64,000 nucleotides of DNA from Natronorubrum halalkaliphilum. Its GTDB lineage: Archaea > Halobacteriota > Halobacteria > Halobacteriales > Natrialbaceae. The notes under the pieces were generated by a model that saw only the letters and a program-made list of their open reading frames with translations, was not told the origin of the DNA and searched no databases. The stretch spans positions 1-64,000 of the forward strand of contig NZ_WUYX01000041.1 in assembly GCF_009834785.1 (NCBI RefSeq), in the 5' to 3' direction. Shown here one piece after another: positions 1 to 64,000 of this stretch (positions within the stretch are counted from its first letter, which is position 1; every line of letters starts with the position of its first letter). Both the position numbers and the translations under genes were made by a program.

Positions 1-2
1 AG

Positions 3-200
3 CATCGTGATGTCGATCGTCCGCTGACGTTGGACGGCATCGTGCTCGCGCGCGATGCCTTCGATGAGGTCTGCGGGAAAGAGGAAGTCAACCGACGGCG
101 TATGAGTGTTGGAGAGAGTTCAGGTATCACAACCTCTCTCTACGCGGTTTCTGAAGATAACTTCATCATGACGCTGGCGTCTGTCGGTTTCGCTCCTTAA
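3..200 (+). CDS. C-terminal end of an unidentified protein (partial)
   Basis: An open frame enters from the left edge and ends at TAA 198-200, leaving 65 residues of the C-terminus. The composition is acidic in the first half (DAFDEVCGKEE) and turns hydrophobic towards the end (LYAVSEDNF, then TLASVGFAP), so it reads as the closing beta-strands of a folded domain and not as a disordered tail. No catalytic motif is visible. I do not recognise the family, and the 5' part lies outside the window. A strong inverted repeat follows 12 bases after the stop and could end its transcript. Confidence 0.55.
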   Translation, partial: HRDVDRPLTLDGIVLARDAFDEVCGKEEVNRRRMSVGESSGITTSLYAVSEDNFIMTLASVGFAP

Positions 201-212
201 CCGAACACAGAT

Positions 213-270
213 GGTCGTTCGAGAATCAAAGATTCTCGTGATCACGGAAATCTATGATTCCCGGACGACC
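213..270. repeat. Nested inverted repeat downstream of the first gene
   Basis: GGTCGT at 213-218 is matched by ACGACC at 265-270. Inside lie a perfect hairpin GAGAATC-AAA-GATTCTC (221-237), the palindrome GTGATCAC (238-245) and an imperfect hairpin GGAAATC-TAT-GATTCCC (246-262). The outer ends pair, so the block can fold as a multi-arm structure. It may be a terminator for the upstream gene or the remains of a small mobile element end. The rest of 271-476 is AT-richer DNA with no gene I can support. Confidence 0.5.
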
Positions 271-476
271 CCGAGGCACTCGCCTTGTTCATCTGTAGAC
301 CGCCCATCGTTCGATCAGCATGAGTAGTGGGCGTCGGACCCGCCCTAATAAACCACTCAGTACAGCGGAACGAAATACTACGTCAAACACCAATATACTG
401 TCGGATTCTCACCTAACTTATCAATAAAATACACGCTCTTCCGTAGCATCAAAATACGGGGGTTACTGGACGAAGC

Positions 477-486
477 CTTCTTATTG
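477..486 (+). promoter_or_regulatory. TATA-like promoter element of the kinase gene
   Basis: CCTTCTTATT-type AT-rich box centred about 26 bases upstream of ATG 509. This spacing is usual for haloarchaeal leaderless transcripts and favours ATG 509 over the TTG at 488. Confidence 0.4.
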
Positions 487-508
487 GTTGATCCTGTCCT
501 ATCTTAGG

Positions 509-1993
509 ATGAGTCACGAGTCAAATCGGAGCCACCAGCAGGAATTTCGGACAGAAGGCGGCACCCATGATTCGTTAACGGTCGAAAGCGGCCTCGAAGC
601 ACTGCAGTCAAATTCGGAGTTTCACGGCACGGTCGAACCACTCGACGGACTCGAGGAACTCGAAACCTGTGAACACATCGCGTTATTCCACAAGACCCGC
701 GAAGAACGCTTCGCAACGGTTGCGCCATTCATTCGGCAAGGGATCGAGCAGGGCGAGCGAGTCATGTATGTCATCGATGATCTTCCGAAGTCCGTAATTC
801 TCGGAGAACTTCGCGGCGGTGATGTCAATATTGATGCCGCCCTCGAATCGGGCCAGTTGACGTTTCACTCACTCGAGGAAACCTATCTCCGGTCCGGACG
901 CTTCGATCCCGATGATATGATCGACGTCTATGCTGAGGCGATCGACGAAGCGAAAGCAGAGTATCCGGGGCTTCGCGTGACTGCGAGCACGAATTTCATC
1001 CTCGACGAGCAGGCGACGATCGCGGATTTTATGGCCTACGAGAGCCGGGTGAACAAACTCTTCCAGGGTGAGGACTGTATCGCCCTCTGCCATTACGACT
1101 GTAATGCGATTCCGGCAGAGACGCTCGTGGACGTCATCCGAACACATCCCCACATCGTATACGACGATACGGTCTGTCACAACTTCTATTACACACCGCC
1201 GGAGGAATTCTTCGAACCCGATGAATCGATCCGAGACGTCGAACGAATGCTGAATACGCTGGTCGATCACTCCGAAGCACGGACCGAACTCAACGAAACG
1301 ATCGAGGAACTGGAGGAATCGAACGAACGACTCAGGCGATTCGCCTACGTCGCTTCGCACGACTTACAGGAACCGTTACGGATGATCTCGAGCTATCTCC
1401 AGTTGCTCGAGTCCCGGTATGCGGACGAACTCGACGAGGAAGCACGCGAGTACATCGACTTCGCCGTGAACGGCTCCGATCGCATGCGGGAGATGGTCGA
1501 AGGGTTACTCGCGTATTCACGCATCGATATGGATGATGCGGAGTTCGAACCGGTCACGTGTGAAAATGTCGTTGAGGACGTGCTGACCGATCTGCAAGTA
1601 CAGATTGACGAAACGGATGCCACGATTCTCGTCGGATCGTTACCCACCGTCGTCGGCAACGCCCAACAGCTCGAACAACTCTTCTCGAATCTGATCTCAA
1701 ACGCAATCAAGTACAGTGGCGATCAGCCGCCGCACGTCGAAATTTCCGCCGAGCAGCAGGGCGACCGTTGCGTGTTTTCGGTCGCCGATAACGGAATCGG
1801 TATCGACCCGGAGTATGTCGATCAGATCTTCGAGATTTTCAACCGACTGCACTCGAACGACGAGTTCCAGGGAACTGGCATCGGCCTCTCACTGTGTCGA
1901 AAGATTGTCAACAGTCATGACGGCGACATTTGGGTCGATACGGAACCAGGGGACGGAACGACGTTTTACTTCACCCTTCCCACGGCCAGATAG
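509..1993 (+). CDS. MEDS-domain sensor histidine kinase
   Basis: 494-residue cytoplasmic sensor kinase with no membrane segment. Residues about 45-235 look like a MEDS domain (the DcmR-type sensory domain found in methanogen and haloarchaeal regulators), with the characteristic opening EHIALFHKTREERFATVAPF. A short coiled coil (about 255-278, NETIEELEESNERLRR) leads to the HisKA dimerisation helix with the phospho-accepting His284 in YVASHDLQEP. The ATPase domain shows the N box (NLISNAIKYS), G1 box DNGIGID near 427 and G2 box GTGIGLSLC near 455. The response regulator starts 18 bases after the stop, so the two genes form a two-component operon. The ligand is unknown. The start is set at ATG 509 because the in-frame TTG at 488 overlaps the likely promoter. 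Confidence 0.9.
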   Translation: MSHESNRSHQQEFRTEGGTHDSLTVESGLEALQSNSEFHGTVEPLDGLEELETCEHIALFHKTREERFATVAPFIRQGIEQGERVMYVIDDLPKSVILGELRGGDVNIDAALESGQLTFHSLEETYLRSGRFDPDDMIDVYAEAIDEAKAEYPGLRVTASTNFILDEQATIADFMAYESRVNKLFQGEDCIALCHYDCNAIPAETLVDVIRTHPHIVYDDTVCHNFYYTPPEEFFEPDESIRDVERMLNTLVDHSEARTELNETIEELEESNERLRRFAYVASHDLQEPLRMISSYLQLLESRYADELDEEAREYIDFAVNGSDRMREMVEGLLAYSRIDMDDAEFEPVTCENVVEDVLTDLQVQIDETDATILVGSLPTVVGNAQQLEQLFSNLISNAIKYSGDQPPHVEISAEQQGDRCVFSVADNGIGIDPEYVDQIFEIFNRLHSNDEFQGTGIGLSLCRKIVNSHDGDIWVDTEPGDGTTFYFTLPTAR

Positions 1994-2011
1994 AGGCCCC
2001 ATTCAACGCAC

Positions 2012-2473
2012 ATGGTCACGGAACCGTTAAACGGGTTGGTGGTCGAGGATAATCCTGGCGATATTCGGCTTATCAAAGCCGGATTCGACGAGAGTAGTGT
2101 CGACGGTTCGCTTACCGTCGTCACCGATGGAGAAGAAGCGCTCGACTATCTCTATCAGCGAAACGGGTACAGATCCACGGGAAAACCGGATTTTCTGTTC
2201 TTAGACCTGAACGTCCCCAAAAAGACCGGTAGTGACATCCTTGAACGAATAGACGGTGATATTGATCTTCGCTCGATCCCAATACTCGTTCTCACAGGCT
2301 CGCGGGCCGATAACCACGTCCTTGAAACGTATCGGATGGGGGCAGACGGATATTTCGTGAAACCAGTCGACCCGAACGAGTTCATGTCGCTTGTGGAAAC
2401 AGTGGTGGATACCGTTAGCTCCTCGGGAGCGCTCCCTCCGGGCGAATTTGCAGGTATTGATCACGGTAAGTAA
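2012..2473 (+). CDS. Receiver-only response regulator (Rcp1-like)
   Basis: 153 residues consisting of one CheY-like receiver domain without an output domain. The acidic pair sits in VVEDNPGD near residues 12-17, the phospho-accepting Asp is Asp65 in FLFLDLNVPKK, the conserved Thr is in VLTGS, and the conserved Lys is Lys117 in YFVKPVD. The loop NVPKKTG and the insert before it resemble the Rcp1 class that partners phytochrome-type kinases with the same HisKA subtype. It lies 18 bases behind the MEDS kinase and is presumably phosphorylated by it. With no output domain it must act through protein contacts or as a phosphate sink. Confidence 0.9.
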   Translation: MVTEPLNGLVVEDNPGDIRLIKAGFDESSVDGSLTVVTDGEEALDYLYQRNGYRSTGKPDFLFLDLNVPKKTGSDILERIDGDIDLRSIPILVLTGSRADNHVLETYRMGADGYFVKPVDPNEFMSLVETVVDTVSSSGALPPGEFAGIDHGK

Positions 2474-2487
2474 ACAGATAGCGTTAT

Positions 2488-2502
2488 CGCCTTCGAAAGG
2501 CG
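2488..2502 (+). terminator. Hairpin after the two-component operon
   Basis: Perfect 6-bp stem CGCCTT/AAGGCG with a 3-base loop CGA, 14 bases after the response-regulator stop. There is no T-run directly behind it, so function as a terminator is only likely from its position. Confidence 0.35.
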
Positions 2503-2633
2503 TTGCAGCCGCTGTAAACGGTGCCTATCGATTCGTAAGGACCTCGGTATAATTGTTCTGCCAGTGTAACTTCTCCGTACGTTCTCTATTACAAATACTA
2601 GATATCGGGACGGAATACGCAGAGTAACAGCTG

Positions 2634-2903
2634 ATGCACGATCTAACTGGATTTCAGCGAGACCTGCTGTACGTAATCGCCGGCACCGACGAGCCGTCTG
2701 GACAGGACGTAAAGACGGAGGTCGGGTCGTACTATAGCTCCGATATCAATCACGGGCGACTGTACCCGAATCTGGATACCCTCGTCAACAAAGATCTGGT
2801 TGAGAAGGGTGAACTGGACCGACGGACCAACTACTATGAAATCACCGAAACGGGCCGCCAACAGATTCAGGAACGCCGCGAGTGGGAAGCACAGTACAGG
2901 TGA
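2634..2903 (+). CDS. PadR family transcriptional regulator
   Basis: 89 residues forming a single winged-helix domain of the PadR type. It opens with LTGFQRDLLYVIAG, continues with a recognition region around SSDINHGRLYPNLDTLVNKDLV, and ends with the wing strand DRRTNYYEITETGRQ. This minimal size, without the C-terminal dimerisation domain of larger PadR proteins, is common in haloarchaea. It has its own upstream region: an AT-rich box (TATTACAAATACTA, about 2587-2600) lies about 35-45 bases before the ATG. Its target is not evident; autoregulation or control of the neighbouring two-component operon are possibilities from position only. Confidence 0.88.
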   Translation: MHDLTGFQRDLLYVIAGTDEPSGQDVKTEVGSYYSSDINHGRLYPNLDTLVNKDLVEKGELDRRTNYYEITETGRQQIQERREWEAQYR

Positions 2904-3194
2904 CGAAATCGTCGGAAACGGGTGTGGCGAGTACCGTCCTGCGAGATGGCGCCACGGAGAGGGATTCGTGGACGCTCACGCGAGCGACGTGACGGAGCGA
3001 GTTTCTGGCCACCCGGACGTCGGGCGCACGACCGCTCGGAATCGAGTGCTCGAGCGCACTCCGCAGGCGACCGCGGAAAGTAGCGGTTGGGTTCCACTCC
3101 TGTACGTCGTTCAGTCCGGACTCCGCGTAGCGCTCCAGTAGGGGCCCACTACGCGTCGTTACTCCCTTCCTTGGGACGTATCACGAAGCTGCGT
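2904..3194. other. Intergenic stretch without a supported gene
   Basis: 291 bases between the PadR gene and the convergent small gene at 3195. The open frames crossing it have basic, non-haloarchaeal composition and no start context, so they are read as chance. No repeat, RNA gene or clear terminator was recognised. Confidence 0.6.
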
Positions 3195-3512
3195 TCAGTC
3201 AGCGGTTTGGGTCTCGAGCCACGATTCGAACCGCTCGACGGCCGCCGTGGCGATCGCGTCGCCGATTCGGTCCGGTGAGTCGGTCAGGTCCCAGACGTAG
3301 GTGCCGTCTCGAGTAACCGTTACCCAGTCGACGTACTCGCCGCGATCCAGTTCGAGCAACAGCTCTTCGAGCGTGTCGTCGTCGAGGCTGCAGCCGAGTG
3401 CGTCCTCGATGCGGGCGGTGAGTTGGGGCGTCGTTGCCAGAACGCGCCCGTCGCTACTGTTGGTCGGTGGTCCGGACGTCGGTGTCGGCGGGGAGGGCGG
3501 CCGATCGGTCAT
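3195..3512 (-). CDS. Small acidic haloarchaeal protein of unknown function
   Basis: 105 residues: a proline/serine-rich N-terminal tail of about 25 residues, then a compact domain (RVLATTPQLTARIEDALGC onward) that ends in a Trp- and Glu-containing helix. No catalytic or metal site is visible. The longer in-frame start at 3563 is rejected because a box TATTAATA lies near 3541-3549 on the minus strand, about 33 bases before ATG 3512, which would place the longer start inside or upstream of the promoter. Haloarchaeal genomes often carry such lone small acidic proteins, but I cannot name the family. Confidence 0.65.
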   Translation of the reverse strand: MTDRPPSPPTPTSGPPTNSSDGRVLATTPQLTARIEDALGCSLDDDTLEELLLELDRGEYVDWVTVTRDGTYVWDLTDSPDRIGDAIATAAVERFESWLETQTAD

Positions 3513-3718
3513 CGTCGAGACACTGGTTGTTCTTCGAGTACTATTAATACTGGTGGTAGTCACGAGACCCTGATTGTGTCGTCGTCAGACGGTAGTTAGA
3601 AAGATGACACATCCGTTGCCGATGCTCGAGGAGTTCGTCGCCCGAATATTCGACTGAGAGCGACGATCCCGTAGCCGCCACCCTGAAGCGTTAGTACGTG
3701 GCGACCGTCTGGGCCAGC

Positions 3719-4747
3719 ATGCCGACTGTCTACGCTGCACTCCGGGACCGCCTCCTCGTCTGTACGAGCGACGACACCGACGCGACGGCGTGGACGACGA
3801 CCCCTCGGCTCGAGGGCCACGACCTCGAGTGCGTGGCGGCCTCGCCCGCCGAACCGGATCGAGCCTTCGTCGGAACGTTCGAGGACGGTCTCTTTCGTTC
3901 GCGGCCAACAGACTCGGACGAACACGCCTCCGAGTTCGAACGCCTCGAGACCGATTTCGTCAGCGACGCCGTGATGTCGCTCGCGATCAGCCCCCACGAT
4001 CCGGACGTCGTCTACGCGGGCACCGAACCGAGTCGCGTCTATCGCTCGACGGACGGCGGCGACTCCTGGACTCACCTGCCGGGACTGACTGACCTCCCCT
4101 CCGAAGACGAGTGGTACTTCCCCCCGCGACCGCACACCCACCACGTGCGCTGGCTCGAGGTCGATCCGTTCGATCCCGAGCGGCTCTACGTCGGGGTCGA
4201 GGCCGGCGCGTTCGTCCTGAGCACGGACGGCGGCGAGACGTGGCGGGAACGACCCGACGGCTCGCGCCGAGACAATCACACGCTGGCGACCCACGCCGAC
4301 CGAGAGGGCCGCGTCTACACGGCGGCCGGCGACGGGTACGCGGAGAGCGACGACGGCGGCGAGTCCTGGAGCCGTCCCCACGACGGCCTCGAGCACACCT
4401 ACTGCTGGGGGCTCGCCACCGACCCCGGCGACCAGGACTCGGTCATCGTCTCGAGTGCCCACGGCGCCTCGAGCGCCCATACCGCGGACTCTGCCGACTC
4501 GTACGTCTACCCCCGTACCGACGGCGATCCCTGGGAACGTCTAGATGACTGCGGGCTGCCGATGGGTGACGGCGTCGTCCGTGCCGTGTTCGAGACGACC
4601 GACGAGGACGGCGTCGTCTACGCGGTGAACAACAAGGGACTGTTCGTCTCAGAGGACTTCGGCGGTCGCTGGGAGCGACTCGATATCGACTGGGACGAGG
4701 GACTCGAGACGCAGGCGCCTCGAGGGCTGGCCGTGCTCGACACCTAA
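3719..4747 (+). CDS. BNR/Asp-box repeat beta-propeller protein
   Basis: 342 residues with at least four Asp-box (BNR) turns: RSTDGGDSW, LSTDGGETW, ESDDGGESW and VSEDFGGRW, each preceded by a Y-x-G/A strand, as in sialidase- and sortilin-type propellers. There is no signal peptide, so it is probably cytoplasmic. In haloarchaea such proteins are annotated as 'glycosyl hydrolase' or 'WD40/YVTN/BNR-like', but no sialidase catalytic arginine triad is evident, so an enzymatic role should not be assumed. ATG 3719 is chosen over the GTG at 3698. The gene converges on the membrane-protein gene at 4744 and their stop codons overlap by 4 bases. Confidence 0.82.
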   Translation: MPTVYAALRDRLLVCTSDDTDATAWTTTPRLEGHDLECVAASPAEPDRAFVGTFEDGLFRSRPTDSDEHASEFERLETDFVSDAVMSLAISPHDPDVVYAGTEPSRVYRSTDGGDSWTHLPGLTDLPSEDEWYFPPRPHTHHVRWLEVDPFDPERLYVGVEAGAFVLSTDGGETWRERPDGSRRDNHTLATHADREGRVYTAAGDGYAESDDGGESWSRPHDGLEHTYCWGLATDPGDQDSVIVSSAHGASSAHTADSADSYVYPRTDGDPWERLDDCGLPMGDGVVRAVFETTDEDGVVYAVNNKGLFVSEDFGGRWERLDIDWDEGLETQAPRGLAVLDT

Positions 4748-5535
4748 CGGTTGATCGATGTCGCGAACCGGTCCTCGTGGCGCCGGTGTTCGAACAGCGA
4801 GGCGATCGCGACGGCGTGAACCGGAGCGACGAGCGCGCTGGTCAGGAACGCGCCTGCGACAGGAACGCTGGCGAGGAGCCACGCGCTGGTCCCGAAGATG
4901 ACGACCAGGGCGAAGACCGACCAGCCGTCGCCACGAACCCAGACACCGCCATCCCGGATCGCTGTCCAGGGGGATGCGCCAGCGGCAATAAGTCCGGGTG
5001 TTGGAAAGAGCAACACCATCGCGGCGAGCAGTAGTGCCAGCGGAACGAGTCCGAACAGCCCCGTGCCCTGGGGGACGATCGAGTCGAGAAGCCGGTGGGC
5101 GAAATCGACCGTGACTACGAACCCGAGATACGACGGAAGCGGTCCGAACTGCGCCTCACCGTCCAGTAACCGTGTCAGCGTGAGCGCGCCTGCAAGCGCG
5201 ACCACGAGCAACGACAGAACGTGCAGTCCGAGTCCCCAGACGAGGTACGGCAGTTCGAGACCGATAAACGACTCGAGGGACACCGACATCCGGTTCACGC
5301 CGGTCGGGTAGCCGACGTACTCGAGTGAGAGCGTCGCTTTGTCGAGTCCCGCGTACTCGAGAGCCGGGATCGGATCGCGCAGTCGGAGCGCGTCGATGGT
5401 GGCGAGAACGAGCCCCGCGACGGCGAACGGGGCGAATAGGCTCGGATTGCGGAGCAGCCGGTCGATGGCTGCTGAGAGGACGTGTGGAACGGACCACGCT
5501 CGACGGTCGTACTCCTCACCTCGGTCGCGCGCCAC
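4744..5535 (-). CDS. Multi-pass membrane protein of unknown function
   Basis: 263 residues with about six hydrophobic segments: LFAPFAVAGLVLATI near 33-47, YLVWGLGLHVLSLLVVALAGAL, LFGLVPLALLLAAMVLLFPTPGL, and VFALVVIFGTSAWLLASVPVAGAFLTSALVAP (each written only in part here). Loops are acidic. GTG 5535 is the start; it lies two bases beyond the TAA of the PQQ-propeller gene, so the pair is surely cotranscribed. The function is unknown. Pairing with an exported propeller suggests an envelope assembly role, which is an inference from context only. Confidence 0.75.
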   Translation of the reverse strand: MARDRGEEYDRRAWSVPHVLSAAIDRLLRNPSLFAPFAVAGLVLATIDALRLRDPIPALEYAGLDKATLSLEYVGYPTGVNRMSVSLESFIGLELPYLVWGLGLHVLSLLVVALAGALTLTRLLDGEAQFGPLPSYLGFVVTVDFAHRLLDSIVPQGTGLFGLVPLALLLAAMVLLFPTPGLIAAGASPWTAIRDGGVWVRGDGWSVFALVVIFGTSAWLLASVPVAGAFLTSALVAPVHAVAIASLFEHRRHEDRFATSINR

Positions 5536-5537
5536 GA

Positions 5538-6761
5538 TTAGGTCGCCTCCTCGAGGGCTAGCAGTCCCTCGTCAACGACGACGTACAACACGCCGTCGCC
5601 GACGATCGGTTGCCTGAAGTAGGTCGCATCCTCGTAGGTCCATCGCCGGTTGCCAGTCTGGGCATCGATCGCGACCAGTTCTGTGGCTTGGTTTCCGAGG
5701 TAGACGACGCCGTCGGCGACGACCGGGTCTGTGCCATGGCTGTGATCGACAGTCCACTCTTGCTCGCCGTGCTCGAGGTCAATCGCGTGCAGCGATCCCC
5801 TGCCGTCGGTGACAAACACCGTGCCGTCGGCGACGGCGGCGCTGCCGTCGATAGCGTTCCCGTCGTGGGTGTACTCCCACCGAACGCTTCCGTCGGTTCG
5901 GTCGAGCAACACGACACCCTCTCGATCGGGAACGACGAGCCCCGCTTCCGTCACCGTCGGCGGACGGAAGTTACGGTAGTTCAAGGCACTTTTTGCGTGA
6001 GGTTCGGGGGTAACACTCCAGTGTCGGTCGCCCGTCTCGGCATCGAACGCGACGACATCGCCGGGCCGACTCGAGACGTAGACGGTTTCGTCGCGGACTG
6101 CCGGCCGGTGGGAACCGGTCGACCGCGGTTTGCCGACCGTCTGCTCCCACCGGATTCGGCCACTGCTCGCGTCTAACGCGGCGACACGGTCGCTGTCGGG
6201 GACGACCGCGTACACCGACTCGTTTGTCGCGACCGGCGATGGACCCTGTGGCGGGAAACCGGACCAGCGCTGCCCCTCCTGCCCGTGGCTGTGCCACCGC
6301 TCGGTACCGATCGACCATCCCAGGGCCTCGTAGCCGCCGCTGGCACTCAGCCCGTAGATACCTTCTCGGCCGGTGACGGCGAGCGTATCGCTCCGGTAGG
6401 CCCTTGCCGTGGCTCGAGCCGGCGACGACCAGTAGTGCCCGTCTCGTCCGAATCGAATCTCGCCGATGTCGCGATCGAACGCGACGACTGACTGGTGGCC
6501 CACGGCGTACAGTGTCTCGCCAACGAGGATCGGTGCTGTCTGCCTGTGCATGCGCATACTCGAGTTCGTCTCTTGCCACGCAACCTCGACATCGTCTCTC
6601 GGACCCGACGCGTCGGGACTGTGGCCAGTCCCCGCCGGGTCGTACCGCGCCATCGGCCACTCGAGTCGATCGGCGTTCGTCGCGCCAAGCGTTACGTGGG
6701 TCCCGGTCAGGGCGACGGCCGTTGCACCGACTCCAGCGAGAAGTCGTCTTCTGGAGGGCAT
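5538..6761 (-). CDS. Exported PQQ-like beta-propeller protein (Tat signal)
   Basis: 407 residues. The N-terminus MPSRRRLLAGVGATAVALTG carries a twin-arginine type signal, as usual for haloarchaeal secreted proteins. The mature part is an eight-bladed type PQQ-like propeller: repeated units of the form 'V-A-D-G-x-V-Y/F-V ... G-x-L-x-A-L/I-D-x-x-T-G-x-x-x-W', such as VVAFDAETGDRHWSV, LVAIDAQTGNRRWTY and LYVVVDEGLLAL. This matches PQQ-binding-like/BamB-like haloarchaeal proteins; PQQ binding itself cannot be shown. The open frame continues upstream to 7190, but that extension runs antisense to S24e and is not coding. The next gene (membrane protein) starts within two bases. Confidence 0.85.
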   Translation of the reverse strand: MPSRRRLLAGVGATAVALTGTHVTLGATNADRLEWPMARYDPAGTGHSPDASGPRDDVEVAWQETNSSMRMHRQTAPILVGETLYAVGHQSVVAFDRDIGEIRFGRDGHYWSSPARATARAYRSDTLAVTGREGIYGLSASGGYEALGWSIGTERWHSHGQEGQRWSGFPPQGPSPVATNESVYAVVPDSDRVAALDASSGRIRWEQTVGKPRSTGSHRPAVRDETVYVSSRPGDVVAFDAETGDRHWSVTPEPHAKSALNYRNFRPPTVTEAGLVVPDREGVVLLDRTDGSVRWEYTHDGNAIDGSAAVADGTVFVTDGRGSLHAIDLEHGEQEWTVDHSHGTDPVVADGVVYLGNQATELVAIDAQTGNRRWTYEDATYFRQPIVGDGVLYVVVDEGLLALEEAT

Positions 6762-6894
6762 TGCTGCCGTTGGCTTGAGATAGTTAGCACATGTGTTTTT
6801 CGAACGATCAATACAGGACAGAAACGAATAGCACTTGTTCCGCGTCACCACCCCGTGTTCGATTCGGGAGATGTCTATCGGCCGCTTCGAAATC

Positions 6895-6902
6895 CTTTTA
6901 GG
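6895..6902 (+). promoter_or_regulatory. TATA element of the S24e-S27ae operon
   Basis: CTTTTAGG preceded by a purine-rich BRE-like CGAAA, about 40 bases before ATG 6939, allowing a short leader of roughly 15 bases. Confidence 0.4.
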
Positions 6903-6938
6903 CGCTACACGGGGATAGTAGAGTAACTGAGTGATATC

Positions 6939-7262
6939 ATGGACGTCGACATCATCTCCGAAACGGAGAACCCCATGTTGCATCGAACCGACGTGACCTT
7001 CGAACTGACCCACGAGGACGCGACGCCCTCGCGCCTGCAGGTTCGCGACAGTCTCGCGGCCAAACTGAACAAGGACGCCGACGAGGTCGTCATCCGCAAA
7101 CTCGACACCAAGTTCGGGATGCGAAAGACGGTCGGACAGGCCAAAGTCTACGACACGGCCGACTACGCCCGTGACGTCGAGCAGGACCACATGCTCGAGC
7201 GCAACAAGATCGGCGCCGAGGATGCTGACGCTGACGCCGAAGCGGAAGCGGAGGAGGCCTAA
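6939..7262 (+). CDS. rps24e: 30S ribosomal protein S24e
   Basis: 107 residues. The N-terminal [19 protein letters not shown], the central strand-helix [31 protein letters not shown] and the segment GQAKVYDT are the S24e family signature. The C-terminus extends into an acidic Ala/Asp/Glu tail (about residues 92-107), a common haloarchaeal adaptation. It is a component of the small ribosomal subunit, without a bacterial counterpart. S27ae starts one base after its stop codon, the usual archaeal pairing. Confidence 0.97.
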
Positions 7263-7263
7263 A

Positions 7264-7398
7264 ATGGCTCGTCACGAAATCTATAACGACGACGGTACCA
7301 CGGAGCGCGAACAGTGCCCCCGCTGTGGGGACGCCTTCCTCGCCGATCACGGTGACCGCACCCACTGCGGTAAGTGCGGTTACACCGAGTGGGAGTAA
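7264..7398 (+). CDS. rps27ae: 30S ribosomal protein S27ae
   Basis: 44 residues, typical archaeal size (no ubiquitin fusion as in eukaryotes). A zinc ribbon is formed by CPRCGD (18-21 region) and CGKCGY with about 14 residues between the pairs. ATG 7264 lies one base after the S24e TAA (7260-7262), so translation is coupled. The C-terminal YTEWE is typical of the haloarchaeal protein. Confidence 0.95.
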
Positions 7399-7552
7399 GG
7401 CGATCTGCTGAGCACAAGTAACGCATATCGGAAACGCGAACGGGGAACGAACTGAGTCGTGAGCGGGCGACCTGCCGAGCGGAGTACAACGACCCGCGAG
7501 CACGTTCCGGCCGTTTCTCCGCCGACAACCGATCGCACAGTGAGACCAAACC

Positions 7553-9328
7553 GTGAGTTCTGACACCCGTATCCTCGGAATCGAAGGCACCGCCTGGGCG
7601 GCCAGCGCGGCGGTGTACGATTCCACAGCCGACGACGTGTTCATCGAGAGCGACGCCTACGAACCCGAAAGCGGTGGGATCCACCCCCGTGAGGCCGCCG
7701 AGCACATGCACGACGCGATCCCGCGCGTCGTTGAGTCGGCGCTCAAGTACGCTCGGGAAACTGCCGACCGCCCGGCCGGCGACCCCCAAGTAGACGCCGT
7801 CGCCTTCTCGCAGGGCCCCGGTCTCGGCCCCTGTCTGCGCATCGTCGGTACGGCCGCGCGCGCGCTAAGTCAGGCTCTCGACGTGCCCCTCGTCGGAGTC
7901 AATCACATGGTCGCCCACCTCGAGATCGGCCGACACAGCTCCGGCTTCGATTCGCCGGTCTGTCTGAACGCGAGCGGGGCGAACGCACACCTGCTGGCCT
8001 ACCGGAACGGTCGCTATCGCGTGCTCGGCGAGACGATGGACACCGGCGTCGGCAACGCGATCGACAAGTTCACCCGTCACGTCGGCTGGTCTCACCCCGG
8101 CGGCCCGAAAGTCGAGGCGGCCGCCGAAGACGGCGAGTACGTCGATCTTCCCTACGTCGTCAAGGGGATGGACTTCTCGTTTTCGGGGATCATGAGCGCG
8201 GCGAAGCAGGCACACGACGAGGGCGTCCCCGTCGAGGACATCTGTTTTTCCCTTCAGGAGAACATCTTCGGGATGCTCACCGAGGTCGCCGAGCGCGCGC
8301 TCTCGCTGACCGGCAGCAACGAACTCGTACTGGGCGGGGGCGTCGGGCAGAACGACCGTCTGCGCGAGATGCTCGCGGAGATGTGCGCCCAACGCGGTGC
8401 GGACTTTCACGCTCCAGAGCCCCGATTTCTGCGGGACAATGCGGGCATGATCGCCGTGCTAGGCGCGAAGATGTACGACGCCGGCGACACGCTCGACCTC
8501 GAGGAATCCCGCGTCGATCCGAACTATCGACCCGATCAGGTGCCGGTCACGTGGCGTGCGAGATCTGAGCGAAGCGAAGATCTCGAAGATGCGAGCGGTA
8601 ACGCGAGGAACCGCGAGCAGAGCGACGAGCCCGAACTCGCAACCGGTCGTGGCGCCGAAGCCGCCGAAACACGGGTCCGCGGCGCGGAGGCAGTCGTCGA
8701 CCTCGAGGCTGACGCGGGTCGCGTCACGAAACAACGAGAGCCGAAGACCTACCGACATCCGGAACTCGACGACCGACTCCGCCGGGAACGGACGACTCTC
8801 GAGGCCCGCCTGACCAGTCTCGCCCGCCGGCACGGGGTCCCGACGCCGGTTCTTTCCGACGTCGACCCGCTCGAGGCGCGTCTCGAACTCGAGTACGTCG
8901 GCGAGACCGATCTCCGCGAGAGGCTGACCCGCGAGCGCGTTCGCGATGTCGGCCGGCATCTTGCGCGACTCCATCGGGCGGGGTTCGTCCACGGCGATCC
9001 GACGACGCGAAACGTCCGCGTCGGGCGCAGTGGAGCTCCGCCGAACGAGCGAACGGGCGAAGCCCGCGAGCAGACTGACGGTCGAACCTACCTCATCGAC
9101 TTCGGCCTCGGCTACCACACCGACCACGTCGAGGACTACGCGATGGACATCCACGTCTTCGACCAGAGCCTCGTCGGCACCGCGGACGATCCCGCGGAAC
9201 TGCGTGAGGCCGTCCGCGAGGGGTACCGCGAGGTCGGCGACGAGCGGGTGCTCGAGCGCCTGCGGGACGTCGAGGGGCGCGGTCGGTACGTGAACGCACA
9301 CGACGAGAAAGCGGACTCGGCGGAGTGA
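7553..9328 (+). CDS. Kae1-Bud32 fusion, tRNA N6-threonylcarbamoyladenosine synthase/kinase
   Basis: 591 residues. Residues 1 to about 325 form the Kae1/TsaD domain: metal-binding His118 and His122 in NHMVAH, the GGPKVEAAA loop, and the phosphate loop GGGVGQND. Residues about 395-580 are the Bud32 atypical kinase: catalytic Asp482 in VHGDPTTRN and the metal-binding Asp516 in IDFGLGYHTDHVEDYA. The two are joined by a charged linker (about 330-395). In the KEOPS complex Kae1 transfers threonylcarbamoyl to A37 of ANN-decoding tRNAs and Bud32 acts as an ATPase/regulator. The fusion is normal in euryarchaea. Translation starts at GTG 7553. It follows the ribosomal genes after 154 bases, in which I see no gene. 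Confidence 0.96.
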   Translation: MSSDTRILGIEGTAWAASAAVYDSTADDVFIESDAYEPESGGIHPREAAEHMHDAIPRVVESALKYARETADRPAGDPQVDAVAFSQGPGLGPCLRIVGTAARALSQALDVPLVGVNHMVAHLEIGRHSSGFDSPVCLNASGANAHLLAYRNGRYRVLGETMDTGVGNAIDKFTRHVGWSHPGGPKVEAAAEDGEYVDLPYVVKGMDFSFSGIMSAAKQAHDEGVPVEDICFSLQENIFGMLTEVAERALSLTGSNELVLGGGVGQNDRLREMLAEMCAQRGADFHAPEPRFLRDNAGMIAVLGAKMYDAGDTLDLEESRVDPNYRPDQVPVTWRARSERSEDLEDASGNARNREQSDEPELATGRGAEAAETRVRGAEAVVDLEADAGRVTKQREPKTYRHPELDDRLRRERTTLEARLTSLARRHGVPTPVLSDVDPLEARLELEYVGETDLRERLTRERVRDVGRHLARLHRAGFVHGDPTTRNVRVGRSGAPPNERTGEAREQTDGRTYLIDFGLGYHTDHVEDYAMDIHVFDQSLVGTADDPAELREAVREGYREVGDERVLERLRDVEGRGRYVNAHDEKADSAE

Positions 9329-9406
9329 ACCGTCCCACGTTCGTCGGAGTCGGAATCAAAATCGGAATCGGGAACGTTCTTGCCGCGCCGATTCGAGTAG
9401 TCGCTA

Positions 9407-10027
9407 ATGAGCGACATTCTCCTCGCCGGATACGAACCGTTCGGCGAATTCGAGCGAAACCCGGCACGACAGCTCGCGATCCGACTCGACGGCGACAGGA
9501 TCGGCGACGCAACCGTCATCGGTCGGGAGTTCCCGGTCGTATTCGATCGGCTCCGTCCGGAACTCGAGGCCGCCGTCGACGAACACGACCCCGAAATCGT
9601 CTGCGGGCTCGGACTGGCCGCCGGCCGGAACGCACTCTCGCTCGAGCGCGTCGGAATCAACCTCCGGGATACCGGCGGAATTCCGGACAACGACGATCGA
9701 GAACCGGTCGACCAGCCGGCCGTCCACGACGGGCCGAACGCGTACTTCACGACGCTCCCGGTTCGATCGATGAAAGAGGCCATGCTCGAGGCGGGTGTGC
9801 CCACAACGCTGTCGACCGACGCCGGAACGCACGCCTGTAACAACTTCCTGTATCTCACGCGGCATCTCGCCGAAACCAGCGACCGAGCGTTTCGGGCGGG
9901 GTTCGTCCACGTGCCGTTCTCGCACGAGCAGGCGGCTGCACGCGACGACGGCGAGCCGAGTCTGGCGCTCGAGGCGATGCGGGATGGACTTCTCGCCGGG
10001 CTCGAGGAGGCGGTTGGAACTCCTTGA
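9407..10027 (+). CDS. pcp: Pyroglutamyl-peptidase I (pyrrolidone-carboxylate peptidase)
   Basis: 206 residues, the family's usual length. It removes N-terminal pyroglutamate from peptides. The N-terminal motif is GYEPFGEFERNPA. The family pattern around the catalytic glutamate is present (LAAGRNALSLERVGIN, Glu80). The catalytic cysteine is Cys144 in AGTHACNN and the histidine is His168 in FVHVPF, so the Cys-His-Glu triad is complete. It is cytoplasmic, with no signal peptide. The gene stands alone, 78 bases after the Kae1-Bud32 gene; the region between contains GGAATCA/AATCGG short repeats of no clear role. Confidence 0.93.
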   Translation: MSDILLAGYEPFGEFERNPARQLAIRLDGDRIGDATVIGREFPVVFDRLRPELEAAVDEHDPEIVCGLGLAAGRNALSLERVGINLRDTGGIPDNDDREPVDQPAVHDGPNAYFTTLPVRSMKEAMLEAGVPTTLSTDAGTHACNNFLYLTRHLAETSDRAFRAGFVHVPFSHEQAAARDDGEPSLALEAMRDGLLAGLEEAVGTP

Positions 10028-10122
10028 CGCCGTCTGGGCTGGCTTCATCAGGTCTCGGCGTTGATTCCAGAGATGGAGACGAGCACCCAATACTCATATT
10101 AGGGGACACCGTACGTTCGTCC

Positions 10123-10413
10123 ATGGCAGACAAACCGACTTCCGGAGAGATTCTCGGGGTACCGTACAACTTCGAACGACCCAGCATGGGCCGCATGATC
10201 TCGTCGTACTGGCAGCCAGGCGAAGGGATGCTCGTCGAGAAACCCTTCGGCGTCGGCTACACGTTGAACCTCGCCAACTGGCGCTCGTGGATCGTCGTGC
10301 TCGTCGCCGGTGCCCTCCTCTGGCAGCAAGAACAGGGGACGGCCGAACAGAGCCAGGAGACGGAAGACGAACCCGTCGAAGTCATCGTCGACGACGACGA
10401 ATCGGGCGACTAG
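10123..10413 (+). CDS. DUF5808-type small membrane-associated protein
   Basis: 96 residues. The N-terminal part (GEILGVPYNFERPSMGRM, then SYWQPGEGMLVEKPFGVGY) matches what I know of DUF5808 domains, which share G-x-x-Y-N/D-F-R/E-R-P and a 'K-P-F-G-x-G-Y' turn. One hydrophobic segment (SWIVVLVAGALLW, about 54-66) follows, then a strongly acidic tail ending DDDESGD. ATG 10123 is preferred over the upstream in-frame 10024, because the extra residues have no family resemblance. The function is unknown. Confidence 0.72.
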   Translation: MADKPTSGEILGVPYNFERPSMGRMISSYWQPGEGMLVEKPFGVGYTLNLANWRSWIVVLVAGALLWQQEQGTAEQSQETEDEPVEVIVDDDESGD

Positions 10414-10553
10414 CGCTTCGTTCTTCGCTTCACCGCGTTTTCATCCAGTAGCGCCCGCTCACCCATGCGTGTGCGCGGATCTACCTCGAGGCTGGCACAG
10501 AGCGGCGGAACGCAACCGACGACGCTTTCCCCTCCCCGAAACGTCCCACGCGT

Positions 10554-11105
10554 ATGGCCATTCGATTCGTCACGGGCAACGAGGGCAAGGTCCGCGAGGC
10601 TCGCGAGTACCTCTCGAGTACCGACAGCGTCGAACAGATCGAGTACGATTACACCGAGATTCAGAGCGACTCGCTCGAGGAGATTGCCACTCACGGAGCC
10701 CGGGAGACGTTCGAAGCGCTTGACAGCGACGAACCGGTAATCGTCGACGACACGGGACTGTCCGTCGAGGCCTTCGGCGGGTTTCCGGGGCCGTACTCAG
10801 CCTACGTCGAGGATACCGTCGGCGTCGAACGGCTCTGGCGGCTCGCGAGCGAGGAGGAGAATCGACGAGCGCGCTTCGAGACGGTTCTCGCATATGCCGA
10901 CGAGCACGGCACGGAAACGTTCGAGGGGACGGTCGTCGGGACGCTCGTCGCACCTCGGGGCGAGGGCGGCTTCGGCTACGACCCCATCTTCGAGTACAAC
11001 GGCCGGACGCTGGCCGAAATGAGCACCGAAGAGAAAAACGCGATCTCCCATCGCGGCCGCGCACTCGCGGCATTCGCGGACTGGTACGCCGACCGAGAGG
11101 CATAG
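10554..11105 (+). CDS. rdgB: XTP/dITP diphosphatase (non-canonical purine NTP pyrophosphatase)
   Basis: 183 residues, RdgB/HAM1 family. It hydrolyses ITP, dITP and XTP to monophosphates, keeping deaminated purines out of DNA and RNA. Family landmarks in order are FVTGNEGKVREA near the N-terminus, DDTGLSVEAFGGFPGPYS in the substrate pocket, GEGGFGYDPIF and the C-terminal SHRGRALAAF. All substrate-binding segments are intact. It is monocistronic: 140 bases separate it from the DUF5808 gene, and 232 bases without recognisable features follow. Confidence 0.96.
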   Translation: MAIRFVTGNEGKVREAREYLSSTDSVEQIEYDYTEIQSDSLEEIATHGARETFEALDSDEPVIVDDTGLSVEAFGGFPGPYSAYVEDTVGVERLWRLASEEENRRARFETVLAYADEHGTETFEGTVVGTLVAPRGEGGFGYDPIFEYNGRTLAEMSTEEKNAISHRGRALAAFADWYADREA

Positions 11106-11337
11106 CGTCGGATCGATCGCCGCCGTCTCATTCCCGCGATACGGAGAGTCTGGACCACCTGACCGAACAGCCGTCGGCAACCATTTCTCGAGCGCCGAGC
11201 CCTGATCGTTGCCGTTGTCTCGGGCGGCACTGAGGAACTGAGAAATTGAGACGCGTTCGTGTGAGACCGAACCCTCGCTCGAGTCCGAACGTGCGAGTCG
11301 AGCCGTTCGATGGGGAGTTCCGGGCCGTGAGCGCTCG

Positions 11338-12462
11338 TTAGTCGTCGCTTTCGACGGGGGCGTTGGTGGACTCGCCGTCGGACTGAGGGTCGCCGGTAGC
11401 CGCCGCTTTACTATCCACGCTGACGCCTTCCCAATCGTGATCCGCGTGATACCCCTCGCGTTCCTTCGCGCTGGGCGCGACCCGGATGAACGCCGCTTTC
11501 TCGCGAGCTTCGGGGATCGTGTGGCCGCCGCAGTAGGAGAGCCCGGACTGAACGCCGGCACAGAACTCCCCAACGACGTCGGCGACCGGGCCCTTGTACG
11601 GCGTTAGCGCCTCGACACCTTCGTCGGCCCGAACGTTGTTTTCCTTGTCGTCGCGCTTTTCGGCGGCGGTCGTGGTCGCCATTCCCCGGGAGCGCTTGTA
11701 CCGCGTTCCGTCGACCTCGACCACTGCGCCGGGCGCTTCCTCGGTGCCCGCGAAGAGGCTGCCCAGCATGACGGTGTCGGCTCCCGCCATGAGTGCCTTC
11801 ACCGCATCGCCCGAGGAGCGGATCCCGCCGTCCGCACAGATCGTGACGTCTAGCCCCTCGGCTGCGTCCGCGCAGTCGTCGACCGCGGTCAACTGGGGGA
11901 CGCCGGCTCCCGCGACTTTCCGCGTGGTGCAGTGCGAACCCGGACCGATGCCGACCTTCACGCAGTCGGCGCCGGCGGCCGCGAGATCCTCGACGCCGGC
12001 GGGAGTCGCGACGTTGCCGGCGACGAGATCGACAGCCGGAAATTCGGCTCGCAGCCGTTCGACGGCCTCGAGCGTTCGCTCGAGGTGTCCGTGGGCGACG
12101 TCGACGACGATCGCGTCGACACCCACCTCGACGAGCGCGCCGCTGCGGTCCACGTAGTCTTCGTTTATCCCGACGGCAGCACCCACTCGTTCGCCGGCGT
12201 CGCGGACTCGCCGGATCTGTTCGGCCTGTTCGTCGGGCGTCAGAAACCGGTGGAGGACCCCGAACCCGCCGGCCCGCGAGAGTTCGATCGCCAGTTCGGC
12301 TTCCGTGACGGTGTCCATCGCAGCGGAGACCAGCGGCGTCTCCAATTCGATCGACGGCGTCAGAGCCGCCGAGAGATCGACGTTACTCCGGCTATCGACG
12401 GGCGAACGGTTCGGAACGAGAAGCACGTCCCCGTAGCTCAACCCGGTACGTAGATCGTTCAT
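11338..12462 (-). CDS. IMP dehydrogenase/GMP reductase family protein without CBS domains
   Basis: 374 residues. The TIM-barrel catalytic domain is complete: N-terminal [13 protein letters not shown], the catalytic-loop Cys178 in GPGSHCTTR, the phosphate site [11 protein letters not shown] and [13 protein letters not shown], and the flap segment YKRSRGM. Standard IMPDH carries two CBS domains inserted near residue 95-215; here the barrel runs on without them ([20 protein letters not shown]), and the length matches GMP reductases. The enzyme therefore may be GMP reductase (GMP to IMP) or a short IMPDH. The Cys-containing loop serves both. An acidic tail (DSDD-like) is haloarchaeal. The gene is transcribed alone on the minus strand. 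Confidence 0.85.
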
Positions 12463-12542
12463 GACCCTCCAACCCTCACCGCCGCTCGCAAATAAACGTC
12501 TCGGCCGCTTACCACCTCGTGTCGCGGCCCCGCTGTAACGCT

Positions 12543-13016
12543 CTACTCTCGTGGGTCCCGATCCGGCCCTGGATACTCGCCGCCTTCGACCGCCTCGTAG
12601 AGGCTCGCGGGATCGAACAGTCGGGCGAAAGCGTCCGGCGGGCGGACGCTGACGGAAACTCGAGGCTGAAGCGTGAGCCCGGCTTTCGCCGACCGAAGAC
12701 GCTCCTCGTACGACAACAGGTGTGCCGCTCGACCCTGATAGGCCGACGCCAGCGCCGGATGATCGCCTTCGGGTTGCTCCACCACGACCCGATCCGCCTC
12801 GAGCCGTTCCCGATGGTCGGCCGCGAGTCCCGGATCGGCGAGTGTCGCGACGAGTTGCTCCGTCCGCTCGAGCAACGGATCGCTCGCGACGAGTTCGACC
12901 CAGGAGTGGCCCCGGACGTGGTCGAGTGCATCTCGAGCGTCGCCGCCGACCAGCAGGTCGGCCGCGAGCACGTCGCTATCCGCGACGACGCGGGCGGGAT
13001 CGGGCTGGTTAGCCAT
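12543..13016 (-). CDS. PIN-like domain protein
   Basis: 157 residues. The opening VVADSDVLAADLL (Asp13, Asp15) is the first strand of a PIN fold with its metal-binding aspartate, and the later segment AYQGRAAHLLSYEERLRSA followed by VSVRPPDAF resembles the PIN C-terminal 'A-D-x-L-L-T-x-D-x-x-F ... V-x-x-P-x-x-F'. The second aspartate position reads Glu here (SYEERL), so nuclease activity is uncertain. A tiny gene overlaps its start by 8 bases (13009-13016) and is translationally coupled. In haloarchaea relatives are annotated as DUF proteins; assignment to a toxin family is unproven. Confidence 0.65.
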   Translation of the reverse strand: MANQPDPARVVADSDVLAADLLVGGDARDALDHVRGHSWVELVASDPLLERTEQLVATLADPGLAADHRERLEADRVVVEQPEGDHPALASAYQGRAAHLLSYEERLRSAKAGLTLQPRVSVSVRPPDAFARLFDPASLYEAVEGGEYPGPDRDPRE

Positions 13017-13125
13017 CCTTGGCCTCCCCGTCGGTGGACGGGTCGTCGCTCGCCGCTCGAACCGCCTCGAGGTCGACGTCGTACTCCGCGCCGCGATCGA
13101 AGAGTGAACCCCAGCGTGCTGTCAT
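13009..13125 (-). CDS. 38-residue protein coupled to the PIN-like gene
   Basis: MTARWGSLFDRGAEYDVDL begins a 38-residue acidic protein ending SDDPSTDGEAKDG. The reading frame overlaps the PIN-like gene by 8 bases in a different frame. An AT-rich box on the minus strand (CGCTTTTCT, about 13148-13158) lies about 28 bases upstream of ATG 13125, consistent with a leaderless start here and against the longer in-frame start at 13215. The helix-forming N-terminal half (W-x-x-L-F-D-R-x-x-E-Y-x-V-D) is amphipathic. It could be a small partner of the downstream protein; no family is recognised. Confidence 0.55.
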   Translation of the reverse strand: MTARWGSLFDRGAEYDVDLEAVRAASDDPSTDGEAKDG

Positions 13126-13317
13126 CGGCGGCTCTTGGGCCCGCGGGGAGAAAAGCGCGGGTATCTCGCCCGCCTTACGGCTGAGTGGGATTTCGTATAG
13201 CCATAATCGATTCATAAGGTCGGAGATCGGAGACGGCGACAGCTGAGCCGCGCCTTCTGACAGTCTGTCCGTGTCGAAAACCTCTGCAAAAGGGGCCGAC
13301 TCGAGTGCTTTCGCTGG

Positions 13318-14421
13318 CTACTCCCGCCGCGAGAGTAGCCAGAACGCGACGGCCCCGAGCACGAACGCGACACCGACGTTGACCGCGAGGCCGACGGCCC
13401 CGACGCCGAGGACGACCGCGAGCGATCGGTGGCCGCGAACGGGTTCGAACGCGGCCCGAGCCAGTTCGAGTGCGACCACGACGAGCAAGACGGCCAGAAC
13501 GGCGAGCGGGAACGCGGCTAGCAGCGCGCCGGTGGCGACGAGCGCCAGCGCGAGGTAGCCGACCCCGAGCAGGACGTTCGCACCCCCGGTTCGCGCCCCG
13601 AAGGCGTACTTCCCCGCGAGTCCGCCGCTGCCGTGACACATCGGGACGCCGCCGATCGGAATCGCGGCGAGGCAGGTGACGCCCATACTCGACGAGAGCG
13701 CGTCGGGCGAGATATCTCGATCGTACAGATCGCCACAGAGCAGGGCGGTCGCGATCGCCGCGTTTCCGACTGTCATCCCCAGCTGGGCGACGGTTCCCTC
13801 GAGCGCGCCGACTGAGAGCGTCGGCGTCCCCGCGGGAAAGAGCGCGAGTTCGGGCACGCAAGGCGTCGGAACGCCCGCGGTTACGAGGGCTGCGACGCCA
13901 CCGAGTCCGAGAACGAGCAGTACGCTCGAGTGGCGATAGCCGACCGCCGCCAGCAGTCCGACGATCGCGAGTCCGGCGACGGCGACCGGGAGATTGCCCG
14001 CAGAGAGTCCGACCGCCGCCTCGAGTAACAAGAGGGCAACGGCGAACTGAACCCCGCGGATTACCGGTTCGCCGATGACCCGCTGGAGAGCCCCGAGGAA
14101 GCCGAGTCTTCCGACGACGATGAGAACCCCACCCGCGAGCAACCCGGCAGCGGCGAGTTCGGGGTAGGAAAGCGAGCCGACGATTGCCAGCCCGATCAGC
14201 GCCTTCATCGGCTCGACCGACAGCGGCATCCCGTAGTACAGCCCCCAGACGATCTGAAAGACGCCGAAGCCGACCAACACGTGAGGGAGGGACACGCTCG
14301 TCGTCGCCGCGAGAGCGACGATCAGCGGCAGTACCGTAACCGAATCTCCTAGCGCACCCGTCAGTTCACTCGTCGAGAACTCGAGGCCGAATCCGGACGC
14401 AGAACTGGACGAGTAGGCCAT
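13318..14421 (-). CDS. MOT1-type molybdate/sulfate transporter
   Basis: 367 residues with about ten to eleven membrane segments. Two MOT1/SulP-relative motifs are visible: LTGALGDSVTVLPLIVAL near the N-terminus, and PMCHGSGGLAGKYAFGARTG in the second half, which is the hallmark P-x-C-H-G-x-G-G-L of molybdate transporters of this family. No STAS domain follows, as expected for MOT1. It probably imports molybdate (or sulfate) across the cytoplasmic membrane. Codon and amino-acid composition match the neighbours. It lies 111 bases downstream of the DapA-family gene on the same strand; cotranscription is possible. Confidence 0.85.
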   Translation of the reverse strand: MAYSSSSASGFGLEFSTSELTGALGDSVTVLPLIVALAATTSVSLPHVLVGFGVFQIVWGLYYGMPLSVEPMKALIGLAIVGSLSYPELAAAGLLAGGVLIVVGRLGFLGALQRVIGEPVIRGVQFAVALLLLEAAVGLSAGNLPVAVAGLAIVGLLAAVGYRHSSVLLVLGLGGVAALVTAGVPTPCVPELALFPAGTPTLSVGALEGTVAQLGMTVGNAAIATALLCGDLYDRDISPDALSSSMGVTCLAAIPIGGVPMCHGSGGLAGKYAFGARTGGANVLLGVGYLALALVATGALLAAFPLAVLAVLLVVVALELARAAFEPVRGHRSLAVVLGVGAVGLAVNVGVAFVLGAVAFWLLSRRE

Positions 14422-14532
14422 TTACAGCCGCTATGGTTGAGAGTCACTTTACTGTTGTCCGTGCCCAAAACCGGTTTCGATCCGTCTCGTTCGGAGGGGG
14501 ATCTGGTTACGGGCCGATACCGGCCCGCGGAG

Positions 14533-15414
14533 CTATCTCGCGAGCGTCGACTCGAGGGCCGCTTCGAGGACGGTCTCGAGGTGCCGTCGCTCGTCGTTCG
14601 GAAGCGGCTGCAGCGGTCGTCGGAGTTCGCCGGCGGGTTGACCGCGCATCTCGAGAGCGGCTTTGATCCCGGGAACGCCGTACTCGGCGGTCACCGCTCG
14701 GTTGAGTTCGACGAGCGCGGCGTTCTGTTCTCTGGCCGTATCGGCTCGCCCGTCCCGGTGTCGGTGCCAGATCTCGCTCGCACGCGCGGGCGCGACGTTC
14801 GCCATCGCGAGGACGCCGCCGTCGGCTCCGACGTCGAGCCCTGCCGCGTACACGCTCCCGCTACCGACCAGCACCGAGAACTCCTCGTCCGCAGTCCGGG
14901 AGACCAGCCGCTGGAGGGACTCGAGGCTGCCACTCGAGTCCTTGATCCCGGCTACGTTGTCGTGGGCGGCGAGCGATGCGGCGGTTTCGGGCGCGAGTGC
15001 GTGGTCTGTAAACTTCGGAACGCTATACAGAAACACCGGAACCGGGGACTCGTCGGCGAGGTCGCGGTAGTAGGATTCGAGTGCTTGGTCGCCGGAGCCG
15101 TAGTAAGACGGCGTGACCACGAGCGCCGCGTCGGCACCCGCCTTCGCGGCGCGTTCGGTGGTTTCGAGGGTCGGTTCGAACCCTTCTTGGCCCGTTCCCG
15201 CGAGCACCGGGAGGTCGGTCGTTTCGGCGACCGTTTCGACGACCGATACGCGTTCGTCGGGCGTCAGAAGCGGTGCCTCGCCGCTCGAGCCGCAGGGGAC
15301 CAGGAAGTCGACGCCCTGTGACTCGAGCCAGTCGGCGACGGTCTCGAGTCGGTCGTGATCGATTCGGCCGGAGTCGTCGAACGGTGTGACGAGCGGAACG
15401 CCAGTGCCGTGCAT
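14533..15414 (-). CDS. DapA-superfamily lyase (dihydrodipicolinate synthase/KD(P)G aldolase type)
   Basis: 293 residues forming a class I aldolase barrel. The Schiff-base lysine is Lys158 in AGIKDSSGS, the catalytic tyrosine is Tyr130 in FLYSVPKF, and the carboxylate-binding loop is CGSSGEAPLL (residues 41-50). These residues are shared by dihydrodipicolinate synthases, N-acetylneuraminate lyases and 2-keto-3-deoxy-sugar-acid aldolases, so the substrate cannot be fixed from sequence. No dapB or other lysine gene is nearby, which argues mildly against a lysine-pathway role. ATG 15414 gives the usual N-terminus (MHGTGVPLVTPF). The divergent acetyltransferase gene starts 96 bases away. Confidence 0.83.
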   Translation of the reverse strand: MHGTGVPLVTPFDDSGRIDHDRLETVADWLESQGVDFLVPCGSSGEAPLLTPDERVSVVETVAETTDLPVLAGTGQEGFEPTLETTERAAKAGADAALVVTPSYYGSGDQALESYYRDLADESPVPVFLYSVPKFTDHALAPETAASLAAHDNVAGIKDSSGSLESLQRLVSRTADEEFSVLVGSGSVYAAGLDVGADGGVLAMANVAPARASEIWHRHRDGRADTAREQNAALVELNRAVTAEYGVPGIKAALEMRGQPAGELRRPLQPLPNDERRHLETVLEAALESTLAR

Positions 15415-15509
15415 GAACGCGCATACGGTGGTCGGTGCTAAGGGTCGTGCGGTTGTCCGTTGGGACCTCCCTGCGAAACGACTTTGAACTATCCTGGACA
15501 ACGAATAGT

Positions 15510-16025
15510 GTGAATATCCGTCACTTCGAGGGGGTTGCCGACGCGCGGGCGATACTCCGTACCAACGTGCTGGCGTGGCGCGAGGCCTACCGCGACCTGC
15601 TACCGGCGGCCGTCCTCGCGGAGCGGGACCCGGAGCCGGCCGAAGACCCGATTCGCGAGTACGCCGATCAACTGCGAGCCGATCGGGACGGAATCTACGT
15701 CGCGGAAGTCGACGGTGCCGTCCGCGGGTACAGCTATTTCCGATGGGGCGAGGAGACGAAATCGTTCGTCGGCGAGAACGAAGCGGGGCTCAAGGAAATC
15801 TACGTCGCCCCCGACCACTGGGGCCAGGGGGTCGGAACGGCACTGCTCGAGCGCGGCCTCGAAGACCTTCCAGAGCGAATCGACCGGCTGAAACTCGAGA
15901 TGCTGGACGGCAACGATCTCGGCCACCGGTTCTACGCCGCTCGCGGGTTCGAGCGAACGGGGTCCGACGAGTTCGAAATCGCCGGCAAGCCGTATCCGAC
16001 GGCGATCTACACGCTCGAGTTGTAG
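15510..16025 (+). CDS. GNAT family N-acetyltransferase
   Basis: 171 residues from GTG 15510. The acetyl-CoA pyrophosphate loop is intact in IYVAPDHWGQGVGTALLERG (Q/R-x-x-G-x-G/A), followed by the C-terminal GHRFYAARGFERTG that forms the beta5-alpha4 region. The N-terminal part (LAWREAYRDLLP) is the substrate side and is typical of the many small haloarchaeal GNATs. The substrate is unknown. The frame is open upstream to 15435, but those codons run through the promoter region shared with the divergent DapA-like gene, so the GTG is preferred. Confidence 0.85.
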   Translation: MNIRHFEGVADARAILRTNVLAWREAYRDLLPAAVLAERDPEPAEDPIREYADQLRADRDGIYVAEVDGAVRGYSYFRWGEETKSFVGENEAGLKEIYVAPDHWGQGVGTALLERGLEDLPERIDRLKLEMLDGNDLGHRFYAARGFERTGSDEFEIAGKPYPTAIYTLEL

Positions 16026-16095
16026 CGTTGTCGCCGTCGACGCGAAGCCGGCGCGGATCATCATCGCTAAGACGGCTCGGTCGGACGGTTCGACC

Positions 16096-17148
16096 GTGAG
16101 CGACCTCGGCAAGATCGATCGGCAGTTCTTCGACCGGCACGTCGCGCCGAACCTCGGCGCGGATCGCAGCGACGTCGCGCTCGGACCGCAACACGGGGTC
16201 GACTTCGGCGTCATCGATATCGGCGGGCAGGCGCTGGTGACCGCGACTGACCCCCTTTCGATTCTGCCGTCGTTGGGATTCGAGCGCGCGGCCCGGTTCG
16301 CCCTCGACCTCGTGTTAGCGGACGTCGCCGTCAGCGGCGTCGAGCCCTCGCATCTCTCGATCTGTTTTACGCTTCCCGAGACGATGTCCGACGAGCAGTT
16401 CGCGACGGTCTGGGAGACCATCCACGAGGAGTGCGTCGACCTCGGCGTCTCCGTAGTGACGGGGCACACGGCCCGGTATTCGGATCCCTCGCATCCGTGG
16501 GTCGGCGCGGCGACCGCGATGGGCGTCGGCGACCACGACGAAATCGTCCGCCCGGACGGCGCGAGCGAGGGTGATCGACTGCTCCTGACAACGGGCCCCG
16601 CCGTAGAGGCGGTCGGGTTGTTGAGCACCCTGTTCGGCGACCAGTTGGACCTCCCCGCTGGCGTCGTTTCCGATGCCCAAGATCGCCTCGAGGAGGTCTA
16701 CTGCGTCCGCGACGCCCTCGCGGCGGCCGCCGCGGGTCCCGTGACGGCGATGCACGACGTGACGGAGGGCGGGCTCGCGGGCGCGCTGAACGAGATGGCC
16801 GACGGGGCGAGCACTCGGTTCGCGATCGACCGCGACGCGGTGCCGATGCGTCCCGGCGTCGAAGAAGTCTGTGAGGCCCTCAAGATCGACCCGTGGGCGG
16901 CGACCAGCTGCGGATCGCTACTGATCGCCGTCGATCCGGCGGGCGCAGACGACGTAATCGGAGCGCTCGAGGATCGCGGTACCGTCATCGCCGAGATCGG
17001 CCGCGTCGGGGCGCCGAGCGGTGTTAGTGGCGGTGGCGGTAGCAAAGAGGGCGACACCGACGGCGAGGTGCTCGTCGATGGGGAGCCACTCGAGCACCCG
17101 ACCGTCGACCCGTCGTGGGCGGCCTACGCCGAACTGGCCGGCGAGTAG
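16096..17148 (+). CDS. AIR synthase-related protein (PurM/HypE/ThiL superfamily)
   Basis: 350 residues from GTG 16096. The fold is that of the PurM superfamily ATP-binding enzymes: N-terminal strand VDFGVIDIGGQALVTATDPLS with the metal/phosphate loop, then LVLADVAVSGVEPSHLSICF, and the glycine-rich C-terminal domain AMHDVTEGGLAGALNEM. The order and the motif 'HDVTEGGLAG' are closest to HypE and archaeal 'AIR synthase family protein'. HypE's C-terminal cysteine (PRIC) is not seen, so hydrogenase maturation is unlikely. A Gly/Ser-rich loop (SGGGGSKEGD, near 310) is a likely disordered insert. The reaction is unknown; ATP-dependent dehydration or phosphorylation would suit the family. Confidence 0.8.
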   Translation: MSDLGKIDRQFFDRHVAPNLGADRSDVALGPQHGVDFGVIDIGGQALVTATDPLSILPSLGFERAARFALDLVLADVAVSGVEPSHLSICFTLPETMSDEQFATVWETIHEECVDLGVSVVTGHTARYSDPSHPWVGAATAMGVGDHDEIVRPDGASEGDRLLLTTGPAVEAVGLLSTLFGDQLDLPAGVVSDAQDRLEEVYCVRDALAAAAAGPVTAMHDVTEGGLAGALNEMADGASTRFAIDRDAVPMRPGVEEVCEALKIDPWAATSCGSLLIAVDPAGADDVIGALEDRGTVIAEIGRVGAPSGVSGGGGSKEGDTDGEVLVDGEPLEHPTVDPSWAAYAELAGE

Positions 17149-17184
17149 TAACCGACGGCGATTCCGTCGTAGACTACGGCGACG

Positions 17185-18066
17185 TTAGGAGTCTTCGAGA
17201 TACTGCAGAACGCCAGCAACGTCTCCCTCGAGGCCGACGCTGCCCCACTCGGCTCGAAGCTCGTTGGCCATCTCCGTCGGATCGTCGGTCGTTTGGGCGA
17301 CCCGTTCGACGGCGTCGACCCACTTCGGGAGCAGGTGCTCGTAGGTCTCGAGCCGGACCGTCGCGTCGGTCGCGACGCCGTAGTGGGGGTAACAGATCGT
17401 CTCGGGGTCGAGCGCCCGGAGCTTCCGGACGGTCTCGACGGCGTCCTCGAGATCGAAACTCGGGGGCTGTGTCGTCGGATAGATCTCTCCGCCGAAGTGC
17501 ATTCCGGCGGCGTCGGCGGCGAACAGCGTCCCCGTCGTCTCGTCGAACAGACAGGCCTGATGGGGTGCGTGGCCCGGCGCGTCGATCACCTCGAGGAGGC
17601 GGTCGCCGAGGTCGATCGCGTCTCCGTCGGCGATCGAACGCGTCCGCCCGGCGGGGACGAGCTCCGGATCGCCGTAGGGCTCCGGCATACCGATGGCGTC
17701 TTCGACGCTCCGTTTCAGCTTCGCGAGGAGCTCCGGATCCGTGAGGAAGTCGACGCCGCGCTCGTGGCAGTGGACGGTCGCGTTCGGACAGGCCGACGCC
17801 AGCTCCCCCGTCCCGCCGGCGTGGTCGAGGTGGACGTGCGTGGGAATCAGATGCGCGAGGGCGTCGCGGGCGATACCGAGTTCGTCCAGCGCGCCGAGGA
17901 TCGCATCAGGGGTCGTGTCCGCCGTCCCGGTATCGATCACTGCCGGCTTCGGCGCGTCGAGGACGTACACCGCGAGCTGTCCAGGCTGGTCGAAGAGTCG
18001 CCCGTCGACGCGGTAGACGTCGGTCGTCCCGGGCACGCGCTCGATATCGAGGTCACGCTCGGTCAC
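17185..18066 (-). CDS. MBL-fold metallo-hydrolase
   Basis: 293 residues. The metal-binding motif THVHLDHAGG is present (His77, His79, Asp81, His82), with a third ligand in the region DAPGHAPHQ and further ligands in FAADAAGM and YPHYG. The C-terminal helical part (EHLLPKWVDAVERVAQ and beyond) is an all-alpha extension of about 80 residues often seen in lactonase/glyoxalase-II-like members. Substrate class (thioester, lactone or phosphodiester) cannot be set. It converges with the PurM-like gene (36 bases between stops) and diverges from thiDN. Confidence 0.87.
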   Translation of the reverse strand: MTERDLDIERVPGTTDVYRVDGRLFDQPGQLAVYVLDAPKPAVIDTGTADTTPDAILGALDELGIARDALAHLIPTHVHLDHAGGTGELASACPNATVHCHERGVDFLTDPELLAKLKRSVEDAIGMPEPYGDPELVPAGRTRSIADGDAIDLGDRLLEVIDAPGHAPHQACLFDETTGTLFAADAAGMHFGGEIYPTTQPPSFDLEDAVETVRKLRALDPETICYPHYGVATDATVRLETYEHLLPKWVDAVERVAQTTDDPTEMANELRAEWGSVGLEGDVAGVLQYLEDS

Positions 18067-18199
18067 GACCCGATACTGTCCCTACGGTAACTTGAATCCA
18101 CCGCGGGCGGTGCAACCCGCTCGCCGAAACCGCCGTCCCCAGCGACGTTCCGTTTTTCGGACCATCACCGCTTAGTATAACCGCAGAATACACTCGGCT

Positions 18200-19549
18200 A
18201 TGAGAACGCCCGCACCCGACAGCCGACCCGTCGCGCTGACGATCGCCGGCAGCGACTCCGGCGGCGGCGCCGGCATTCAGGCCGACCTCGCGACGATGGC
18301 CGCTCACGGCGTCTTCGGAACGTCCGCGATCACCGCCGTCACGGCCCAGCACACTCGCGGGGTCGAGTCGTCGCACGTTCTGCCGCTCGAGGAGATCGAA
18401 GCGCAGATCGACGCCGTCACCGGCGACTTCGCGGTCGGGGCCGCGAAGACGGGGATGCTTGCGACGACCGAAATCGTCCAGACTGTCGCCGACCGCGCGG
18501 CTTCGTTCGAGTTCCCGCTGGTCGTCGACCCCGTGATGGTCGCGACCTCGGGCGACCGGCTGCTCGAGCCCGAAGCCGAACGCGCTTACGAGGAGCTGCT
18601 CGGTGCGGCCGCGCTGGCGACGCCGAACGCCGACGAGGCTGAAGTCCTGACCGATATCACGGTCGCAGACGAGGACAGCGCCCGCGAGGCCGGGGAGGCG
18701 ATCCTCGAGACGGGCGTCGACGCGGTGCTGGTAAAGGGGGGACACGTCCCCGGCGAGCAGGTACGGGATATCCTCGTCACCGAGGACCGTACCCGATTGT
18801 TCGAACACCCGCGAATCGGCACCGACGCGACCCACGGCTCGGGCTGTACGCTGGCCGCGGCGATCGCTGCCCGCCTCGCGAAGGGCGACGAACTCGGGAT
18901 CGCCGTCGAGGGGGCCACGGACTTTCTCGCCCGAGCAGTGCGGTACTACTACGACGTGGGCGAGGGTCACGGCGCGGTCAACCACCTCGTCGAACTCCGG
19001 AACGAAGCCGGTCGAGAGCTGACCGCCGAGGAAGTGCAGGCGGTCGTCGACCGCTTCGTCGAGCGCGACGTCTCCGCGCTCGTTCCCGAGGTGGGGATGA
19101 ACGTCGTCGGCGCGACGCCGTACGCCGAATCCGTCGCCGAGACGGCGGGCGTAGAGGGCCGGATTACGCGGACGCTTTCGGGAGTCCACCCGAACCGCGG
19201 CGTCCGATTCGGCGCCTCGAGTCACGTGGCTCGATTCCTCCTCGCAGCGCGGGAGTTCGTGCCGGAGCTGCGATTCGCCGCGAACTGCCGCTTGGACCCG
19301 GCGATCGAGGACGCACTCGAGTCGCTCGAGTGGTCGGTCGCGGAGGACGATCGAACGGCTGTCGATGCGACCGCGAGCGGCGCGATGGACTGGGATCTCG
19401 GGACGGTCTTCGGGGGCCGCGAGAATCCTCCCGAGGCCGTAATCGACCGCGGCGATACCGGGACGGAAGCGACGACGAAACTCGTCGCGAGCGATCCCGA
19501 GACGCTCGCCGACCGAGTGCTCGCGCTGGACGAGGAGGTGTCGCGATGA
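18200..19549 (+). CDS. thiDN: Bifunctional HMP-P kinase/thiamine-phosphate synthase (ThiD-ThiN)
   Basis: 449 residues. Residues 1 to about 265 are ThiD: AGSDSGGGAGIQADL substrate loop, VVDPVMVA, and the anion hole THGSGCTLAAAIAA. Residues about 280-445 are ThiN, the archaeal thiamine-phosphate synthase unrelated to ThiE: VGMNVVGATPYA, SGVHPNRGVRFGASSHVARF and the C-terminal VIDRGDTGTEATTKL. Together they phosphorylate hydroxymethylpyrimidine phosphate and join it to the thiazole phosphate. The fusion is standard in haloarchaea. An AT-rich box (GCTTAGTATAACC, about 18169-18181) precedes ATG 18200 by about 25 bases; no TPP riboswitch fold was recognised. The next gene overlaps by 4 bases (ATGA). 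Confidence 0.95.
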   Translation: MRTPAPDSRPVALTIAGSDSGGGAGIQADLATMAAHGVFGTSAITAVTAQHTRGVESSHVLPLEEIEAQIDAVTGDFAVGAAKTGMLATTEIVQTVADRAASFEFPLVVDPVMVATSGDRLLEPEAERAYEELLGAAALATPNADEAEVLTDITVADEDSAREAGEAILETGVDAVLVKGGHVPGEQVRDILVTEDRTRLFEHPRIGTDATHGSGCTLAAAIAARLAKGDELGIAVEGATDFLARAVRYYYDVGEGHGAVNHLVELRNEAGRELTAEEVQAVVDRFVERDVSALVPEVGMNVVGATPYAESVAETAGVEGRITRTLSGVHPNRGVRFGASSHVARFLLAAREFVPELRFAANCRLDPAIEDALESLEWSVAEDDRTAVDATASGAMDWDLGTVFGGRENPPEAVIDRGDTGTEATTKLVASDPETLADRVLALDEEVSR

Positions 19550-20526
19550 CCGCAACCGCAAGCGACCTCGACGTCGGGATCATCCTCCCCCAGTACGGCA
19601 CCGCGTTCGAAACGATTCGGGAAACCGCATTCGAGGCCGAATTGCTCGGGTACGACGCCGTCTGGCTCGAGGACCACTTCCAGTCGTGGATCGGCGATCC
19701 GCGCCGGAACACCCACGAGTGCTGGACGACGCTCAGCGCGATCGCCGAAGCGACCGACGAGATTCGTCTCGGCACGCTCGTCACGAGCCAAGACTACCGC
19801 CAGCCCGCCCTACTGGCGAAGATGGCGGCGACGGTCGATCACGTCAGCGACGGTCGACTCGAACTCGGCCTGGGCGCGGGCTGGTACGAAGACGAGTACG
19901 ACCGGTTCGGCTACGAGTTCCGGGAGCCGCCGGCCGAACGGCTCCGTCGGCTCGCCGAGACGGTCGAAATCCTGCAGGGGCTGTGGACCGAGGAGGCGTT
20001 CAGCTACGAGAGCGAGCACCTCGACGTGGACCTCGAAGACGCGTTCTGTGAGCCCCGGCCGATCCAGGAGCCACACCCGCCGATCTGGATCGGCGGCGGA
20101 GGCGAGGCGTTCACGCTGCGGTACACCGCCGAACTGGCCGACGGCTGGAACTTCGGGACCCTCGACCCGGAGGGGTTCGCGGAGAAACTCGAGATTCTCC
20201 GGGAGCACTGCGATGACGACGAGCGATACGACGAGATCCGCAAATCCGCCGAACTATTCGTTTTCGTCGGCGAGACAACCGAGGAGGCCGAGCGCAAGCG
20301 AGCGTCGTTCCGGGAGACGCACCTTCCGGAGGAACCGACCGAGCCGCGGGAGTTCTTCCTCTCGGGATACGTCGAGACGGCCCCGACGGGGACCCCGTCC
20401 GAGGTGCGCGACCGACTCGCGGAGTACGCGGACGTCGGTATCGAGACGGTCATGCTCTCGGTTCCCGACGCGACCGCAGATGGAGACGACAGCCTGGCAC
20501 TGCTGGCCGACGAACTCCTGGCGTAG
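19546..20526 (+). CDS. LLM-class flavin (F420)-dependent oxidoreductase
   Basis: 326 residues. It is a luciferase-like TIM barrel: DVGIILPQYG, YDAVWLEDHF, then a strand for cofactor binding (RLGTLVTSQDYR), and the family motif GRLELGLGAGWYEDEYDRFGYEF. The C-terminal region ENGxx-like IWIGGGGEAFTL is also conserved. Haloarchaeal members normally use coenzyme F420; FMN cannot be excluded. ATG 19546 overlaps the thiDN stop as ATGA, so the two are translationally coupled; a link to thiamine or pyrimidine metabolism is possible but only contextual. The frame is open far upstream inside thiDN, which is a shadow. Confidence 0.9.
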   Translation: MTATASDLDVGIILPQYGTAFETIRETAFEAELLGYDAVWLEDHFQSWIGDPRRNTHECWTTLSAIAEATDEIRLGTLVTSQDYRQPALLAKMAATVDHVSDGRLELGLGAGWYEDEYDRFGYEFREPPAERLRRLAETVEILQGLWTEEAFSYESEHLDVDLEDAFCEPRPIQEPHPPIWIGGGGEAFTLRYTAELADGWNFGTLDPEGFAEKLEILREHCDDDERYDEIRKSAELFVFVGETTEEAERKRASFRETHLPEEPTEPREFFLSGYVETAPTGTPSEVRDRLAEYADVGIETVMLSVPDATADGDDSLALLADELLA

Positions 20527-20586
20527 GCCTCCGGCCCCCGGTGTAGGATCCGAACGCTCATTCACCAGGGCGACGAGAGATAACGC

Positions 20587-20916
20587 ATGGTCGAAAGTCC
20601 GTTCGACGTCGAGATTCGCGTCGGCGAAGTGCTCGAAGCCGAGGCGTTCCCGGAGGCGAACAAACCGAAGATGACCAAACTCCGGATCGACCTCGGCGAG
20701 GAACACGGGGAGGTCCAGTCCGCCGCACAGTACGATCACCATTACGACCCCGACGAACTCGAGGGACGGCAGGTGCTGTGTGCGACGAACCTCGGTTCGG
20801 TGCGGATCGCCGGCTTCAAATCCGAGGTGCTGACGGTCGGCGTGCCGGACGACGAGGAGTTTCCGGTACTCGTCGAACCGGAGCAACCGGTCTCGCTCGG
20901 CAGTGTGTTGTTCTGA
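20587..20916 (+). CDS. tRNA-binding domain protein (CsaA/MetRS-beta-like)
   Basis: 109 residues. It is a free-standing OB-fold of the EMAP-II/CsaA type: FDVEIRVGEVLEAEAFPEANKP, where the 'D-x-R-V-G-x-V' strand and the 'K-P-x-x-x-K-L-x-I-D-x-G' segment bind tRNA, followed by LEGRQVLCATNLGSVRIAGFKSEVL. Such proteins bind tRNA nonspecifically or act with methionyl-tRNA synthetase; the haloarchaeal role is not established. ATG 20587 has six bases of AT-rich context before it. The gene sits 60 bases behind the LLM oxidoreductase on the same strand. Confidence 0.9.
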   Translation: MVESPFDVEIRVGEVLEAEAFPEANKPKMTKLRIDLGEEHGEVQSAAQYDHHYDPDELEGRQVLCATNLGSVRIAGFKSEVLTVGVPDDEEFPVLVEPEQPVSLGSVLF

Positions 20917-20934
20917 TCGGCCGGACGGAACTCC

Positions 20935-21537
20935 GTGAGAACCGGTCGCGCTGCCGGAGCCGTCGCCGTCGGAGACGTCCACAAAAGCCTTGCATGCTAT
21001 CGAGCTTCGCAAACCGGTGATTCGCTCAACGGCCGCGAATTCGGGAACGACTTCCCATCGACCACTGTCTGTCAGTCCGCGGTCGAGACGCGGAGCGAGG
21101 CGCACCACCAACAACTCGAGGCGCACGCCGAGAAACGGGAGGCAGTTCGGTCGGACCTCGAGGAGAGTCTCGACGATCTCGCGACGGTCGCGAACCGGAT
21201 CAAGGACGGGACGGGGGAAATCAGCGAAGTCGCAGACGAACAGTCGGCGTCGGTGGCGGAGATCGCGAGCGAACTGTCCGACCTCGGTCCGACCGTCGAG
21301 GAAATCGCATCGAACACGGAAGAGGTGAGCGCGACGACCGAACACGCGGCGGAGACCGCCGTCGTTCGGCGGACGGACAATCTGCTGGCCTCAGCGCCTC
21401 GACTGAGGCTGCAATCACGGCGGAGACTGCGGCACTCGCCGCCACGAACGCGGAGGGCAACCCGCTGCTCACCGACCTCTCTGGGATGGACGAACGATCG
21501 ACAAAGTCTGGTCACGTCGAGAATATCTCCTCACTAA
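20935..21537 (+). pseudogene. Decayed methyl-accepting chemotaxis transducer fragment
   Basis: From about 21082 to 21357 the frame encodes heptad-type helix HHQQLEAHAEKREAVRSDLE, then EVADEQSASVAEIASELSDL and VEEIASNTEEVSATTEHAAE, which is the methylation/signalling helix pattern of haloarchaeal transducers (MCP). Beyond about 21360 this frame turns into Arg/Ser-rich nonsense, while the frame shifted to 21402 and onward reads acceptably acidic (STEAAITAETAALAATNAEG) until 21590, so a frameshift near 21360 is likely. The signalling tip (E-x-x-A-A-A-N-E-E-Q) and sensor domain are missing. It is read as a relic and not as a working gene. Confidence 0.55.
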
Positions 21538-21638
21538 TCGTGTTTGTTTGTACACTTGGGTGCGTTAGGAGAGTATAATCCAACACATCGTGGATGAAAC
21601 GATAAGACCGTAAAGCTATCTGTCCGGCAAAAGTCACG

Positions 21639-23066
21639 ATGAGTATGGGTGGTGAACCGCCGCCGGCCGACGGGGCCAATATCGAGGGCGAGTCGCCCCA
21701 GGCCGAACCGACCCTCGAGACCGACGAAGCGACGATTACCGACGACGCCGAACTCGAGCGAACGCTCGGACTCTCGGGCGGTCTCGCGATCGGCATCGGG
21801 ACGATGATCGGCGCGGGTATTTTCGTTTTCCCGGGACTGGCCGCCGGACGGGCCGGGCCCGCCGCGGCGGCATCGTTCGCTATCGGAGCCGTCGTCGCCT
21901 TGCTGGTCGCGCTGCCGGCCTCCGAACTCGCCACCGCGATGCCCAAGAGCGGCGGCGGCTACTACTTCATCTCGCGAGGGTTGGGGACGCTCGCGGGGGC
22001 CGTCGTCGGGCTGTCGCTGTGGTTCGGGCTCGTCTTTGCGACGGCGTTCTACCTCGTCGGTTTCGGCTACTACGCCGTCGATACGCTCGCCGAACTCGGG
22101 ATCGCGGTTGGCGAGGGGCTGGTCATCCCGATCGCGTTGCTGTTCGGCGCGGGCTTTACGATTCTCAACGTTACGGGGACGGAAAACGCGGCGAAGCTCC
22201 AGAACGGAATCGTCGCGTTGCTGTTGTCGATCCTCGTCGCGTTCCTCGGCTACGGCGGCCTCGATGCGGTCGGACTGATCGGTGACCCGGCGACGCCCGA
22301 ACAGTTCGCGCCGTTCGGCCCGGTACCCGTCCTGACGACTGCAGCGCTCGTGTTCACGTCGTATCTCGGCTTCGCACAGGTGGCCACCGTCGCCGGGGAG
22401 ATGAAAGATCCCGGCCGGAACCTCCCGCTGGCGATGGTCGGGTCGGTACTCGTCGTCGGCGTCTTCTACGTCGTGACGATCTTCGTCGCCACGAGCGCGT
22501 TCGGGTCCGAGCAACTCTCGCAGTTCGGCGAGACGGCCATGGTCGAGGTAGGTCGCCACTACCTCGGTGCTGCCGGCGCGTTCGCCATCGTCTTCGGCGG
22601 CCTGCTCGCGACGATGTCCAGCGCCAACGCGTCGGTTCTGAGCACCTCTCGAGCCATCTACGCGGTCTCGAGGGACGCTCTGCTCCCGAAACGGGCGAGT
22701 CGGATCAACCTCCGCTACGGCACGCCACATGTCGCCCTGGGGCTGGCCGGCGGCCCGATTCTCGTCCTGACCGCGACGGGCGAGGTCGAACTCCTCGCCG
22801 AGGTCGCGTCCTTCCTGCATCTCATCATGTACGGGCTAATCTGCGTGGCGCTGATCGCACTGCGTCGAAACGAACCCGACTGGTACGACCCCGATTTCCG
22901 GGTCCCCGGCTACCCCGTCGTTCCGGTCCTCGGAGCGATCTGCAGTTTCGCGCTGATCGGATTCATGCAACCCGCATCGCAGATCGTCGGCGTCGCCATC
23001 ATGCTCATGACCGCCGGGTGGTACGCCTATTACGCCCGGGACGTGAATCTCAAGGGAGAACTATGA
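21639..23066 (+). CDS. APC-family amino acid permease
   Basis: 475 residues with about twelve membrane segments after an acidic cytoplasmic N-terminus of about 45 residues. The substrate-binding signature of the APC superfamily is in helix 1 ([13 protein letters not shown]) and the following helix 2 ([18 protein letters not shown]) has the conserved P-x-x-G-G-x-Y. It is likely a proton- or sodium-coupled amino-acid or polyamine carrier. A TATA-like box (about 21609-21618) stands 26 bases before the ATG. The next gene, a Usp-type protein, overlaps its stop by ATGA; permease-plus-Usp units are frequent in haloarchaea, where the Usp domain may regulate transport. Confidence 0.92.
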
Positions 23067-23773
23067 CACGAGTGCTCGTTCCGCTGGCGATCCTCGAGGG
23101 CGAATCGGCGTCGCCCGGGCTGACGACGCTGCTCGAACCGGTCGACGTGACCGTACTGGGTTACCACGTCCTCCCGGAACAGACGCCGCCAGATCAGGCG
23201 AGAGCGCAGTACGAAGATCGAGCGGTCGACGCGCTCGAGGATCTCACGTCGACGTTCCGCGTCGGCGGCGGCCACGCCGATCACCGGCTCGTCTTCACTC
23301 ACGATCGGGAGCAGTCGTTCGATCGGATCGCCGCGGAAACGGCGGCCGACGCCTACGCAATTCCGGGAACGAGCGGCCAGGTCGACCGACTCCTGGTGGC
23401 GCTGACGGGCGACGTCGCCGTCGACCGAATCTGCTCGTTCGTCGGCGACCTGATCGGCGCTCGCGAGATCGGCGTTACGCTCTTTCTGGCGACCGACGAC
23501 GAGGAGGGCGGCCGCGACTTGCTCGAGGCGGCCGCTACCACGCTCTCGGCGCGCGAAGTCGACGTCGAAACGGAACTCGTCGTCGACGCGCCGCCGTTCG
23601 AGGCGCTGCTCGAGGCGGCGGCCGTCCACGACGCCATCGTCGTGGGTGAACGAGCGCCGTCGCTTCGATCGTTTCTCCTCGGCGAGGAGGCCGAACGCAT
23701 CGCCGTCGAATCGGTCGCACCGGTGCTCGTCGTTCGTGATATCGAGCGCGACGGCGCGAGCGAACTCGAGTGA
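23063..23773 (+). CDS. UspA-family protein coupled to the APC permease
   Basis: 236 residues, longer than a single Usp domain (about 140-150), with one recognisable Usp core. It opens [18 protein letters not shown], and the C-terminal nucleotide-loop region is [21 protein letters not shown] followed by VAPVLVVRD. The classical ATP motif G-x2-G-x9-G-(S/T) is not met exactly, so ATP binding is doubtful. The ATG overlaps the permease stop. It is a paralogue of the convergent protein at 23809-24663: both share the L-E-G-E-S start and a Q-x-P-P/A-E/D-Q-A-R-x-Q-Y segment. Confidence 0.85.
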
Positions 23774-23808
23774 CGGCCGGAACCGACGCCGCCTGTTCTC
23801 GAGCGGCG

Positions 23809-24663
23809 TCAGGAGGGGTCGTTGGTTGTGGCGTTGGTAGCGTCGGCGTCGCTCTCGCCGTCGAACGTATCCACGTCCCCGTCGACGATCTCTTCGTCGT
23901 CAGTTTCTGCGCCTTCGCCGGTCCCGATCTCGGCGTCCCCTTCGAGGTACTCGCCGCGAATCACGAGGACCGGGTCGACCGTCCGTTTGGCCAGCCGCTC
24001 GGCGCGGTCGCGGAACACGTAGCGGCGGATCGACGGCCGACTCTCGCCGACGACCAGCAGGTCGTGGTCCTCGGCGGCCTCGAGGATCGCCCCCGTGGCC
24101 GAGTCGTCGACGACGACGCTGGTCCCGATACGATCGGCGTCGATCCCTTCGTCGACCAGCTCCGAGCGTGCCGTCTCGAGGAGCTTCGAACCGGCTTCTC
24201 GCCGTGATTCGCTCGAAGCAGCGTGAAAGAGCGTTACGTCGATATCGGTTCCGTCGAGTACCGTCCGGACCAGTCGCGCGATGTAGTCAACGTTGACGTC
24301 GCTTCGGAGCGCGACGAGCATCGTCTCGAGGACGGGGGCGGGGTTGAGTACCAGCACGGCATCACACGATTCGGCCACCGTGACGCGTTCGAACGTCGTC
24401 AGCCGGTCGTGGGTGAACACCACACGCGACGTAACGTCGCAGCCGGCGTCTTCGAACACGCTCCGGAGCTCGTCGAGTTCGGCTCGCACGCGGTCGCCGT
24501 ACTGCTCTCGCGCCTGTTCCGGCGCGGTCTGATCGGGTATCTCGCGGTAGCCGAGCAGGACGACCGGAATCGATGCGAAGGCGTCGACGACGGCCTGTGG
24601 AACGCTCTCTCCCTCGAGGACGTCGACCGGAACCAGCACGCGATGGTCGCGGGTGACGGTCAT
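23809..24663 (-). CDS. UspA-family protein, paralogue of its convergent neighbour
   Basis: 284 residues. The Usp core starts RVLVPVDVLEGESVPQAV and closes with LLVVGESRPSIRRYVFRDRAERLAKRTVDPVLVIRG, matching the neighbour at 23063-23773 nearly end to end; as there, the ATP loop deviates from the consensus. A 50-residue acidic, probably disordered tail follows (GDAEIGTGEGAETDDEEIVDG onward, written in part). It converges with its paralogue with 35 bases between stop codons. A divergent, inverted duplication is the simplest history. It has its own promoter region in common with mutS. Confidence 0.85.
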   Translation of the reverse strand: MTVTRDHRVLVPVDVLEGESVPQAVVDAFASIPVVLLGYREIPDQTAPEQAREQYGDRVRAELDELRSVFEDAGCDVTSRVVFTHDRLTTFERVTVAESCDAVLVLNPAPVLETMLVALRSDVNVDYIARLVRTVLDGTDIDVTLFHAASSESRREAGSKLLETARSELVDEGIDADRIGTSVVVDDSATGAILEAAEDHDLLVVGESRPSIRRYVFRDRAERLAKRTVDPVLVIRGEYLEGDAEIGTGEGAETDDEEIVDGDVDTFDGESDADATNATTNDPS

Positions 24664-24835
24664 GACTTGGTGGTGTCTACCTCTCCAACGGTCAGCGTAT
24701 TATATCCCCGCCAGTTCGTAGACGGCGGTATTTGAGTCGCGGTCTCGAGCGGTCGTGGCTCCTTCCCTGCGGACGAGCCACTGATCACCCCGCGGATCCC
24801 GCAGGGTTTTTGCGGTGGAAGGACAGTCACCGGGT

Positions 24836-27490
24836 ATGACAGAGGCGACGGGTATCGTCGGGGAGTTCTTCTCGCTCAAGGAAGAGACCGACGCCGACGT
24901 GCTGACGATGCAGTGTGGTGACTTCTACGAGTTCTTCGGCGAGGACGCCGAACTCGTCAGCGACGAACTCGACCTGAAAGTCTCTCAGAAATCCTCTCAC
25001 GGGTCGTCGTATCCGATGGCCGGTGTGCCGATCGACGATCTCACGCCCTATCTCAAGGCCCTAGTCGAGCGCGGCTACCGCGTCGCCGTCGCCGACCAGT
25101 ACGAAACCGACTCCGGTCACGCACGCGAGATCGTCCGCGTCGTGACGCCCGGCACGCTGCTCGAGACGACCGACGCGGACGCACAGTACCTCGCGGCCGT
25201 CGTCGACGGCTCGAGTACGGCCGGTAGGGACGGCTACGGCCTCGCGTTCGCCGACGTGACGACCGGCCGCTTTCTGGTCGCCGAAGCCGACGACGCCGCC
25301 GACGCGCTGACGGAACTCTACCGGTTCGATCCCGTCGAGGTGTTACCCGGCCCCGAGGCTCGAGGGGACGACGATCTGCTGGGTCAGGTTCGGGAACGGA
25401 TCGACGCCGCACTCACGCTCCACGAGACGGAGCGCTTCGCGCCGAAACGCGCCGCTCACGCCGTCCGAGAGCAGTTCGGCGAGGAGACCGTCGACCGACT
25501 CTCGGTCGGCGATCCCGCCATCGCGGCCGCCGGCGCGATTCTCGACTATGTCGAGGAAACCGGCACGGGCGTTCTCGCCTCGATGACCCGCATTCAGGCC
25601 CACCACGGCGACGACCACGTCACGCTCGACGCGACCACCCAGCGCAACCTCGAGTTGACCGAGACGATGCAGGGCGATCGGAAGGGATCGCTCTTCGCGA
25701 CGATCGACCACACCGAGACCAGCGCCGGCGGCCGCCTGCTGAAGGAGTGGCTGCAGCGTCCGCGGCGGTCGCTCGAGGCCCTCGAACGCCGACAGGAGAG
25801 CGTCGCGGCGCTGTCGTCGGCGGCGCTGGCCCGGGACGAACTGCAGGACGCCCTGGACGAGGCGTACGATCTGGCGCGGCTGGCGTCGAAGGCGACCCAC
25901 GGAAGCGCGGACGCGCGGGACTTGCTGGCCCTCCAGAACACGCTCGGCGTGCTTCCGGAACTCGCCGACGCGATCGCCAACGATCCCGATCTCGCCGACT
26001 CGCCGCTGACCGAAATCGTCGACCGGCCGGATCGAGAGGCCGCAGCGAGCCTGCGGGAGACCCTCGAGGAAGCCATCGCCGACGATCCGCCGTCGACGGT
26101 CACCCAGGGAGAACTTCTCCAGTACGGCTACGACGACGAGTTAGACGAGGTGATCGACCGCCACGAAGCGGTCAAACGGTGGCTCGATAGCCTGGCCGAC
26201 CGCGAGAAGAGCCAGTATGGCCTGAGTCACGTGACCGTCGACCGGAACAAGACCGACGGCTACTACGTTCAGGTCGGCAAGTCGGCCGCTGATGGGGTGC
26301 CGGATCACTACGAAGAGATCAAGACGCTGAAAAATTCCAAGCGCTTTACGACCGACGAGTTGGAGACGAAAGAGCGCGAAATCCTTCGGCTCGAGGAGCA
26401 ACGCGGCGACCTCGAGTACGAACTCTTCGAGGAGCTACGCCAAGAAGTGGCGGCGAACGCCGAACTGCTCCAGGACGTCGGCCGCACGCTGGCGACGATC
26501 GATGCGCTCGCGAGTCTGGCGACCCACGCCGCCGAGAACCGATGGGTTCAGCCCGGACTGCACCGCGAGGACCGTCTCGTACTCGAGCAGGGTCGTCACC
26601 CGGTCGTCGAGCAGACGACGGAGTTCGTGCCCAACGACGTGCGGATGGACGAGGACCGCGGCTTTCTGGTCGTCACCGGCCCTAACATGTCCGGGAAGTC
26701 GACGTACATGCGACAGGTCGCCTGTATCGTCTTGCTCGCACAGGTCGGCAGCTTCGTTCCCGCCAAGGAGGCCGAAATCGGGCTCGTGGACGGGATTTTC
26801 ACCCGCGTCGGCGCGCTCGACGAACTCGCGCAGGGCCGGTCGACGTTCATGGTCGAGATGAGCGAACTCTCGAACATCCTCCACACCGCGACCGACGAGT
26901 CGCTGGTCATCCTGGACGAGGTCGGCCGCGGAACCGCGACGTACGACGGAATTTCGATAGCCTGGGCCGCGACGGAGTACCTGCACAACGAGGTGCAAGC
27001 GAAGACGCTCTTTGCGACTCACTACCACGAACTGACCGGCCTCGCGGAAAAACTGCCTCGCGTCGCCAACGTCCACGTCGCCGCGGATGAACGAGACGGC
27101 GATGTCACGTTCCTTCGGACGGTCCGAGACGGCCCGACCGACCGCTCGTATGGAATTCACGTCGCCGATCTGGCGGGGGTTCCGGACCCCGTCGTCGACC
27201 GCTCGAGGGACGTCTTAGAGCGCCTGCGCGAGGAGAAGGCTATCGAAGCCAAAGGCGGCTCCTCGAACGAGCCCGTTCAGACGGTGTTCGACGTCTCGAG
27301 CGGCCAGTTCCGCGGCCCGGCCAACGCCGACGGCGGCGAACCCGCCGAGGAGGAAAACGGCGAAACCGTCGATGCCGACGCCAAGGCCGTCCTCGACGAT
27401 CTGGAGAGCCTCGACGTCAACACGACGCCGCCGATCGAACTCGTCTCGAAGGTTCAGGCGTTACAGCAGCGACTCGAGGACACCGAATAA
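24836..27490 (+). CDS. mutS: DNA mismatch repair protein MutS
   Basis: 884 residues, full length for MutS1. The mismatch-reading Phe-x-Glu is present as Phe30-Tyr31-Glu32 in CGDFYEFF. The connector, lever and clamp follow, and the C-terminal ATPase has the Walker A loop TGPNMSGKSTYMRQ (near 614-627), Walker B VILDEVGRGTATYDG and the H-loop ATHYHELT. This is the mismatch-recognition class and not MutS2 or MutS5. MutL is encoded 7.7 kb away on the same strand. A GTTTTTGCGG box at about 24804-24813 lies 28 bases before ATG 24836, supporting this start over GTG 24815. Acidic inserts near the C-terminus are haloarchaeal. Confidence 0.96.
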   Translation: MTEATGIVGEFFSLKEETDADVLTMQCGDFYEFFGEDAELVSDELDLKVSQKSSHGSSYPMAGVPIDDLTPYLKALVERGYRVAVADQYETDSGHAREIVRVVTPGTLLETTDADAQYLAAVVDGSSTAGRDGYGLAFADVTTGRFLVAEADDAADALTELYRFDPVEVLPGPEARGDDDLLGQVRERIDAALTLHETERFAPKRAAHAVREQFGEETVDRLSVGDPAIAAAGAILDYVEETGTGVLASMTRIQAHHGDDHVTLDATTQRNLELTETMQGDRKGSLFATIDHTETSAGGRLLKEWLQRPRRSLEALERRQESVAALSSAALARDELQDALDEAYDLARLASKATHGSADARDLLALQNTLGVLPELADAIANDPDLADSPLTEIVDRPDREAAASLRETLEEAIADDPPSTVTQGELLQYGYDDELDEVIDRHEAVKRWLDSLADREKSQYGLSHVTVDRNKTDGYYVQVGKSAADGVPDHYEEIKTLKNSKRFTTDELETKEREILRLEEQRGDLEYELFEELRQEVAANAELLQDVGRTLATIDALASLATHAAENRWVQPGLHREDRLVLEQGRHPVVEQTTEFVPNDVRMDEDRGFLVVTGPNMSGKSTYMRQVACIVLLAQVGSFVPAKEAEIGLVDGIFTRVGALDELAQGRSTFMVEMSELSNILHTATDESLVILDEVGRGTATYDGISIAWAATEYLHNEVQAKTLFATHYHELTGLAEKLPRVANVHVAADERDGDVTFLRTVRDGPTDRSYGIHVADLAGVPDPVVDRSRDVLERLREEKAIEAKGGSSNEPVQTVFDVSSGQFRGPANADGGEPAEEENGETVDADAKAVLDDLESLDVNTTPPIELVSKVQALQQRLEDTE

Positions 27491-27530
27491 CTGCTGGTCC
27501 GATGTACCAGCGTCAGCTTTCGCGACGACA

Positions 27531-28826
27531 TCAGTCACCCGGTGCGGGCTCCTCTACCACGGTCCGCGTCGTGTGAGCCCGCTTGGCCGTGACGACGAAG
27601 CCGAACGTCGCGACCACGATGAATCCGGCGGCGAGGAAAAAGCCGGCCTCGGTGGTGACGAAATCCATCGTCGTGCCGATGAGTACCGGTCCAGCTACTT
27701 GTCCGAATTTCCAGGAGAGTGACCGCAACGACATCGCGCTCGCGACCGAGTCGTACCGTTCTCCCTCGTCGACGAACAGCGACATACTGGCGGGGAGACG
27801 GATGGAGTCCGCGATGCCGAGCAGCGAGTAGGCGGCAAAAAGCGCGAAGAACGCGCCACCAAGCACCTGGGTGTCGCCGAGGAACGATACTTCGATCGGA
27901 TCGATCCGCCCCTCGGCGTAGGCCGCCAACGGGATCGCGGCGGTGCCGATTCCGTACAGGATGGCTCCGCCGGCGACGAAGTAGTGCTCTCGTCCGTAGC
28001 TGTCGGTGAGGTTGCCGACGAGTCCCTGCGTGAGCGCCTTCGTGAGCTTGCCGCCGGCCATGATCCAGCCGATGGCGAACGCCGAGATGCCGAACGTCGT
28101 TCGCGCGTAGATGGGGAGAAAGATGATCACCGCCATCTTGCCGAAGCTGAACATGAACCGAAAGCCGACCAGCGCTCGGAGCATGGGAAGCCCGAGAAGC
28201 GATCGGAACGTCTCTACGCCGCCTGCTTCGTCGGGATCCTTCCGTCCGCCGGGGTTGTCACGGAGGAAGGCGAACACGAGAACGAAGGTTCCGAGCGTAA
28301 CCATCGAAAGGACGACGTACGTCGTGGAGAACCCGTACGCGTACAGGAGATAGCCCCCGACCAGATCACCGGCTAGCGAGGAGATCGATGCGAACTGGTT
28401 GTAGGACCCGAGCCACCGGCCCTGTTGGTCGTCGGGGCTGATTTCCCCGATAATCGTCGCGCCGGTGATCCAGAGGACGCTGGCTCCAAGCCCCTGGAGC
28501 ATCCGGATGAGCACGACGTGGGCGGCGTTGTTCACGAGCATGAAGCCGACGAAAACGGCGATGTTGATCAGAAATCCGACGAGCAGATACCGCTTGGCGT
28601 TCCCGGTGTCGACTTTCCGTCCGAGAGGCAACACGATGAGTAACTGCACGACCGCGAAGGCGGTCCCGAACAGGCCCTCGACGAACCCCGTCGTTCCGAA
28701 GAGGTCGGCGTACAGTGCCAGCGCGATTAGAATTGTCGAATACGCCTGACTTCTGGCGAACGCGGTCCCGGCCAGCGCCGCGAACTCTCGATTCTTCAGG
28801 AGGGCGATAGAGGTGAACCGTGTCAC
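27531..28826 (-). CDS. Major facilitator superfamily transporter
   Basis: 431 residues from GTG 28826, with twelve predicted membrane segments. The loop 2-3 MFS signature is recognisable as VLPLGRKVDTGNAKRY (G-x-x-x-D-x-x-x-x-R/K-x), and helix 4 carries LIRMLQGLGASVLW. The substrate is unknown; the lack of distinctive antiporter motif C in helix 5 leaves drug efflux unproven. The frame is open to a TTG at 28853, but an AT-rich box (CGAGAGATTTTTAG on the minus strand, about 28864-28877) stands near it, so GTG is preferred. It converges with mutS (40 bases) and diverges from the SDR gene. Confidence 0.88.
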   Translation of the reverse strand: MTRFTSIALLKNREFAALAGTAFARSQAYSTILIALALYADLFGTTGFVEGLFGTAFAVVQLLIVLPLGRKVDTGNAKRYLLVGFLINIAVFVGFMLVNNAAHVVLIRMLQGLGASVLWITGATIIGEISPDDQQGRWLGSYNQFASISSLAGDLVGGYLLYAYGFSTTYVVLSMVTLGTFVLVFAFLRDNPGGRKDPDEAGGVETFRSLLGLPMLRALVGFRFMFSFGKMAVIIFLPIYARTTFGISAFAIGWIMAGGKLTKALTQGLVGNLTDSYGREHYFVAGGAILYGIGTAAIPLAAYAEGRIDPIEVSFLGDTQVLGGAFFALFAAYSLLGIADSIRLPASMSLFVDEGERYDSVASAMSLRSLSWKFGQVAGPVLIGTTMDFVTTEAGFFLAAGFIVVATFGFVVTAKRAHTTRTVVEEPAPGD

Positions 28827-28949
28827 TCGACTCGACCTTTCGATTCGAAACAACCAGAGGGGGTCTAAAAATCTCTCGAACTCGCGTCGGAAACGGCGCA
28901 GTCGTCAGCCATCGGTAGAATTTTGAGCGGGGAGAAACTCGTTACCACG

Positions 28950-29747
28950 ATGCACGAACCGGACTTCGACGTTGCTGGACAGACTGCAATCGTCACGGGT
29001 GCCAGCCAGGGAATCGGGAAGGCAATCGCGGAGACGCTCGCCGCGGGCGGCGCGAACGTCGCGATCTGTTCGCGATCGATGGACCGAATCGGTCCGGTCG
29101 CCGAGGGAATCAACGACGCCGCTGTCGACGGCGAGGCGCTCGCGGTCGAATGCAACGTCCGCGAACGCGAGCAGGTCCAGAACCTCGTCGACGAAACCGT
29201 CGAGACGTTCGGCGACGTCGACGTGCTGGTCAACAACGCCGGCGGGGAATTCGTCGCGAACTTCGAGGACATCTCGGCTAACGGCTGGGAAACCATCGTC
29301 GACCTCAACCTGAACAGCACTGTCCACTGCACGCAACTCGCCGGCGAAGTCATGCGCGAGGGCGACGGCGGCGTCATCATCAACCTCTCGTCGGTCAACG
29401 GCCAGCACGCCGCGCCCGGCGAGAGCCACTACGGCGCGTCGAAGGCGGCGATCATCCGGCTGACCGAGACGCTCGCCGTCGAGTGGGCCGATGACGGCAT
29501 CCGCGTCAACTGTATCGCACCGGGCCTCATCCAGACCCCCGGCGTCGCCGAGACGCTTGGCATCGACAGCGAGGCCATGCCGCCCCGCGAGAAAACCGAC
29601 CGGCGTATCGGCCACAGCGAGGAAATCGCCGATATCGTCCAGTTCCTCGTCAGCCCCGCCGCCTCCTTCATGAACGGCGAAACCGTGACGGCGAAGGGCG
29701 TTCCACGGGCGGGGAACTCGATGTCGCAGGATCTGGGCCTCGAGTAA
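28950..29747 (+). CDS. SDR-family oxidoreductase
   Basis: 265 residues. The classical short-chain dehydrogenase layout is complete: NAD(P) loop TGASQGIG (residues 16-23), NNAGG, catalytic Ser in INLSSVNGQ, Tyr161 and Lys165 in HYGASKAA, and the C-terminal G-x-x-V-T/x-x-G (FMNGETVTAKG). In place of the acidic residue that selects NAD the second strand ends ICSRSMDR, which favours NADP(H). The substrate is not predictable; many haloarchaeal relatives are annotated as 3-oxoacyl-ACP reductase or glucose dehydrogenase-like. ATG 28950 was chosen; the frame is open to 28923. Confidence 0.9.
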   Translation: MHEPDFDVAGQTAIVTGASQGIGKAIAETLAAGGANVAICSRSMDRIGPVAEGINDAAVDGEALAVECNVREREQVQNLVDETVETFGDVDVLVNNAGGEFVANFEDISANGWETIVDLNLNSTVHCTQLAGEVMREGDGGVIINLSSVNGQHAAPGESHYGASKAAIIRLTETLAVEWADDGIRVNCIAPGLIQTPGVAETLGIDSEAMPPREKTDRRIGHSEEIADIVQFLVSPAASFMNGETVTAKGVPRAGNSMSQDLGLE

Positions 29748-29773
29748 CGACCTGCCCTCGAACGACCGGGACG

Positions 29774-29785
29774 TTATATTTTATC
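29774..29785 (+). promoter_or_regulatory. TATA box of the lipoprotein gene
   Basis: TTATATTTTATC centred about 30 bases before ATG 29810: a near-ideal archaeal TATA box that predicts a leaderless or nearly leaderless transcript. Confidence 0.6.
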
Positions 29786-29809
29786 AACCATTGTTTCGAA
29801 TAGCGGGGC

Positions 29810-30262
29810 ATGCCCTCCAGACGGACCGTACTCGGTCTCTCGAGCGGTGCGGCGATAGCAACGACTGCCGGCTGTCTGGGAACCGTCCGCGACCGATTTG
29901 AGTCGGACCCCGACGTCCTGTTGGAGCGAATCGTCGTTACGAACCTGACTGAGACGGACCGTTCCGCCGAACTCGCCGTCGTTCGGGACGGCGAGGTCGA
30001 CCTGTGGCAAACGTTCGATATCGAAGGGAAAGCGGGACAGACCGTCGATTCACAGCGAATCCCCATAGACGAACTCGGCGAACCGGTCGAAGCGTACGAA
30101 ATCGGCGCGAACGTTGCAAACGTCGGCACCAGGTGGTTCGATCTCGACGACGCGGTGTCCGAGGCCACGACTGACCGGTGTCAGGAGGCGGACAAGTCGA
30201 TACAATTCTACGTCGAGATTCGATCCGACGAGTGGATCGGATCGATCGTTTTCTGCGAGTGA
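29810..30262 (+). CDS. Small secreted lipoprotein (Tat/lipobox signal)
   Basis: 150 residues. The signal peptide MPSRRTVLGLSSGAAIATTA has the twin-arginine pattern S-R-R-x-x-L-G, and it ends in a lipobox TAGC (Cys near residue 22), so the mature protein should be lipid-anchored on the outside of the membrane. The mature domain is a beta-rich fold with conserved-looking strands such as RIVVTNLTETDRSAELAVVR and ends in a short IVFCE. It belongs to the many haloarchaeal lipoproteins of unknown role. The stop codon TGA (30260-30262) touches the first palindromic element of the window. Confidence 0.8.
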   Translation: MPSRRTVLGLSSGAAIATTAGCLGTVRDRFESDPDVLLERIVVTNLTETDRSAELAVVRDGEVDLWQTFDIEGKAGQTVDSQRIPIDELGEPVEAYEIGANVANVGTRWFDLDDAVSEATTDRCQEADKSIQFYVEIRSDEWIGSIVFCE

Positions 30263-30343
30263 TACGGATTGCTGTAACTATGTACCGCCGATCACCAGGG
30301 ACGTGGTCGGTGATCGGCGGTCATTGACTACAGTAAACCGTAT
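30262..30343. repeat. 82-bp palindromic element, copy A
   Basis: Starts ATACGGATTGCTGTAA and ends TACAGTAAACCGTAT. The whole element is one imperfect palindrome (base i pairs with base 83-i). The inner stem ACCGCCGATCACC (30284-30296) pairs perfectly with 30309-30321 around a 12-base loop. It shares its last base pair position with the lipoprotein stop codon. It is about 95 percent identical to copy B (4 differences, opposite orientation). Confidence 0.9.
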
Positions 30344-30463
30344 GAGTCACGAAGATCGGAATCGACGACCTGCAGTCAATTCACGTCCGATCGCACAGTA
30401 GTCGTGCGATCCGTGACATGAACAGCAGGTACGCTTTTGCGCTTACCGAAAAATCCTCCCGAT

Positions 30464-31360
30464 ATGGATCTTCCCGAGGCACTCTCCGGAATCACCACAC
30501 CCCTCGTGACGCCGTTCGAGGATGGATCAAGCCAAATCGACGAAGACGCCTTCACCGACCTGATTGACCACCTCCTCGAGGCCGGCATCGACGGCGTTTT
30601 CCCCTGCGGAACGACGGGCGAGTTCGCCAGCCTCTCACGCGAGGAACACTCCCGCGTCGTCGAACTCGCGGTCGAACACGTCGACGGCGAGGTACCGGTA
30701 CTCGCCGGTGCAGCAGCAACGAGCGTTCACGACGCAGTCGCCCACGCGGAAACGGCAGCCGAACTCGGCGCCGACGCCGCGGTCCTCACCCCGCCGTACT
30801 TCCACACGGCGAACGCGCCCGAAGGGAACCAACGATTCCTCAAGCAGGTCGCCGATCGCTCTCCGCTGCCGATTCTCCTCTACAACATCCCGGTCTGTAC
30901 CGGTCAACGGATCGAGCCCGAGACGCTCGCGGCCGTCGCGACCCACGAGAACGTGATCGGAATCAAGGACTCGAGCGGCGACCTCGAGTACTTCCTCTCA
31001 GTCCTCCGGAACACGCCCGACGAGTTTCTCATGCTGCAGGGGTACGACGCCTTGCTCGTCCCCGCGCTGCGGATGGGTGCCGACGGCGGCGTGAACGCGC
31101 TCTCGAACGTCGCTCCCGAGGAGTACGCCGAACTGTACGAGACGGCCCACACCGAGCGCGGCGAGGAACTGCAGGATGCCATCGCCCCGCTGTTCGACGC
31201 GTGTGGAAGCTACGGATTCGGGCCGGCGACGAAGACCGCACTCGAGTACCGCGGCGTGATCCCCTCGGACGCGGTTCGGCCGCCGCTGGTCGAGGTGCCC
31301 GAAGACGGCCGGGCAGCGATCGGCGAGAGCGTCGACGGACTAGTCGAGTCAGGAGACTAA
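30464..31360 (+). CDS. DapA-superfamily lyase, second copy in the window
   Basis: 298 residues from ATG 30464. Schiff-base Lys168 in IGIKDSSGDL, Tyr140 in LLYNIPVCTG and the loop PCGTTGEFASLS (residues 47-58) give the complete dihydrodipicolinate synthase/keto-sugar-acid aldolase site. The GTTGE loop is the canonical form, whereas the copy at 14533 has GSSGE. The two differ enough to have separate substrates. A 2-keto-3-deoxygluconate kinase gene lies 5 kb downstream on the same strand, so a KDPG/KDG aldolase role in the semi-phosphorylative Entner-Doudoroff path is a candidate; lysine or proline catabolism are alternatives. Confidence 0.83.
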   Translation: MDLPEALSGITTPLVTPFEDGSSQIDEDAFTDLIDHLLEAGIDGVFPCGTTGEFASLSREEHSRVVELAVEHVDGEVPVLAGAAATSVHDAVAHAETAAELGADAAVLTPPYFHTANAPEGNQRFLKQVADRSPLPILLYNIPVCTGQRIEPETLAAVATHENVIGIKDSSGDLEYFLSVLRNTPDEFLMLQGYDALLVPALRMGADGGVNALSNVAPEEYAELYETAHTERGEELQDAIAPLFDACGSYGFGPATKTALEYRGVIPSDAVRPPLVEVPEDGRAAIGESVDGLVESGD

Positions 31361-31387
31361 TAGGTCCTCGGATCGAACGACGGGGTG

Positions 31388-32380
31388 ATGACCGCCCTCG
31401 AAGGTGATTCGGACGGTGGAATGACTCGCGATCCCGGTTCCGGTTCCGATTCCGATTCCGACCCCGTTCCCCCTCCCGATCCCGCCCCCACCGACACTCT
31501 CGAGCCCGAAACCGGCGTCGACTGGCCCGCCGCACTCGCACTCTATCTCGCGTCCGTCGCAGCCGTGATCGTCGGCGTGATCGGGGTGACAGCCGGCGGC
31601 TCGAGCGACGTGATCATCGGCCTCGTTCCGACCGCGATCACAGGCGGCGTCCTCTGCGGGGCGATCGTCGCCAGAGCGAACCCCGACCTCGCGCTCCGAC
31701 TCGGTGCCTGGCGCTGGCGCACCGTCGCGCTCTGTCTCCCGGCGGTGGCCATCGCGGGCGGCGTCGTCGCCCTCGCGGCGTTCGGTCGCGTTCCGGGGAA
31801 CTGGCACGTCCCGCTCGCTGCTGCCGCACTGATCGGAATCGGACTGTCGGGGCGCCTCCTCGCGCTCGTCGCCCGCGATACGTACGTCGGCGCGGCGATC
31901 GACCGCGAGCGGGCGGCGACCACGACCTGGACGTGGCACCAGTCGGGGACCCACACCGGCATGCTCGGACTCGGGCTGGGGCTGCTCGCGGTCGCGGCGT
32001 TCGTCACCGTTCATCGGGGCCAACCCCCGATCCGAACGCTCTTCGCGGCGTCGCTCTGCGTGGCGTTCGGCTGGGAACCGACCGTCTCGATTCCGAAACC
32101 CGGTGGCGACGCGATCACGCTTTCCCCGTTTCCGGGCATGGCGTACGAACGCGGCGAACTCCGCGCCTACGAGGCCGGCCTCGTCTTCGAACCCAAGCTG
32201 ATCCCGTCCTACCGGCGGTTCGTTCCGTGGGATCGGACTAGCGATCGCCGACTGACCGACGAGCGACTCGTCCTCGAGCGCCGCGTTTGCCCCGATATCC
32301 GCTGTGACCGGTCTCACATCGATGACCCGGAACGCGTTTTCAAAGCCCTCGAACCGGACGGTCTCCAAACCACAGATTAA
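31388..32380 (+). CDS. Membrane protein with acidic low-complexity N-terminus
   Basis: 330 residues. The first 45 residues are a Ser/Asp/Pro-rich linker (GSGSDSDSDPVPPPDPAPTD) encoded by TTCCGA/TTCCGG hexamers. About five membrane segments follow (ALALYLASVAAVIVGVIGV, IIGLVPTAITGGVLCGAIV, TVALCLPAVAIAGGVVALAA, LAAAALIGIGLSG, MLGLGLGLLAVAAF), then a soluble C-terminal domain of about 110 residues resembling a PH-like or 'DUF' sheet (TLSPFPGMAYERGELRAY). The function is unknown. A box CTAATAGG (31357-31364) is 27 bases before ATG 31388. It begins 24 bases after the lyase stop, and may be cotranscribed. Confidence 0.7.
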   Translation: MTALEGDSDGGMTRDPGSGSDSDSDPVPPPDPAPTDTLEPETGVDWPAALALYLASVAAVIVGVIGVTAGGSSDVIIGLVPTAITGGVLCGAIVARANPDLALRLGAWRWRTVALCLPAVAIAGGVVALAAFGRVPGNWHVPLAAAALIGIGLSGRLLALVARDTYVGAAIDRERAATTTWTWHQSGTHTGMLGLGLGLLAVAAFVTVHRGQPPIRTLFAASLCVAFGWEPTVSIPKPGGDAITLSPFPGMAYERGELRAYEAGLVFEPKLIPSYRRFVPWDRTSDRRLTDERLVLERRVCPDIRCDRSHIDDPERVFKALEPDGLQTTD

Positions 32381-32506
32381 CTTCGCTCGAGTGAGACCGA
32401 GAGTCGTGAACCGAACGCACGGACTCGAGGACGCGGGCGAGCGCGACCGACGTCGCTCCTGGCCCCGATCCGATCCTCGATCCGACGTTCACCCGCCCAT
32501 CGAGCT

Positions 32507-34771
32507 ATGACCGAAGACACACCACAGGACACCCACATCCACCAGCTAGACGAGGATACCGTCGCCCGCATTGCGGCCGGCGAGGTCGTCGAGCGACCCG
32601 CCAGCGCGGTGAAGGAACTCGTCGAGAACAGTCTCGACGCCGACGCCGATACGGTCGACGTGACCGTCGAAGACGGCGGTACCGAACTCATCCGAGTCGC
32701 CGACGACGGCCGCGGGATGAGCGAGGCCGACGTCCGCGCCGCCGTCCGCGAACACACGACGAGCAAGATCGACGGCCTCGAGGATCTGGAATCCGGCGTC
32801 GCCACCCTCGGCTTCCGAGGCGAGGCGCTGCACACGATCGGTTCGGTCTCGCGGGTGACTATCGAGTCGCGACCTCGAGACGGAGACGCGGCCGGCGGCG
32901 CAGGGACGAAACTCGTCTACGAGGGCGGCGAGGTGACGACCGTCGAACCGACGGGCTGTCCGGCGGGAACCATCGTCGAGGTGGACGACCTTTTCTACAA
33001 CACGCCGGCCCGACGCAAGTTCCTCAAGACGACGGCGACGGAGTTCGCCCACGTCAATCGCGTCGTCACGCGCTACGCGCTCGCGAACCCGGGCGTGGCC
33101 GTCTCGCTGACCCACGACGGCCGCGAAATATTCTCGACGACCGGACAGGGTGATCTGCAGGCCGCCGTTCTGTCCGTCTACGGCCGCGAAGTCGCCTCGG
33201 CGATGATCCCCGTCGAGGCCGAGGGTGACGACCTGCCACCGGGCCCCCTCGAGTCTGTCTCCGGCCTCGTCTCCCACCCCGAGACGAACCGCTCGAGTCG
33301 GGAGTACCTCGCTACCTACGTCAACGGGCGCGCCGTCACCGCCGACGCGATCCGCGAGGGGATCATGGGCGCGTACGGCACCCAACTCGGCGGCGACCGC
33401 TACCCGTTCGTCACGCTCTTCCTCGAGGTCCCCGGCGACGCCGTCGACGTGAACGTCCATCCCCGAAAGCGGGAAGTGCGGTTCGACGACGACGATGCCG
33501 TTCGCCGACAGGTCGACGCGGCCGTCGAATCGGCACTGCTCGAGCACGGCCTGCTACGCTCGCGGGCCCCGCGCGGGCGGTCGGCTCCCGACGAAGCGCG
33601 ACTCGCTCCCGAGAGCACTCGAGGAACGGAGAACGGTTCTATCGACGAAATAACCGCGCGGGATCCCGATGATTCGCCATCGGATACCGGCTCGAGCGCC
33701 GTGAACTCGGCTGCTACAGGCTCGAGTAACGAGGGCCCGAACGATACGGACCCGAGCGAGTCGGCACCCGCGGCCGACGATGCCGACTCGAGCGTGTCGT
33801 CTCGGACCGATTCAAACTCGCGCCGCGAACCGGCCCACCACCAGTCGGTCGATGTCCGGGATAGCGGGGTCGCGGAGACGGACGTCGATTCGACGGCCGA
33901 CTCGGGCGGGGGCGGGACTGCGAGCGACCCTCCATCGTCCGATTCGAGTACCGGCGCATCCGACAGCCCGGACAGGAACACCGACACGGCGACTGAGCCG
34001 GCGGCGACGCGTGGCGACTCGAGCCCGGATCGGGCTCGAGGGCGGGACCGAAACCAGGATCCAGGCCCGAATTCGGACCAAAATCCAGACTCGGAACGCA
34101 AGTTCACCCCCGAGACCGAACAGCGAACCCTAACGGGCGAGGCCGCAACCGGCGACAGAAATGACTTCGACTCGCTGCCATCGCTGCGCGTGCTCGGGCA
34201 ACTCGACGACACCTACCTCGTCTGCGAGACCGACGACGGACTCGCCCTGATCGACCAGCACGCCGCCGATGAGCGGGTGAACTACGAACGCCTGCAGCGG
34301 GCGTTCGCGGCCGACCCCGCGGCGCAGGCGCTGGCCTCGCCCGTCGAACTCGAGTTGACCGCCGTCGAGGCTGAGGCCTTCGAGAGCTACCGCGAGGCGC
34401 TCTCGCGGCTCGGTTTCTACGCCGACCGCATCGACGATCGGACGGTGGCCGTGACGACCGTTCCCGCCGTGTTCGAGGAGACGCTCGAGCCCGAGCGGGT
34501 TCGGGACGTGCTGGCGTCGTTTCTCGACGGCGACCGCGAGTCGGGCGCAGAGACGGTCGACGCGTTGGCCGACGAGTTTCTGGGTGATCTGGCGTGCTAT
34601 CCCTCGATTACGGGCAATACGTCGCTGACGGAGGGATCGGTGGTCGACCTGCTCGCGGCGTTAGACGACTGCGAGAACCCTTACGCCTGTCCGCACGGGC
34701 GACCGGTGATCGTCCGGTTCGACGAGCGCGAAATCGAGGATCGGTTCGAGCGGGATTACCCGGGTCAGTAG
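32507..34771 (+). CDS. mutL: DNA mismatch repair protein MutL (endonuclease-motif type)
   Basis: 754 residues. The N-terminal GHKL ATPase has RIAAGEVVERPASAVKELVE, DDGRGMSEAD and TLGFRGEAL; the transducer domain follows to about 355. Residues about 360-550 are a very long acidic Ser/Asp/Gly/Thr linker. The C-terminal domain contains the metal-dependent nicking motif D-Q-H-A-x2-E-x4-E at residues 583-594 and the zinc-site motif ACPHGRP with Cys728 and His730. So this MutL should cut DNA itself, like MutL of bacteria that lack MutH and Dam methylation. It partners the MutS encoded at 24836. The start ATG 32507 is the first ATG after the upstream gene's end (126 bases). Confidence 0.95.
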   Translation: MTEDTPQDTHIHQLDEDTVARIAAGEVVERPASAVKELVENSLDADADTVDVTVEDGGTELIRVADDGRGMSEADVRAAVREHTTSKIDGLEDLESGVATLGFRGEALHTIGSVSRVTIESRPRDGDAAGGAGTKLVYEGGEVTTVEPTGCPAGTIVEVDDLFYNTPARRKFLKTTATEFAHVNRVVTRYALANPGVAVSLTHDGREIFSTTGQGDLQAAVLSVYGREVASAMIPVEAEGDDLPPGPLESVSGLVSHPETNRSSREYLATYVNGRAVTADAIREGIMGAYGTQLGGDRYPFVTLFLEVPGDAVDVNVHPRKREVRFDDDDAVRRQVDAAVESALLEHGLLRSRAPRGRSAPDEARLAPESTRGTENGSIDEITARDPDDSPSDTGSSAVNSAATGSSNEGPNDTDPSESAPAADDADSSVSSRTDSNSRREPAHHQSVDVRDSGVAETDVDSTADSGGGGTASDPPSSDSSTGASDSPDRNTDTATEPAATRGDSSPDRARGRDRNQDPGPNSDQNPDSERKFTPETEQRTLTGEAATGDRNDFDSLPSLRVLGQLDDTYLVCETDDGLALIDQHAADERVNYERLQRAFAADPAAQALASPVELELTAVEAEAFESYREALSRLGFYADRIDDRTVAVTTVPAVFEETLEPERVRDVLASFLDGDRESGAETVDALADEFLGDLACYPSITGNTSLTEGSVVDLLAALDDCENPYACPHGRPVIVRFDEREIEDRFERDYPGQ

Positions 34772-34983
34772 GGGTATCGGAGCCGCTGAAACGATTTACA
34801 CGACGATCGTGAAGTCGTCATGCGTCGGGTGGACGGTGACTTTCGGTGGCTGCTATCGTCCGCCAAGAGTACGGTCGATCCGAACTGACTAACTGGCCGT
34901 ACTGAACGCTGTCGATCGTCTCTGTGGCAGATATGGCTAATTCAAGCTGGCCGCTTAACTCCGTTTGGCGCGCAGAGCCAGCT

Positions 34984-35193
34984 ATGAACGTGCCCACCGA
35001 TCGACTCTTGATAATGATCATCGTCGCGACCGGTTTCGCCGTCGTCGTCGGCGGCTGGGCGGCGTCCCTCGTCCACGCCGAGGCGACGGGGATGGCAGAG
35101 GTCGGGCTTCGAGTCGTAATCGCCGCTATCTTCTTCGCGATTCTACTCGGGTTCTGGCTCCTGTTTTCCGGTCTCGACCGTAACACGGCCTAA
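34984..35193 (+). CDS. 69-residue two-helix membrane protein
   Basis: Two membrane helices: LLIMIIVATGFAVVVGGWAA (about 9-28) and VGLRVVIAAIFFAILLGFWLL (about 39-59), with an acidic/polar hairpin loop between (SLVHAEATGMAE). A box CGCTTAACT (34952-34960) is 28 bases before ATG 34984 and rules against the longer frame from 34924. No family was recognised. Such short two-helix proteins are numerous in haloarchaea. A T-rich stretch after the stop looks like its terminator. Confidence 0.65.
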   Translation: MNVPTDRLLIMIIVATGFAVVVGGWAASLVHAEATGMAEVGLRVVIAAIFFAILLGFWLLFSGLDRNTA

Positions 35194-35208
35194 TCGCTTC
35201 CGCCACGC

Positions 35209-35226
35209 TCTTTCGTTTTCTTTTTC
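35209..35226 (+). terminator. T-rich terminator after the small membrane-protein gene
   Basis: TCTTTCGTTTTCTTTTTC directly downstream of the stop at 35193: 12 of 18 bases are T, the usual form of intrinsic terminators in archaea. No hairpin is needed. Confidence 0.55.
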
Positions 35227-35288
35227 GAGCCGATTCCGCGAGCGCGAGTATCGCCACCGATACGCCCCTCGAGGCCGAACTCATCCCC

Positions 35289-36404
35289 ATGACCGCCGTG
35301 CGCGAACTCGACGGCGCGAACGCGGGCGGACAGTTCGTTCGAACCGCGCTCACGCTCTCGGTGCTGAAGAACCGACCCGTTCGAATCGCGAACGTCCGCG
35401 GCGATCGGTCGACGCCCGGACTCCGCCACCAGCATCTGGCAGTTCTCGAGACGCTGGCCGAACTCTGCGACGCCGACGTGTCGGGAGCCGAACTCGGTGC
35501 CGAGACGATCGAGTTCGATCCCGGCCTCGAGTCGACCGCGGGGGCGAGCGACTGGCGCGGTCAGGGGCCGGGCAGACTCCCCGGCGGGGAGTACGCCGTC
35601 GATATCGGCACCGCCGGAAGCGCGACGCTGCTGTTCGACACCCTGTTGCCGCTCGCGTCGGTGCTCGAGTCGCAGCTGTCGGTGACGGTTACCGGCGGGA
35701 CGGACGTGTCGTTCTCACCGCCGCTTGACTACTCGCGGCACGTCAAACTCCCGCTCCTGCGTCGGATCGGGCTCACGGCGGTGTACGAGGTCGACCGCCG
35801 GGGGTTCTTCCCCGATGGCGGGGGTCGGGTGACGCTTCACGTCGCCCCCTCCGAACTCGAGTCGATCGATCTCACCGAACGCGGCCCGCTCGAGGGCGTC
35901 CGACTCTACTCGACCGAGTCGGAATCGCTCGCGGATCGGGACGTAGCCTTCCGACAAGCCGAAGGAGCCATCGAGCGACTCGCACTGGAGGAGCACGGTC
36001 TCGAACTGCTCGAGCGTCGGGAAACCGCGGTCGCGAGTCCGTCCCCAGGGTCGGCGATCGTGCTCCGCGTCGATCACGGAACGGGGATCGCGGGCTTTGC
36101 GGCGCTGGGCGAGCGGGGAAAACCGGCCGAGCGCGTCGGCGAGGACGCGGCCGACGCGGCGAATCGATTTCTCGAGGATGCGGCCGACCAGCCGGCCCCG
36201 GTCGACAGACACACGGCCGATCAGTTGCTCGTCTATCTCGCGCTCGAGGGCGGCCGCGTCCGAATTCCCGCCGTGACCGACCACGTCGTCTCGAGTTGCG
36301 AGTTGCTCGCCGAGTTCGGTGCATCGGTCGAAATCGAACGCACTGACGCGCCCGCGGACGACGAACCGGCGCTCGTCGCAGTCGATTCGCCGATCGACCT
36401 GTAG
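35289..36404 (+). CDS. rtcA: RNA 3'-terminal phosphate cyclase
   Basis: 371 residues. It converts a 3'-phosphate on RNA into a 2',3'-cyclic phosphate using ATP, with an adenylated histidine intermediate. Landmarks are the N-terminal LDGANAGGQFVRTALTLSVL, GLRHQHLAVLETL, GSATLLFDTLLPLAS, DYSRHVKLPLLRRIG, FPDGGGRVTL and the nucleotidylated His308 in VDRHTADQLLVYLAL. All expected blocks are present. No rtcB ligase gene is adjacent. It follows the small membrane protein after 95 bases, with a T-rich terminator between, so it has its own promoter. Confidence 0.94.
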   Translation: MTAVRELDGANAGGQFVRTALTLSVLKNRPVRIANVRGDRSTPGLRHQHLAVLETLAELCDADVSGAELGAETIEFDPGLESTAGASDWRGQGPGRLPGGEYAVDIGTAGSATLLFDTLLPLASVLESQLSVTVTGGTDVSFSPPLDYSRHVKLPLLRRIGLTAVYEVDRRGFFPDGGGRVTLHVAPSELESIDLTERGPLEGVRLYSTESESLADRDVAFRQAEGAIERLALEEHGLELLERRETAVASPSPGSAIVLRVDHGTGIAGFAALGERGKPAERVGEDAADAANRFLEDAADQPAPVDRHTADQLLVYLALEGGRVRIPAVTDHVVSSCELLAEFGASVEIERTDAPADDEPALVAVDSPIDL

Positions 36405-36456
36405 CCGGAGGCGGTCGCGTCTCCCGCGAACGTGACGGACGTTCGACAGACCGCCA

Positions 36457-36466
36457 CAACTTATGC
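36457..36466 (+). promoter_or_regulatory. TATA-like box for the leader ORF/KDG kinase transcript
   Basis: CAACTTATGC is centred about 28 bases before ATG 36490. This spacing predicts that transcription starts at the ATG of the 16-codon leader ORF and not near the kinase start. Confidence 0.45.
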
Positions 36467-36489
36467 CACAGCCGTTCGTTGGGTCGAGC

Positions 36490-36540
36490 ATGGCTGACGT
36501 AGACACCTGCAGTGATCCGGTCTGGAGGGCCGAGCCGTGA
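36490..36540 (+). CDS. Putative 16-residue leader peptide upstream of the KDG kinase
   Basis: ATG 36490 opens a frame MADVDTCSDPVWRAEP that ends at TGA 36538-36540. The stop shares two bases with the kinase start GTG 36537 (GTGA), so the two could be coupled. The leader would be translated leaderless from the predicted transcription start, and a Shine-Dalgarno motif for the kinase lies inside it. That architecture is seen in the sequence; whether the peptide is made, or regulates the kinase, is inference. Contains one Cys and one Trp codon near its middle, not a run of any one amino acid. Confidence 0.4.
   Translation: MADVDTCSDPVWRAEP
36524..36529 (+). promoter_or_regulatory. Shine-Dalgarno motif for the KDG kinase
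   Basis: GGAGGG lies 7 bases before GTG 36537, an almost perfect anti-16S match. It is unusual for haloarchaea, where most starts have no such site, and it fixes the start at the GTG. Confidence 0.6.
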
Positions 36541-37490
36541 GTGACATCGTCACCTTCGGCGAGACGATGTTGCGGCTCTCGCCGCCGGCAAACGAGCGAC
36601 TCGAGGACGTCGACGAGTTCGAGGTTCGTGCGGCCGGGGCGGAGAGCAACGTTGCGATCGCCGCCCAGCGACTGGGAGCGACGGCGACCTGGCTGTCGAA
36701 AATTCCGGAGACGCCGCTCGGCCGGCGCGTCGTCGGCGAACTCCGCCAGCACGGGATCGAGACCGACGTCGTCTGGAGCCACCGCGGTCGACAGGGAACC
36801 TACTATCTGGAGCGAGGGGGCAAGCCGCGGGGAACGAACGTGATCTACGATCGGGAACACACCGCGATTTCGACGGCGGAGGCCCGCGAGTTCGACGCCG
36901 ACCGCATCAAGGACGCTCGCGTCTTCTTTACGTCCGGGATCACGCCGGCGCTCTCCTCGACCCTGCGAGAGACGACGGCGAACCTGCTCAACGCGGCCAG
37001 ACAGGGCGGGACGACGACCGCTTTCGACTTCAACTATCGGCGCAAGCTCTGGTCGCCCGAGGAGGCGCGGGAAACGCTGACGAGACTGTTTCCGGGCATC
37101 GACGTACTCGTTATCGCCGCCCGAGACGCCCGGACTGTCCTCGGCTTCGAGGGCGACCCGCGACAGCTCGCGCACAAACTCGGCTCGCAGTACGACTTCA
37201 CGACCGTCGTCGTCACCCGCGGCTCCGAGGGCGCAGTGGGCTGGCACGACAGCGTCGTCCACGACCAGGACGCCTACGAGACGGAAACCGTCTCCCCCAT
37301 CGGCACCGGCGACGCCTTCACCGGCGCGTTCATCGCTCGCCGCCTCCACGGCGACGACGTCCCCAAGGCCCTCGAGTACGCCGCGGCGACGGCCGCGCTC
37401 AAGCGGACCATCCCCGGCGACGTCGCGCGGGTTTCCAAGGAAGAAGTCGACGCTATCGTCAAGGAGGGCGGGACGGAGATTTCCCGGTAA
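36537..37490 (+). CDS. kdgK: 2-keto-3-deoxygluconate (KDG) kinase, PfkB/ribokinase family
   Basis: 317 residues. The PfkB fold is complete: N-terminal VTFGETMLRLSPP, substrate-binding AGAESNVAIAAQRLG, the middle FDFNYRRKLWSPEEA typical of KDG kinases, and the catalytic loop GTGDAFTGAFIAR with base Asp259. In haloarchaea KDG is phosphorylated by this kinase and cleaved by KDPG aldolase (semi-phosphorylative Entner-Doudoroff pathway); KDGal may also be used. The start GTG 36537 has a good Shine-Dalgarno site and lies at the end of a 16-codon leader ORF. A palindromic element starts 62 bases after the stop. Confidence 0.88.
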   Translation: MSDIVTFGETMLRLSPPANERLEDVDEFEVRAAGAESNVAIAAQRLGATATWLSKIPETPLGRRVVGELRQHGIETDVVWSHRGRQGTYYLERGGKPRGTNVIYDREHTAISTAEAREFDADRIKDARVFFTSGITPALSSTLRETTANLLNAARQGGTTTAFDFNYRRKLWSPEEARETLTRLFPGIDVLVIAARDARTVLGFEGDPRQLAHKLGSQYDFTTVVVTRGSEGAVGWHDSVVHDQDAYETETVSPIGTGDAFTGAFIARRLHGDDVPKALEYAAATAALKRTIPGDVARVSKEEVDAIVKEGGTEISR

Positions 37491-37552
37491 GCGGCATTCA
37501 ACGCTTCGTACGGTCGAAATTGGGCGGGCGGTACGACTCGAGTAGTCGCCTG

Positions 37553-37634
37553 ATACGGTTTACTGTAGTCAATGACCGCCGATCATCGACCCCGTCCCTG
37601 GTGATCGGCGGTAACTAGTTACAGCAATCCGTAT
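37553..37634. repeat. 82-bp palindromic element, copy B
   Basis: ATACGGTTTACTGTA at one end and AGCAATCCGTAT at the other; on the minus strand it aligns with copy A with only four mismatches over 82 bases, so A and B are an inverted pair about 7.3 kb apart. The stem pair ACCGCCGATCA/TGATCGGCGGT is intact. It lies between the KDG kinase stop and the promoter of the next gene. Confidence 0.9.
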
Positions 37635-37690
37635 GAGAGGCGGGTGATCCGGGTGCCAGCCGAGACAGTTTGACGGATTTGTCAGAACTT

Positions 37691-37700
37691 CTTTTATAAG
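37691..37700 (+). promoter_or_regulatory. TATA box of the surface-protein gene
   Basis: CTTTTATAAG, 27-28 bases before ATG 37723; a strong archaeal TATA box that predicts a leaderless mRNA. Confidence 0.65.
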
Positions 37701-37722
37701 ACTCTCCGAAATTCGGGGTACG

Positions 37723-38979
37723 ATGAATCGAGGTGTTACGCTCGTCGTTGCACTGCTCGTGGTCACCAGCGCCGCCGGAATGGCGATGGGGGCCAGTGCA
37801 GGTGCGACGACGCCGACCGAATCGGAAGCGAGTACGAACAATCAAGGAAGCGAAGCGTACGCCGGTGCACACATCGCGTTCGACGTCGAGAGTAACGCGA
37901 TCGCTGACTACCAGATCGGCGGCGAGGAGACCTTCTCCTCGGTCGCCGTCCAGTCTCAGAGCGAGACTGAGACCGAGGCCGGTCTCGGCGCTGACGTCGA
38001 CCTCGAGACGATGACGACGCTCGAGGCTGCCGACCTCTCGCTCGCCGCACAGTCACGGACGAACGCGCAGGTGGAGGCCCAGAGCGGTGCGACGCTCTCT
38101 GCCCACGACACCGAACGCGGAACCCTCGTCGTCGAGAGCGGCGGCGAAGACCAGTACGTGAAGGCGGAACTCGGCGCCGGCGCAACGGCGTCGGACGACG
38201 GTGACCGCGTTCGCGTCGAAACTGACGGTCACGAGGGCACGTTCATCGTCGTCGGCGACGGTGAAGTGACCGTCAACAGCGAGGGCGACGTGACCGCCGA
38301 CCTCGAGGCCGACTCGACGCTGGCGTTCCGTGCGTATGCGGACGGCGAGCGCGACGAGAACGCCGAGTACGAGGAGTCGCTGATCGCCGACGGGAACGCG
38401 GCAGTCGAGGTCCACGTCGATCAGCGCGACGGCGAGGCGGTCGCCGACGTGGCTACCTACGGGCAGGAAACCAGCGCTGCGGTCTCCCAGGAGACCCAGA
38501 ATCGGGTCGACGTGACCGTCGACCGCGCCGTCCACGAGGGAACGGTCGTCGTGACGACCGTCTCGGAGGAGGCCGTTGGAAGCGTCGAGGATCTCGAGGT
38601 CCGCGTCGACGGCGAGGCCGCGGCCGAAGCCGCCTCGCAGACCGAACTCGAAGGGGCGATCGGCGGCGACGAGTCGCGGTATCTGGTCGCCCAGCAGGCC
38701 GATGCGTCCGCCGAGGCGACGCTCTACATCGCGATCAATCACTTCTCCGAGCGAACGGCGACGATCGACGGGAGCGACGACGGCGATGAGACGAGCGGCG
38801 ATACCGACGCGGCGGGCGATGACGCCGACGAAACTGACGCGGAAGATAGCGACGAATCGGACGACGCGGACGGCGAAGAGGGCGACGACGCGGGTGCCGG
38901 CGACAGCGTGCCCGGCTTCGGCGTGGGCGCGGCGCTCGTCGCGCTGCTCGGTATCGCAGCCGCACGCGTCCACCACTGA
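37723..38979 (+). CDS. Secreted PGF-CTERM surface protein
   Basis: 418 residues. A Sec-type signal (GVTLVVALLVVTSAAGMAMG, about residues 4-23) is followed by an acidic, Ala/Glu/Asp/Val-rich ectodomain of beta strands with no catalytic motif. Residues about 345-385 are a Asp/Glu-rich stalk, then the C-terminal PGF-CTERM tripartite signal: VPGFG, a hydrophobic helix VGAALVALLGIAAA, and a short basic end RVHH. In haloarchaea archaeosortase A (ArtA) removes this and attaches a lipid. So it is a lipid-anchored cell-surface protein of unknown role. The gene has its own strong promoter, just after palindromic copy B. Confidence 0.85.
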   Translation: MNRGVTLVVALLVVTSAAGMAMGASAGATTPTESEASTNNQGSEAYAGAHIAFDVESNAIADYQIGGEETFSSVAVQSQSETETEAGLGADVDLETMTTLEAADLSLAAQSRTNAQVEAQSGATLSAHDTERGTLVVESGGEDQYVKAELGAGATASDDGDRVRVETDGHEGTFIVVGDGEVTVNSEGDVTADLEADSTLAFRAYADGERDENAEYEESLIADGNAAVEVHVDQRDGEAVADVATYGQETSAAVSQETQNRVDVTVDRAVHEGTVVVTTVSEEAVGSVEDLEVRVDGEAAAEAASQTELEGAIGGDESRYLVAQQADASAEATLYIAINHFSERTATIDGSDDGDETSGDTDAAGDDADETDAEDSDESDDADGEEGDDAGAGDSVPGFGVGAALVALLGIAAARVHH

Positions 38980-39077
38980 CCCGTCGACCTCCGCACTTTC
39001 GTGAGTTCGCGATTTCCGATCTCGCAGAACGTCCGTTTCGGACGAACGCCTTTTTGTATCGACGCTGTACCACGGCT

Positions 39078-40538
39078 ATGGTACACGTTGCGATCGTCGG
39101 CGCGTACGGCAGCGCGGGCGTTGCCGTCGCCGACGAACTGCTCGAACGTGCCGACGATTTCGACACTCCGCTCGAACTGACGCTGATCGACGACGGCGAT
39201 CCCGGCGGCGGACTCTGTATCCTCCGCGGCTGCATGCCGAGCAAGGACGTGCTCTCGGCCGGCAAGCACCGCTATCAGGCGCGTCACGACGACCGTCTCG
39301 AGGGCGTCCCCGAGGTCGATCCCGAGGCTGTCGTCGCCCGGAAGGACGAGCACGTTTCCGGGTTCGCCGAGCATCGACGGAGCCACGTGCACGGCCTCGC
39401 CGAGCGCGAGGACGTGGAACTCGTTCGCGAGACGGCCCGATTCGTCGACGACAGGCTGCTCGAGGTCGGCGAGCGACGGATCGGTCCCGACTACGTCGTG
39501 ATCGCAACCGGTTCCGTACCCAACATTCCCGACCTTCCGGGCATCGAGGGGGTTTCGCCCCGGACGAGTGCGGACGTCCTCGACGCGACCTCGTTTCCCG
39601 ACTCGGCCGTCGTGATGGGCCACGGCTACATCAGTCTCGAACTCGGCCCCTACCTCAGCGAGGTCGGCGGCGTCGACCTTACCGTGATCGAACACGACGA
39701 CCGTCCGTTAGACGAGATGGAACCGGCCTACGGCGAAACGCTGCTCGACCTCTACCGGGACCAGTTCGATATCGAGGTACTGAGGAACACTGACGAGCGG
39801 CGCGTCGAATCGACCGCCGACGGGGGAGTTTCCGTGCTCGTCGATCAGCACGGCGAGGAACGCACCATCGAGGCCGACGAACTGTACTGTTTTACCGGTA
39901 GACGGCCCAATCTCGACGGATTGGGACTCGAGCGAACGCGACTCGAGCCCGAAGACGGCTGGACCGAGTCGACGATGCAGGCGGTCGACGACGACCGCGT
40001 GTTCGTCGTGGGCGACGCCAACGGCCGCGAACCGATCCTGCACGTCGCCAAAGAACAGGGGGTTGCGGCCGCCGAAAACGTCGTGAATCACGCGACAGGC
40101 GAGGACCTCGAGCCCTACACGAACGTCCCCCACCACGTCATCTTCTCGGGGCTCGGCACGTATCCGTTCGCCCGTCTCGGTCACACGCCCGCGACGGCCG
40201 CCGAGTCGGATATGGAGTCCATCGTCGTCACCCGCGAGGCGTCCTCGGACGGCGTGTTCAAGACGAAAAACCACCCCGAAGGGCGGGCGACGCTGATCGT
40301 CGACGCCGACGACGGTAGCGTGATCGGCTTTCAGGGCCTACACCTCCACGCCGACGTGATGGCGAAGACGATGCAGGTCGTCGTCGAGATGCGACTCGAC
40401 GTGCGCGAGGTACCCGATCGGGCGTATCACCCCACGACGCCCGAAATCCTCGACGGCCTGTTCCGAGACGCCTGTGCCGAACTCGCGGATCGACAGGAGT
40501 GTGTCGGGAGCGATGATTCGCGCGATATGGCGCTGTAA
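39078..40538 (+). CDS. Class I pyridine nucleotide-disulfide oxidoreductase (dihydrolipoyl dehydrogenase-like)
   Basis: 486 residues. The redox-active disulfide is Cys47-x4-Cys52 in GGGLCILRGCMPSK, and the C-terminal active-site His is in RAYHPTTPEIL, so the family's catalytic pair is present. The usual FAD loop G-x-G-x-x-G at the N-terminus is altered to VGAYGSAGVAVA. The second nucleotide loop is also off-consensus (VVMGHGYISLELGPYL). ATG 39078 is preferred over 39054. It is not beside 2-oxoacid dehydrogenase genes, so a role in mercuric/thiol or glutathione-like reduction, or in lipoamide turnover, is open. Confidence 0.83.
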   Translation: MVHVAIVGAYGSAGVAVADELLERADDFDTPLELTLIDDGDPGGGLCILRGCMPSKDVLSAGKHRYQARHDDRLEGVPEVDPEAVVARKDEHVSGFAEHRRSHVHGLAEREDVELVRETARFVDDRLLEVGERRIGPDYVVIATGSVPNIPDLPGIEGVSPRTSADVLDATSFPDSAVVMGHGYISLELGPYLSEVGGVDLTVIEHDDRPLDEMEPAYGETLLDLYRDQFDIEVLRNTDERRVESTADGGVSVLVDQHGEERTIEADELYCFTGRRPNLDGLGLERTRLEPEDGWTESTMQAVDDDRVFVVGDANGREPILHVAKEQGVAAAENVVNHATGEDLEPYTNVPHHVIFSGLGTYPFARLGHTPATAAESDMESIVVTREASSDGVFKTKNHPEGRATLIVDADDGSVIGFQGLHLHADVMAKTMQVVVEMRLDVREVPDRAYHPTTPEILDGLFRDACAELADRQECVGSDDSRDMAL

Positions 40539-40602
40539 CGCCGTGCTATCACGGATCCAGAAATCTTTATGCTTCTTCGTGGCCTATCTTCCTCGATCAT
40601 TC

Positions 40603-41121
40603 ATGAGCCCCTTTGACGACATGGACCGCATGTTCCGCGAGATGGACCGCACGTTTGCGCAACTCCGCTCCGCCTGGCTGACCGAGTTCGGCACGCCGCG
40701 GGCTGGACCTGCACTCGAGAGCGGTTCCGGTTCCGATTCCGACTTCGATTCCGATCATGATTCCGCTCTCGCCAACGACGTGATGGGCCGACCGATTGCC
40801 GGTCACGACACGATCGCCACCCTCGAGGACGAGGGTGACGCGTACGTCTACGTCATGGATCTCCCGGGCTTCGAGAAGACGGATATCGATCTCACGTTCG
40901 ACGACGGACTGCTGGCGATTCGCGCCCACACGGATGTCGAGAACAGCGTCGACACCCACCGCACCGTTCGATCACGCCGGGTCAGCCGACAGATTCCGCT
41001 CCGGAAGGACATCGTCGCCGACGAGATCACGGCGACTTACCACAACGGCGTCCTCGAGGTCCACCTCCCGATCGTCGAGGACGACCAGGAGGATCACCGA
41101 CACCGAATCGACATCGAGTGA
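40603..41121 (+). CDS. Hsp20/alpha-crystallin small heat-shock protein
   Basis: 172 residues from ATG 40603. The N-terminal arm (MSPFDDMDRMFREMDRTFAQL) is amphipathic, then comes a Ser/Asp-rich linker encoded by TTCCGA/TTCCGG hexamers (about 42-60), and the alpha-crystallin domain with DLPGFEKTDIDLTFDDGLLAI and the conserved A-x-Y-x-N-G-V-L form ATYHNGVLEVHLPIV. The C-terminal I-x-I/V tail may dock to neighbouring subunits. The family holds unfolded proteins for refolding by the thermosome. A TATA-like box AATCTTTATGC (about 40562-40572) precedes it by about 35 bases. Confidence 0.9.
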   Translation: MSPFDDMDRMFREMDRTFAQLRSAWLTEFGTPRAGPALESGSGSDSDFDSDHDSALANDVMGRPIAGHDTIATLEDEGDAYVYVMDLPGFEKTDIDLTFDDGLLAIRAHTDVENSVDTHRTVRSRRVSRQIPLRKDIVADEITATYHNGVLEVHLPIVEDDQEDHRHRIDIE

Positions 41122-41133
41122 ACCCTGTATCGA

Positions 41134-41161
41134 CTTCACCCCGCCGCCGAAGCGGGTGAAG
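41134..41161 (+). terminator. Hairpin downstream of the hsp20 gene
   Basis: CTTCACCC-C-GC pairs with GCGGGTGAAG (10 pairs, one bulged C) around CGCCGAA, 13 bases after the stop. The right arm can instead pair with CCCGCT at about 41168-41173, so two folds are possible. There is no T-run. Confidence 0.35.
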
Positions 41162-41556
41162 ATGGGCTTTCGCCTTGCCCCGCTGTAGGACTCTCGAGCC
41201 GCGTAACCGCCTCTGACAGGCCACTGTCGGCTCGTTTTCCATCCCTCGTCGCACACGACGCTACCGTCAGCGGTTGCTCCGTTCGCGATTGCTGGTATCC
41301 GCTGACGCGACGACACGTCCCACTCGACTCGTCTCGTCGATCGCATCTCGTCTCCGCGCTTCGGACGGGAAGACGTTCGATAGTCGTGGTCTGTTCAGGA
41401 CCTGATACTACGATACGTATCACGATCGAACTATATCCGCACTGCTCGGGGTTCGAACCATCGATCTTGAAATATCTGTCTGGAACGTATCAATACCGGT
41501 ACAACCAATCAACGGCCGGCCGCGACCTTTTGGCCGCTGGTGTGTTACCCGCACTC
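41162..41556. other. Intergenic stretch without a supported gene
   Basis: About 395 bases between the hsp20 hairpin and the first GNAT gene. The in-frame extension of the GNAT gene to 41386 has neither a family counterpart nor a plausible promoter position. AT-rich boxes near 41430-41500 (TATCACGATCGAACTATATC, GAAATATCTG) are candidate promoters. Nothing else was recognised. Confidence 0.55.
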
Positions 41557-42090
41557 GTGACTCGAGACGTCCGGCAGGCGACGGTCGACGATGTCTGGGC
41601 CGTCCACGAGACGGCGCGCGAGAGTTGGCACGCAGCCTACGACGAGATTCTCGGTCCCGAAACGGTCGACGATATCGTCGACGACTGGTACGCGATCGGA
41701 GATATCGAATCGTCGATCACCGACGCGATCGGGCGCGAGGACGTCGCGTTCCTCGTCGCGGAACCGGCAACCACGACCGAACCCGGGGAACTCGAGCGCG
41801 AGTGCTGTGGCTTCGCACACGTCGTTCCGTGGCCCGAAAACCCCGCGGTCGGCTACCTCGCGCGACTCTACGTCTCCCCTCCCGCGTGGCGAGAGGGAAC
41901 CGGGACCGCGCTGCTCGAGGCGCTGACGGCCAGACTCGACGACTCGTTCGACCGGGTTCGACTGGCCGTCCTCACGGACAACGACATCGGCATCTCGTTC
42001 GCCGAGTCGACGGGGTTCGAACACGTCGAAACACGAGCGACGGGGCTGGCCGACGGCCTCGAGGAGTACGTTTACGAAAAACCGATCTGA
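41557..42090 (+). CDS. GNAT family N-acetyltransferase, first of a tandem pair
   Basis: 177 residues from GTG 41557 (TRDVRQATVDDVWAV). Acetyl-CoA binding loop: LYVSPPAWREGTGTALLEAL (R/Q-x-x-G-x-G/A form is R-E-G-T-G-T), then NDIGISFAESTGFEHV. The closing words LEEYVYEKPI are nearly repeated in the next gene. The two proteins align over their whole length, so they arose by tandem duplication. The substrate is unknown; WHAAYD in the first helix resembles GNATs that act on small amines or antibiotics, without support for either. Confidence 0.85.
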   Translation: MTRDVRQATVDDVWAVHETARESWHAAYDEILGPETVDDIVDDWYAIGDIESSITDAIGREDVAFLVAEPATTTEPGELERECCGFAHVVPWPENPAVGYLARLYVSPPAWREGTGTALLEALTARLDDSFDRVRLAVLTDNDIGISFAESTGFEHVETRATGLADGLEEYVYEKPI

Positions 42091-42150
42091 CCGACCGGGA
42101 TTCGCGCTCGAACCGCCAGAGGTTTTGTCCGATACCTCACATGATGGGGC

Positions 42151-42675
42151 ATGGCCCGGACCGTCCGACAGGCAACGCCGGAGGCGGCGACGACCGTTCG
42201 CGAGATCGCACGCGAGAGTTGGCACGCGGCCTACGACGGGTTTCTCGGTGCCGAGCGCGTCTCGGTGATCACTGATGACTGGTATTCGGTCGAGGGGCTC
42301 GAGGCCTCGATCGCCGACGCGACGGATCGAAACGACGCCACGTTCTCGCTCGCGCTCTCGGAACCGCTGGACAGTCCAGAAGGGAGAACGGTCGAGGGGT
42401 TCGCCCACGCCAGCGCCCCGGACGACGACTCGGTCGCCTCTTTGCACCGACTCTACGTCCGGCCGAGCGCGTGGGGCGACGGGGCCGGCACTGCGCTGCT
42501 CGAGCGGGTCGAGACCGACCTGCAACCGGCGTGTGATCGACTTCGACTGACCGTCTTCGCGGACAACGAAATCGGGGTCTCGTTCTACGACTCGTCCGGC
42601 TTCGAGCGAATCGACATACGGGAGAGGGATCTGGGCGACGGTCTCGAGGAGTACGTTTACGAAAAACCGCTCTGA
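42151..42675 (+). CDS. GNAT family N-acetyltransferase, second of a tandem pair
   Basis: 174 residues from ATG 42151. Matches its upstream neighbour: RESWHAAYDGFLG at the N-terminus, LYVRPSAWGDGAGTALLERV at the acetyl-CoA loop, NEIGVSFYDSSGF and the ending LEEYVYEKPL. The acetyl-CoA loop has Asp in place of Glu and keeps G-x-G-T. The 60 bases between the genes hold no terminator, so they may share a transcript. Both copies look intact, without stop or frameshift, which suggests that both are still used. Confidence 0.86.
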   Translation: MARTVRQATPEAATTVREIARESWHAAYDGFLGAERVSVITDDWYSVEGLEASIADATDRNDATFSLALSEPLDSPEGRTVEGFAHASAPDDDSVASLHRLYVRPSAWGDGAGTALLERVETDLQPACDRLRLTVFADNEIGVSFYDSSGFERIDIRERDLGDGLEEYVYEKPL

Positions 42676-42726
42676 GAGCCTTCGATCGAAACCCCGTCGT
42701 CGTTCGCTTTGCTCAGTTCCCCCCGC

Positions 42727-44025
42727 TCACAGCGTCTTCTCGGCCTCGTCGTCGTCGACGACTTCGATCCCGCGGTTGTTGACCGCCATCGGGTCGAGAC
42801 CGACCTCCTGCAGGAAGTTCTTGTACTCGCGTTCGCACTGCTCGGCGTCTTTTTGCTTGTCGCTGGCGCGATCACAGAGTTTGACGAGGTTCTCGGGGAC
42901 GTCGTTCTGGTAGACGATCCAGTGGTTGATCAGGTCCGAGAGGCGGCGAATGGGGCTTGTGAAGTGGCCGTAAATCTCGAAGTTCAGCGCGTGGTGGCCG
43001 CCGAACGGGTCGTCCATGTACTTCGCGCGGGGCATGACCTTCATCACGGCCCACTGGATCTTGTCGAGCTGGCGGGCCGGCGCTTCCTCGAGCGTTGCGT
43101 TGACGGCTTTGCGGGGGTCGTCCCACGTGCTGCCGGGGATCGAGACGCCGTCCAAGTCCTGAATCTCCCGGAGGGCTTCGGACCACTCGTCGGGGCTCGG
43201 CTGCGGGTGGACCCGGTACATCGCGGAGACGCCGCGATTCCACATGAGTTCGTGTGTGACGGCCTTATTGGCCTTTAGCATGCACTCCTCGATGATGGTG
43301 TGGGCGCGGTCCCGTGCGGGGTTCAACACGAGCGAGCCGTCCTCCTTGCGGATCTCGTGCATCCGATCGGCGACCTGGTGGACCAGCTTGTTCTCCTCGT
43401 GGAGCGGCGCGTCGGGATCCTCGAGGCGGTTCTCGGCCTGCGAGTAGGTCAGGCGCTCGTCGGATTCGATGACGGACTTGTAGATCTCGATGTTGTCGTA
43501 GCTCAGGGTCTCCTTGTCGAGGTGCATCTCGACGGTGTGGGCCAGTCGATCCTCGTTGGGAACCAGCGAACAGACCGTCTCGGCCAGCACCGGCGGGAGC
43601 ATGTGGATCGTGTAGCCGGGGAGATAGACCGTGTTGGCTCGTTCGACGGCCGAGTCCCACATTGCGGTGTCGGGGTTGACGTAGTGGGTCACGTCGGCGA
43701 TGTGAACCCAGAGGACGTACTCGTCCTCGCGCTCTTCGATCGAGATCGCGTCGTCGAAGTCCTGGGCGTCGATGGGGTCGGTCGTCCAGGTCGTCAATTC
43801 GCGGAGATCCTTCCGATCGTCGATCTCGTCTTGAATCTCGGCCTCGACGCCGTCGGTCCGTTCTTTGGCTTCCTCGAGAACCTCGGGCGGGAAGCCGTCG
43901 GGGATCTCGAACTTCTCGAAGAGGTCCTCGCGTTTGTTCTCGAGGTGGCGGGCGAGGTCCTCGCTAATCTCGACGGGACCCTGCCCTTCGGCCGTGCCGG
44001 CTTCGGCCTGTGTATCGTCGCTCAT
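42727..44025 (-). CDS. RNase R/RNB-family exoribonuclease, RNB domain only
   Basis: 432 residues from ATG 44025. The catalytic signature of RNase II/R is present: TDPIDAQDFDDAISIE with the clustered aspartates that bind Mg2+, and downstream YLPGYTIHMLPPVL, CLVPNEDRLAH-like CSLVPNEDRLAHTVEM, and the ring IRRLSDLINHW near the C-terminus (FTSPIRRL). Unlike bacterial RNase R (about 800 residues) there are no cold-shock or S1 domains; the protein is a lone catalytic domain. It should degrade single-stranded RNA from 3'. The frame is open to 44142, but the acidic SDDTQAEAG start is preferred. It converges with the GNAT pair. Confidence 0.9.
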   Translation of the reverse strand: MSDDTQAEAGTAEGQGPVEISEDLARHLENKREDLFEKFEIPDGFPPEVLEEAKERTDGVEAEIQDEIDDRKDLRELTTWTTDPIDAQDFDDAISIEEREDEYVLWVHIADVTHYVNPDTAMWDSAVERANTVYLPGYTIHMLPPVLAETVCSLVPNEDRLAHTVEMHLDKETLSYDNIEIYKSVIESDERLTYSQAENRLEDPDAPLHEENKLVHQVADRMHEIRKEDGSLVLNPARDRAHTIIEECMLKANKAVTHELMWNRGVSAMYRVHPQPSPDEWSEALREIQDLDGVSIPGSTWDDPRKAVNATLEEAPARQLDKIQWAVMKVMPRAKYMDDPFGGHHALNFEIYGHFTSPIRRLSDLINHWIVYQNDVPENLVKLCDRASDKQKDAEQCEREYKNFLQEVGLDPMAVNNRGIEVVDDDEAEKTL

Positions 44026-44258
44026 AGGGTGGCGTACGGACGAAAGGGTGAAAGTCGTGTCGGGATGGGAACGTCGTCGAAGATTCGGTCGAGCGCCGAA
44101 ACGGGCGCGGGAACTGATAGTAACGACTGCAACTATTACCACCCTGACCGCACCGTTGCCGTGCGATCAGATGTGCAGTGGCTACTATACCAACTGCGAA
44201 CCCATCACCCAGCCAGAACCGGTATACGGGTCGAGGGCAATAGACCACTAGTTCGGCT

Positions 44259-46382
44259 ATGTCCTGGCAGTACACTACGCAGATCGTTCCCTACATCGGA
44301 GTTCTCCTCCTGGCGATGGTGGTCTCGGCGACGCTGGTCGTCTACACCGTTGTGTGGCGAACAGATGCGCTGGACGACTCGAGCGTCCGCGCGTTCGTCG
44401 GTCTGAACGCCGGCTGTGCGATCTGGTCGGGCGCGTACACGCTGCAGTTGCTGAGCGTCGACCTGCTGACGAAGCGGTTCTGGTTGGGCCTCGCTTTCGT
44501 CGGCTCTATTCTGGTGGTGGTCTCGCTGTTCGCCTTCGCCGTTGCGTACTCGGACAACGAACGGTGGCTCACCCGTCGAACGCTCCTCGCGGTGACGTTC
44601 GTCCCCGTCGTGGGGTTCGTCCTGCACGCGACCCAGTACCGAAATCTGTACGAACAACCACTCGAAACCACGGTTGTCGATGGGCTCGTCGTTCTGGAAC
44701 GAACGCTCGGACCGGCGGCGGTTGTCACCGTCCTGTTCATGTACGGGCTCGTTGTCGTCGCTGCGGGGTTCTTGCTGAAGACTGTGTACGACTCACAACG
44801 CGTCTACCGGGTGCAGTCCATTGCTGTCCTGATCGCGATCCTCGTTCCGTTCGTCCCCAACATCGTGTGGGCGCTCGGCCTGGGTCCGATGGGTAACCTC
44901 GATCTGACGCCCGTCGCGTTCACCGTCTCCGGTGTCGTGTTCGCCGTCGCCATCTATCGCCACCACCTGTTGGATATCGCTCCCGTCGCTCGCACTGCAG
45001 TCGTCGAAGATATGCACGACGGCTTTCTCGTGATCGACGAAACCAACCGTATCCGTGACGCCAACGCGGCCGTTCGGAGTATGCGGGGGACCGACTCGAT
45101 CATCGGTCGGGACGTGACCGCGGTATTCCCCGATATCGCTTCGCTCGTCGGCGACGATGCCTCGACGGAGCAGACCGAAATCGTCGTCGACGGCGAGGGC
45201 GGCCGCCGACTCTTCGACGTGCAGGTCCAACGACTCTCGACCGCCGACGAGATTCGGCTGCTCCTCCTCCGCGACGTCACCAAGCAACACGCCGTCGAAC
45301 AGCGGTATCAGTCCTTCATCGAGAACGCGTCCGATCTCATCACGATGGTCGACGAGCGCGGGATCATCCGCTACCAGAGTCCCTCGAGTGCGACCGTGCT
45401 GGGATTCGAGTCCGCCGAACTGGAGGGGCAATCCGCGTTCGAACTGGTCCATCCCGACGACCGAGCGGCACTTCTCGAGCAGTTTCGGAGCGGACTCGAC
45501 GCGGAGGTCGCCGTCGATCGGGCGGAGTACCGCCTCCGAACCGCCGATGGCGAGTGGCGAGACGTCGAGACGATCGGGAGCAACTTGCTCGAGGATCCGT
45601 TCGTCGAAGGGATCGTCCTGAACACGCGCGATATCACGGACCGCAAGCAGCGCGAACGCGAAATCCGTCGGTCCAACGACCAACTCGAGCAGTTCGCGGA
45701 CGTCGTCAGCCACGATCTCCGAAACCCGCTTAACGTCGCACAGGGCTACCTGGAACTGGCCAGCGACGACGTCGACTCCGCGTACCACGACGATATCGAA
45801 CACGCCCACGACCGGATGGCGGCGATCATCGAGGACGTGTTACGCCTGGCTCGAGAGGGGCAGCCGATCGACGACACCGAGGCGGTCGATCTCACCCGCG
45901 CCGTCGACCGTGCGTGGATGAACGTCGATACCGGCGAGGCGACCCGGTCGGTCGCAAGCGAACGACCGATCGACGCCGACGAAGAGCGCCTCGTGCGTCT
46001 GCTCGAGAACCTGTTTCGGAATTCCGTGGAGCACGGTTCGACGAGCCAGTCAGATCCCGACGACGCTACGGCGGCGGCCGAACGAGGGATCGATCCCGTC
46101 CACGTTCGAGTCGGGACCACTCCTGAGGGGTTCTTCGTCGAAGACGACGGGCCGGGCATTCCGGTCGACAAACGCGAACGAGTCCTCGAGTACGGCGTGA
46201 CGACGTCGTCGTCCGGAACCGGGTTCGGGCTCGCCATCGTCGACGGGATCGCCGAGGGTCACGGCTGGACGCTCCGAATCACCGAGAGTGCCGACGGGGG
46301 TGCTCGGTTCGAGTTCGACACTGAAGGGACGGCAGAAACGCCACCACCGAACCAGGACACGACCGCCGTTGACGAGGCGTGA
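44259..46382 (+). CDS. Membrane PAS-domain sensor histidine kinase
   Basis: 707 residues. Seven or so N-terminal membrane segments (about 1-230) form a 7TM histidine-kinase sensor domain (IGVLLLAMVVSATLVVYTVV as helix 1, written in part). A PAS-like region (about 245-350, GFLVIDETNRIRDANAAVRS) is followed by a second clear PAS (ENASDLITMVDERGIIRYQSPSS, about 360-470). HisKA has His485 in ADVVSHDLRNPLN. The ATPase domain has DDGPGIPVDKRERVLEYGVT and GTGFGLAIVDGIAEGHG. No response regulator is adjacent, so it is an orphan kinase, common in haloarchaea. Palindromic copy C lies 64 bases after the stop. Confidence 0.92.
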   Translation: MSWQYTTQIVPYIGVLLLAMVVSATLVVYTVVWRTDALDDSSVRAFVGLNAGCAIWSGAYTLQLLSVDLLTKRFWLGLAFVGSILVVVSLFAFAVAYSDNERWLTRRTLLAVTFVPVVGFVLHATQYRNLYEQPLETTVVDGLVVLERTLGPAAVVTVLFMYGLVVVAAGFLLKTVYDSQRVYRVQSIAVLIAILVPFVPNIVWALGLGPMGNLDLTPVAFTVSGVVFAVAIYRHHLLDIAPVARTAVVEDMHDGFLVIDETNRIRDANAAVRSMRGTDSIIGRDVTAVFPDIASLVGDDASTEQTEIVVDGEGGRRLFDVQVQRLSTADEIRLLLLRDVTKQHAVEQRYQSFIENASDLITMVDERGIIRYQSPSSATVLGFESAELEGQSAFELVHPDDRAALLEQFRSGLDAEVAVDRAEYRLRTADGEWRDVETIGSNLLEDPFVEGIVLNTRDITDRKQREREIRRSNDQLEQFADVVSHDLRNPLNVAQGYLELASDDVDSAYHDDIEHAHDRMAAIIEDVLRLAREGQPIDDTEAVDLTRAVDRAWMNVDTGEATRSVASERPIDADEERLVRLLENLFRNSVEHGSTSQSDPDDATAAAERGIDPVHVRVGTTPEGFFVEDDGPGIPVDKRERVLEYGVTTSSSGTGFGLAIVDGIAEGHGWTLRITESADGGARFEFDTEGTAETPPPNQDTTAVDEA

Positions 46383-46446
46383 GAAACGCCCACTACGAGC
46401 GTCGTCGATCGTGGATCACGAGCACATCTGTGGTCGTCCCGGTGTG

Positions 46447-46533
46447 AGACGGACTGCTGTACCGGCGTACCGGTGCGATCCCAGATCGGCCGTGGGTGAT
46501 GGTCGTACCGGTACCGATTACAGCAGGCCGTCT
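46447..46533. repeat. 87-bp palindromic element, copy C (divergent)
   Basis: Ends AGACGG-ACTGCTGTA and TTACAGCAGGCCGTCT. Relative to copy A the second base of the left end and its partner on the right have both changed (ATACGG/CCGTAT becomes AGACGG/CCGTCT), so pairing is kept. Inside, GTACCGGT-like blocks on the two arms pair with a one-base bulge. It fills the gap between the convergent kinase and zinc-finger genes (64 and 10 bases from their stops). Confidence 0.75.
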
Positions 46534-46543
46534 ACATCGGCCG

Positions 46544-46837
46544 TCAGGACTCTTCCTCGAGCGTGCCGTACCGATCCTCGACGGTTTCCAGATAGCCGGC
46601 GAGAAACGCGTCTCGATCGGCCCCACCGGCCTCGCACTCGACGAGGATGTCCTCGAGTTCGTCCCGCGGATGATGACACAGGTCGCCGTGGCAGGATTTA
46701 CAGAGGTGCTCGAACTCCTTATCGCTGCGATCCCAGCGATCGCCGTGCTTGTCGTATTCGCGGGCCATCGACCGGGTTACTTGGTCGCCACAGGCGAGAC
46801 AAGTGACCGTCTCAGTGCGGTTCCGGGAAGGCCACAT
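46544..46837 (-). CDS. Small zinc-ribbon protein of unknown function
   Basis: 97 residues. Two Cys pairs, CLACG near residue 13 and CKSC near 47, followed by HGDLCHH, can bind one zinc ion. Between them lies a charged helix (YDKHGDRWDRSDKEFEHL). The C-terminus is acidic (TLEEES). No DNA-binding or HNH catalytic motif is complete (no H-x-x-H or N-x-x-H after CHGDLC). It may belong to one of the haloarchaeal DUF zinc-finger families. The start at 46837 is an ATG on the minus strand with no competing start nearby. Confidence 0.72.
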   Translation of the reverse strand: MWPSRNRTETVTCLACGDQVTRSMAREYDKHGDRWDRSDKEFEHLCKSCHGDLCHHPRDELEDILVECEAGGADRDAFLAGYLETVEDRYGTLEEES

Positions 46838-46944
46838 GACTGTGACGACACCGTGCTATTACTTAGCAATTATCTCATTCCTCGTCGGATCCGACTATCA
46901 CGTTGCCCGATTGGTCGGTTCGACGGATCGTTTCCGCTCGTCTT

Positions 46945-47026
46945 ATACGGATTGCTGTAACGATTCACCGGCGCAACCGCCGCCCGGGTCGCGGTTGCGC
47001 CGGGAATGACTTACAGTAAACCGCCT
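46945..47026. repeat. 82-bp palindromic element, copy D
   Basis: ATACGGATTGCTGTAA at the left, TTACAGTAAACCGCCT at the right; identical length and ends to copies A and B, but the inner stem has changed to CCGGCGCAACCGC (46968-46980) pairing perfectly with 46991-47003 around 10 bases. The symmetry axis is the same as in A (i + j = 83). The right end touches the TAA stop codon of the minus-strand metallophosphoesterase gene. Confidence 0.9.
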
Positions 47027-48444
47027 TAGTCCCGTTCGATTCCGTCCGCTCGGGCGCTCCCGTCTCCGTCGGCGGTGACGGACTTCCGTCCGGACCCGGA
47101 GTCGGGTTCGGGCGCCGTTTGGGGCACCTCGAGCGGACCGTCGGGATCGATCACCGTCCGTTCCGGGATCGGCTCCGCGGACGGCGGGCGGCGCGCGACC
47201 AGTCGCTGAAAGCGGGTGAGATCCCGCGGTTCGTCGGTCTCGATCTCCTCGTACTCGATGACGATACGGTCGCCCTCGGGAAAGATCCTGAAGTAGTTCA
47301 GCCGAAACGAGGGTGCGTAGACGCCGGGGAGCCGCGAGAACCACGTTTCGGCGTGCTGGAGCTTCTTCAGCCAGGTTCCGGTGTTGACGACGGCGCGGTC
47401 GCCCCACTTCGTCAGCGACGCTCGGTGGGTGTGGCCGTAAACGTAGACGGCGACGTCGGGGTTGGACTCGAAAACGTCTCTGGCCGCGTTCAGGAAGGGC
47501 TGGTCGCCCTGTCCGACGCGGACGCCCGAAAGCATGACGCCGAAGCGATCGAGGGTGTGACTCAGGTCGCGTCTGAACAGCCACAGCGGGATCGCCAGCA
47601 ATAGCAGGACGACGATGATCACGATATTGATCGCGATAATGAGTTCGAGCACGATGTCGGCGATACCCAGCGCGTGGAGCACCGGATTGTCGGTGAACAG
47701 CCACGACGGGACGACCCCTGCGACCTCGAGGATCGTTCCCGCCAGGTAGAGCAGCGTGAGGTTGAAAAACAACAGCAGCGGGACGACGATCGCCCGCAGA
47801 AACGGGCTCATCTCCCGGTAGAAGTAGTTCGAGAGGAGCCAGCGCGGGAGTTCCTCCATCGGCGCGACCGACTGGATATCGCGCAGCCAGTCGCCTCTGG
47901 CGCGTCCGGAGTAGCGGCCCGCGGCGGCGACGATCCGCTGGACGACGAAGTAGCCGACCGGGAGCGCGTCGGGGTTTCCCCAGTCGGACAGCCGGTTGTT
48001 CGCGTCGTGTTGTTGGCCGTGTTCGATCCAGAGCAGGGGGCTCCCGTCCGCGCCGTCACCGACATCGACCTCGCGGGTGATCGCGATCACGGGCTCGAGC
48101 GTGACGTTGAACTCGGCGAGCCGATCGATGTGGGCTGGGTAACAGGCGAGATCGTAGTCGTGGTTGCCCGGGATGAGGGTGATGTCGATCTCCTCGCCGG
48201 TCGCCCGGAGCTGTTCGAACACCCGCGGGTGGTCCTCGATCACGCGCTCGAGTTTCGCCGGCCCCGTCACCTCGGCGTACTCCCACAGCCCGAACGCGTC
48301 GCCGTTGATGATCAGTTCGACGTCGCCGCCGCGTTCCTCGAGATCCGCGAGAAATGCGAGCAGTTCCGCCTCGAAGTCGAGCGCCGTGAGCTGCTCGTCG
48401 CCGCCCATGTGGAGGTCGCTGATAAAGACGTACTCGCGGGCCAT
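47026..48444 (-). CDS. Membrane-inserted metallophosphoesterase
   Basis: 472 residues from ATG 48444. The metallophosphatase motifs occur in order: D-x-H in FISDLHMGG, GD in INGDAFGL, GNHD in PGNHDYD, GHTH in VYGHTHRA. Between GNHD and GHTH an insert carries two long hydrophobic stretches (LRAIVVPLLLFFNLTLLYL and IVLELIIAINIVIIVVLLLL, about 220-290), so the catalytic domain must be tethered to the membrane. LpxH-like enzymes split UDP-diacylglucosamine; haloarchaea lack lipid A, so another phosphodiester in the membrane is likely. The last 60 residues are a disordered tail. The stop codon touches palindromic copy D. Confidence 0.82.
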   Translation of the reverse strand: MAREYVFISDLHMGGDEQLTALDFEAELLAFLADLEERGGDVELIINGDAFGLWEYAEVTGPAKLERVIEDHPRVFEQLRATGEEIDITLIPGNHDYDLACYPAHIDRLAEFNVTLEPVIAITREVDVGDGADGSPLLWIEHGQQHDANNRLSDWGNPDALPVGYFVVQRIVAAAGRYSGRARGDWLRDIQSVAPMEELPRWLLSNYFYREMSPFLRAIVVPLLLFFNLTLLYLAGTILEVAGVVPSWLFTDNPVLHALGIADIVLELIIAINIVIIVVLLLLAIPLWLFRRDLSHTLDRFGVMLSGVRVGQGDQPFLNAARDVFESNPDVAVYVYGHTHRASLTKWGDRAVVNTGTWLKKLQHAETWFSRLPGVYAPSFRLNYFRIFPEGDRIVIEYEEIETDEPRDLTRFQRLVARRPPSAEPIPERTVIDPDGPLEVPQTAPEPDSGSGRKSVTADGDGSARADGIERD

Positions 48445-48514
48445 TGGGGGAATCGAGCATCGTACCATGCGCGGTCGGTTAGTGGTTTCCCCGGTCGCGG
48501 CCCGTCGAACGCTT

Positions 48515-49135
48515 TCAGTTTCCGTTCGGAAGGTCCTCCACTCGCTGGTAATACCGGACCCACAGCATCTGCAGCGGGGCGATCACCACCGGGACGAAAA
48601 ACGCCAGCGTGAGGTTCACGGCGGCGACGCCGATCGAGAGGGCGAAGACGGACGGGGAGATCAGCCCTCGAATCGTGATCAACGACGCGGCTCGAGCACT
48701 GATCTCGTCGGTGGTATACCCCGCTCGAGCCGCGTAGGCCCAGACTGCGGTCATGAGCACGCCAACCAGCACGAAGTTGATCGCGTACAGCGTCCAGGCG
48801 AACTGCGTTCCGTAGACCCCCATCAGCTCCGTCGGGTAGGGGAGAAACGAGATCGAAAGCAAGAACAGCAGGTTCAGCCACAGCAGGATCCGATCGTGAG
48901 CCGCGATGTATCGAAAGAGGTTGTGGTGGATGATCCAGTAGAGGCCGACGACGACGAAACTCAAGAGGTAACTGATCAGCAGCGTCTCCTGGGCGGCCAG
49001 CGCGGCCGGAAGTTCGGACGCGGAGACGTCCGGCACTTCGAACTGCAACACCAGTAGCGTGAGCACGATCGCGAACACGCCGTCGCTAAGCGCCTCCATC
49101 CGATCCGTATCCGCGCCGCCGAGCGTCCTGACCAT
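48515..49135 (-). CDS. TMEM175-family potassium channel-like protein
   Basis: 206 residues with six membrane segments. The start of helix 1 has the family motif R-x-E-x-x-S-D-G-V-F-A-I (RMEALSDGVFAIVLTLLVLQF); bacterial TMEM175 usually reads F-S-D-G where this has L-S-D-G. The second half holds a repeat-like helix set. Prokaryotic members are tetrameric K+ channels. Function as a channel is an inference from homology; the leucine in place of phenylalanine at the gate motif deserves note. The start is ATG 49135; an upstream in-frame ATG at 49150 adds five residues only. It is followed (same strand) by the phosphoesterase after 70 bases. Confidence 0.8.
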   Translation of the reverse strand: MVRTLGGADTDRMEALSDGVFAIVLTLLVLQFEVPDVSASELPAALAAQETLLISYLLSFVVVGLYWIIHHNLFRYIAAHDRILLWLNLLFLLSISFLPYPTELMGVYGTQFAWTLYAINFVLVGVLMTAVWAYAARAGYTTDEISARAASLITIRGLISPSVFALSIGVAAVNLTLAFFVPVVIAPLQMLWVRYYQRVEDLPNGN

Positions 49136-49305
49136 ACGCGGGCTCTCCACTCGGAACGACGAATACGCTGCCCCGGTTCGCTCGCGTTGAACGATCCCGA
49201 TGGCGCGGTTGCGAGGGATCGAATTCGGCGGAAACGAAGTCGATGGATCTTCGACGTGCCGTCACGAATCTAATCTGTTAAATGCGTACGGGAGATAGCA
49301 CGGGT

Positions 49306-49785
49306 ATGCAGGTCAAGTCTCGACACCACCTCCGGAGTGACGCGGTTCGGGAACTCGAGCGCACGCTCGAGGAGCAACTCGGCGTTTCGCCCGACGGCGA
49401 TACCTACGAGCGCGTCGAATTCGAGAACACCGACTGGGAAGTCATCCTCATCGACGGCGAGCCCCAGGTCGCACACTTCGACGAGGAACCGTTCCTGACG
49501 GTTCGCGGCGCGAACGCCTACGAACCCGAGCGGAGACTGGTGACGGTCGACGCCGGCGCGATTTCGTTCGTCAGCGACGGCGCGGACGTGATGCGACCGG
49601 GGATCACGGCGGCCACCGACGACATCTCGCCGGACGACCTTGTGGTGATCGCCGAGGAGTCCCACGGGAAGGTCCTCGCCGTCGGCCGCGCTCGCGTCGA
49701 GGGCTCGGAGATGGCCGGCGATGAGGGGAAAGTCGTCGACTCGCTGCACCACGTCGGGGACGAACTGTACGAGTTCGCCGGCTGA
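49306..49785 (+). CDS. PUA-domain RNA-binding protein
   Basis: 159 residues from ATG 49306. The C-terminal half is a PUA domain: LVTVDAGAISFVSDGADVMRPGI, where the 'V-D-x-G-A-x-x-F-V-x-x-G-A-x-V-M-x-P-G-I' pattern is the hallmark, then VVIAEESHGKVLAVGRA. The N-terminal 75 residues are the pre-PUA module found in MCT-1/DENR-like and archaeal DUF1947-type proteins (VKSRHHLRSDAVRELER). It probably binds tRNA or rRNA. The frame is open to 49282, but the ATG preceding MQVKSRHHL is the family start. Diverges from the TMEM175 gene. Confidence 0.88.
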   Translation: MQVKSRHHLRSDAVRELERTLEEQLGVSPDGDTYERVEFENTDWEVILIDGEPQVAHFDEEPFLTVRGANAYEPERRLVTVDAGAISFVSDGADVMRPGITAATDDISPDDLVVIAEESHGKVLAVGRARVEGSEMAGDEGKVVDSLHHVGDELYEFAG

Positions 49786-49868
49786 TCGCGTGCGGATTTC
49801 GGCGGGTACTGACTCGTTTTCCCGACGATAGCGAGACGGTAGTGGCCGGCTTCGAGCCGAGAGTGCCA

Positions 49869-50531
49869 TTACTCGCTCTTGCTCTTGCTCTCGCTCTGCC
49901 CCTCGTCGTCACCCTCGAGTCGGCCGACGAAGAACACCCATCGCTCTTCGTTATCGGCGAACTCGTTGCTCCTCCCCCACTCGTCGGTGATGGTAAACCC
50001 CGCATTTCGCAGTTGTTCGTGCGTCGTTTCCGCACCGGCGATGTGCCACTGCATCTCGACGCCGCTATCGAGCCAACTGGGATTCGACCCCTGCCATTCG
50101 GTCGTCCCTTCCGACAGGAGAAGTCGCCCGCCCGGACACAGCACGCGTGCGAACTCGTCGATGACCGCTTGGTGGTCCTCGAGGGGAACGTGAATCAGCG
50201 AGTGGAGCGCGGTGACGGCATCGCACTCGTTTTCTCGAATCGGGAGCCGGGTCATATCCCCCTGGATGAACGCCGCGTCGGGGGCGTTCTCCGTCGCCAG
50301 ATTGAGCTGTTCGCGCGAGAAATCGACGCCGACCGCGTCCACGTCGTCCGGGGCCGCTTGCAGGACCGGCGTTCCCTGTCCGCAGCCAGCGTCGAGAATT
50401 CGTGCCGGCGTCGTGAGCCGGTCGAGAAACGGAGCCAGTATCCCGGTTTCCGAGCCGTCCTCGGACTGTGCCGCCGCATACGACTCCGCCAGTTCGTCGT
50501 ACCCCCGACGAATCGTCTCCTTGTCGACCAT
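49869..50531 (-). CDS. Class I SAM-dependent methyltransferase
   Basis: 220 residues from ATG 50531 (24 more if 50555). The AdoMet site is standard: motif I ILDAGCGQGTP, acidic end of strand 2 (VGVDFSREQL), QGDMTRLPI and the strand-4 region CDAVTALHSLIHV. The C-terminal 50 residues end in a hydrophilic tail of Ser-Lys-Glu repeats (SESKSKSE) encoded by a CTTGCT/CTCGCT hexamer tract. On the minus strand a box AGTATTTG (about 50560-50568) favours ATG 50531. The substrate is unknown; similar haloarchaeal proteins are only called 'methyltransferase domain protein'. Confidence 0.87.
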   Translation of the reverse strand: MVDKETIRRGYDELAESYAAAQSEDGSETGILAPFLDRLTTPARILDAGCGQGTPVLQAAPDDVDAVGVDFSREQLNLATENAPDAAFIQGDMTRLPIRENECDAVTALHSLIHVPLEDHQAVIDEFARVLCPGGRLLLSEGTTEWQGSNPSWLDSGVEMQWHIAGAETTHEQLRNAGFTITDEWGRSNEFADNEERWVFFVGRLEGDDEGQSESKSKSE

Positions 50532-50698
50532 CCGTTCCGAATACCGGTTCTTCATACAAATACTTTGACGGGTTCAGGATCAGTCGTTTCGGCACCCGAA
50601 CCGGCGGGAACGGGTAACCGAACTCACATACGAACTCGATCTCGACCTCGAACTCGAACCACGAACGGGGAGCGGAACCTCCCGCAGCGCGGCGGGAA

Positions 50699-51457
50699 CT
50701 ACTCCGAAACTTCGTCCAGCGAGTCTTCCTCGTAGGCCTCCTCGTATCGCTCGAGCGTGTCCTCGTAGCCCGTGACCGCGAGTTCGTAGGTTCGTCGCAG
50801 GTCGGAGATCGGCGTCTCCGTCGCGTCCACCCGAAGGTTGTTGTACGGCGGCGTCACGTCGTACTCCTCGGTCGTCTCGACGATGACGGCCGCGCTCTGT
50901 ACGGTTAGCCCGTCGCGCTTGTCGCCGCCCTCAAGGTCACCTGCGGCGAGCGCGTCGATCAGCCGCTTTGCGAACGGATCAGGCCCGTCGCCCGTCCGCG
51001 GACTGCCGCTGGTGTCGTCGGTCGTCTCGTGAACGGCGTTCGACTCGTAGGTTTCCGCTGTCGTATCGATCACCGATTCGCCGGTCAGGAGGTTTCCGGC
51101 GACCGTGTAGTGTTCGTCTCGACGGTGGCCGTACCAGTCGCCGCACTCGTCGCCGGAGAACGCGAAGCTCCCGTCGGCGTCGACGCCGTGAAGCTGGCGC
51201 TGGGGCGCGCCCTCGTCGGCGTTGAGCAGGGCCTCGAGCGCGTCCTCGACGGCCAGTCCGTCGTCGACGTACGCGATTCCTCGTCGACCGAGTTCGACGT
51301 TGACCAGGCTCTGGGTCGCGACGGCGCAGTTCTCGCTGACGAACGGACAGAGGGTCCCGACGCCGGGCAGTCGGGTCGTCACGGCGACGCCGAAGCGGTC
51401 GTGCTCGTCTCCGTCTTCGTTCGTGTATGACTCGCGGGCGCAGATACTGAACGTCAT
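50699..51457 (-). CDS. DUF1028 (Ntn-hydrolase-like) protein
   Basis: 252 residues. The first strand TFSICARESYTNEDGDEHDRFGVAV and following SENCAVATQSLVNVELGRRG match DUF1028, predicted to be an Ntn-hydrolase fold protein. The catalytic residue is not established; the motif-like segment GVDADGSFAFSGDECGDWYGHRRDEHYTVAGNLL contains the 'G-N-x-L' typical of the family. A charged insert (DDTSGSPRTGDGPDP, about 148-162) is probably disordered. It is widespread in bacteria and archaea without a proven function. It lies 47 bases downstream of the subtilase gene on the same strand. Confidence 0.84.
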   Translation of the reverse strand: MTFSICARESYTNEDGDEHDRFGVAVTTRLPGVGTLCPFVSENCAVATQSLVNVELGRRGIAYVDDGLAVEDALEALLNADEGAPQRQLHGVDADGSFAFSGDECGDWYGHRRDEHYTVAGNLLTGESVIDTTAETYESNAVHETTDDTSGSPRTGDGPDPFAKRLIDALAAGDLEGGDKRDGLTVQSAAVIVETTEEYDVTPPYNNLRVDATETPISDLRRTYELAVTGYEDTLERYEEAYEEDSLDEVSE

Positions 51458-51504
51458 ATCGGAGGCACAGAGCCGACCGTAAAAAAACGAGCGCTGCCGG
51501 CAGA

Positions 51505-53028
51505 TCAGTACGCGCGCGTGTCGCTCGTCTCGTTGCCAGCCTCGTCGGAGACTACGAGCCGTACTCCGTCGGGTTCAGCGTCCGATCGGAGTTCGTGTTC
51601 GCCCGACGCGCTCGAGCCGCCGACGCTCGAGGTTACGCTATCGAGGACGGTTCCGTCGTCGGCGACGAGTTCGCTCGTCACCGACGCGAGGTCGCCGTCT
51701 TCGTCGGAGACCGCCCAGTCGACCTCGGCGCGGTTCCACCGACCGGTACTTCTGGTGGAGACGGCGAACTCGTCGATAGCGGGTTCCGACTCGGAGTCGG
51801 TCTCGTCGTCATCGTCGTCATCGTCGTCGTCGTCGCTGTCGTCCAAGCCTAGCGCGTCGGCGACGTTCAGCCGACCGGCGCCCTGCTCGTTGTCGTCGAG
51901 GCCGATGTCGTCCGCGGCGTCTTTCAACTGCTGGCGGACCTCTTCGCGGTCGGTGGTGCCGGCGGCGATGATCTGTGCGGCGCCGCCGGCGACGTGGGGA
52001 CTGGCCATCGACGTCCCGGAGAACTCGTCGTAGTCGTCCCGCGGAATCGACGAGAGGGTGTCGACGCCGGGTGCGGCGAGTTCGACCTCGGGACCGGTCG
52101 ACGAGAAGTCCGCGAGGTCGTCGTTCTCGTCGGTTGCGCTGACCGCGATCACTTCGTCGTAGGCGGCCGGATAGCCGACGCAGTCGGTACACTCGCCGTC
52201 GTTGCCGGCCGCCGCGATCATCGTGACGCCCCGTTCGGCGGCGTAGGCGACGGCGTCCGCGACGACGTTGCTCTCGTCGCCACCGAGACTCATGTTCTGG
52301 ACCTCGTGGCCCTGGTCGGCCGACCACTCGATCCCCGCGGCGATGTCGTCGTACGCTCCCGAACCACAGCAGTCGAGGACCTTTACCGCGTGCAGGGTTG
52401 CGTCCGGTGCGACGCCGAGGACGCCCTCGCCGTCGTCGGCCGCGCCCGCGGTTCCGGCGACGTGGGTGCCGTGATCGTTGTCGTCGTCCCACTCCGCGTA
52501 ACAGGTGTCGATGTCGTTCGGCGAGCAGAAGAACCCGCCGCTGCAGTCGTCCTGGCAGGCCGCGTCCGTCGCAGCCCACCCTTCGCCGAGGTTCGCCTCG
52601 AGCGTCTCGTGCTGGGGATCGATTCCGCTGTCGATGATGGCGATGCTGACGCCGTCGCCGGTCGACCCGTCGTCGATGGCGACGTCGGCATCGACCTGTT
52701 CGATGCCGTACGGGGTCGTCTGCTCGAGTGCCTGCATTCGAGCGTTTTTCTCAACGTACCGAACGTTCGGGTTGTTTTCGAACGCCTCGAGCGCGGCATC
52801 GGGGAACTGGCCGGATACGGCCCGTCCGATCTCCCCGAAGTCAAGTTCGCGTCGGACGGAGTCCGCCGCCTCGCGGACCGTCTCGAGGCCACGGTCGGGT
52901 GCGATTCCGACGACGTAGTCGTCGACTTCTCCGGAGCCCGCCGTCGCGTGACCCGCCAGCGCAGTTCCAGCGACACCGGCACCGACGCTTCGCAGAATCG
53001 TTCGTCGTGAGATGTTCTCTTCTGTCAT
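51505..53028 (-). CDS. Secreted subtilisin-like serine protease (halolysin type)
   Basis: 507 residues. A Tat signal SRRTILRSVGAGVAG (residues 7-21) is followed by a propeptide of the I9 type to about 100 and the S8 catalytic domain with Asp133 (IIDSGID), His186 (NDHGTHVAG), the oxyanion Asn276 (AAGNDG) and Ser340 (SGTSMASPHVAGG). Cysteines are unusually many (158, 162, 168, 176, 220, 221, 280, 283), so disulfides probably tie its loops. The C-terminal 110 residues are an Asp run (encoded by GTCGTC/GTCATC tract) and a beta domain (FAVSTRSTGRWNRAEVDW), which substitutes for the PKD/halolysin tail. Strong TATA box on the minus strand upstream. Confidence 0.94.
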   Translation of the reverse strand: MTEENISRRTILRSVGAGVAGTALAGHATAGSGEVDDYVVGIAPDRGLETVREAADSVRRELDFGEIGRAVSGQFPDAALEAFENNPNVRYVEKNARMQALEQTTPYGIEQVDADVAIDDGSTGDGVSIAIIDSGIDPQHETLEANLGEGWAATDAACQDDCSGGFFCSPNDIDTCYAEWDDDNDHGTHVAGTAGAADDGEGVLGVAPDATLHAVKVLDCCGSGAYDDIAAGIEWSADQGHEVQNMSLGGDESNVVADAVAYAAERGVTMIAAAGNDGECTDCVGYPAAYDEVIAVSATDENDDLADFSSTGPEVELAAPGVDTLSSIPRDDYDEFSGTSMASPHVAGGAAQIIAAGTTDREEVRQQLKDAADDIGLDDNEQGAGRLNVADALGLDDSDDDDDDDDDDETDSESEPAIDEFAVSTRSTGRWNRAEVDWAVSDEDGDLASVTSELVADDGTVLDSVTSSVGGSSASGEHELRSDAEPDGVRLVVSDEAGNETSDTRAY

Positions 53029-53063
53029 GGTAATTCAAACCACATCGAACATCACACGAATTG

Positions 53064-53074
53064 ATATATAAAAT
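53064..53074 (-). promoter_or_regulatory. TATA box of the subtilase gene
   Basis: On the minus strand ATTTTATATAT is centred about 41 bases before ATG 53028, predicting a leader of about 14 bases. The surrounding 100 bases are the most AT-rich stretch of this part of the window. Confidence 0.6.
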
Positions 53075-53185
53075 TACGCCAATTACTAGTATAACTATGG
53101 TTAGTTGGACATAATGTTAGTTTGTGTGTCACTCCGTCTCCGACCGAGGTCACCGTTCGGCGGAAACATTCCGTCTGACGTAAGA

Positions 53186-53193
53186 ACTATACT
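53186..53193 (+). promoter_or_regulatory. TATA-like box of sepF
   Basis: ACTATACT lies 28 bases before ATG 53217. The implied leaderless start also excludes the ATG at 53226. Confidence 0.5.
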
Positions 53194-53216
53194 GGCGGCG
53201 ACGGTGGGTTACGCCA

Positions 53217-53579
53217 ATGGGACTCATGAGCAAAATTCTCGGCGGGGGCGGTTCCCGGACTGCCGAGGATTACGTCGAACTGGACCTTGACGACGTCTCG
53301 GCGAGTTCGGCCGACGCAGCAATGCAGGTACACATTGCCGAAGTCAGCGGCCAGGCCGACGCCATCGACATCAAAGACGCGGTGTACGACGGTGACATCG
53401 TCATCGCGGATATCACGCGCCTCCGAACCGAGGACAGCACCGTCGAACACATCGTCGACGAACTCCGACAGGTCGCCAACGAGGTTGACGGCGATATCGT
53501 GCGCAAGGGCGAGGATCAGATGATCATCACGCCCACCGGCGTTCGGATCAGCCGCGAGAAACTGGGTCAGCGCGCCTGA
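53217..53579 (+). CDS. sepF: Cell division protein SepF (archaeal type)
   Basis: 120 residues. It opens with the amphipathic membrane anchor MGLMSKILGGGG. The SepF core follows: AMQVHIAEVSGQADAIDIKDAVYDGDIVIADITRLR, then VEHIVDELRQVANEVDGDIVRKGEDQMIITPTGVRIS. In archaea SepF recruits FtsZ to the membrane and is the only positive anchor in the absence of FtsA. Small-size and start are well conserved. It stands alone, as in other haloarchaea, and it diverges from the subtilase gene. Confidence 0.93.
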   Translation: MGLMSKILGGGGSRTAEDYVELDLDDVSASSADAAMQVHIAEVSGQADAIDIKDAVYDGDIVIADITRLRTEDSTVEHIVDELRQVANEVDGDIVRKGEDQMIITPTGVRISREKLGQRA

Positions 53580-53773
53580 ACTGCTCCGACAACCGCCGTC
53601 TACAGTACGACGAGCGGTGTTGAGACGGCGTCGAGCCGATAGCTTTCGTTCAGCGCGTGGCGGTGCGTTTTTCGGTCGGTCGGAATCCCTTCCAGCGTCG
53701 ACTCTCGGCGGGTGTTTTCACCGGGTGGGAATTCTGTTGTCGGGTTATTACGACGGGGGTGCAATACATTCGC

Positions 53774-54433
53774 ATGACTGGGTTTCGAGCAACAGTCGTC
53801 GTCCGTAATCCCACAGCGTGCCCGATCGCCGAGGTCTCATCGACGACCGACCAGTCGGTTACCTCCGTCACGCGATCGCGAACGTCGACGGACGGGACGG
53901 TCGTCGAGGAGTTCGGTGTCGCCGCCGGATCGGCAGTTCCGGATGTGTCCGGCACCAACGCCGAGACCGAATTACTGCCCATCCAGGCGAACGATCACGA
54001 AGAGATCTATCGGTTCGAACGTGACGCGGCCGCCGACTGCGCCTGTGAGGTAATCGAGGGAACCGGAACGCCGGTCTCATCGGTCCGAGGCCAGGACGGA
54101 TCGCTACTCGTGACATTTCGAACCCTCGAGCTGGAGGCGGTCGCCGATATCGTCGACGAGCTCCGGGCCCAGTTCGACGGCGTCCTGGTCGAGGAACTCA
54201 CGCAGGACCACGAGGAGGAATCGACGGATCCGGTAATCGTCGATCGTTCCAGACTCACGACGCGACAGCGAGAGATCGTCGAGACGGCCCACGAGATGGG
54301 GTACTTCGAGTATCCGAAAGGCGCGAATGCGACGGCCGTCGCCGAGGAACTCGGCATCGCCCGGTCGACGTTTACCGAACATTTGGCCGCGGCACAGACG
54401 AAACTGTTGGACGCGCTCCTCGAAAAACAATGA
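53774..54433 (+). CDS. Helix-turn-helix regulator (bacterio-opsin activator-type HTH)
   Basis: 219 residues from ATG 53774. The C-terminal 60 residues are the HTH-10 (Bat) type domain: LTTRQREIVETAHEMGYFEYPKGANATAVAEELGIARSTFTEHLAAAQTKLLDALL. The N-terminal 150 residues are an acidic sensory module (FRATVVVRNPTACPIAEVSS) with no PAS or GAF match that I can see, a frequent form in haloarchaeal HTH-10 regulators. A TATA-like GTTATTACG (53744-53752) lies 26 bases before the ATG. The target is unknown; the citrate synthase gene stands downstream with its own promoter. Confidence 0.86.
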   Translation: MTGFRATVVVRNPTACPIAEVSSTTDQSVTSVTRSRTSTDGTVVEEFGVAAGSAVPDVSGTNAETELLPIQANDHEEIYRFERDAAADCACEVIEGTGTPVSSVRGQDGSLLVTFRTLELEAVADIVDELRAQFDGVLVEELTQDHEEESTDPVIVDRSRLTTRQREIVETAHEMGYFEYPKGANATAVAEELGIARSTFTEHLAAAQTKLLDALLEKQ

Positions 54434-54566
54434 ACAATAATGCACTCTCCCGGTAATAGCTGACCGCTCGTCGAAATCCGGCCCCGCATTCCGCCGTCAA
54501 TTGTTCGACCGTCCGCAACGAAACGGAGACATCGTACGTCTTTGGCCGTGACAGCGAACAAACGAC

Positions 54567-54575
54567 AATACTTTT
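54567..54575 (+). promoter_or_regulatory. TATA-like box of the citrate synthase gene
   Basis: AATACTTTT is 25-33 bases before ATG 54600; leaderless transcript predicted. Confidence 0.5.
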
Positions 54576-54599
54576 CCAGTGGGGTGCGAAACCTCCACT

Positions 54600-55748
54600 A
54601 TGGCTGACGATCTCAAGAAAGGACTGGAGGGAGTCCTTGTTGCAGAGTCCGGACTCAGCTCGATCGACGGTGACGAGGGTCGATTGATCTATCGAGGGTA
54701 TCCGATCGAAGATCTCGCCCGAGGCGCGAGCTACGAGGAAGTCGTCTATCTCCTCTGGCACGGCGACCTTCCGACCGCGGACGAACTCGAGGAGTTCACC
54801 GCCGCGCTCGAGGAGGAACGCGCAGTCTCCGAAGACGTGCTTGCGATGATGGAACGTCTCGCCGCAGCCGACGAACAGCCGATGGCCGCACTCCGGACTG
54901 CGGTCTCGATGTTTTCGGCGACCGAGCCCGAAGACGACGCCGAACCCGCGGATCTCGAGGCGACGCTCCGGAAGGGACGCCGGATCACGGCCAAGATTCC
55001 CACCGCGCTCGCGGCCTTCGAACGCTACCGGCTCGGAGAGGAGCCGGTCGATCCCCACCCTGACCTGGGACTCGCGGCGAACTTCCTGTACATGCTGACC
55101 GGCGAGGAACCGAGCGACATTCACGCCGAAACCTTCGATCAGGCCCTCATCCTGCACGCGGACCACGGCCTGAACGCGTCGACGTTTACGTCGATGGTGA
55201 TCGGCTCGACGATGGCCGACATCTACAGCGCCGTCACCGGCGGCGTCAGCGCGCTCTCCGGGCCGCTCCACGGCGGCGCGAATCAGGACGTCATGGAGGT
55301 CCTCTTCGAGATCGACGAGAGCGACCTCGATCACCGCGAGTGGGTCGAACAGGCCAACGAAGAGGGGCGACGGATCCCCGGCTTCGGCCACCGCGTCTAC
55401 AACGTCAAGGATCCGCGAGCGAAGATCCTGCAGGAACGCAGCAAGGAACTCGCCGAGAACGGCGAGGACAAGTGGTACAACTACACCACGACGATCGAGC
55501 AGTACCTCTCCGAAGACCAGGGGCTCGCCGAGAAGGGGATCGCGCCGAACGTCGACTTCTACTCCGGCTCCGTCTACTACCAGCTCGGTATCCCGATCGA
55601 CATGTACACCCCGATCTTCGCGATGAGTCGCGCCGGCGGCTGGGTCGGCCACGTCCTCGAGTATCAGGAGGACAACCGCCTCATCCGTCCGCTGTCGCGG
55701 TATACGGGTCCAGAGGATCAGGAGTTCGTTCCGCTCGAAGACCGGTAG
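54600..55748 (+). CDS. citZ: Citrate synthase
   Basis: 382 residues, the usual archaeal length. It condenses acetyl-CoA with oxaloacetate in the TCA cycle. The catalytic triad is complete: His224 in GPLHGGANQ, His264 in PGFGHRVY and Asp319 in NVDFYSG. N-terminal KKGLEGVLVAESGLSSIDGDEGRLIYRGYPIEDLA matches archaeal enzymes. The reading frame begins at ATG 54600, supported by the TATA spacing. It is transcribed alone; the next gene (gamma-glutamylcyclotransferase-like) starts about 90 bases later. Confidence 0.95.
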   Translation: MADDLKKGLEGVLVAESGLSSIDGDEGRLIYRGYPIEDLARGASYEEVVYLLWHGDLPTADELEEFTAALEEERAVSEDVLAMMERLAAADEQPMAALRTAVSMFSATEPEDDAEPADLEATLRKGRRITAKIPTALAAFERYRLGEEPVDPHPDLGLAANFLYMLTGEEPSDIHAETFDQALILHADHGLNASTFTSMVIGSTMADIYSAVTGGVSALSGPLHGGANQDVMEVLFEIDESDLDHREWVEQANEEGRRIPGFGHRVYNVKDPRAKILQERSKELAENGEDKWYNYTTTIEQYLSEDQGLAEKGIAPNVDFYSGSVYYQLGIPIDMYTPIFAMSRAGGWVGHVLEYQEDNRLIRPLSRYTGPEDQEFVPLEDR

Positions 55749-55836
55749 CGATAGCGATACGCACAGTCCCGTTCCGTCGAAGTGGACCGTTTTGACGATC
55801 CCGTTCGCTCGATAGCAGCGTGACCGCTCGAGTCAG

Positions 55837-56376
55837 TTGTCTGCAAACGATACGAGCAAGCGTCTGGAGACCGAACGCACTCCCGTGCAAGTTTTCGTCT
55901 ACGGTACGTTGACCGACCCGGAGCAGGTCGCGACGCTCCTCGGCAACGGCTCGGGAGAGTACGAATTCGTCGGTTCGGCGACGCTCGAGGGATTCCACCG
56001 CGCTGACGGCGAGTATCCGACGCTTCTCCCAGGCGGACGCGTCGAGGGACGACTGCTCGACGTCGACGAGCAGGCACTCGAGCGACTTGACCGGTACGAA
56101 GGCGTCGACCGCGGGCTCTACGTCCGGGTTGCAGTACCGCGATCGGACGGCTGCGGAGACAGAGACAGAGACGGAGACGGAGACGGAGACGGAGACGGAG
56201 ACAAAAGTGGAAACAGAGATCGAGATGGAAGCAGAGAACCGGTCCGGATCTACGTCGGCGATCCGGCACGACTCGGCGTCGATGCCGACGTCCCGTGGAC
56301 CGACGGCCGGTCGCTTCGCGGGGCCGTTCAGCAGTACGTCGAGAGCGGCAATATCGTGATAAACCGTCACGAATGA
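55837..56376 (+). CDS. Gamma-glutamylcyclotransferase/AIG2-family protein with a hexanucleotide-repeat insert
   Basis: 179 residues if the TTG at 55837 is used; GTG 55885 (163 residues, starting at the family strand VQVFVYGTLTD) is the alternative. YGTLTD is the GGCT/AIG2 signature and the catalytic Glu is in the following blocks (LERLDRYEGV, the conserved L-D-x-x-E/x). The loop between strands VRVAVPRS and PVRIYVGD has been enlarged by (Gly-Asp)n/(Arg-Asp)n coded by GGAGAC repeats. The family acts on gamma-glutamyl amines or is a general gamma-glutamyl peptide binder. The substrate in haloarchaea (which make gamma-glutamylcysteine) is open. Confidence 0.75.
   Translation: MSANDTSKRLETERTPVQVFVYGTLTDPEQVATLLGNGSGEYEFVGSATLEGFHRADGEYPTLLPGGRVEGRLLDVDEQALERLDRYEGVDRGLYVRVAVPRSDGCGDRDRDGDGDGDGDGDKSGNRDRDGSREPVRIYVGDPARLGVDADVPWTDGRSLRGAVQQYVESGNIVINRHE
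56155..56202 (+). repeat. Hexanucleotide tandem repeat (GGAGAC/AGAGAC)8
   Basis: Eight consecutive hexamers, five of them perfectly identical at 56173-56202, inside the cyclotransferase-like gene. Each unit codes Gly-Asp or Arg-Asp, so copy-number changes keep the frame. A further degenerate extension (AGAGAT, CGAGAT, GGAAGC) follows to about 56235. Confidence 0.9.
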
Positions 56377-56623
56377 CGGCCGTCTGCCGACTGTCTGACA
56401 GCGGCTTCAACCCGCTCCAGTACGGCGATTTCACTTCCACTCCGGAGGCATGAACTTTATATGGTCTGCGGCCTCTTCTTCACTCGCACGTCACACGCCG
56501 TGCATTCCCTGTATACCCTGTCGTGTTACCGCGGTGGTAGCACAGTTCTGTCGGGCGCTCGGGCCGGACGACTGGTTCACCACACCCCGACAGTCTTACA
56601 ATACGTCCCGAGTAGACTGGCGT

Positions 56624-57835
56624 ATGCTCGAACTATCCGCTATTCTCGAGGCTCGCGAACGGGTGCGAGAAACGTCCCGACACACGCCGCTCGAGTACTC
56701 GCATACCTATTCGTCGATGACCGGTGCCGACGTCCGGTTGAAGCTGGAAAACTTCCAGCGAACGGGCGCGTTCAAGATTCGCGGGGCAACCAACCGGATC
56801 GCGACGCTTTCCGAGGCGCAAAAAGACGCCGGCGTCGTCACCGCCAGCGCGGGCAACCACGCGCAGGGCGTTGCGCTCGCGGCCACGCGTTCGGACGTCG
56901 ATTCGAAGATCGTCATGCCCGAGCACGCGCCGATATCGAAGGTCAAAGCGACCAAGAACTACGGCGCCGAGGTCGTCCTCTCCGGACGCGACTACAGCGA
57001 GGCCGCAGAACGCGCCCACGAGATCGAACGCGAGGAGAATCGAACGTACGTCCACGCCTTCGACGACGAAGAGGTCATGGCCGGCCAGGGAACGATCGGC
57101 CTCGAGATTCTCGAGGACTGTCCCGACGTCGACACCGTCGTGGTTCCCATCGGCGGCGGCGGCCTCATCAGCGGGATCGCAACTGCGATCAAAGAGCAGA
57201 AGCCGGACACGCGCGTCATCGGCGTCCAGGCCGACGGGGCCTCGAGCGCTGCAGCCTCCCTCGAGAAAGGCGAGCGGGTCTCGCTCGAAGGGGTCGACAC
57301 CATCGCGGACGGAATCGCAACACGCAGTGTCGGTGAGCAGACGTTCCCCTACATCCAGCAGTACGTCGACGAGGTGGTCACCGTCTCGGATCCCGAGATC
57401 GCCGTCGCGCTTGTCTACCTCCTCGAGCGGTCGAAGACCCTCGTTGAAGGCGCGGGTGCCGTGCCGCTCGCGGCGGTGCTTTTCGAACAGTTCGACTACG
57501 ACGACGACGAGACGATCGTCGCGGCCCTCTGCGGTGGCAACATCGACCTCAACACGCTCACGAACGTCATCGTCCGCGGACTCGTCGAGACCGGCCGTTA
57601 CCTGAAGATTCGGACCGTGCTCAAAGACCAGCCCGGCGCCCTCGAGGAACTGCTCGACATCTTTACCGCCCACCAGGCGAACATCTACGCGATCCACCAC
57701 GACCGAACCTCTCGCGAGGTCGAGATGAGCGACACCGAAGTCGAAATCGAACTCGAGATGCGCGGCCCCGACCACGTCGACCAGTTCCTCGCCGCGCTTC
57801 GGGAGGCCGGTTACGAGGTCGACATTTTGGCGTAG
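56624..57835 (+). CDS. ilvA: Threonine ammonia-lyase (threonine dehydratase)
   Basis: 403 residues from ATG 56624. The PLP lysine is Lys51 in TGAFKIRGATNR. Other landmarks are the phosphate loop VVPIGGGGLISG and a C-terminal ACT regulatory domain (LKDQPGALEELLDIFTAHQANIYA, about 325-400). The enzyme makes 2-oxobutanoate from threonine for isoleucine synthesis or catabolism; the ACT domain points to allosteric control. CTTACAATA (56595-56603) stands 25 bases before the ATG and excludes the longer frame from 56450. The next gene, RidA, clears the reactive enamine/imine this reaction releases. Confidence 0.94.
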   Translation: MLELSAILEARERVRETSRHTPLEYSHTYSSMTGADVRLKLENFQRTGAFKIRGATNRIATLSEAQKDAGVVTASAGNHAQGVALAATRSDVDSKIVMPEHAPISKVKATKNYGAEVVLSGRDYSEAAERAHEIEREENRTYVHAFDDEEVMAGQGTIGLEILEDCPDVDTVVVPIGGGGLISGIATAIKEQKPDTRVIGVQADGASSAAASLEKGERVSLEGVDTIADGIATRSVGEQTFPYIQQYVDEVVTVSDPEIAVALVYLLERSKTLVEGAGAVPLAAVLFEQFDYDDDETIVAALCGGNIDLNTLTNVIVRGLVETGRYLKIRTVLKDQPGALEELLDIFTAHQANIYAIHHDRTSREVEMSDTEVEIELEMRGPDHVDQFLAALREAGYEVDILA

Positions 57836-57889
57836 GCCGTCGCCGTCGTTTCGCCTCCTTTTAAGCCCTATCGGCTCGAGGTGTCGAGC

Positions 57890-58270
57890 ATGAAACGAAT
57901 TATTCACACCGACGACGCTCCCGCCGCGGTCGGTGCCTACAGTCAAGCGACCAGCAACGACTCGCTGTTGTTCACCGCCGGCCAGATTCCGCTGACGGCC
58001 GACGGCGACCTCCTCGACGACGAGTCCATCGCCGTCCAGACCGAACAAGCCCTCTACAACCTCGACGCCGTTCTCGACGAAGCCGGCGCATCGTCGGAGG
58101 ACGTGCTCAAGGTCACCGTCATGCTCGACGATATCGACGATTTCGACGAGATGAACGAGACCTACGCCAACTACTTCGACGACGAGCCACCCGCCCGAAG
58201 CGCCGTCGAAGTGGCCGCCCTCCCCAAGGGTGTCGGCGTCGAAATCGAAGCCATCGCGTCCCTCGAGTGA
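57890..58270 (+). CDS. ridA: RidA-family reactive intermediate deaminase
   Basis: 126 residues from ATG 57890. Complete RidA domain: VGAYSQATSNDSLLFTAGQIPLT, VQTEQALYNLDAVLDEAGAS, and the catalytic Arg in PARSAVEVAALPKGVGVEIE. It hydrolyses 2-iminobutanoate/aminoacrylate to 2-keto acids. It lies 54 bases after the threonine dehydratase, whose product is its substrate, so metabolic coupling is likely. The start at the ATG before KRIIHTDDAP is the family norm. The next gene begins one base after the stop. Confidence 0.92.
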   Translation: MKRIIHTDDAPAAVGAYSQATSNDSLLFTAGQIPLTADGDLLDDESIAVQTEQALYNLDAVLDEAGASSEDVLKVTVMLDDIDDFDEMNETYANYFDDEPPARSAVEVAALPKGVGVEIEAIASLE

Positions 58271-58271
58271 G

Positions 58272-58556
58272 GTGAGTCGACGCGTGTTGGCGTTCGCGAG
58301 ACGAAACCCGCGTCTCACGTCGGCCCTGCTGTGGGGTGCCGTCGGCGTCATGACCGTTCTGGTGCTCGTTCAGGGCTACGCGCTGCTCGTCGACCCGCTC
58401 CTCCCGTTCACCCAGGGTGCGCTCCTGGCCGTCGTCGTCGGCGCCGCTACAGCTGCCGGTGCGTACGTTTTCGAGCACCGAATCGCCGAGTGGGCGGCCC
58501 GTCGAGCGATGCGTGAAACCGAGTCACACGGCGGCGACGACAAAAGTAAGAGTTAA
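58272..58556 (+). CDS. Small two-helix membrane protein behind ridA
   Basis: 94 residues from GTG 58272, one base after the ridA stop. Two membrane segments, SALLWGAVGVMTVLVLVQGYA and LLAVVVGAATAAGAYVF, flank a short extracytoplasmic loop. The C-terminus is charged (EFRIAEWAARRAMRETESHG in part). No family recognised. The tight spacing places it in the ilvA-ridA transcript. A tRNA gene follows 28 bases after the stop. Confidence 0.7.
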   Translation: MSRRVLAFARRNPRLTSALLWGAVGVMTVLVLVQGYALLVDPLLPFTQGALLAVVVGAATAAGAYVFEHRIAEWAARRAMRETESHGGDDKSKS

Positions 58557-58583
58557 ACGACGGACGTGGCTAGAACCACTCGA

Positions 58584-58664
58584 GCCAGGATGGCCGAACG
58601 GTAAGGCGCACGCCTGGAAAGCGTGTTCCCTTTGGGATTCAGGGTTCAAATCCCTGTCCTGGCG
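58584..58664 (+). tRNA. tRNA-Ser(GGA)
   Basis: 81 bases. Acceptor stem GCCAGGA (58584-58590) pairs with TCCTGGC (58657-58663), discriminator G 58664. Anticodon arm CACGC-CTGGAAA-GCGTG with anticodon GGA at 58616-58618. There is a long variable arm (TCCCTTTGGGA-type, from about 58627) typical of serine tRNAs, and a T-arm AGGGTTCAAATCCCT. The CCA end is not encoded. Reads UCC/UCU codons. Confidence 0.95.
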
Positions 58665-58677
58665 TTTTCTGCTTTCT
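58665..58677 (+). terminator. T-rich terminator of the tRNA gene
   Basis: TTTTCTGCTTTCT starts directly at the base after the tRNA; the usual archaeal T-tract termination signal. Confidence 0.6.
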
Positions 58678-58804
58678 AACATGGGTAGCGGCCTGTATTG
58701 GATTTTCAGTCAACCGAGGATAGGTACGATCGGAGACTGTCAGTGTGGTCCGAATTTTCGAGATGTATACGGGTTTTGTGTCCGTTTACAGCTGGGTAGT
58801 TTAT

Positions 58805-58817
58805 ATCCCTGTCCTGG
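58805..58817 (+). repeat. Second copy of the tRNA-Ser 3' end (possible attachment-site scar)
   Basis: ATCCCTGTCCTGG repeats tRNA bases 58650-58662 exactly; a further YG also agrees (CG in the tRNA, TG here). The 142 bases between are AT-richer than the surroundings and hold no supported gene. Tandem copies of a tRNA 3' end are the standard mark of integrase action at tRNA genes. Confidence 0.5.
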
Positions 58818-58883
58818 TGCTCTGGGACGAGTCTCGACTCGAAAAATGACGACGCGGTGAGCAGCGCCGCGGAGGCGAAGCGG

Positions 58884-58994
58884 CTACCGCTCGATCTCGG
58901 CCGGCGAGTCGGTCGTAATCCAGCAGTCGGGGTCATCCGGGTCTCTGAGCTCGAGTTGGCCGCTTTGACACACCACCATTTCGTATTGATCCAT
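58884..58994 (-). CDS. 36-residue acidic small protein
   Basis: Minus-strand frame MDQYEMVVCQSGQLELRDPD continuing to SPAEIER and stop TAG at 58886-58884. It has two Cys residues (positions 9 and 24), haloarchaeal acidic composition, and sits free between the tRNA scar and the SRAP gene. Upstream on the minus strand a weak AT-rich box (TTACGATAG, about 59033-59041) is present. I did not recognise a family; the composition and clean start make it a credible gene. Confidence 0.45.
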   Translation of the reverse strand: MDQYEMVVCQSGQLELRDPDDPDCWITTDSPAEIER

Positions 58995-59168
58995 CGTTGT
59001 GACCCCGTCGACTACTCCGGCGGGATCGACTATCGTAACAGGGCGCCTACCACCTGAAACGGCGGGAGTATGGACAGCATACCGTCCTCTTCAGTGTTGG
59101 AACGGTGATGAGTGAAACACCGAACGTAACCGGATACTGATTTAGTCGGCGGGCCCGTCCGACTAGCT

Positions 59169-59966
59169 ATGTGTGGTCGGTATACGTTGACGATCGAGCG
59201 GGAGGACCTCGAGGAGCGGTTCGGGGCCCGATTTTCGGACGCGAACGACAGGGAGACGGACACTCGAGGGGACCCCTCGGAGAAAGCGTTCGCGCCGCGG
59301 TACAACATGGCACCGGGCCAGCGGCTCCCGGTGATCACGGACGACGAACCCGAGACGATCCGGCGGCTCGAGTGGGGGTTGATTCCGTCGTGGGCGGAGG
59401 ACGACAGCGGCGGACTTATCAACGCGCGTGCGGAGACGGTCGACGAGAAGCCGAGCTTTCGGGCGGCGTACAACCGTCGGCAGTCTCGCGAAGGGAACGA
59501 CCGAGCGCCCGACACGTCGTCGGCTGGTCGGTGTCTGGTGCTGGCGGACGGCTTCTACGAGTGGGTCGAGACTGAGGACGGGAAGCGGCCCTACAGGGTC
59601 GCCTTTGAGGACGATCGACCGTTCGCGATGGCAGGGTTATGGGAGCGGTGGGAGCCGAGCGCCGAGACGACCCAGGCCGGACTCGACGCGTTCGGTGGCG
59701 GCGTCGAGAGTCCGGCGGCGGACGACGGTCCCCTCGAGACGTTTACGATCATCACGACTGAGCCGAACGACCTCGTCTCCGAGCTTCACCATCGAATGGC
59801 AGTTATTCTCGACCCCGCCGCCGAACGGGAGTGGCTGACGGCAGCCGATCCCAGGGACCTTCTCGAGCCGTATCCGGCCGACGAGTTGCGCGCGTATCCG
59901 GTCTCTCGAGCGGTCAACGACCCGGCGACGGACGAACCGTCGCTGATCGAATCGGTCGAGCCGTGA
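59169..59966 (+). CDS. SOS response-associated peptidase (HMCES/YedK)
   Basis: 265 residues. The catalytic Cys2 is exposed after methionine removal (MCGRYTLT). Asn85 in INARAET, Glu131 in GFYEW and His207 in ELHHRMAVIL complete the active site, which makes a thiazolidine cross-link with abasic sites in single-stranded DNA and so protects them. The normal H-x-R-M-P motif ends in Ala here (RMA). A small acidic insert near residue 100-115 (REGNDRAPDTSSAG) and one near 170-190 are haloarchaeal. It is monocistronic and follows the small ORF after 175 bases. Confidence 0.92.
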   Translation: MCGRYTLTIEREDLEERFGARFSDANDRETDTRGDPSEKAFAPRYNMAPGQRLPVITDDEPETIRRLEWGLIPSWAEDDSGGLINARAETVDEKPSFRAAYNRRQSREGNDRAPDTSSAGRCLVLADGFYEWVETEDGKRPYRVAFEDDRPFAMAGLWERWEPSAETTQAGLDAFGGGVESPAADDGPLETFTIITTEPNDLVSELHHRMAVILDPAAEREWLTAADPRDLLEPYPADELRAYPVSRAVNDPATDEPSLIESVEP

Positions 59967-60130
59967 CCGCAATTCCATTCGTACTTAAATATAGCGGAGA
60001 TGTCCGTCCTACCGCCTTCTAAGTAGTTTGTTAACATGTGCCCCATCTAATCGATCATCGGCCCGTAGTACGGTGGTTTTGCGGGTCCTCGTTCGGCGAT
60101 CAGTGACCATCACGGATACCAAATAACGAA

Positions 60131-60140
60131 GCATTTATGT
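60131..60140 (+). promoter_or_regulatory. TATA box of the thermosome gene
   Basis: GCATTTATGT, preceded by a BRE-like CCAAATAACGAA, is about 34 bases upstream of ATG 60169. The distance favours ATG 60169 over ATG 60154, which would fall before the expected transcription start. Confidence 0.5.
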
Positions 60141-60168
60141 AGAAGCACAATCAATGAATCAGCTGACT

Positions 60169-61836
60169 ATGAGCCAGCGAATGCAGCAGGGACAGCCGAT
60201 GATCGTGATGAGCGAGGATTCCCAGCGCGTCAAGGACAAGGACGCGCAGGATTACAACATCAGCGCGGCCCGTGCAGTCGCCGAAGCCGTTCGGTCGACA
60301 CTCGGTCCGAAAGGAATGGACAAGATGCTCGTCGACTCGATGGGATCGGTAACGATCACCAACGACGGCGTCACCATCCTTCAGGAGATGGATATCGACA
60401 ACCCGACGGCCGAGATGATCATCGAGGTCGCCGAGACTCAGGAAGACGAAGCTGGCGACGGCACCACGACGGCCGTCGCAATCGCCGGCGAACTCCTCAA
60501 GAACGCCGAGGACCTCCTCGAGCAGGACATCCACCCAACGGCGATCATCAAGGGCTTCCACATGGCGAGCGAGCAGGCCCGCGACGAGATCGACGACATT
60601 GCGACCGACATCGACACCGACGACGAGGAACTCCTCCGAAAGACCGCCGAAACCTCGATGACCGGCAAGGGTACCGAGGTCAACAAGGAACACCTCGCCC
60701 AGCTTATCGTCGACGCCGTCCGTCAGGTCACCGTCGTCGACGACGAGGGTAACAACGTCGTCGACCTCGAGTTCCTCAACATCGAGACCCAGACCGGCCG
60801 CGCCGTCGGCGAGTCCGATCTGCTCGAGGGTGGCATCATCGACAAGGACCCCGTCCACGACAACATGCCACGCTCGGCGGAAGACGCCGACATCCTGCTG
60901 CTGAACGAGCCGATCGAGGTCGAAGAGACCGACATCGACACCGAGGTCTCCGTCACGGACCCCGATCAACTCCAGAACTTCCTCGACCGCGAGGAGAAAC
61001 AGCTCCGCGAGAAGGTCGATACGATCGTTGAGACCGGCGCCGACGTCGTCTTCTGCCAGAAGGGCATCGACGACCTCGCTCAGCACTACCTCGCGAAGGA
61101 AGGCGTTCTCGCCGTCCGCCGCGCCAAGAAGTCCGACCTCGAGTTCCTCTCGGAAGTCGTCGGCGCGTCCGTCGTCTCCGACCTCGAGAGCGCGACCAAG
61201 GAGGACCTCGGCTTCGGTGACGTCACCCGCGACGATGAGGACGAACTGTTCTACGTCGAAGGAGAGGACGCCCACGGCGTCACCCTCCTGCTTCGTGGCT
61301 CCACCGACCACGTCGTCGACGAACTCGAGCGCGGCGTCAACGACGCCCTCGACGTCGTCGCTCAGACCGTCTCCGACGGCCGCGTCCTCGCCGGCGGCGG
61401 CGCAATCGAAGTCGAGCTTGCTTCGCGCCTGCGCGACTACGCTGACTCCGTCTCCGGCCGCGAACAGCTCGCCGTCGAGGCCTTTGCCGACTCGCTCGAG
61501 CTCGTCCCACGCGTGCTCGCCGGGAACGCCGGTCTCGACTCCATCGACACGCTGGTCGACCTGCGTGCGGCACACGACGACGGCGACATTACGGCCGGCC
61601 TGAACGTCTTCTCGGGCGACGTCGAGGACACCTTCGAGGCCGGTGTCGTCGAACCGGCCCACGCCAAAGAGCAGGCCGTCACCTCCGCGTCCGAAGCGGC
61701 GAACCTCGTCCTCAAAATCGACGACATCATCTCCGCCGGTGACCTGTCGACCGACAAGGGCGGCGACGAGGAAGGCGCGCCCGGCGGTGCCGGCGGCATG
61801 GGCGGCATGGGCGGCGGCATGGGCGGCATGATGTAA
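60169..61836 (+). CDS. thsA: Thermosome (group II chaperonin) subunit
   Basis: 555 residues from ATG 60169 ([10 protein letters not shown]; the in-frame ATG 60154 adds MNQLT). Landmarks: the nucleotide loop [33 protein letters not shown] with the catalytic Asp, the apical domain, and a second ATP site segment [11 protein letters not shown] and the C-terminal Gly/Met tail [11 protein letters not shown] that fills the cavity. A TATA-containing promoter with a BRE-like purine stretch stands upstream, as expected for a heat-regulated gene. Only one subunit gene lies in this window. The 3' T-rich tract at 61921-61935 should end the transcript. Confidence 0.96.
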
Positions 61837-61920
61837 GCGAGGTCGAAACGTAGCGAATACCTCGAATAACGATCGCCGCGACGACCACCACAACCGTAAC
61901 CGTAACCGCTGTCGATTCGG

Positions 61921-61935
61921 TTTTCATTTTCTTTC
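61921..61935 (+). terminator. T-rich terminator of the thermosome gene
   Basis: TTTTCATTTTCTTTC, 85 bases after the stop; T content 10 of 15. Between the stop and this tract lie short CCGTAA repeats (about 61894-61909). Confidence 0.5.
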
Positions 61936-62104
61936 GAATACCGTCCGTTTTGACGTGCAGCGGAGCGGACGACCGACGACCAAGAACCGCTCGAGGCCGA
62001 CGGTGTGCTGTCCGCGGTGTCCGATTCGAACGTACCGGAGTATCAGCGTTCGTTCGTTTTGTGGCAAGCCAATGACCTATTGTGCTGGGACCCGTAGCAC
62101 CCCC

Positions 62105-62245
62105 ATGTCATATCAAACGACTATCGGCTGGTCGCTGTTTTCCTCCGGCGTCGTCACGCTCGTTCTGAAAGTCCTGCCCGGCGATTCGCTCTGGTGGGGG
62201 CTCATGCTGCTCGCGGTCGGTCTCCTGATTCTGTACGTTCGGTAG
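62105..62245 (+). CDS. 46-residue membrane protein
   Basis: From ATG 62105: SYQTTIGWSLFSSGVVTLVLK, then LPGDSLWWGLMLLAVGLLIL (the last residues YVR follow). It has two closely packed hydrophobic helices with the polar turn KVLPGDS between. The longer in-frame reading from 61955 is rejected, as its added residues are Cys/Arg/Thr-rich. A box ACCTATTG (62071-62078) is about 28-30 bases before the ATG. It resembles a compact membrane hairpin found in several haloarchaea. The function is unknown. Confidence 0.6.
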   Translation: MSYQTTIGWSLFSSGVVTLVLKVLPGDSLWWGLMLLAVGLLILYVR

Positions 62246-62300
62246 TCGAAGCCTGACCGATTCGAGGAGACGCACCTACGACCACGGGCGACGATCCGTC

Positions 62301-62350
62301 CGGCCATCCGGCCGCCCGGTCCCTCGGTCACCCGGCCACCCGGCCACCCG
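62301..62350. repeat. Short 9-bp tandem repeats (CGGCCACCC-like)
   Basis: Degenerate copies of CGGCCACCC/CGGCCATCC run from 62301 to about 62350 immediately before the ABC gene promoter: two copies at 62334-62350 are perfect, with degenerate ones on the 5' side. The tract has no coding role in the chosen frames. Confidence 0.55.
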
Positions 62351-62370
62351 ACTGCCCGAAATCGAGAGCG

Positions 62371-62380
62371 GTTTATATTT
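62371..62380 (+). promoter_or_regulatory. TATA box of the ABC exporter gene
   Basis: GTTTATATTT is centred 27 bases upstream of GTG 62402: a strong box with leaderless spacing. Confidence 0.65.
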
Positions 62381-62401
62381 CGAACCGAAACCCAGTCGCC
62401 A

Positions 62402-64000
62402 GTGAGTACCACCGACGACGAGACGCCGTTCGATGCCTACCGTGAAGACGTCGACCGTCCGCTCTCGAGACTGTTCCGCGAGTACGCGCCCGGCCGACTG
62501 GGCTGGTTCTCCGCGGGTATGGTTGCGAACTTCGTCGCCCGGATGGCGAGTCTCGTGCCGCCGCTGTTGCTGGGCGTTGCCATCGACGCGATCTTCCTCG
62601 AGGCGGGTGCGTTCGAACTGCCGCTCGTCCCCGACGCGTGGCTGCCGACCGGAGATATGGCACAGTTCCAGTTTACGATCACGGCGATCGCGGTTTCCTT
62701 TCTCGTGGTCGCACTCTTCACCTGGATCTACGGCGTCACCGCCAACCTGTTCGCCCACAGCGTGATGCACGCCGTGCGGGTCGACTGTTTCCAGAAGATG
62801 CAACGGCTGGACACGGCCTTCTTCGACGAGAAACAGACCGGCGAGGTCATGGCCGTTCTCAACAACGATACGCAGAACCTCGAGATGTTCCTCGATAACG
62901 CGTTGATGAACTCGGCGCGCCTGCTCGTGATGGTCGGTGGCATCACGGCCGTGTTGTTCTACCTCAACTGGCAGCTCGCGATCGTGACCCTGTTCGCCGT
63001 GCCGGCGATGGTCGGCTTTACGATCTGGTTTATGCGCGTCGTCGAACCACGGTACGTTCGGCAGCGTTCGGCCGTCGGTCGGCTGAACACCCGCCTCGAG
63101 AACGCGATTTCGGGGATGGGGCTGACCAAGACAACCTCGAGCGAGGCCTACGAGGTCGACCGCGTTCGCGGCTCGTCGCGAAACCTGTTCGACCGAACGA
63201 TGGACGTGTTGAAACTGAGCTACCTCTACCGGCCGGGGATGGAGCTGCTCGCCGGTCTGGCCTTCGCCGCCACCTTCCTCGTCGGCGGGCTCTGGTTGAC
63301 GACCGGCACCGCGCCGGGGCCGCTTACGGGGACGCTCTCGGTCGGCGACTTCGTCGTCTTCCTGATGCTCACCCAGCGGATCGTCGATCCGCTGGCCGAG
63401 GTCTCGAACATCGTCGACCAGTACGAGAACGCCAAAGCCTCGAGCGAGCGCGTCTTCGGGCTGATGGAGATTCCGGTCGCCATCGACGACCCGGACGATC
63501 CCGTCGACATCACGCCGGTCGACGGGCGGGTTACCTACGAAGACGTCTCGTTTAGCTACGACAACACGGTCGCTCGCCACAACGCGGACGGGACCGAGAC
63601 GGCGTTCGAAGAGCCCGTCCTCGAGGATATCTCCTTCGAGGCCGCGCCGGGAGAGACGGTGGCGTTCGTCGGACCGACGGGTGCGGGGAAATCGACGGTG
63701 CTCAAACTCCTGCTTCGGCTCTACGACGTTCAGGAAGGGGCAGTACGGATCGACGGCCACGATATTCGCGACGTCTCGCTCGCCGACCTTCGCTCGGCCG
63801 TCGGCTACGTGAGCCAGGACACGTTCCTCTTCGACGGGACGATCGCCGATAACATCCGGTACGGTCACTTCGACGCCGACGACGAGGCGGTCCGCGAGGC
63901 GGCGAAAGCGGCCCAGGCCCACGAGTTCATCACCGAACTTCCGGAGGGGTACGAGACTCGCGTCGGCGAACGCGGCGTCAAGCTCTCGGGCGGCCAGCGC
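62402..64000 (+). CDS. ABC exporter half-transporter (partial, cut by the window end)
   Basis: The first 533 residues are present. GTG 62402 opens with an acidic segment (STTDDETPFDAYREDVDRP), then six membrane segments (about 35-330), then the ATPase: Walker A VGPTGAGKST near residue 422, Q-loop SQDTF, and the signature LSGGQR, at which the window ends. The layout (TMD fused to NBD) is that of a lipid, peptide or drug exporter of the MsbA/LmrA class that works as a homodimer or heterodimer. Strand-specific frame continues past 64000. Its promoter lies just upstream. Confidence 0.93.
   Translation, partial: MSTTDDETPFDAYREDVDRPLSRLFREYAPGRLGWFSAGMVANFVARMASLVPPLLLGVAIDAIFLEAGAFELPLVPDAWLPTGDMAQFQFTITAIAVSFLVVALFTWIYGVTANLFAHSVMHAVRVDCFQKMQRLDTAFFDEKQTGEVMAVLNNDTQNLEMFLDNALMNSARLLVMVGGITAVLFYLNWQLAIVTLFAVPAMVGFTIWFMRVVEPRYVRQRSAVGRLNTRLENAISGMGLTKTTSSEAYEVDRVRGSSRNLFDRTMDVLKLSYLYRPGMELLAGLAFAATFLVGGLWLTTGTAPGPLTGTLSVGDFVVFLMLTQRIVDPLAEVSNIVDQYENAKASSERVFGLMEIPVAIDDPDDPVDITPVDGRVTYEDVSFSYDNTVARHNADGTETAFEEPVLEDISFEAAPGETVAFVGPTGAGKSTVLKLLLRLYDVQEGAVRIDGHDIRDVSLADLRSAVGYVSQDTFLFDGTIADNIRYGHFDADDEAVREAAKAAQAHEFITELPEGYETRVGERGVKLSGGQR

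Follow-up and report, generated by a model that had tools for sequence, protein, structure and literature searches.

Covarying stem arms are normally the best evidence for a functional RNA that a sequence can offer. In the first 64,000 nucleotides of contig NZ_WUYX01000041.1 of Natronorubrum halalkaliphilum (the window), copies of a short near-palindromic element carry different inner stems, and the original prediction read the joint change on both arms between copy A and copy D as a signature of selection for folding, with gene conversion between the arms added in brackets. The locus raises the question of whether this pairing is maintained by selection on an RNA or produced at the DNA level. 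The window holds four copies of the family, starting at 30263, 37554, 46448 and 46946, and the relevant features are as follows.

30263–30342, plus strand: copy A, with an A-type stem; its target-site duplicate TGA at 30260–30262 is the stop codon of the ORF at 29810–30262
37554–37633, minus strand: copy B, with an A-type stem; target-site duplicate TGA on the plus strand
46448–46532, plus strand: older, diverged copy of the family (nhmmer E 2.5e-7)
46943–46945, no strand assigned: target-site duplicate TTA to the left of copy D
46946–47025, plus strand: copy D, an 80-bp near-palindromic MITE-like element with a D-type inner stem
46946–46959, plus strand: left terminal inverted repeat of copy D, TACGGATTGCTGTA
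46960–46967, plus strand: left spacer of copy D, conserved, asymmetric and mostly unpaired
46968–46980, plus strand: left arm of the inner stem of copy D, CCGGCGCAACCGC
46981–46990, plus strand: loop or core of copy D, CGCCCGGGTC, of which both orientations exist among family copies
46991–47003, plus strand: right arm of the inner stem of copy D, GCGGTTGCGCCGG
47004–47011, plus strand: right spacer of copy D, conserved, asymmetric and mostly unpaired
47012–47025, plus strand: right terminal inverted repeat of copy D, TACAGTAAACCGCC, its final two bases diverged from TA
47026–47028, no strand assigned: target-site duplicate TTA to the right of copy D, read on the minus strand as TAA, the stop codon of the ORF at 47026–48468
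47026–48468, minus strand: gene for a calcineurin-like phosphoesterase of 480 aa; copy D has duplicated its TAA stop codon as target

The stems of copies A and D exist exactly as originally described and share one symmetry axis, copy A carrying ACCGCCGATCACC at 30284–30296 and its complement at 30309–30321, and copy D pairing 46968–46980 with 46991–47003 at zero mismatches (fold z = −6.9 against dinucleotide shuffles). While the common axis of the proposed 82-bp element stands, the unit is 80 bp long and the stems do not share an offset: the A stem occupies pairs 22–34 of the 80-bp frame and the D stem pairs 23–35, one base further in. Read inwards from either end, the element begins with a terminal repeat of 14 bp in which two mismatches are fixed, followed on each side by a conserved asymmetric spacer (about 8 bases), then by the inner stem (12–13 bp) and finally by the core (about 10–12 bases). 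The terminal-repeat mismatches, A/A and G/T at frame positions 6 and 9 (46951 and 46954), are kept in most copies. Since these mismatches and the asymmetric spacer are conserved across genera, the two ends of the element are probably not interchangeable. The diverged copy at 46448–46532 lies 414 bases ahead of copy D and is flanked by a large sensor-kinase-like ORF and a DUF7562 gene.

Copies were gathered by pattern search and from sequence stretches. The strict pattern gave at least 73 copies in the 4.56-Mb genome of the host, and the end motif alone occurred at 188 places, compared with 0 for a reversed control pattern. Among 81 oriented copies of this genome, 63 carry the A-type and 18 the D-type stem; D-type copies are also present in other genera. 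These copies rule out copy D as a random palindrome or misassembly, and a stem fixed throughout the genome, the other circumstance in which the original prediction would have failed, is likewise not what was found. Relatives contribute about a dozen further stem types, the perfectly paired ones including GCAACC, GCACCC, CCAGCC, TGCAACC, CCCGACC, GTAACC and TGAGACC, among others. Family copies number dozens to hundreds per genome in Natrialbaceae haloarchaea, with hosts including Natrarchaeobius, Salinadaptatus, Natronococcus, Natrialba, Natronolimnohabitans, Natronorubrum and Halopiger. Strict copies reach 113 in genome G020 and 69 in G021, with few in other congeners. Plasmid-borne copies were found in Natrinema, Natrialba magadii, Natronorubrum and Halomontanus, and no family copy in the phages searched.

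Several lines of evidence identify the element as mobile. Identical 3-bp flanks were observed in 205 of 262 copies (TCA 99, TGA 99, TAA 3, TTA 3 and TGT 1); as direct repeats, these are target duplicates lying outside the inverted repeat. Most copies are 78–80 bp long, and 80 bp leaves no room for a gene; 97.8% of the outer pairs form in the 14-bp terminal inverted repeats. The orthologous metallophosphoesterase locus of copy D was found in four congeners (G009, G005, G006 and G003), and the element is absent in all four, where the intergenic DNA is too diverged for a base-exact empty site to be aligned. At a second site, another copy stands directly 3′ of a gene stop in the host genome, while unrelated DNA occupies this place in 9/9 congeners. 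The preceding gene, which we take to be cysteine-desulfurase-like from its C-terminal sequence, encodes a protein ending at the same codon in 10/10 genomes. About 35 near-identical young copies in G020 indicate recent activity. Short and lacking a transposase gene, bounded by terminal inverted repeats and a target-site duplication, dispersed in many copies and polymorphic for insertion, copy D falls among the non-autonomous MITEs (miniature inverted-repeat transposable elements) and represents a new family of an established kind. No description of the 80-bp family was found in the openly accessible literature searched.

The search for an autonomous partner covered the transposase families PF01609 and, in G020, PF00665. 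None of the PF01609 loci in G000, G020, G021 (11 of 47 loci fetched) and G003 is bounded by the ends of the element, and PF00665 in G020 gave none. Scanning 1.29 Mb of fetched DNA for ends 0.1–3.5 kb apart revealed only neighbouring miniature or nested copies and no paired ends around any gene. Since the search yielded no autonomous element sharing the terminal repeats, we infer the transposase, which would be of the DDE type and act in trans.

An alignment and covariation test of the kind proposed in the original prediction was carried out on 77 distinct 80-bp copies, aligned gap-free. In the inner stem, 8 of 12 pairs have changed on both arms, giving 146 doubly changed cells versus 44.8 in shuffled alignments, which bears out the claim that the arms changed together and did not simply decay. 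The covariation score, a statistic in which related copies are counted many times, was 0.243 against a shuffled mean of 0.078, with 0 of 500 shuffles as high; it fell to at most 0.097 when the partner was slid by 1–3 columns. The proposed pairs are formed in 96.2% of cases across the 77 copies, compared with 25–42% for the slid partners. No pair of the outer helix has changed on both sides, as expected for a protein-binding end.

That this covariation reflects selection for folding, as was originally proposed, was not upheld by any test. Selection on one RNA strand should allow G-U pairs but act against A-C mismatches, which are G-U on the other strand. The counts of G-U and A-C were 25 versus 27 in the host genome, 8 versus 11 in Salinadaptatus and 5 versus 10 in Natrarchaeobius, and no G-U excess appeared even when each copy was scored on the strand of the gene upstream of it (41 versus 36). 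The 51 A-type copies of the host genome contain 30 single-arm changes and no compensated double; with 0.39 coincident doubles expected by chance, the absence of doubles is chiefly a sign that copies tolerate broken pairs. Divergence at stem sites is no lower than at unpaired sites (2.6% versus 1.5% at sites 15–18); the ends, over-conserved by the mode of collection, did not serve as a measure of constraint. Stem mismatches average 3.2 in copies with at least three end changes and 0.9 in copies with none, so that, with end changes taken as a measure of age, pairing decays as copies grow older. Individual copies are under no folding constraint after insertion. It is accordingly very improbable that the element is transcribed and its RNA hairpin selected copy by copy as a terminator, 3′-UTR stabiliser or small RNA, even though the predicted hairpin is strong (z about −5 to −7), many copies stand directly after stop codons, where a 3′ hairpin could act, and the covariation score taken alone would favour such a role. 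The copies show hardly any preferred orientation towards the upstream gene (43 versus 33), and an Rfam scan of the window returned only one tRNA at the gathering threshold, with no match to the element.

Gene conversion between the arms, the bracketed alternative of the original prediction, is better supported. The core is inverted between otherwise identical copies in 12 pairs from four species and six outer contexts; one such pair lies 696 bp apart on contig C38 of the host genome, both members sharing a private AAGTG variant. The core thus flips between the arms. In the young G020 cohort (35 copies), most copies carry one stem mismatch, which appears to be resolved to G/C in two copies and to C/G in one, and three cores are flipped, while the remaining 22 stem sites together account for only three changes. 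The chance of three matching resolutions is about 1e-4 but rises to about 0.09 when the C/G copy is the sole derived one, since the two G/C copies could represent the ancestral state. A polymerase that switches template between short inverted repeats has two named outcomes, homogenized arms and an inverted spacer (PMC8604942), and in RNA genes template switching has been shown to produce compensatory changes at several bases, mimicking compensatory evolution (PMC8794818). Because the core flips and a mismatch appears to be resolved in both directions, copying from arm to arm in DNA fits better than RNA selection, and we infer template switching as the molecular cause.

Taken together, copy D probably belongs to a family of non-autonomous MITEs in which DNA sequence passes from arm to arm by template switching and whose subfamilies were amplified from source copies. 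While the element is replicated, the strand being synthesised on one arm would change to the other arm as its template, so that a mutation may be copied from arm to arm, resembling a compensatory change, or the core between the arms may be inverted. Such events would hit all copies, and those occurring in actively transposing source copies would be amplified into newly paired subfamilies, of which the A-type and D-type stems would represent two lineages. Once inserted, a copy would drift and its arms decay independently, a course for which no folding function is needed.

Two further explanations of the paired subfamilies were considered. Covariation could instead arise through selection for mobility, if an extruded or single-stranded DNA hairpin formed part of the transposition substrate and only well-paired source copies multiplied. 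We give this a modest chance of being correct: almost every abundant subfamily has a stem that pairs perfectly or nearly so, the palindrome is kept across genera despite changes in sequence, and selection among source copies would also yield paired subfamilies, such that sequence alone does not separate it from template switching. However, the most successful young subfamily of G020 has reached about 30 copies with a permanent G-G stem mismatch, arguing against strict selection for a perfect hairpin in transposition; the main subfamily of G021 likewise carries a stem mismatch, and the core inversions require exchange between arms regardless. Alternatively, each subfamily might have been founded by capture of its own pre-existing palindrome between the shared ends, making the stem types independent and any process of covariation superfluous. 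The A and D stems do differ at most central positions at once, with few intermediates between them, but the D side displays graded two-arm changes of one to two bases (GCAACC, GCACCC, GTAACC, GAAACC and CCAGCC), and one copy of G020 (C72) joins the GCAACC and GAAACC types through a shared core, leaving this capture scenario hardly credible.

In the placement of the copies, the stop codons of host genes stand out. In the host genome 31 of 77 copies, and in all genomes 92 of 228 (about 40%), begin precisely where a called gene has its stop codon, versus only 4–5.5% stops at control non-coding TGA/TCA sites, these ratios being approximate as they rest on a home-made gene caller that under-calls genes. 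At those copies the duplicated 3-bp target is the stop codon itself (46943–47028 and 30260–30345 in the window; loci L010–L078 and L141–L237). The target consensus around the duplicate, approximately GACTSAGWC (GAC-TSA-GWC), favours stops after Asp codons and lifts the expected share of stops from 4.6% to 13–17%, compared with 41% observed, so that the target motif explains the preference only in part. Independent annotation agrees, with three of four plasmid copies abutting annotated stops (of genes for archease, an FAD-dependent oxidoreductase and a PHP-domain protein) and the fourth lying 14 bp off. It is conceivable, though rather doubtful, that stop-targeted insertion, harmless to the gene, sets a strong hairpin at the start of the 3′ UTR and that host or element exploits it as a portable 3′-end module, the pairing again being kept by template switching in DNA and not by RNA selection. 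Stop codons as exact insertion targets offer a testable point on how a transposon spares its host.

The transposase that moves REPINs is of the Y1 type, and these elements are not known to leave a target duplication of 3 bp. The present element resembles REPINs and the REP-RAYT system (PMC3116915) in being short, palindromic and dispersed, but differs from REPINs in its 3-bp target duplication. It shares with the HqIRS MITEs of Haloquadratum walsbyi a short, non-coding and dispersed form with terminal inverted repeats and target duplications (PMC3119063); some of those families likewise have no intact transposase copy that was found (PMC3119063). Unlike HqIRS, it is 80 bp long, almost wholly palindromic, flanked by TSA target duplicates, of different sequence and host family, and with no autonomous partner found that shares its ends. 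The SMR elements of Haloquadratum, which are 80–110 bp long with inverted terminal repeats, a high copy number and an unknown mobiliser (PMC3119063), are similar in these respects; however, they do not duplicate their target and are directed mostly at other mobile elements, whereas the present element makes 3-bp duplications, often in the stop codons of host genes. The duplication rules out membership of the SMRs. As predicted for template switching at imperfect inverted repeats (PMC8604942, PMC8794818), the family displays spacer inversion, multi-base compensatory changes and apparent arm homogenization, but the published cases cited concern yeast coding genes and RNA genes, whereas here hundreds of transposed archaeal copies are available.

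The family combines hundreds of copies and strong covariation, yet every test of RNA selection made here fails. Most likely, RNA-like conserved pairing can arise without selection on RNA, and the family provides a natural control set for covariation methods, through which the rate of template switching in archaea becomes measurable.

Nested arrangements of small elements were also observed. In a congener, 80-bp copies are split by insertions of 78–109 bp (L095:494-682 and L096:420-577), and elsewhere members of the 80-bp family have inserted into or directly next to one another, as though a target already duplicated had been used again (L250, G021:C1:1979850-1980150; L110:494-594; L105:2167-2328). 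A second miniature family of about 100 bp, with ends TAGGGATTRTCGTA and the same TGA/TCA duplicates, occurs in 9 of the 61 Natrialbaceae genomes searched (L222:4216-4315, L166:1429-1528, L251:1504-1603, L253:1504-1602 and L255:1504-1602), and one of its copies directly adjoins a copy of the 80-bp family.
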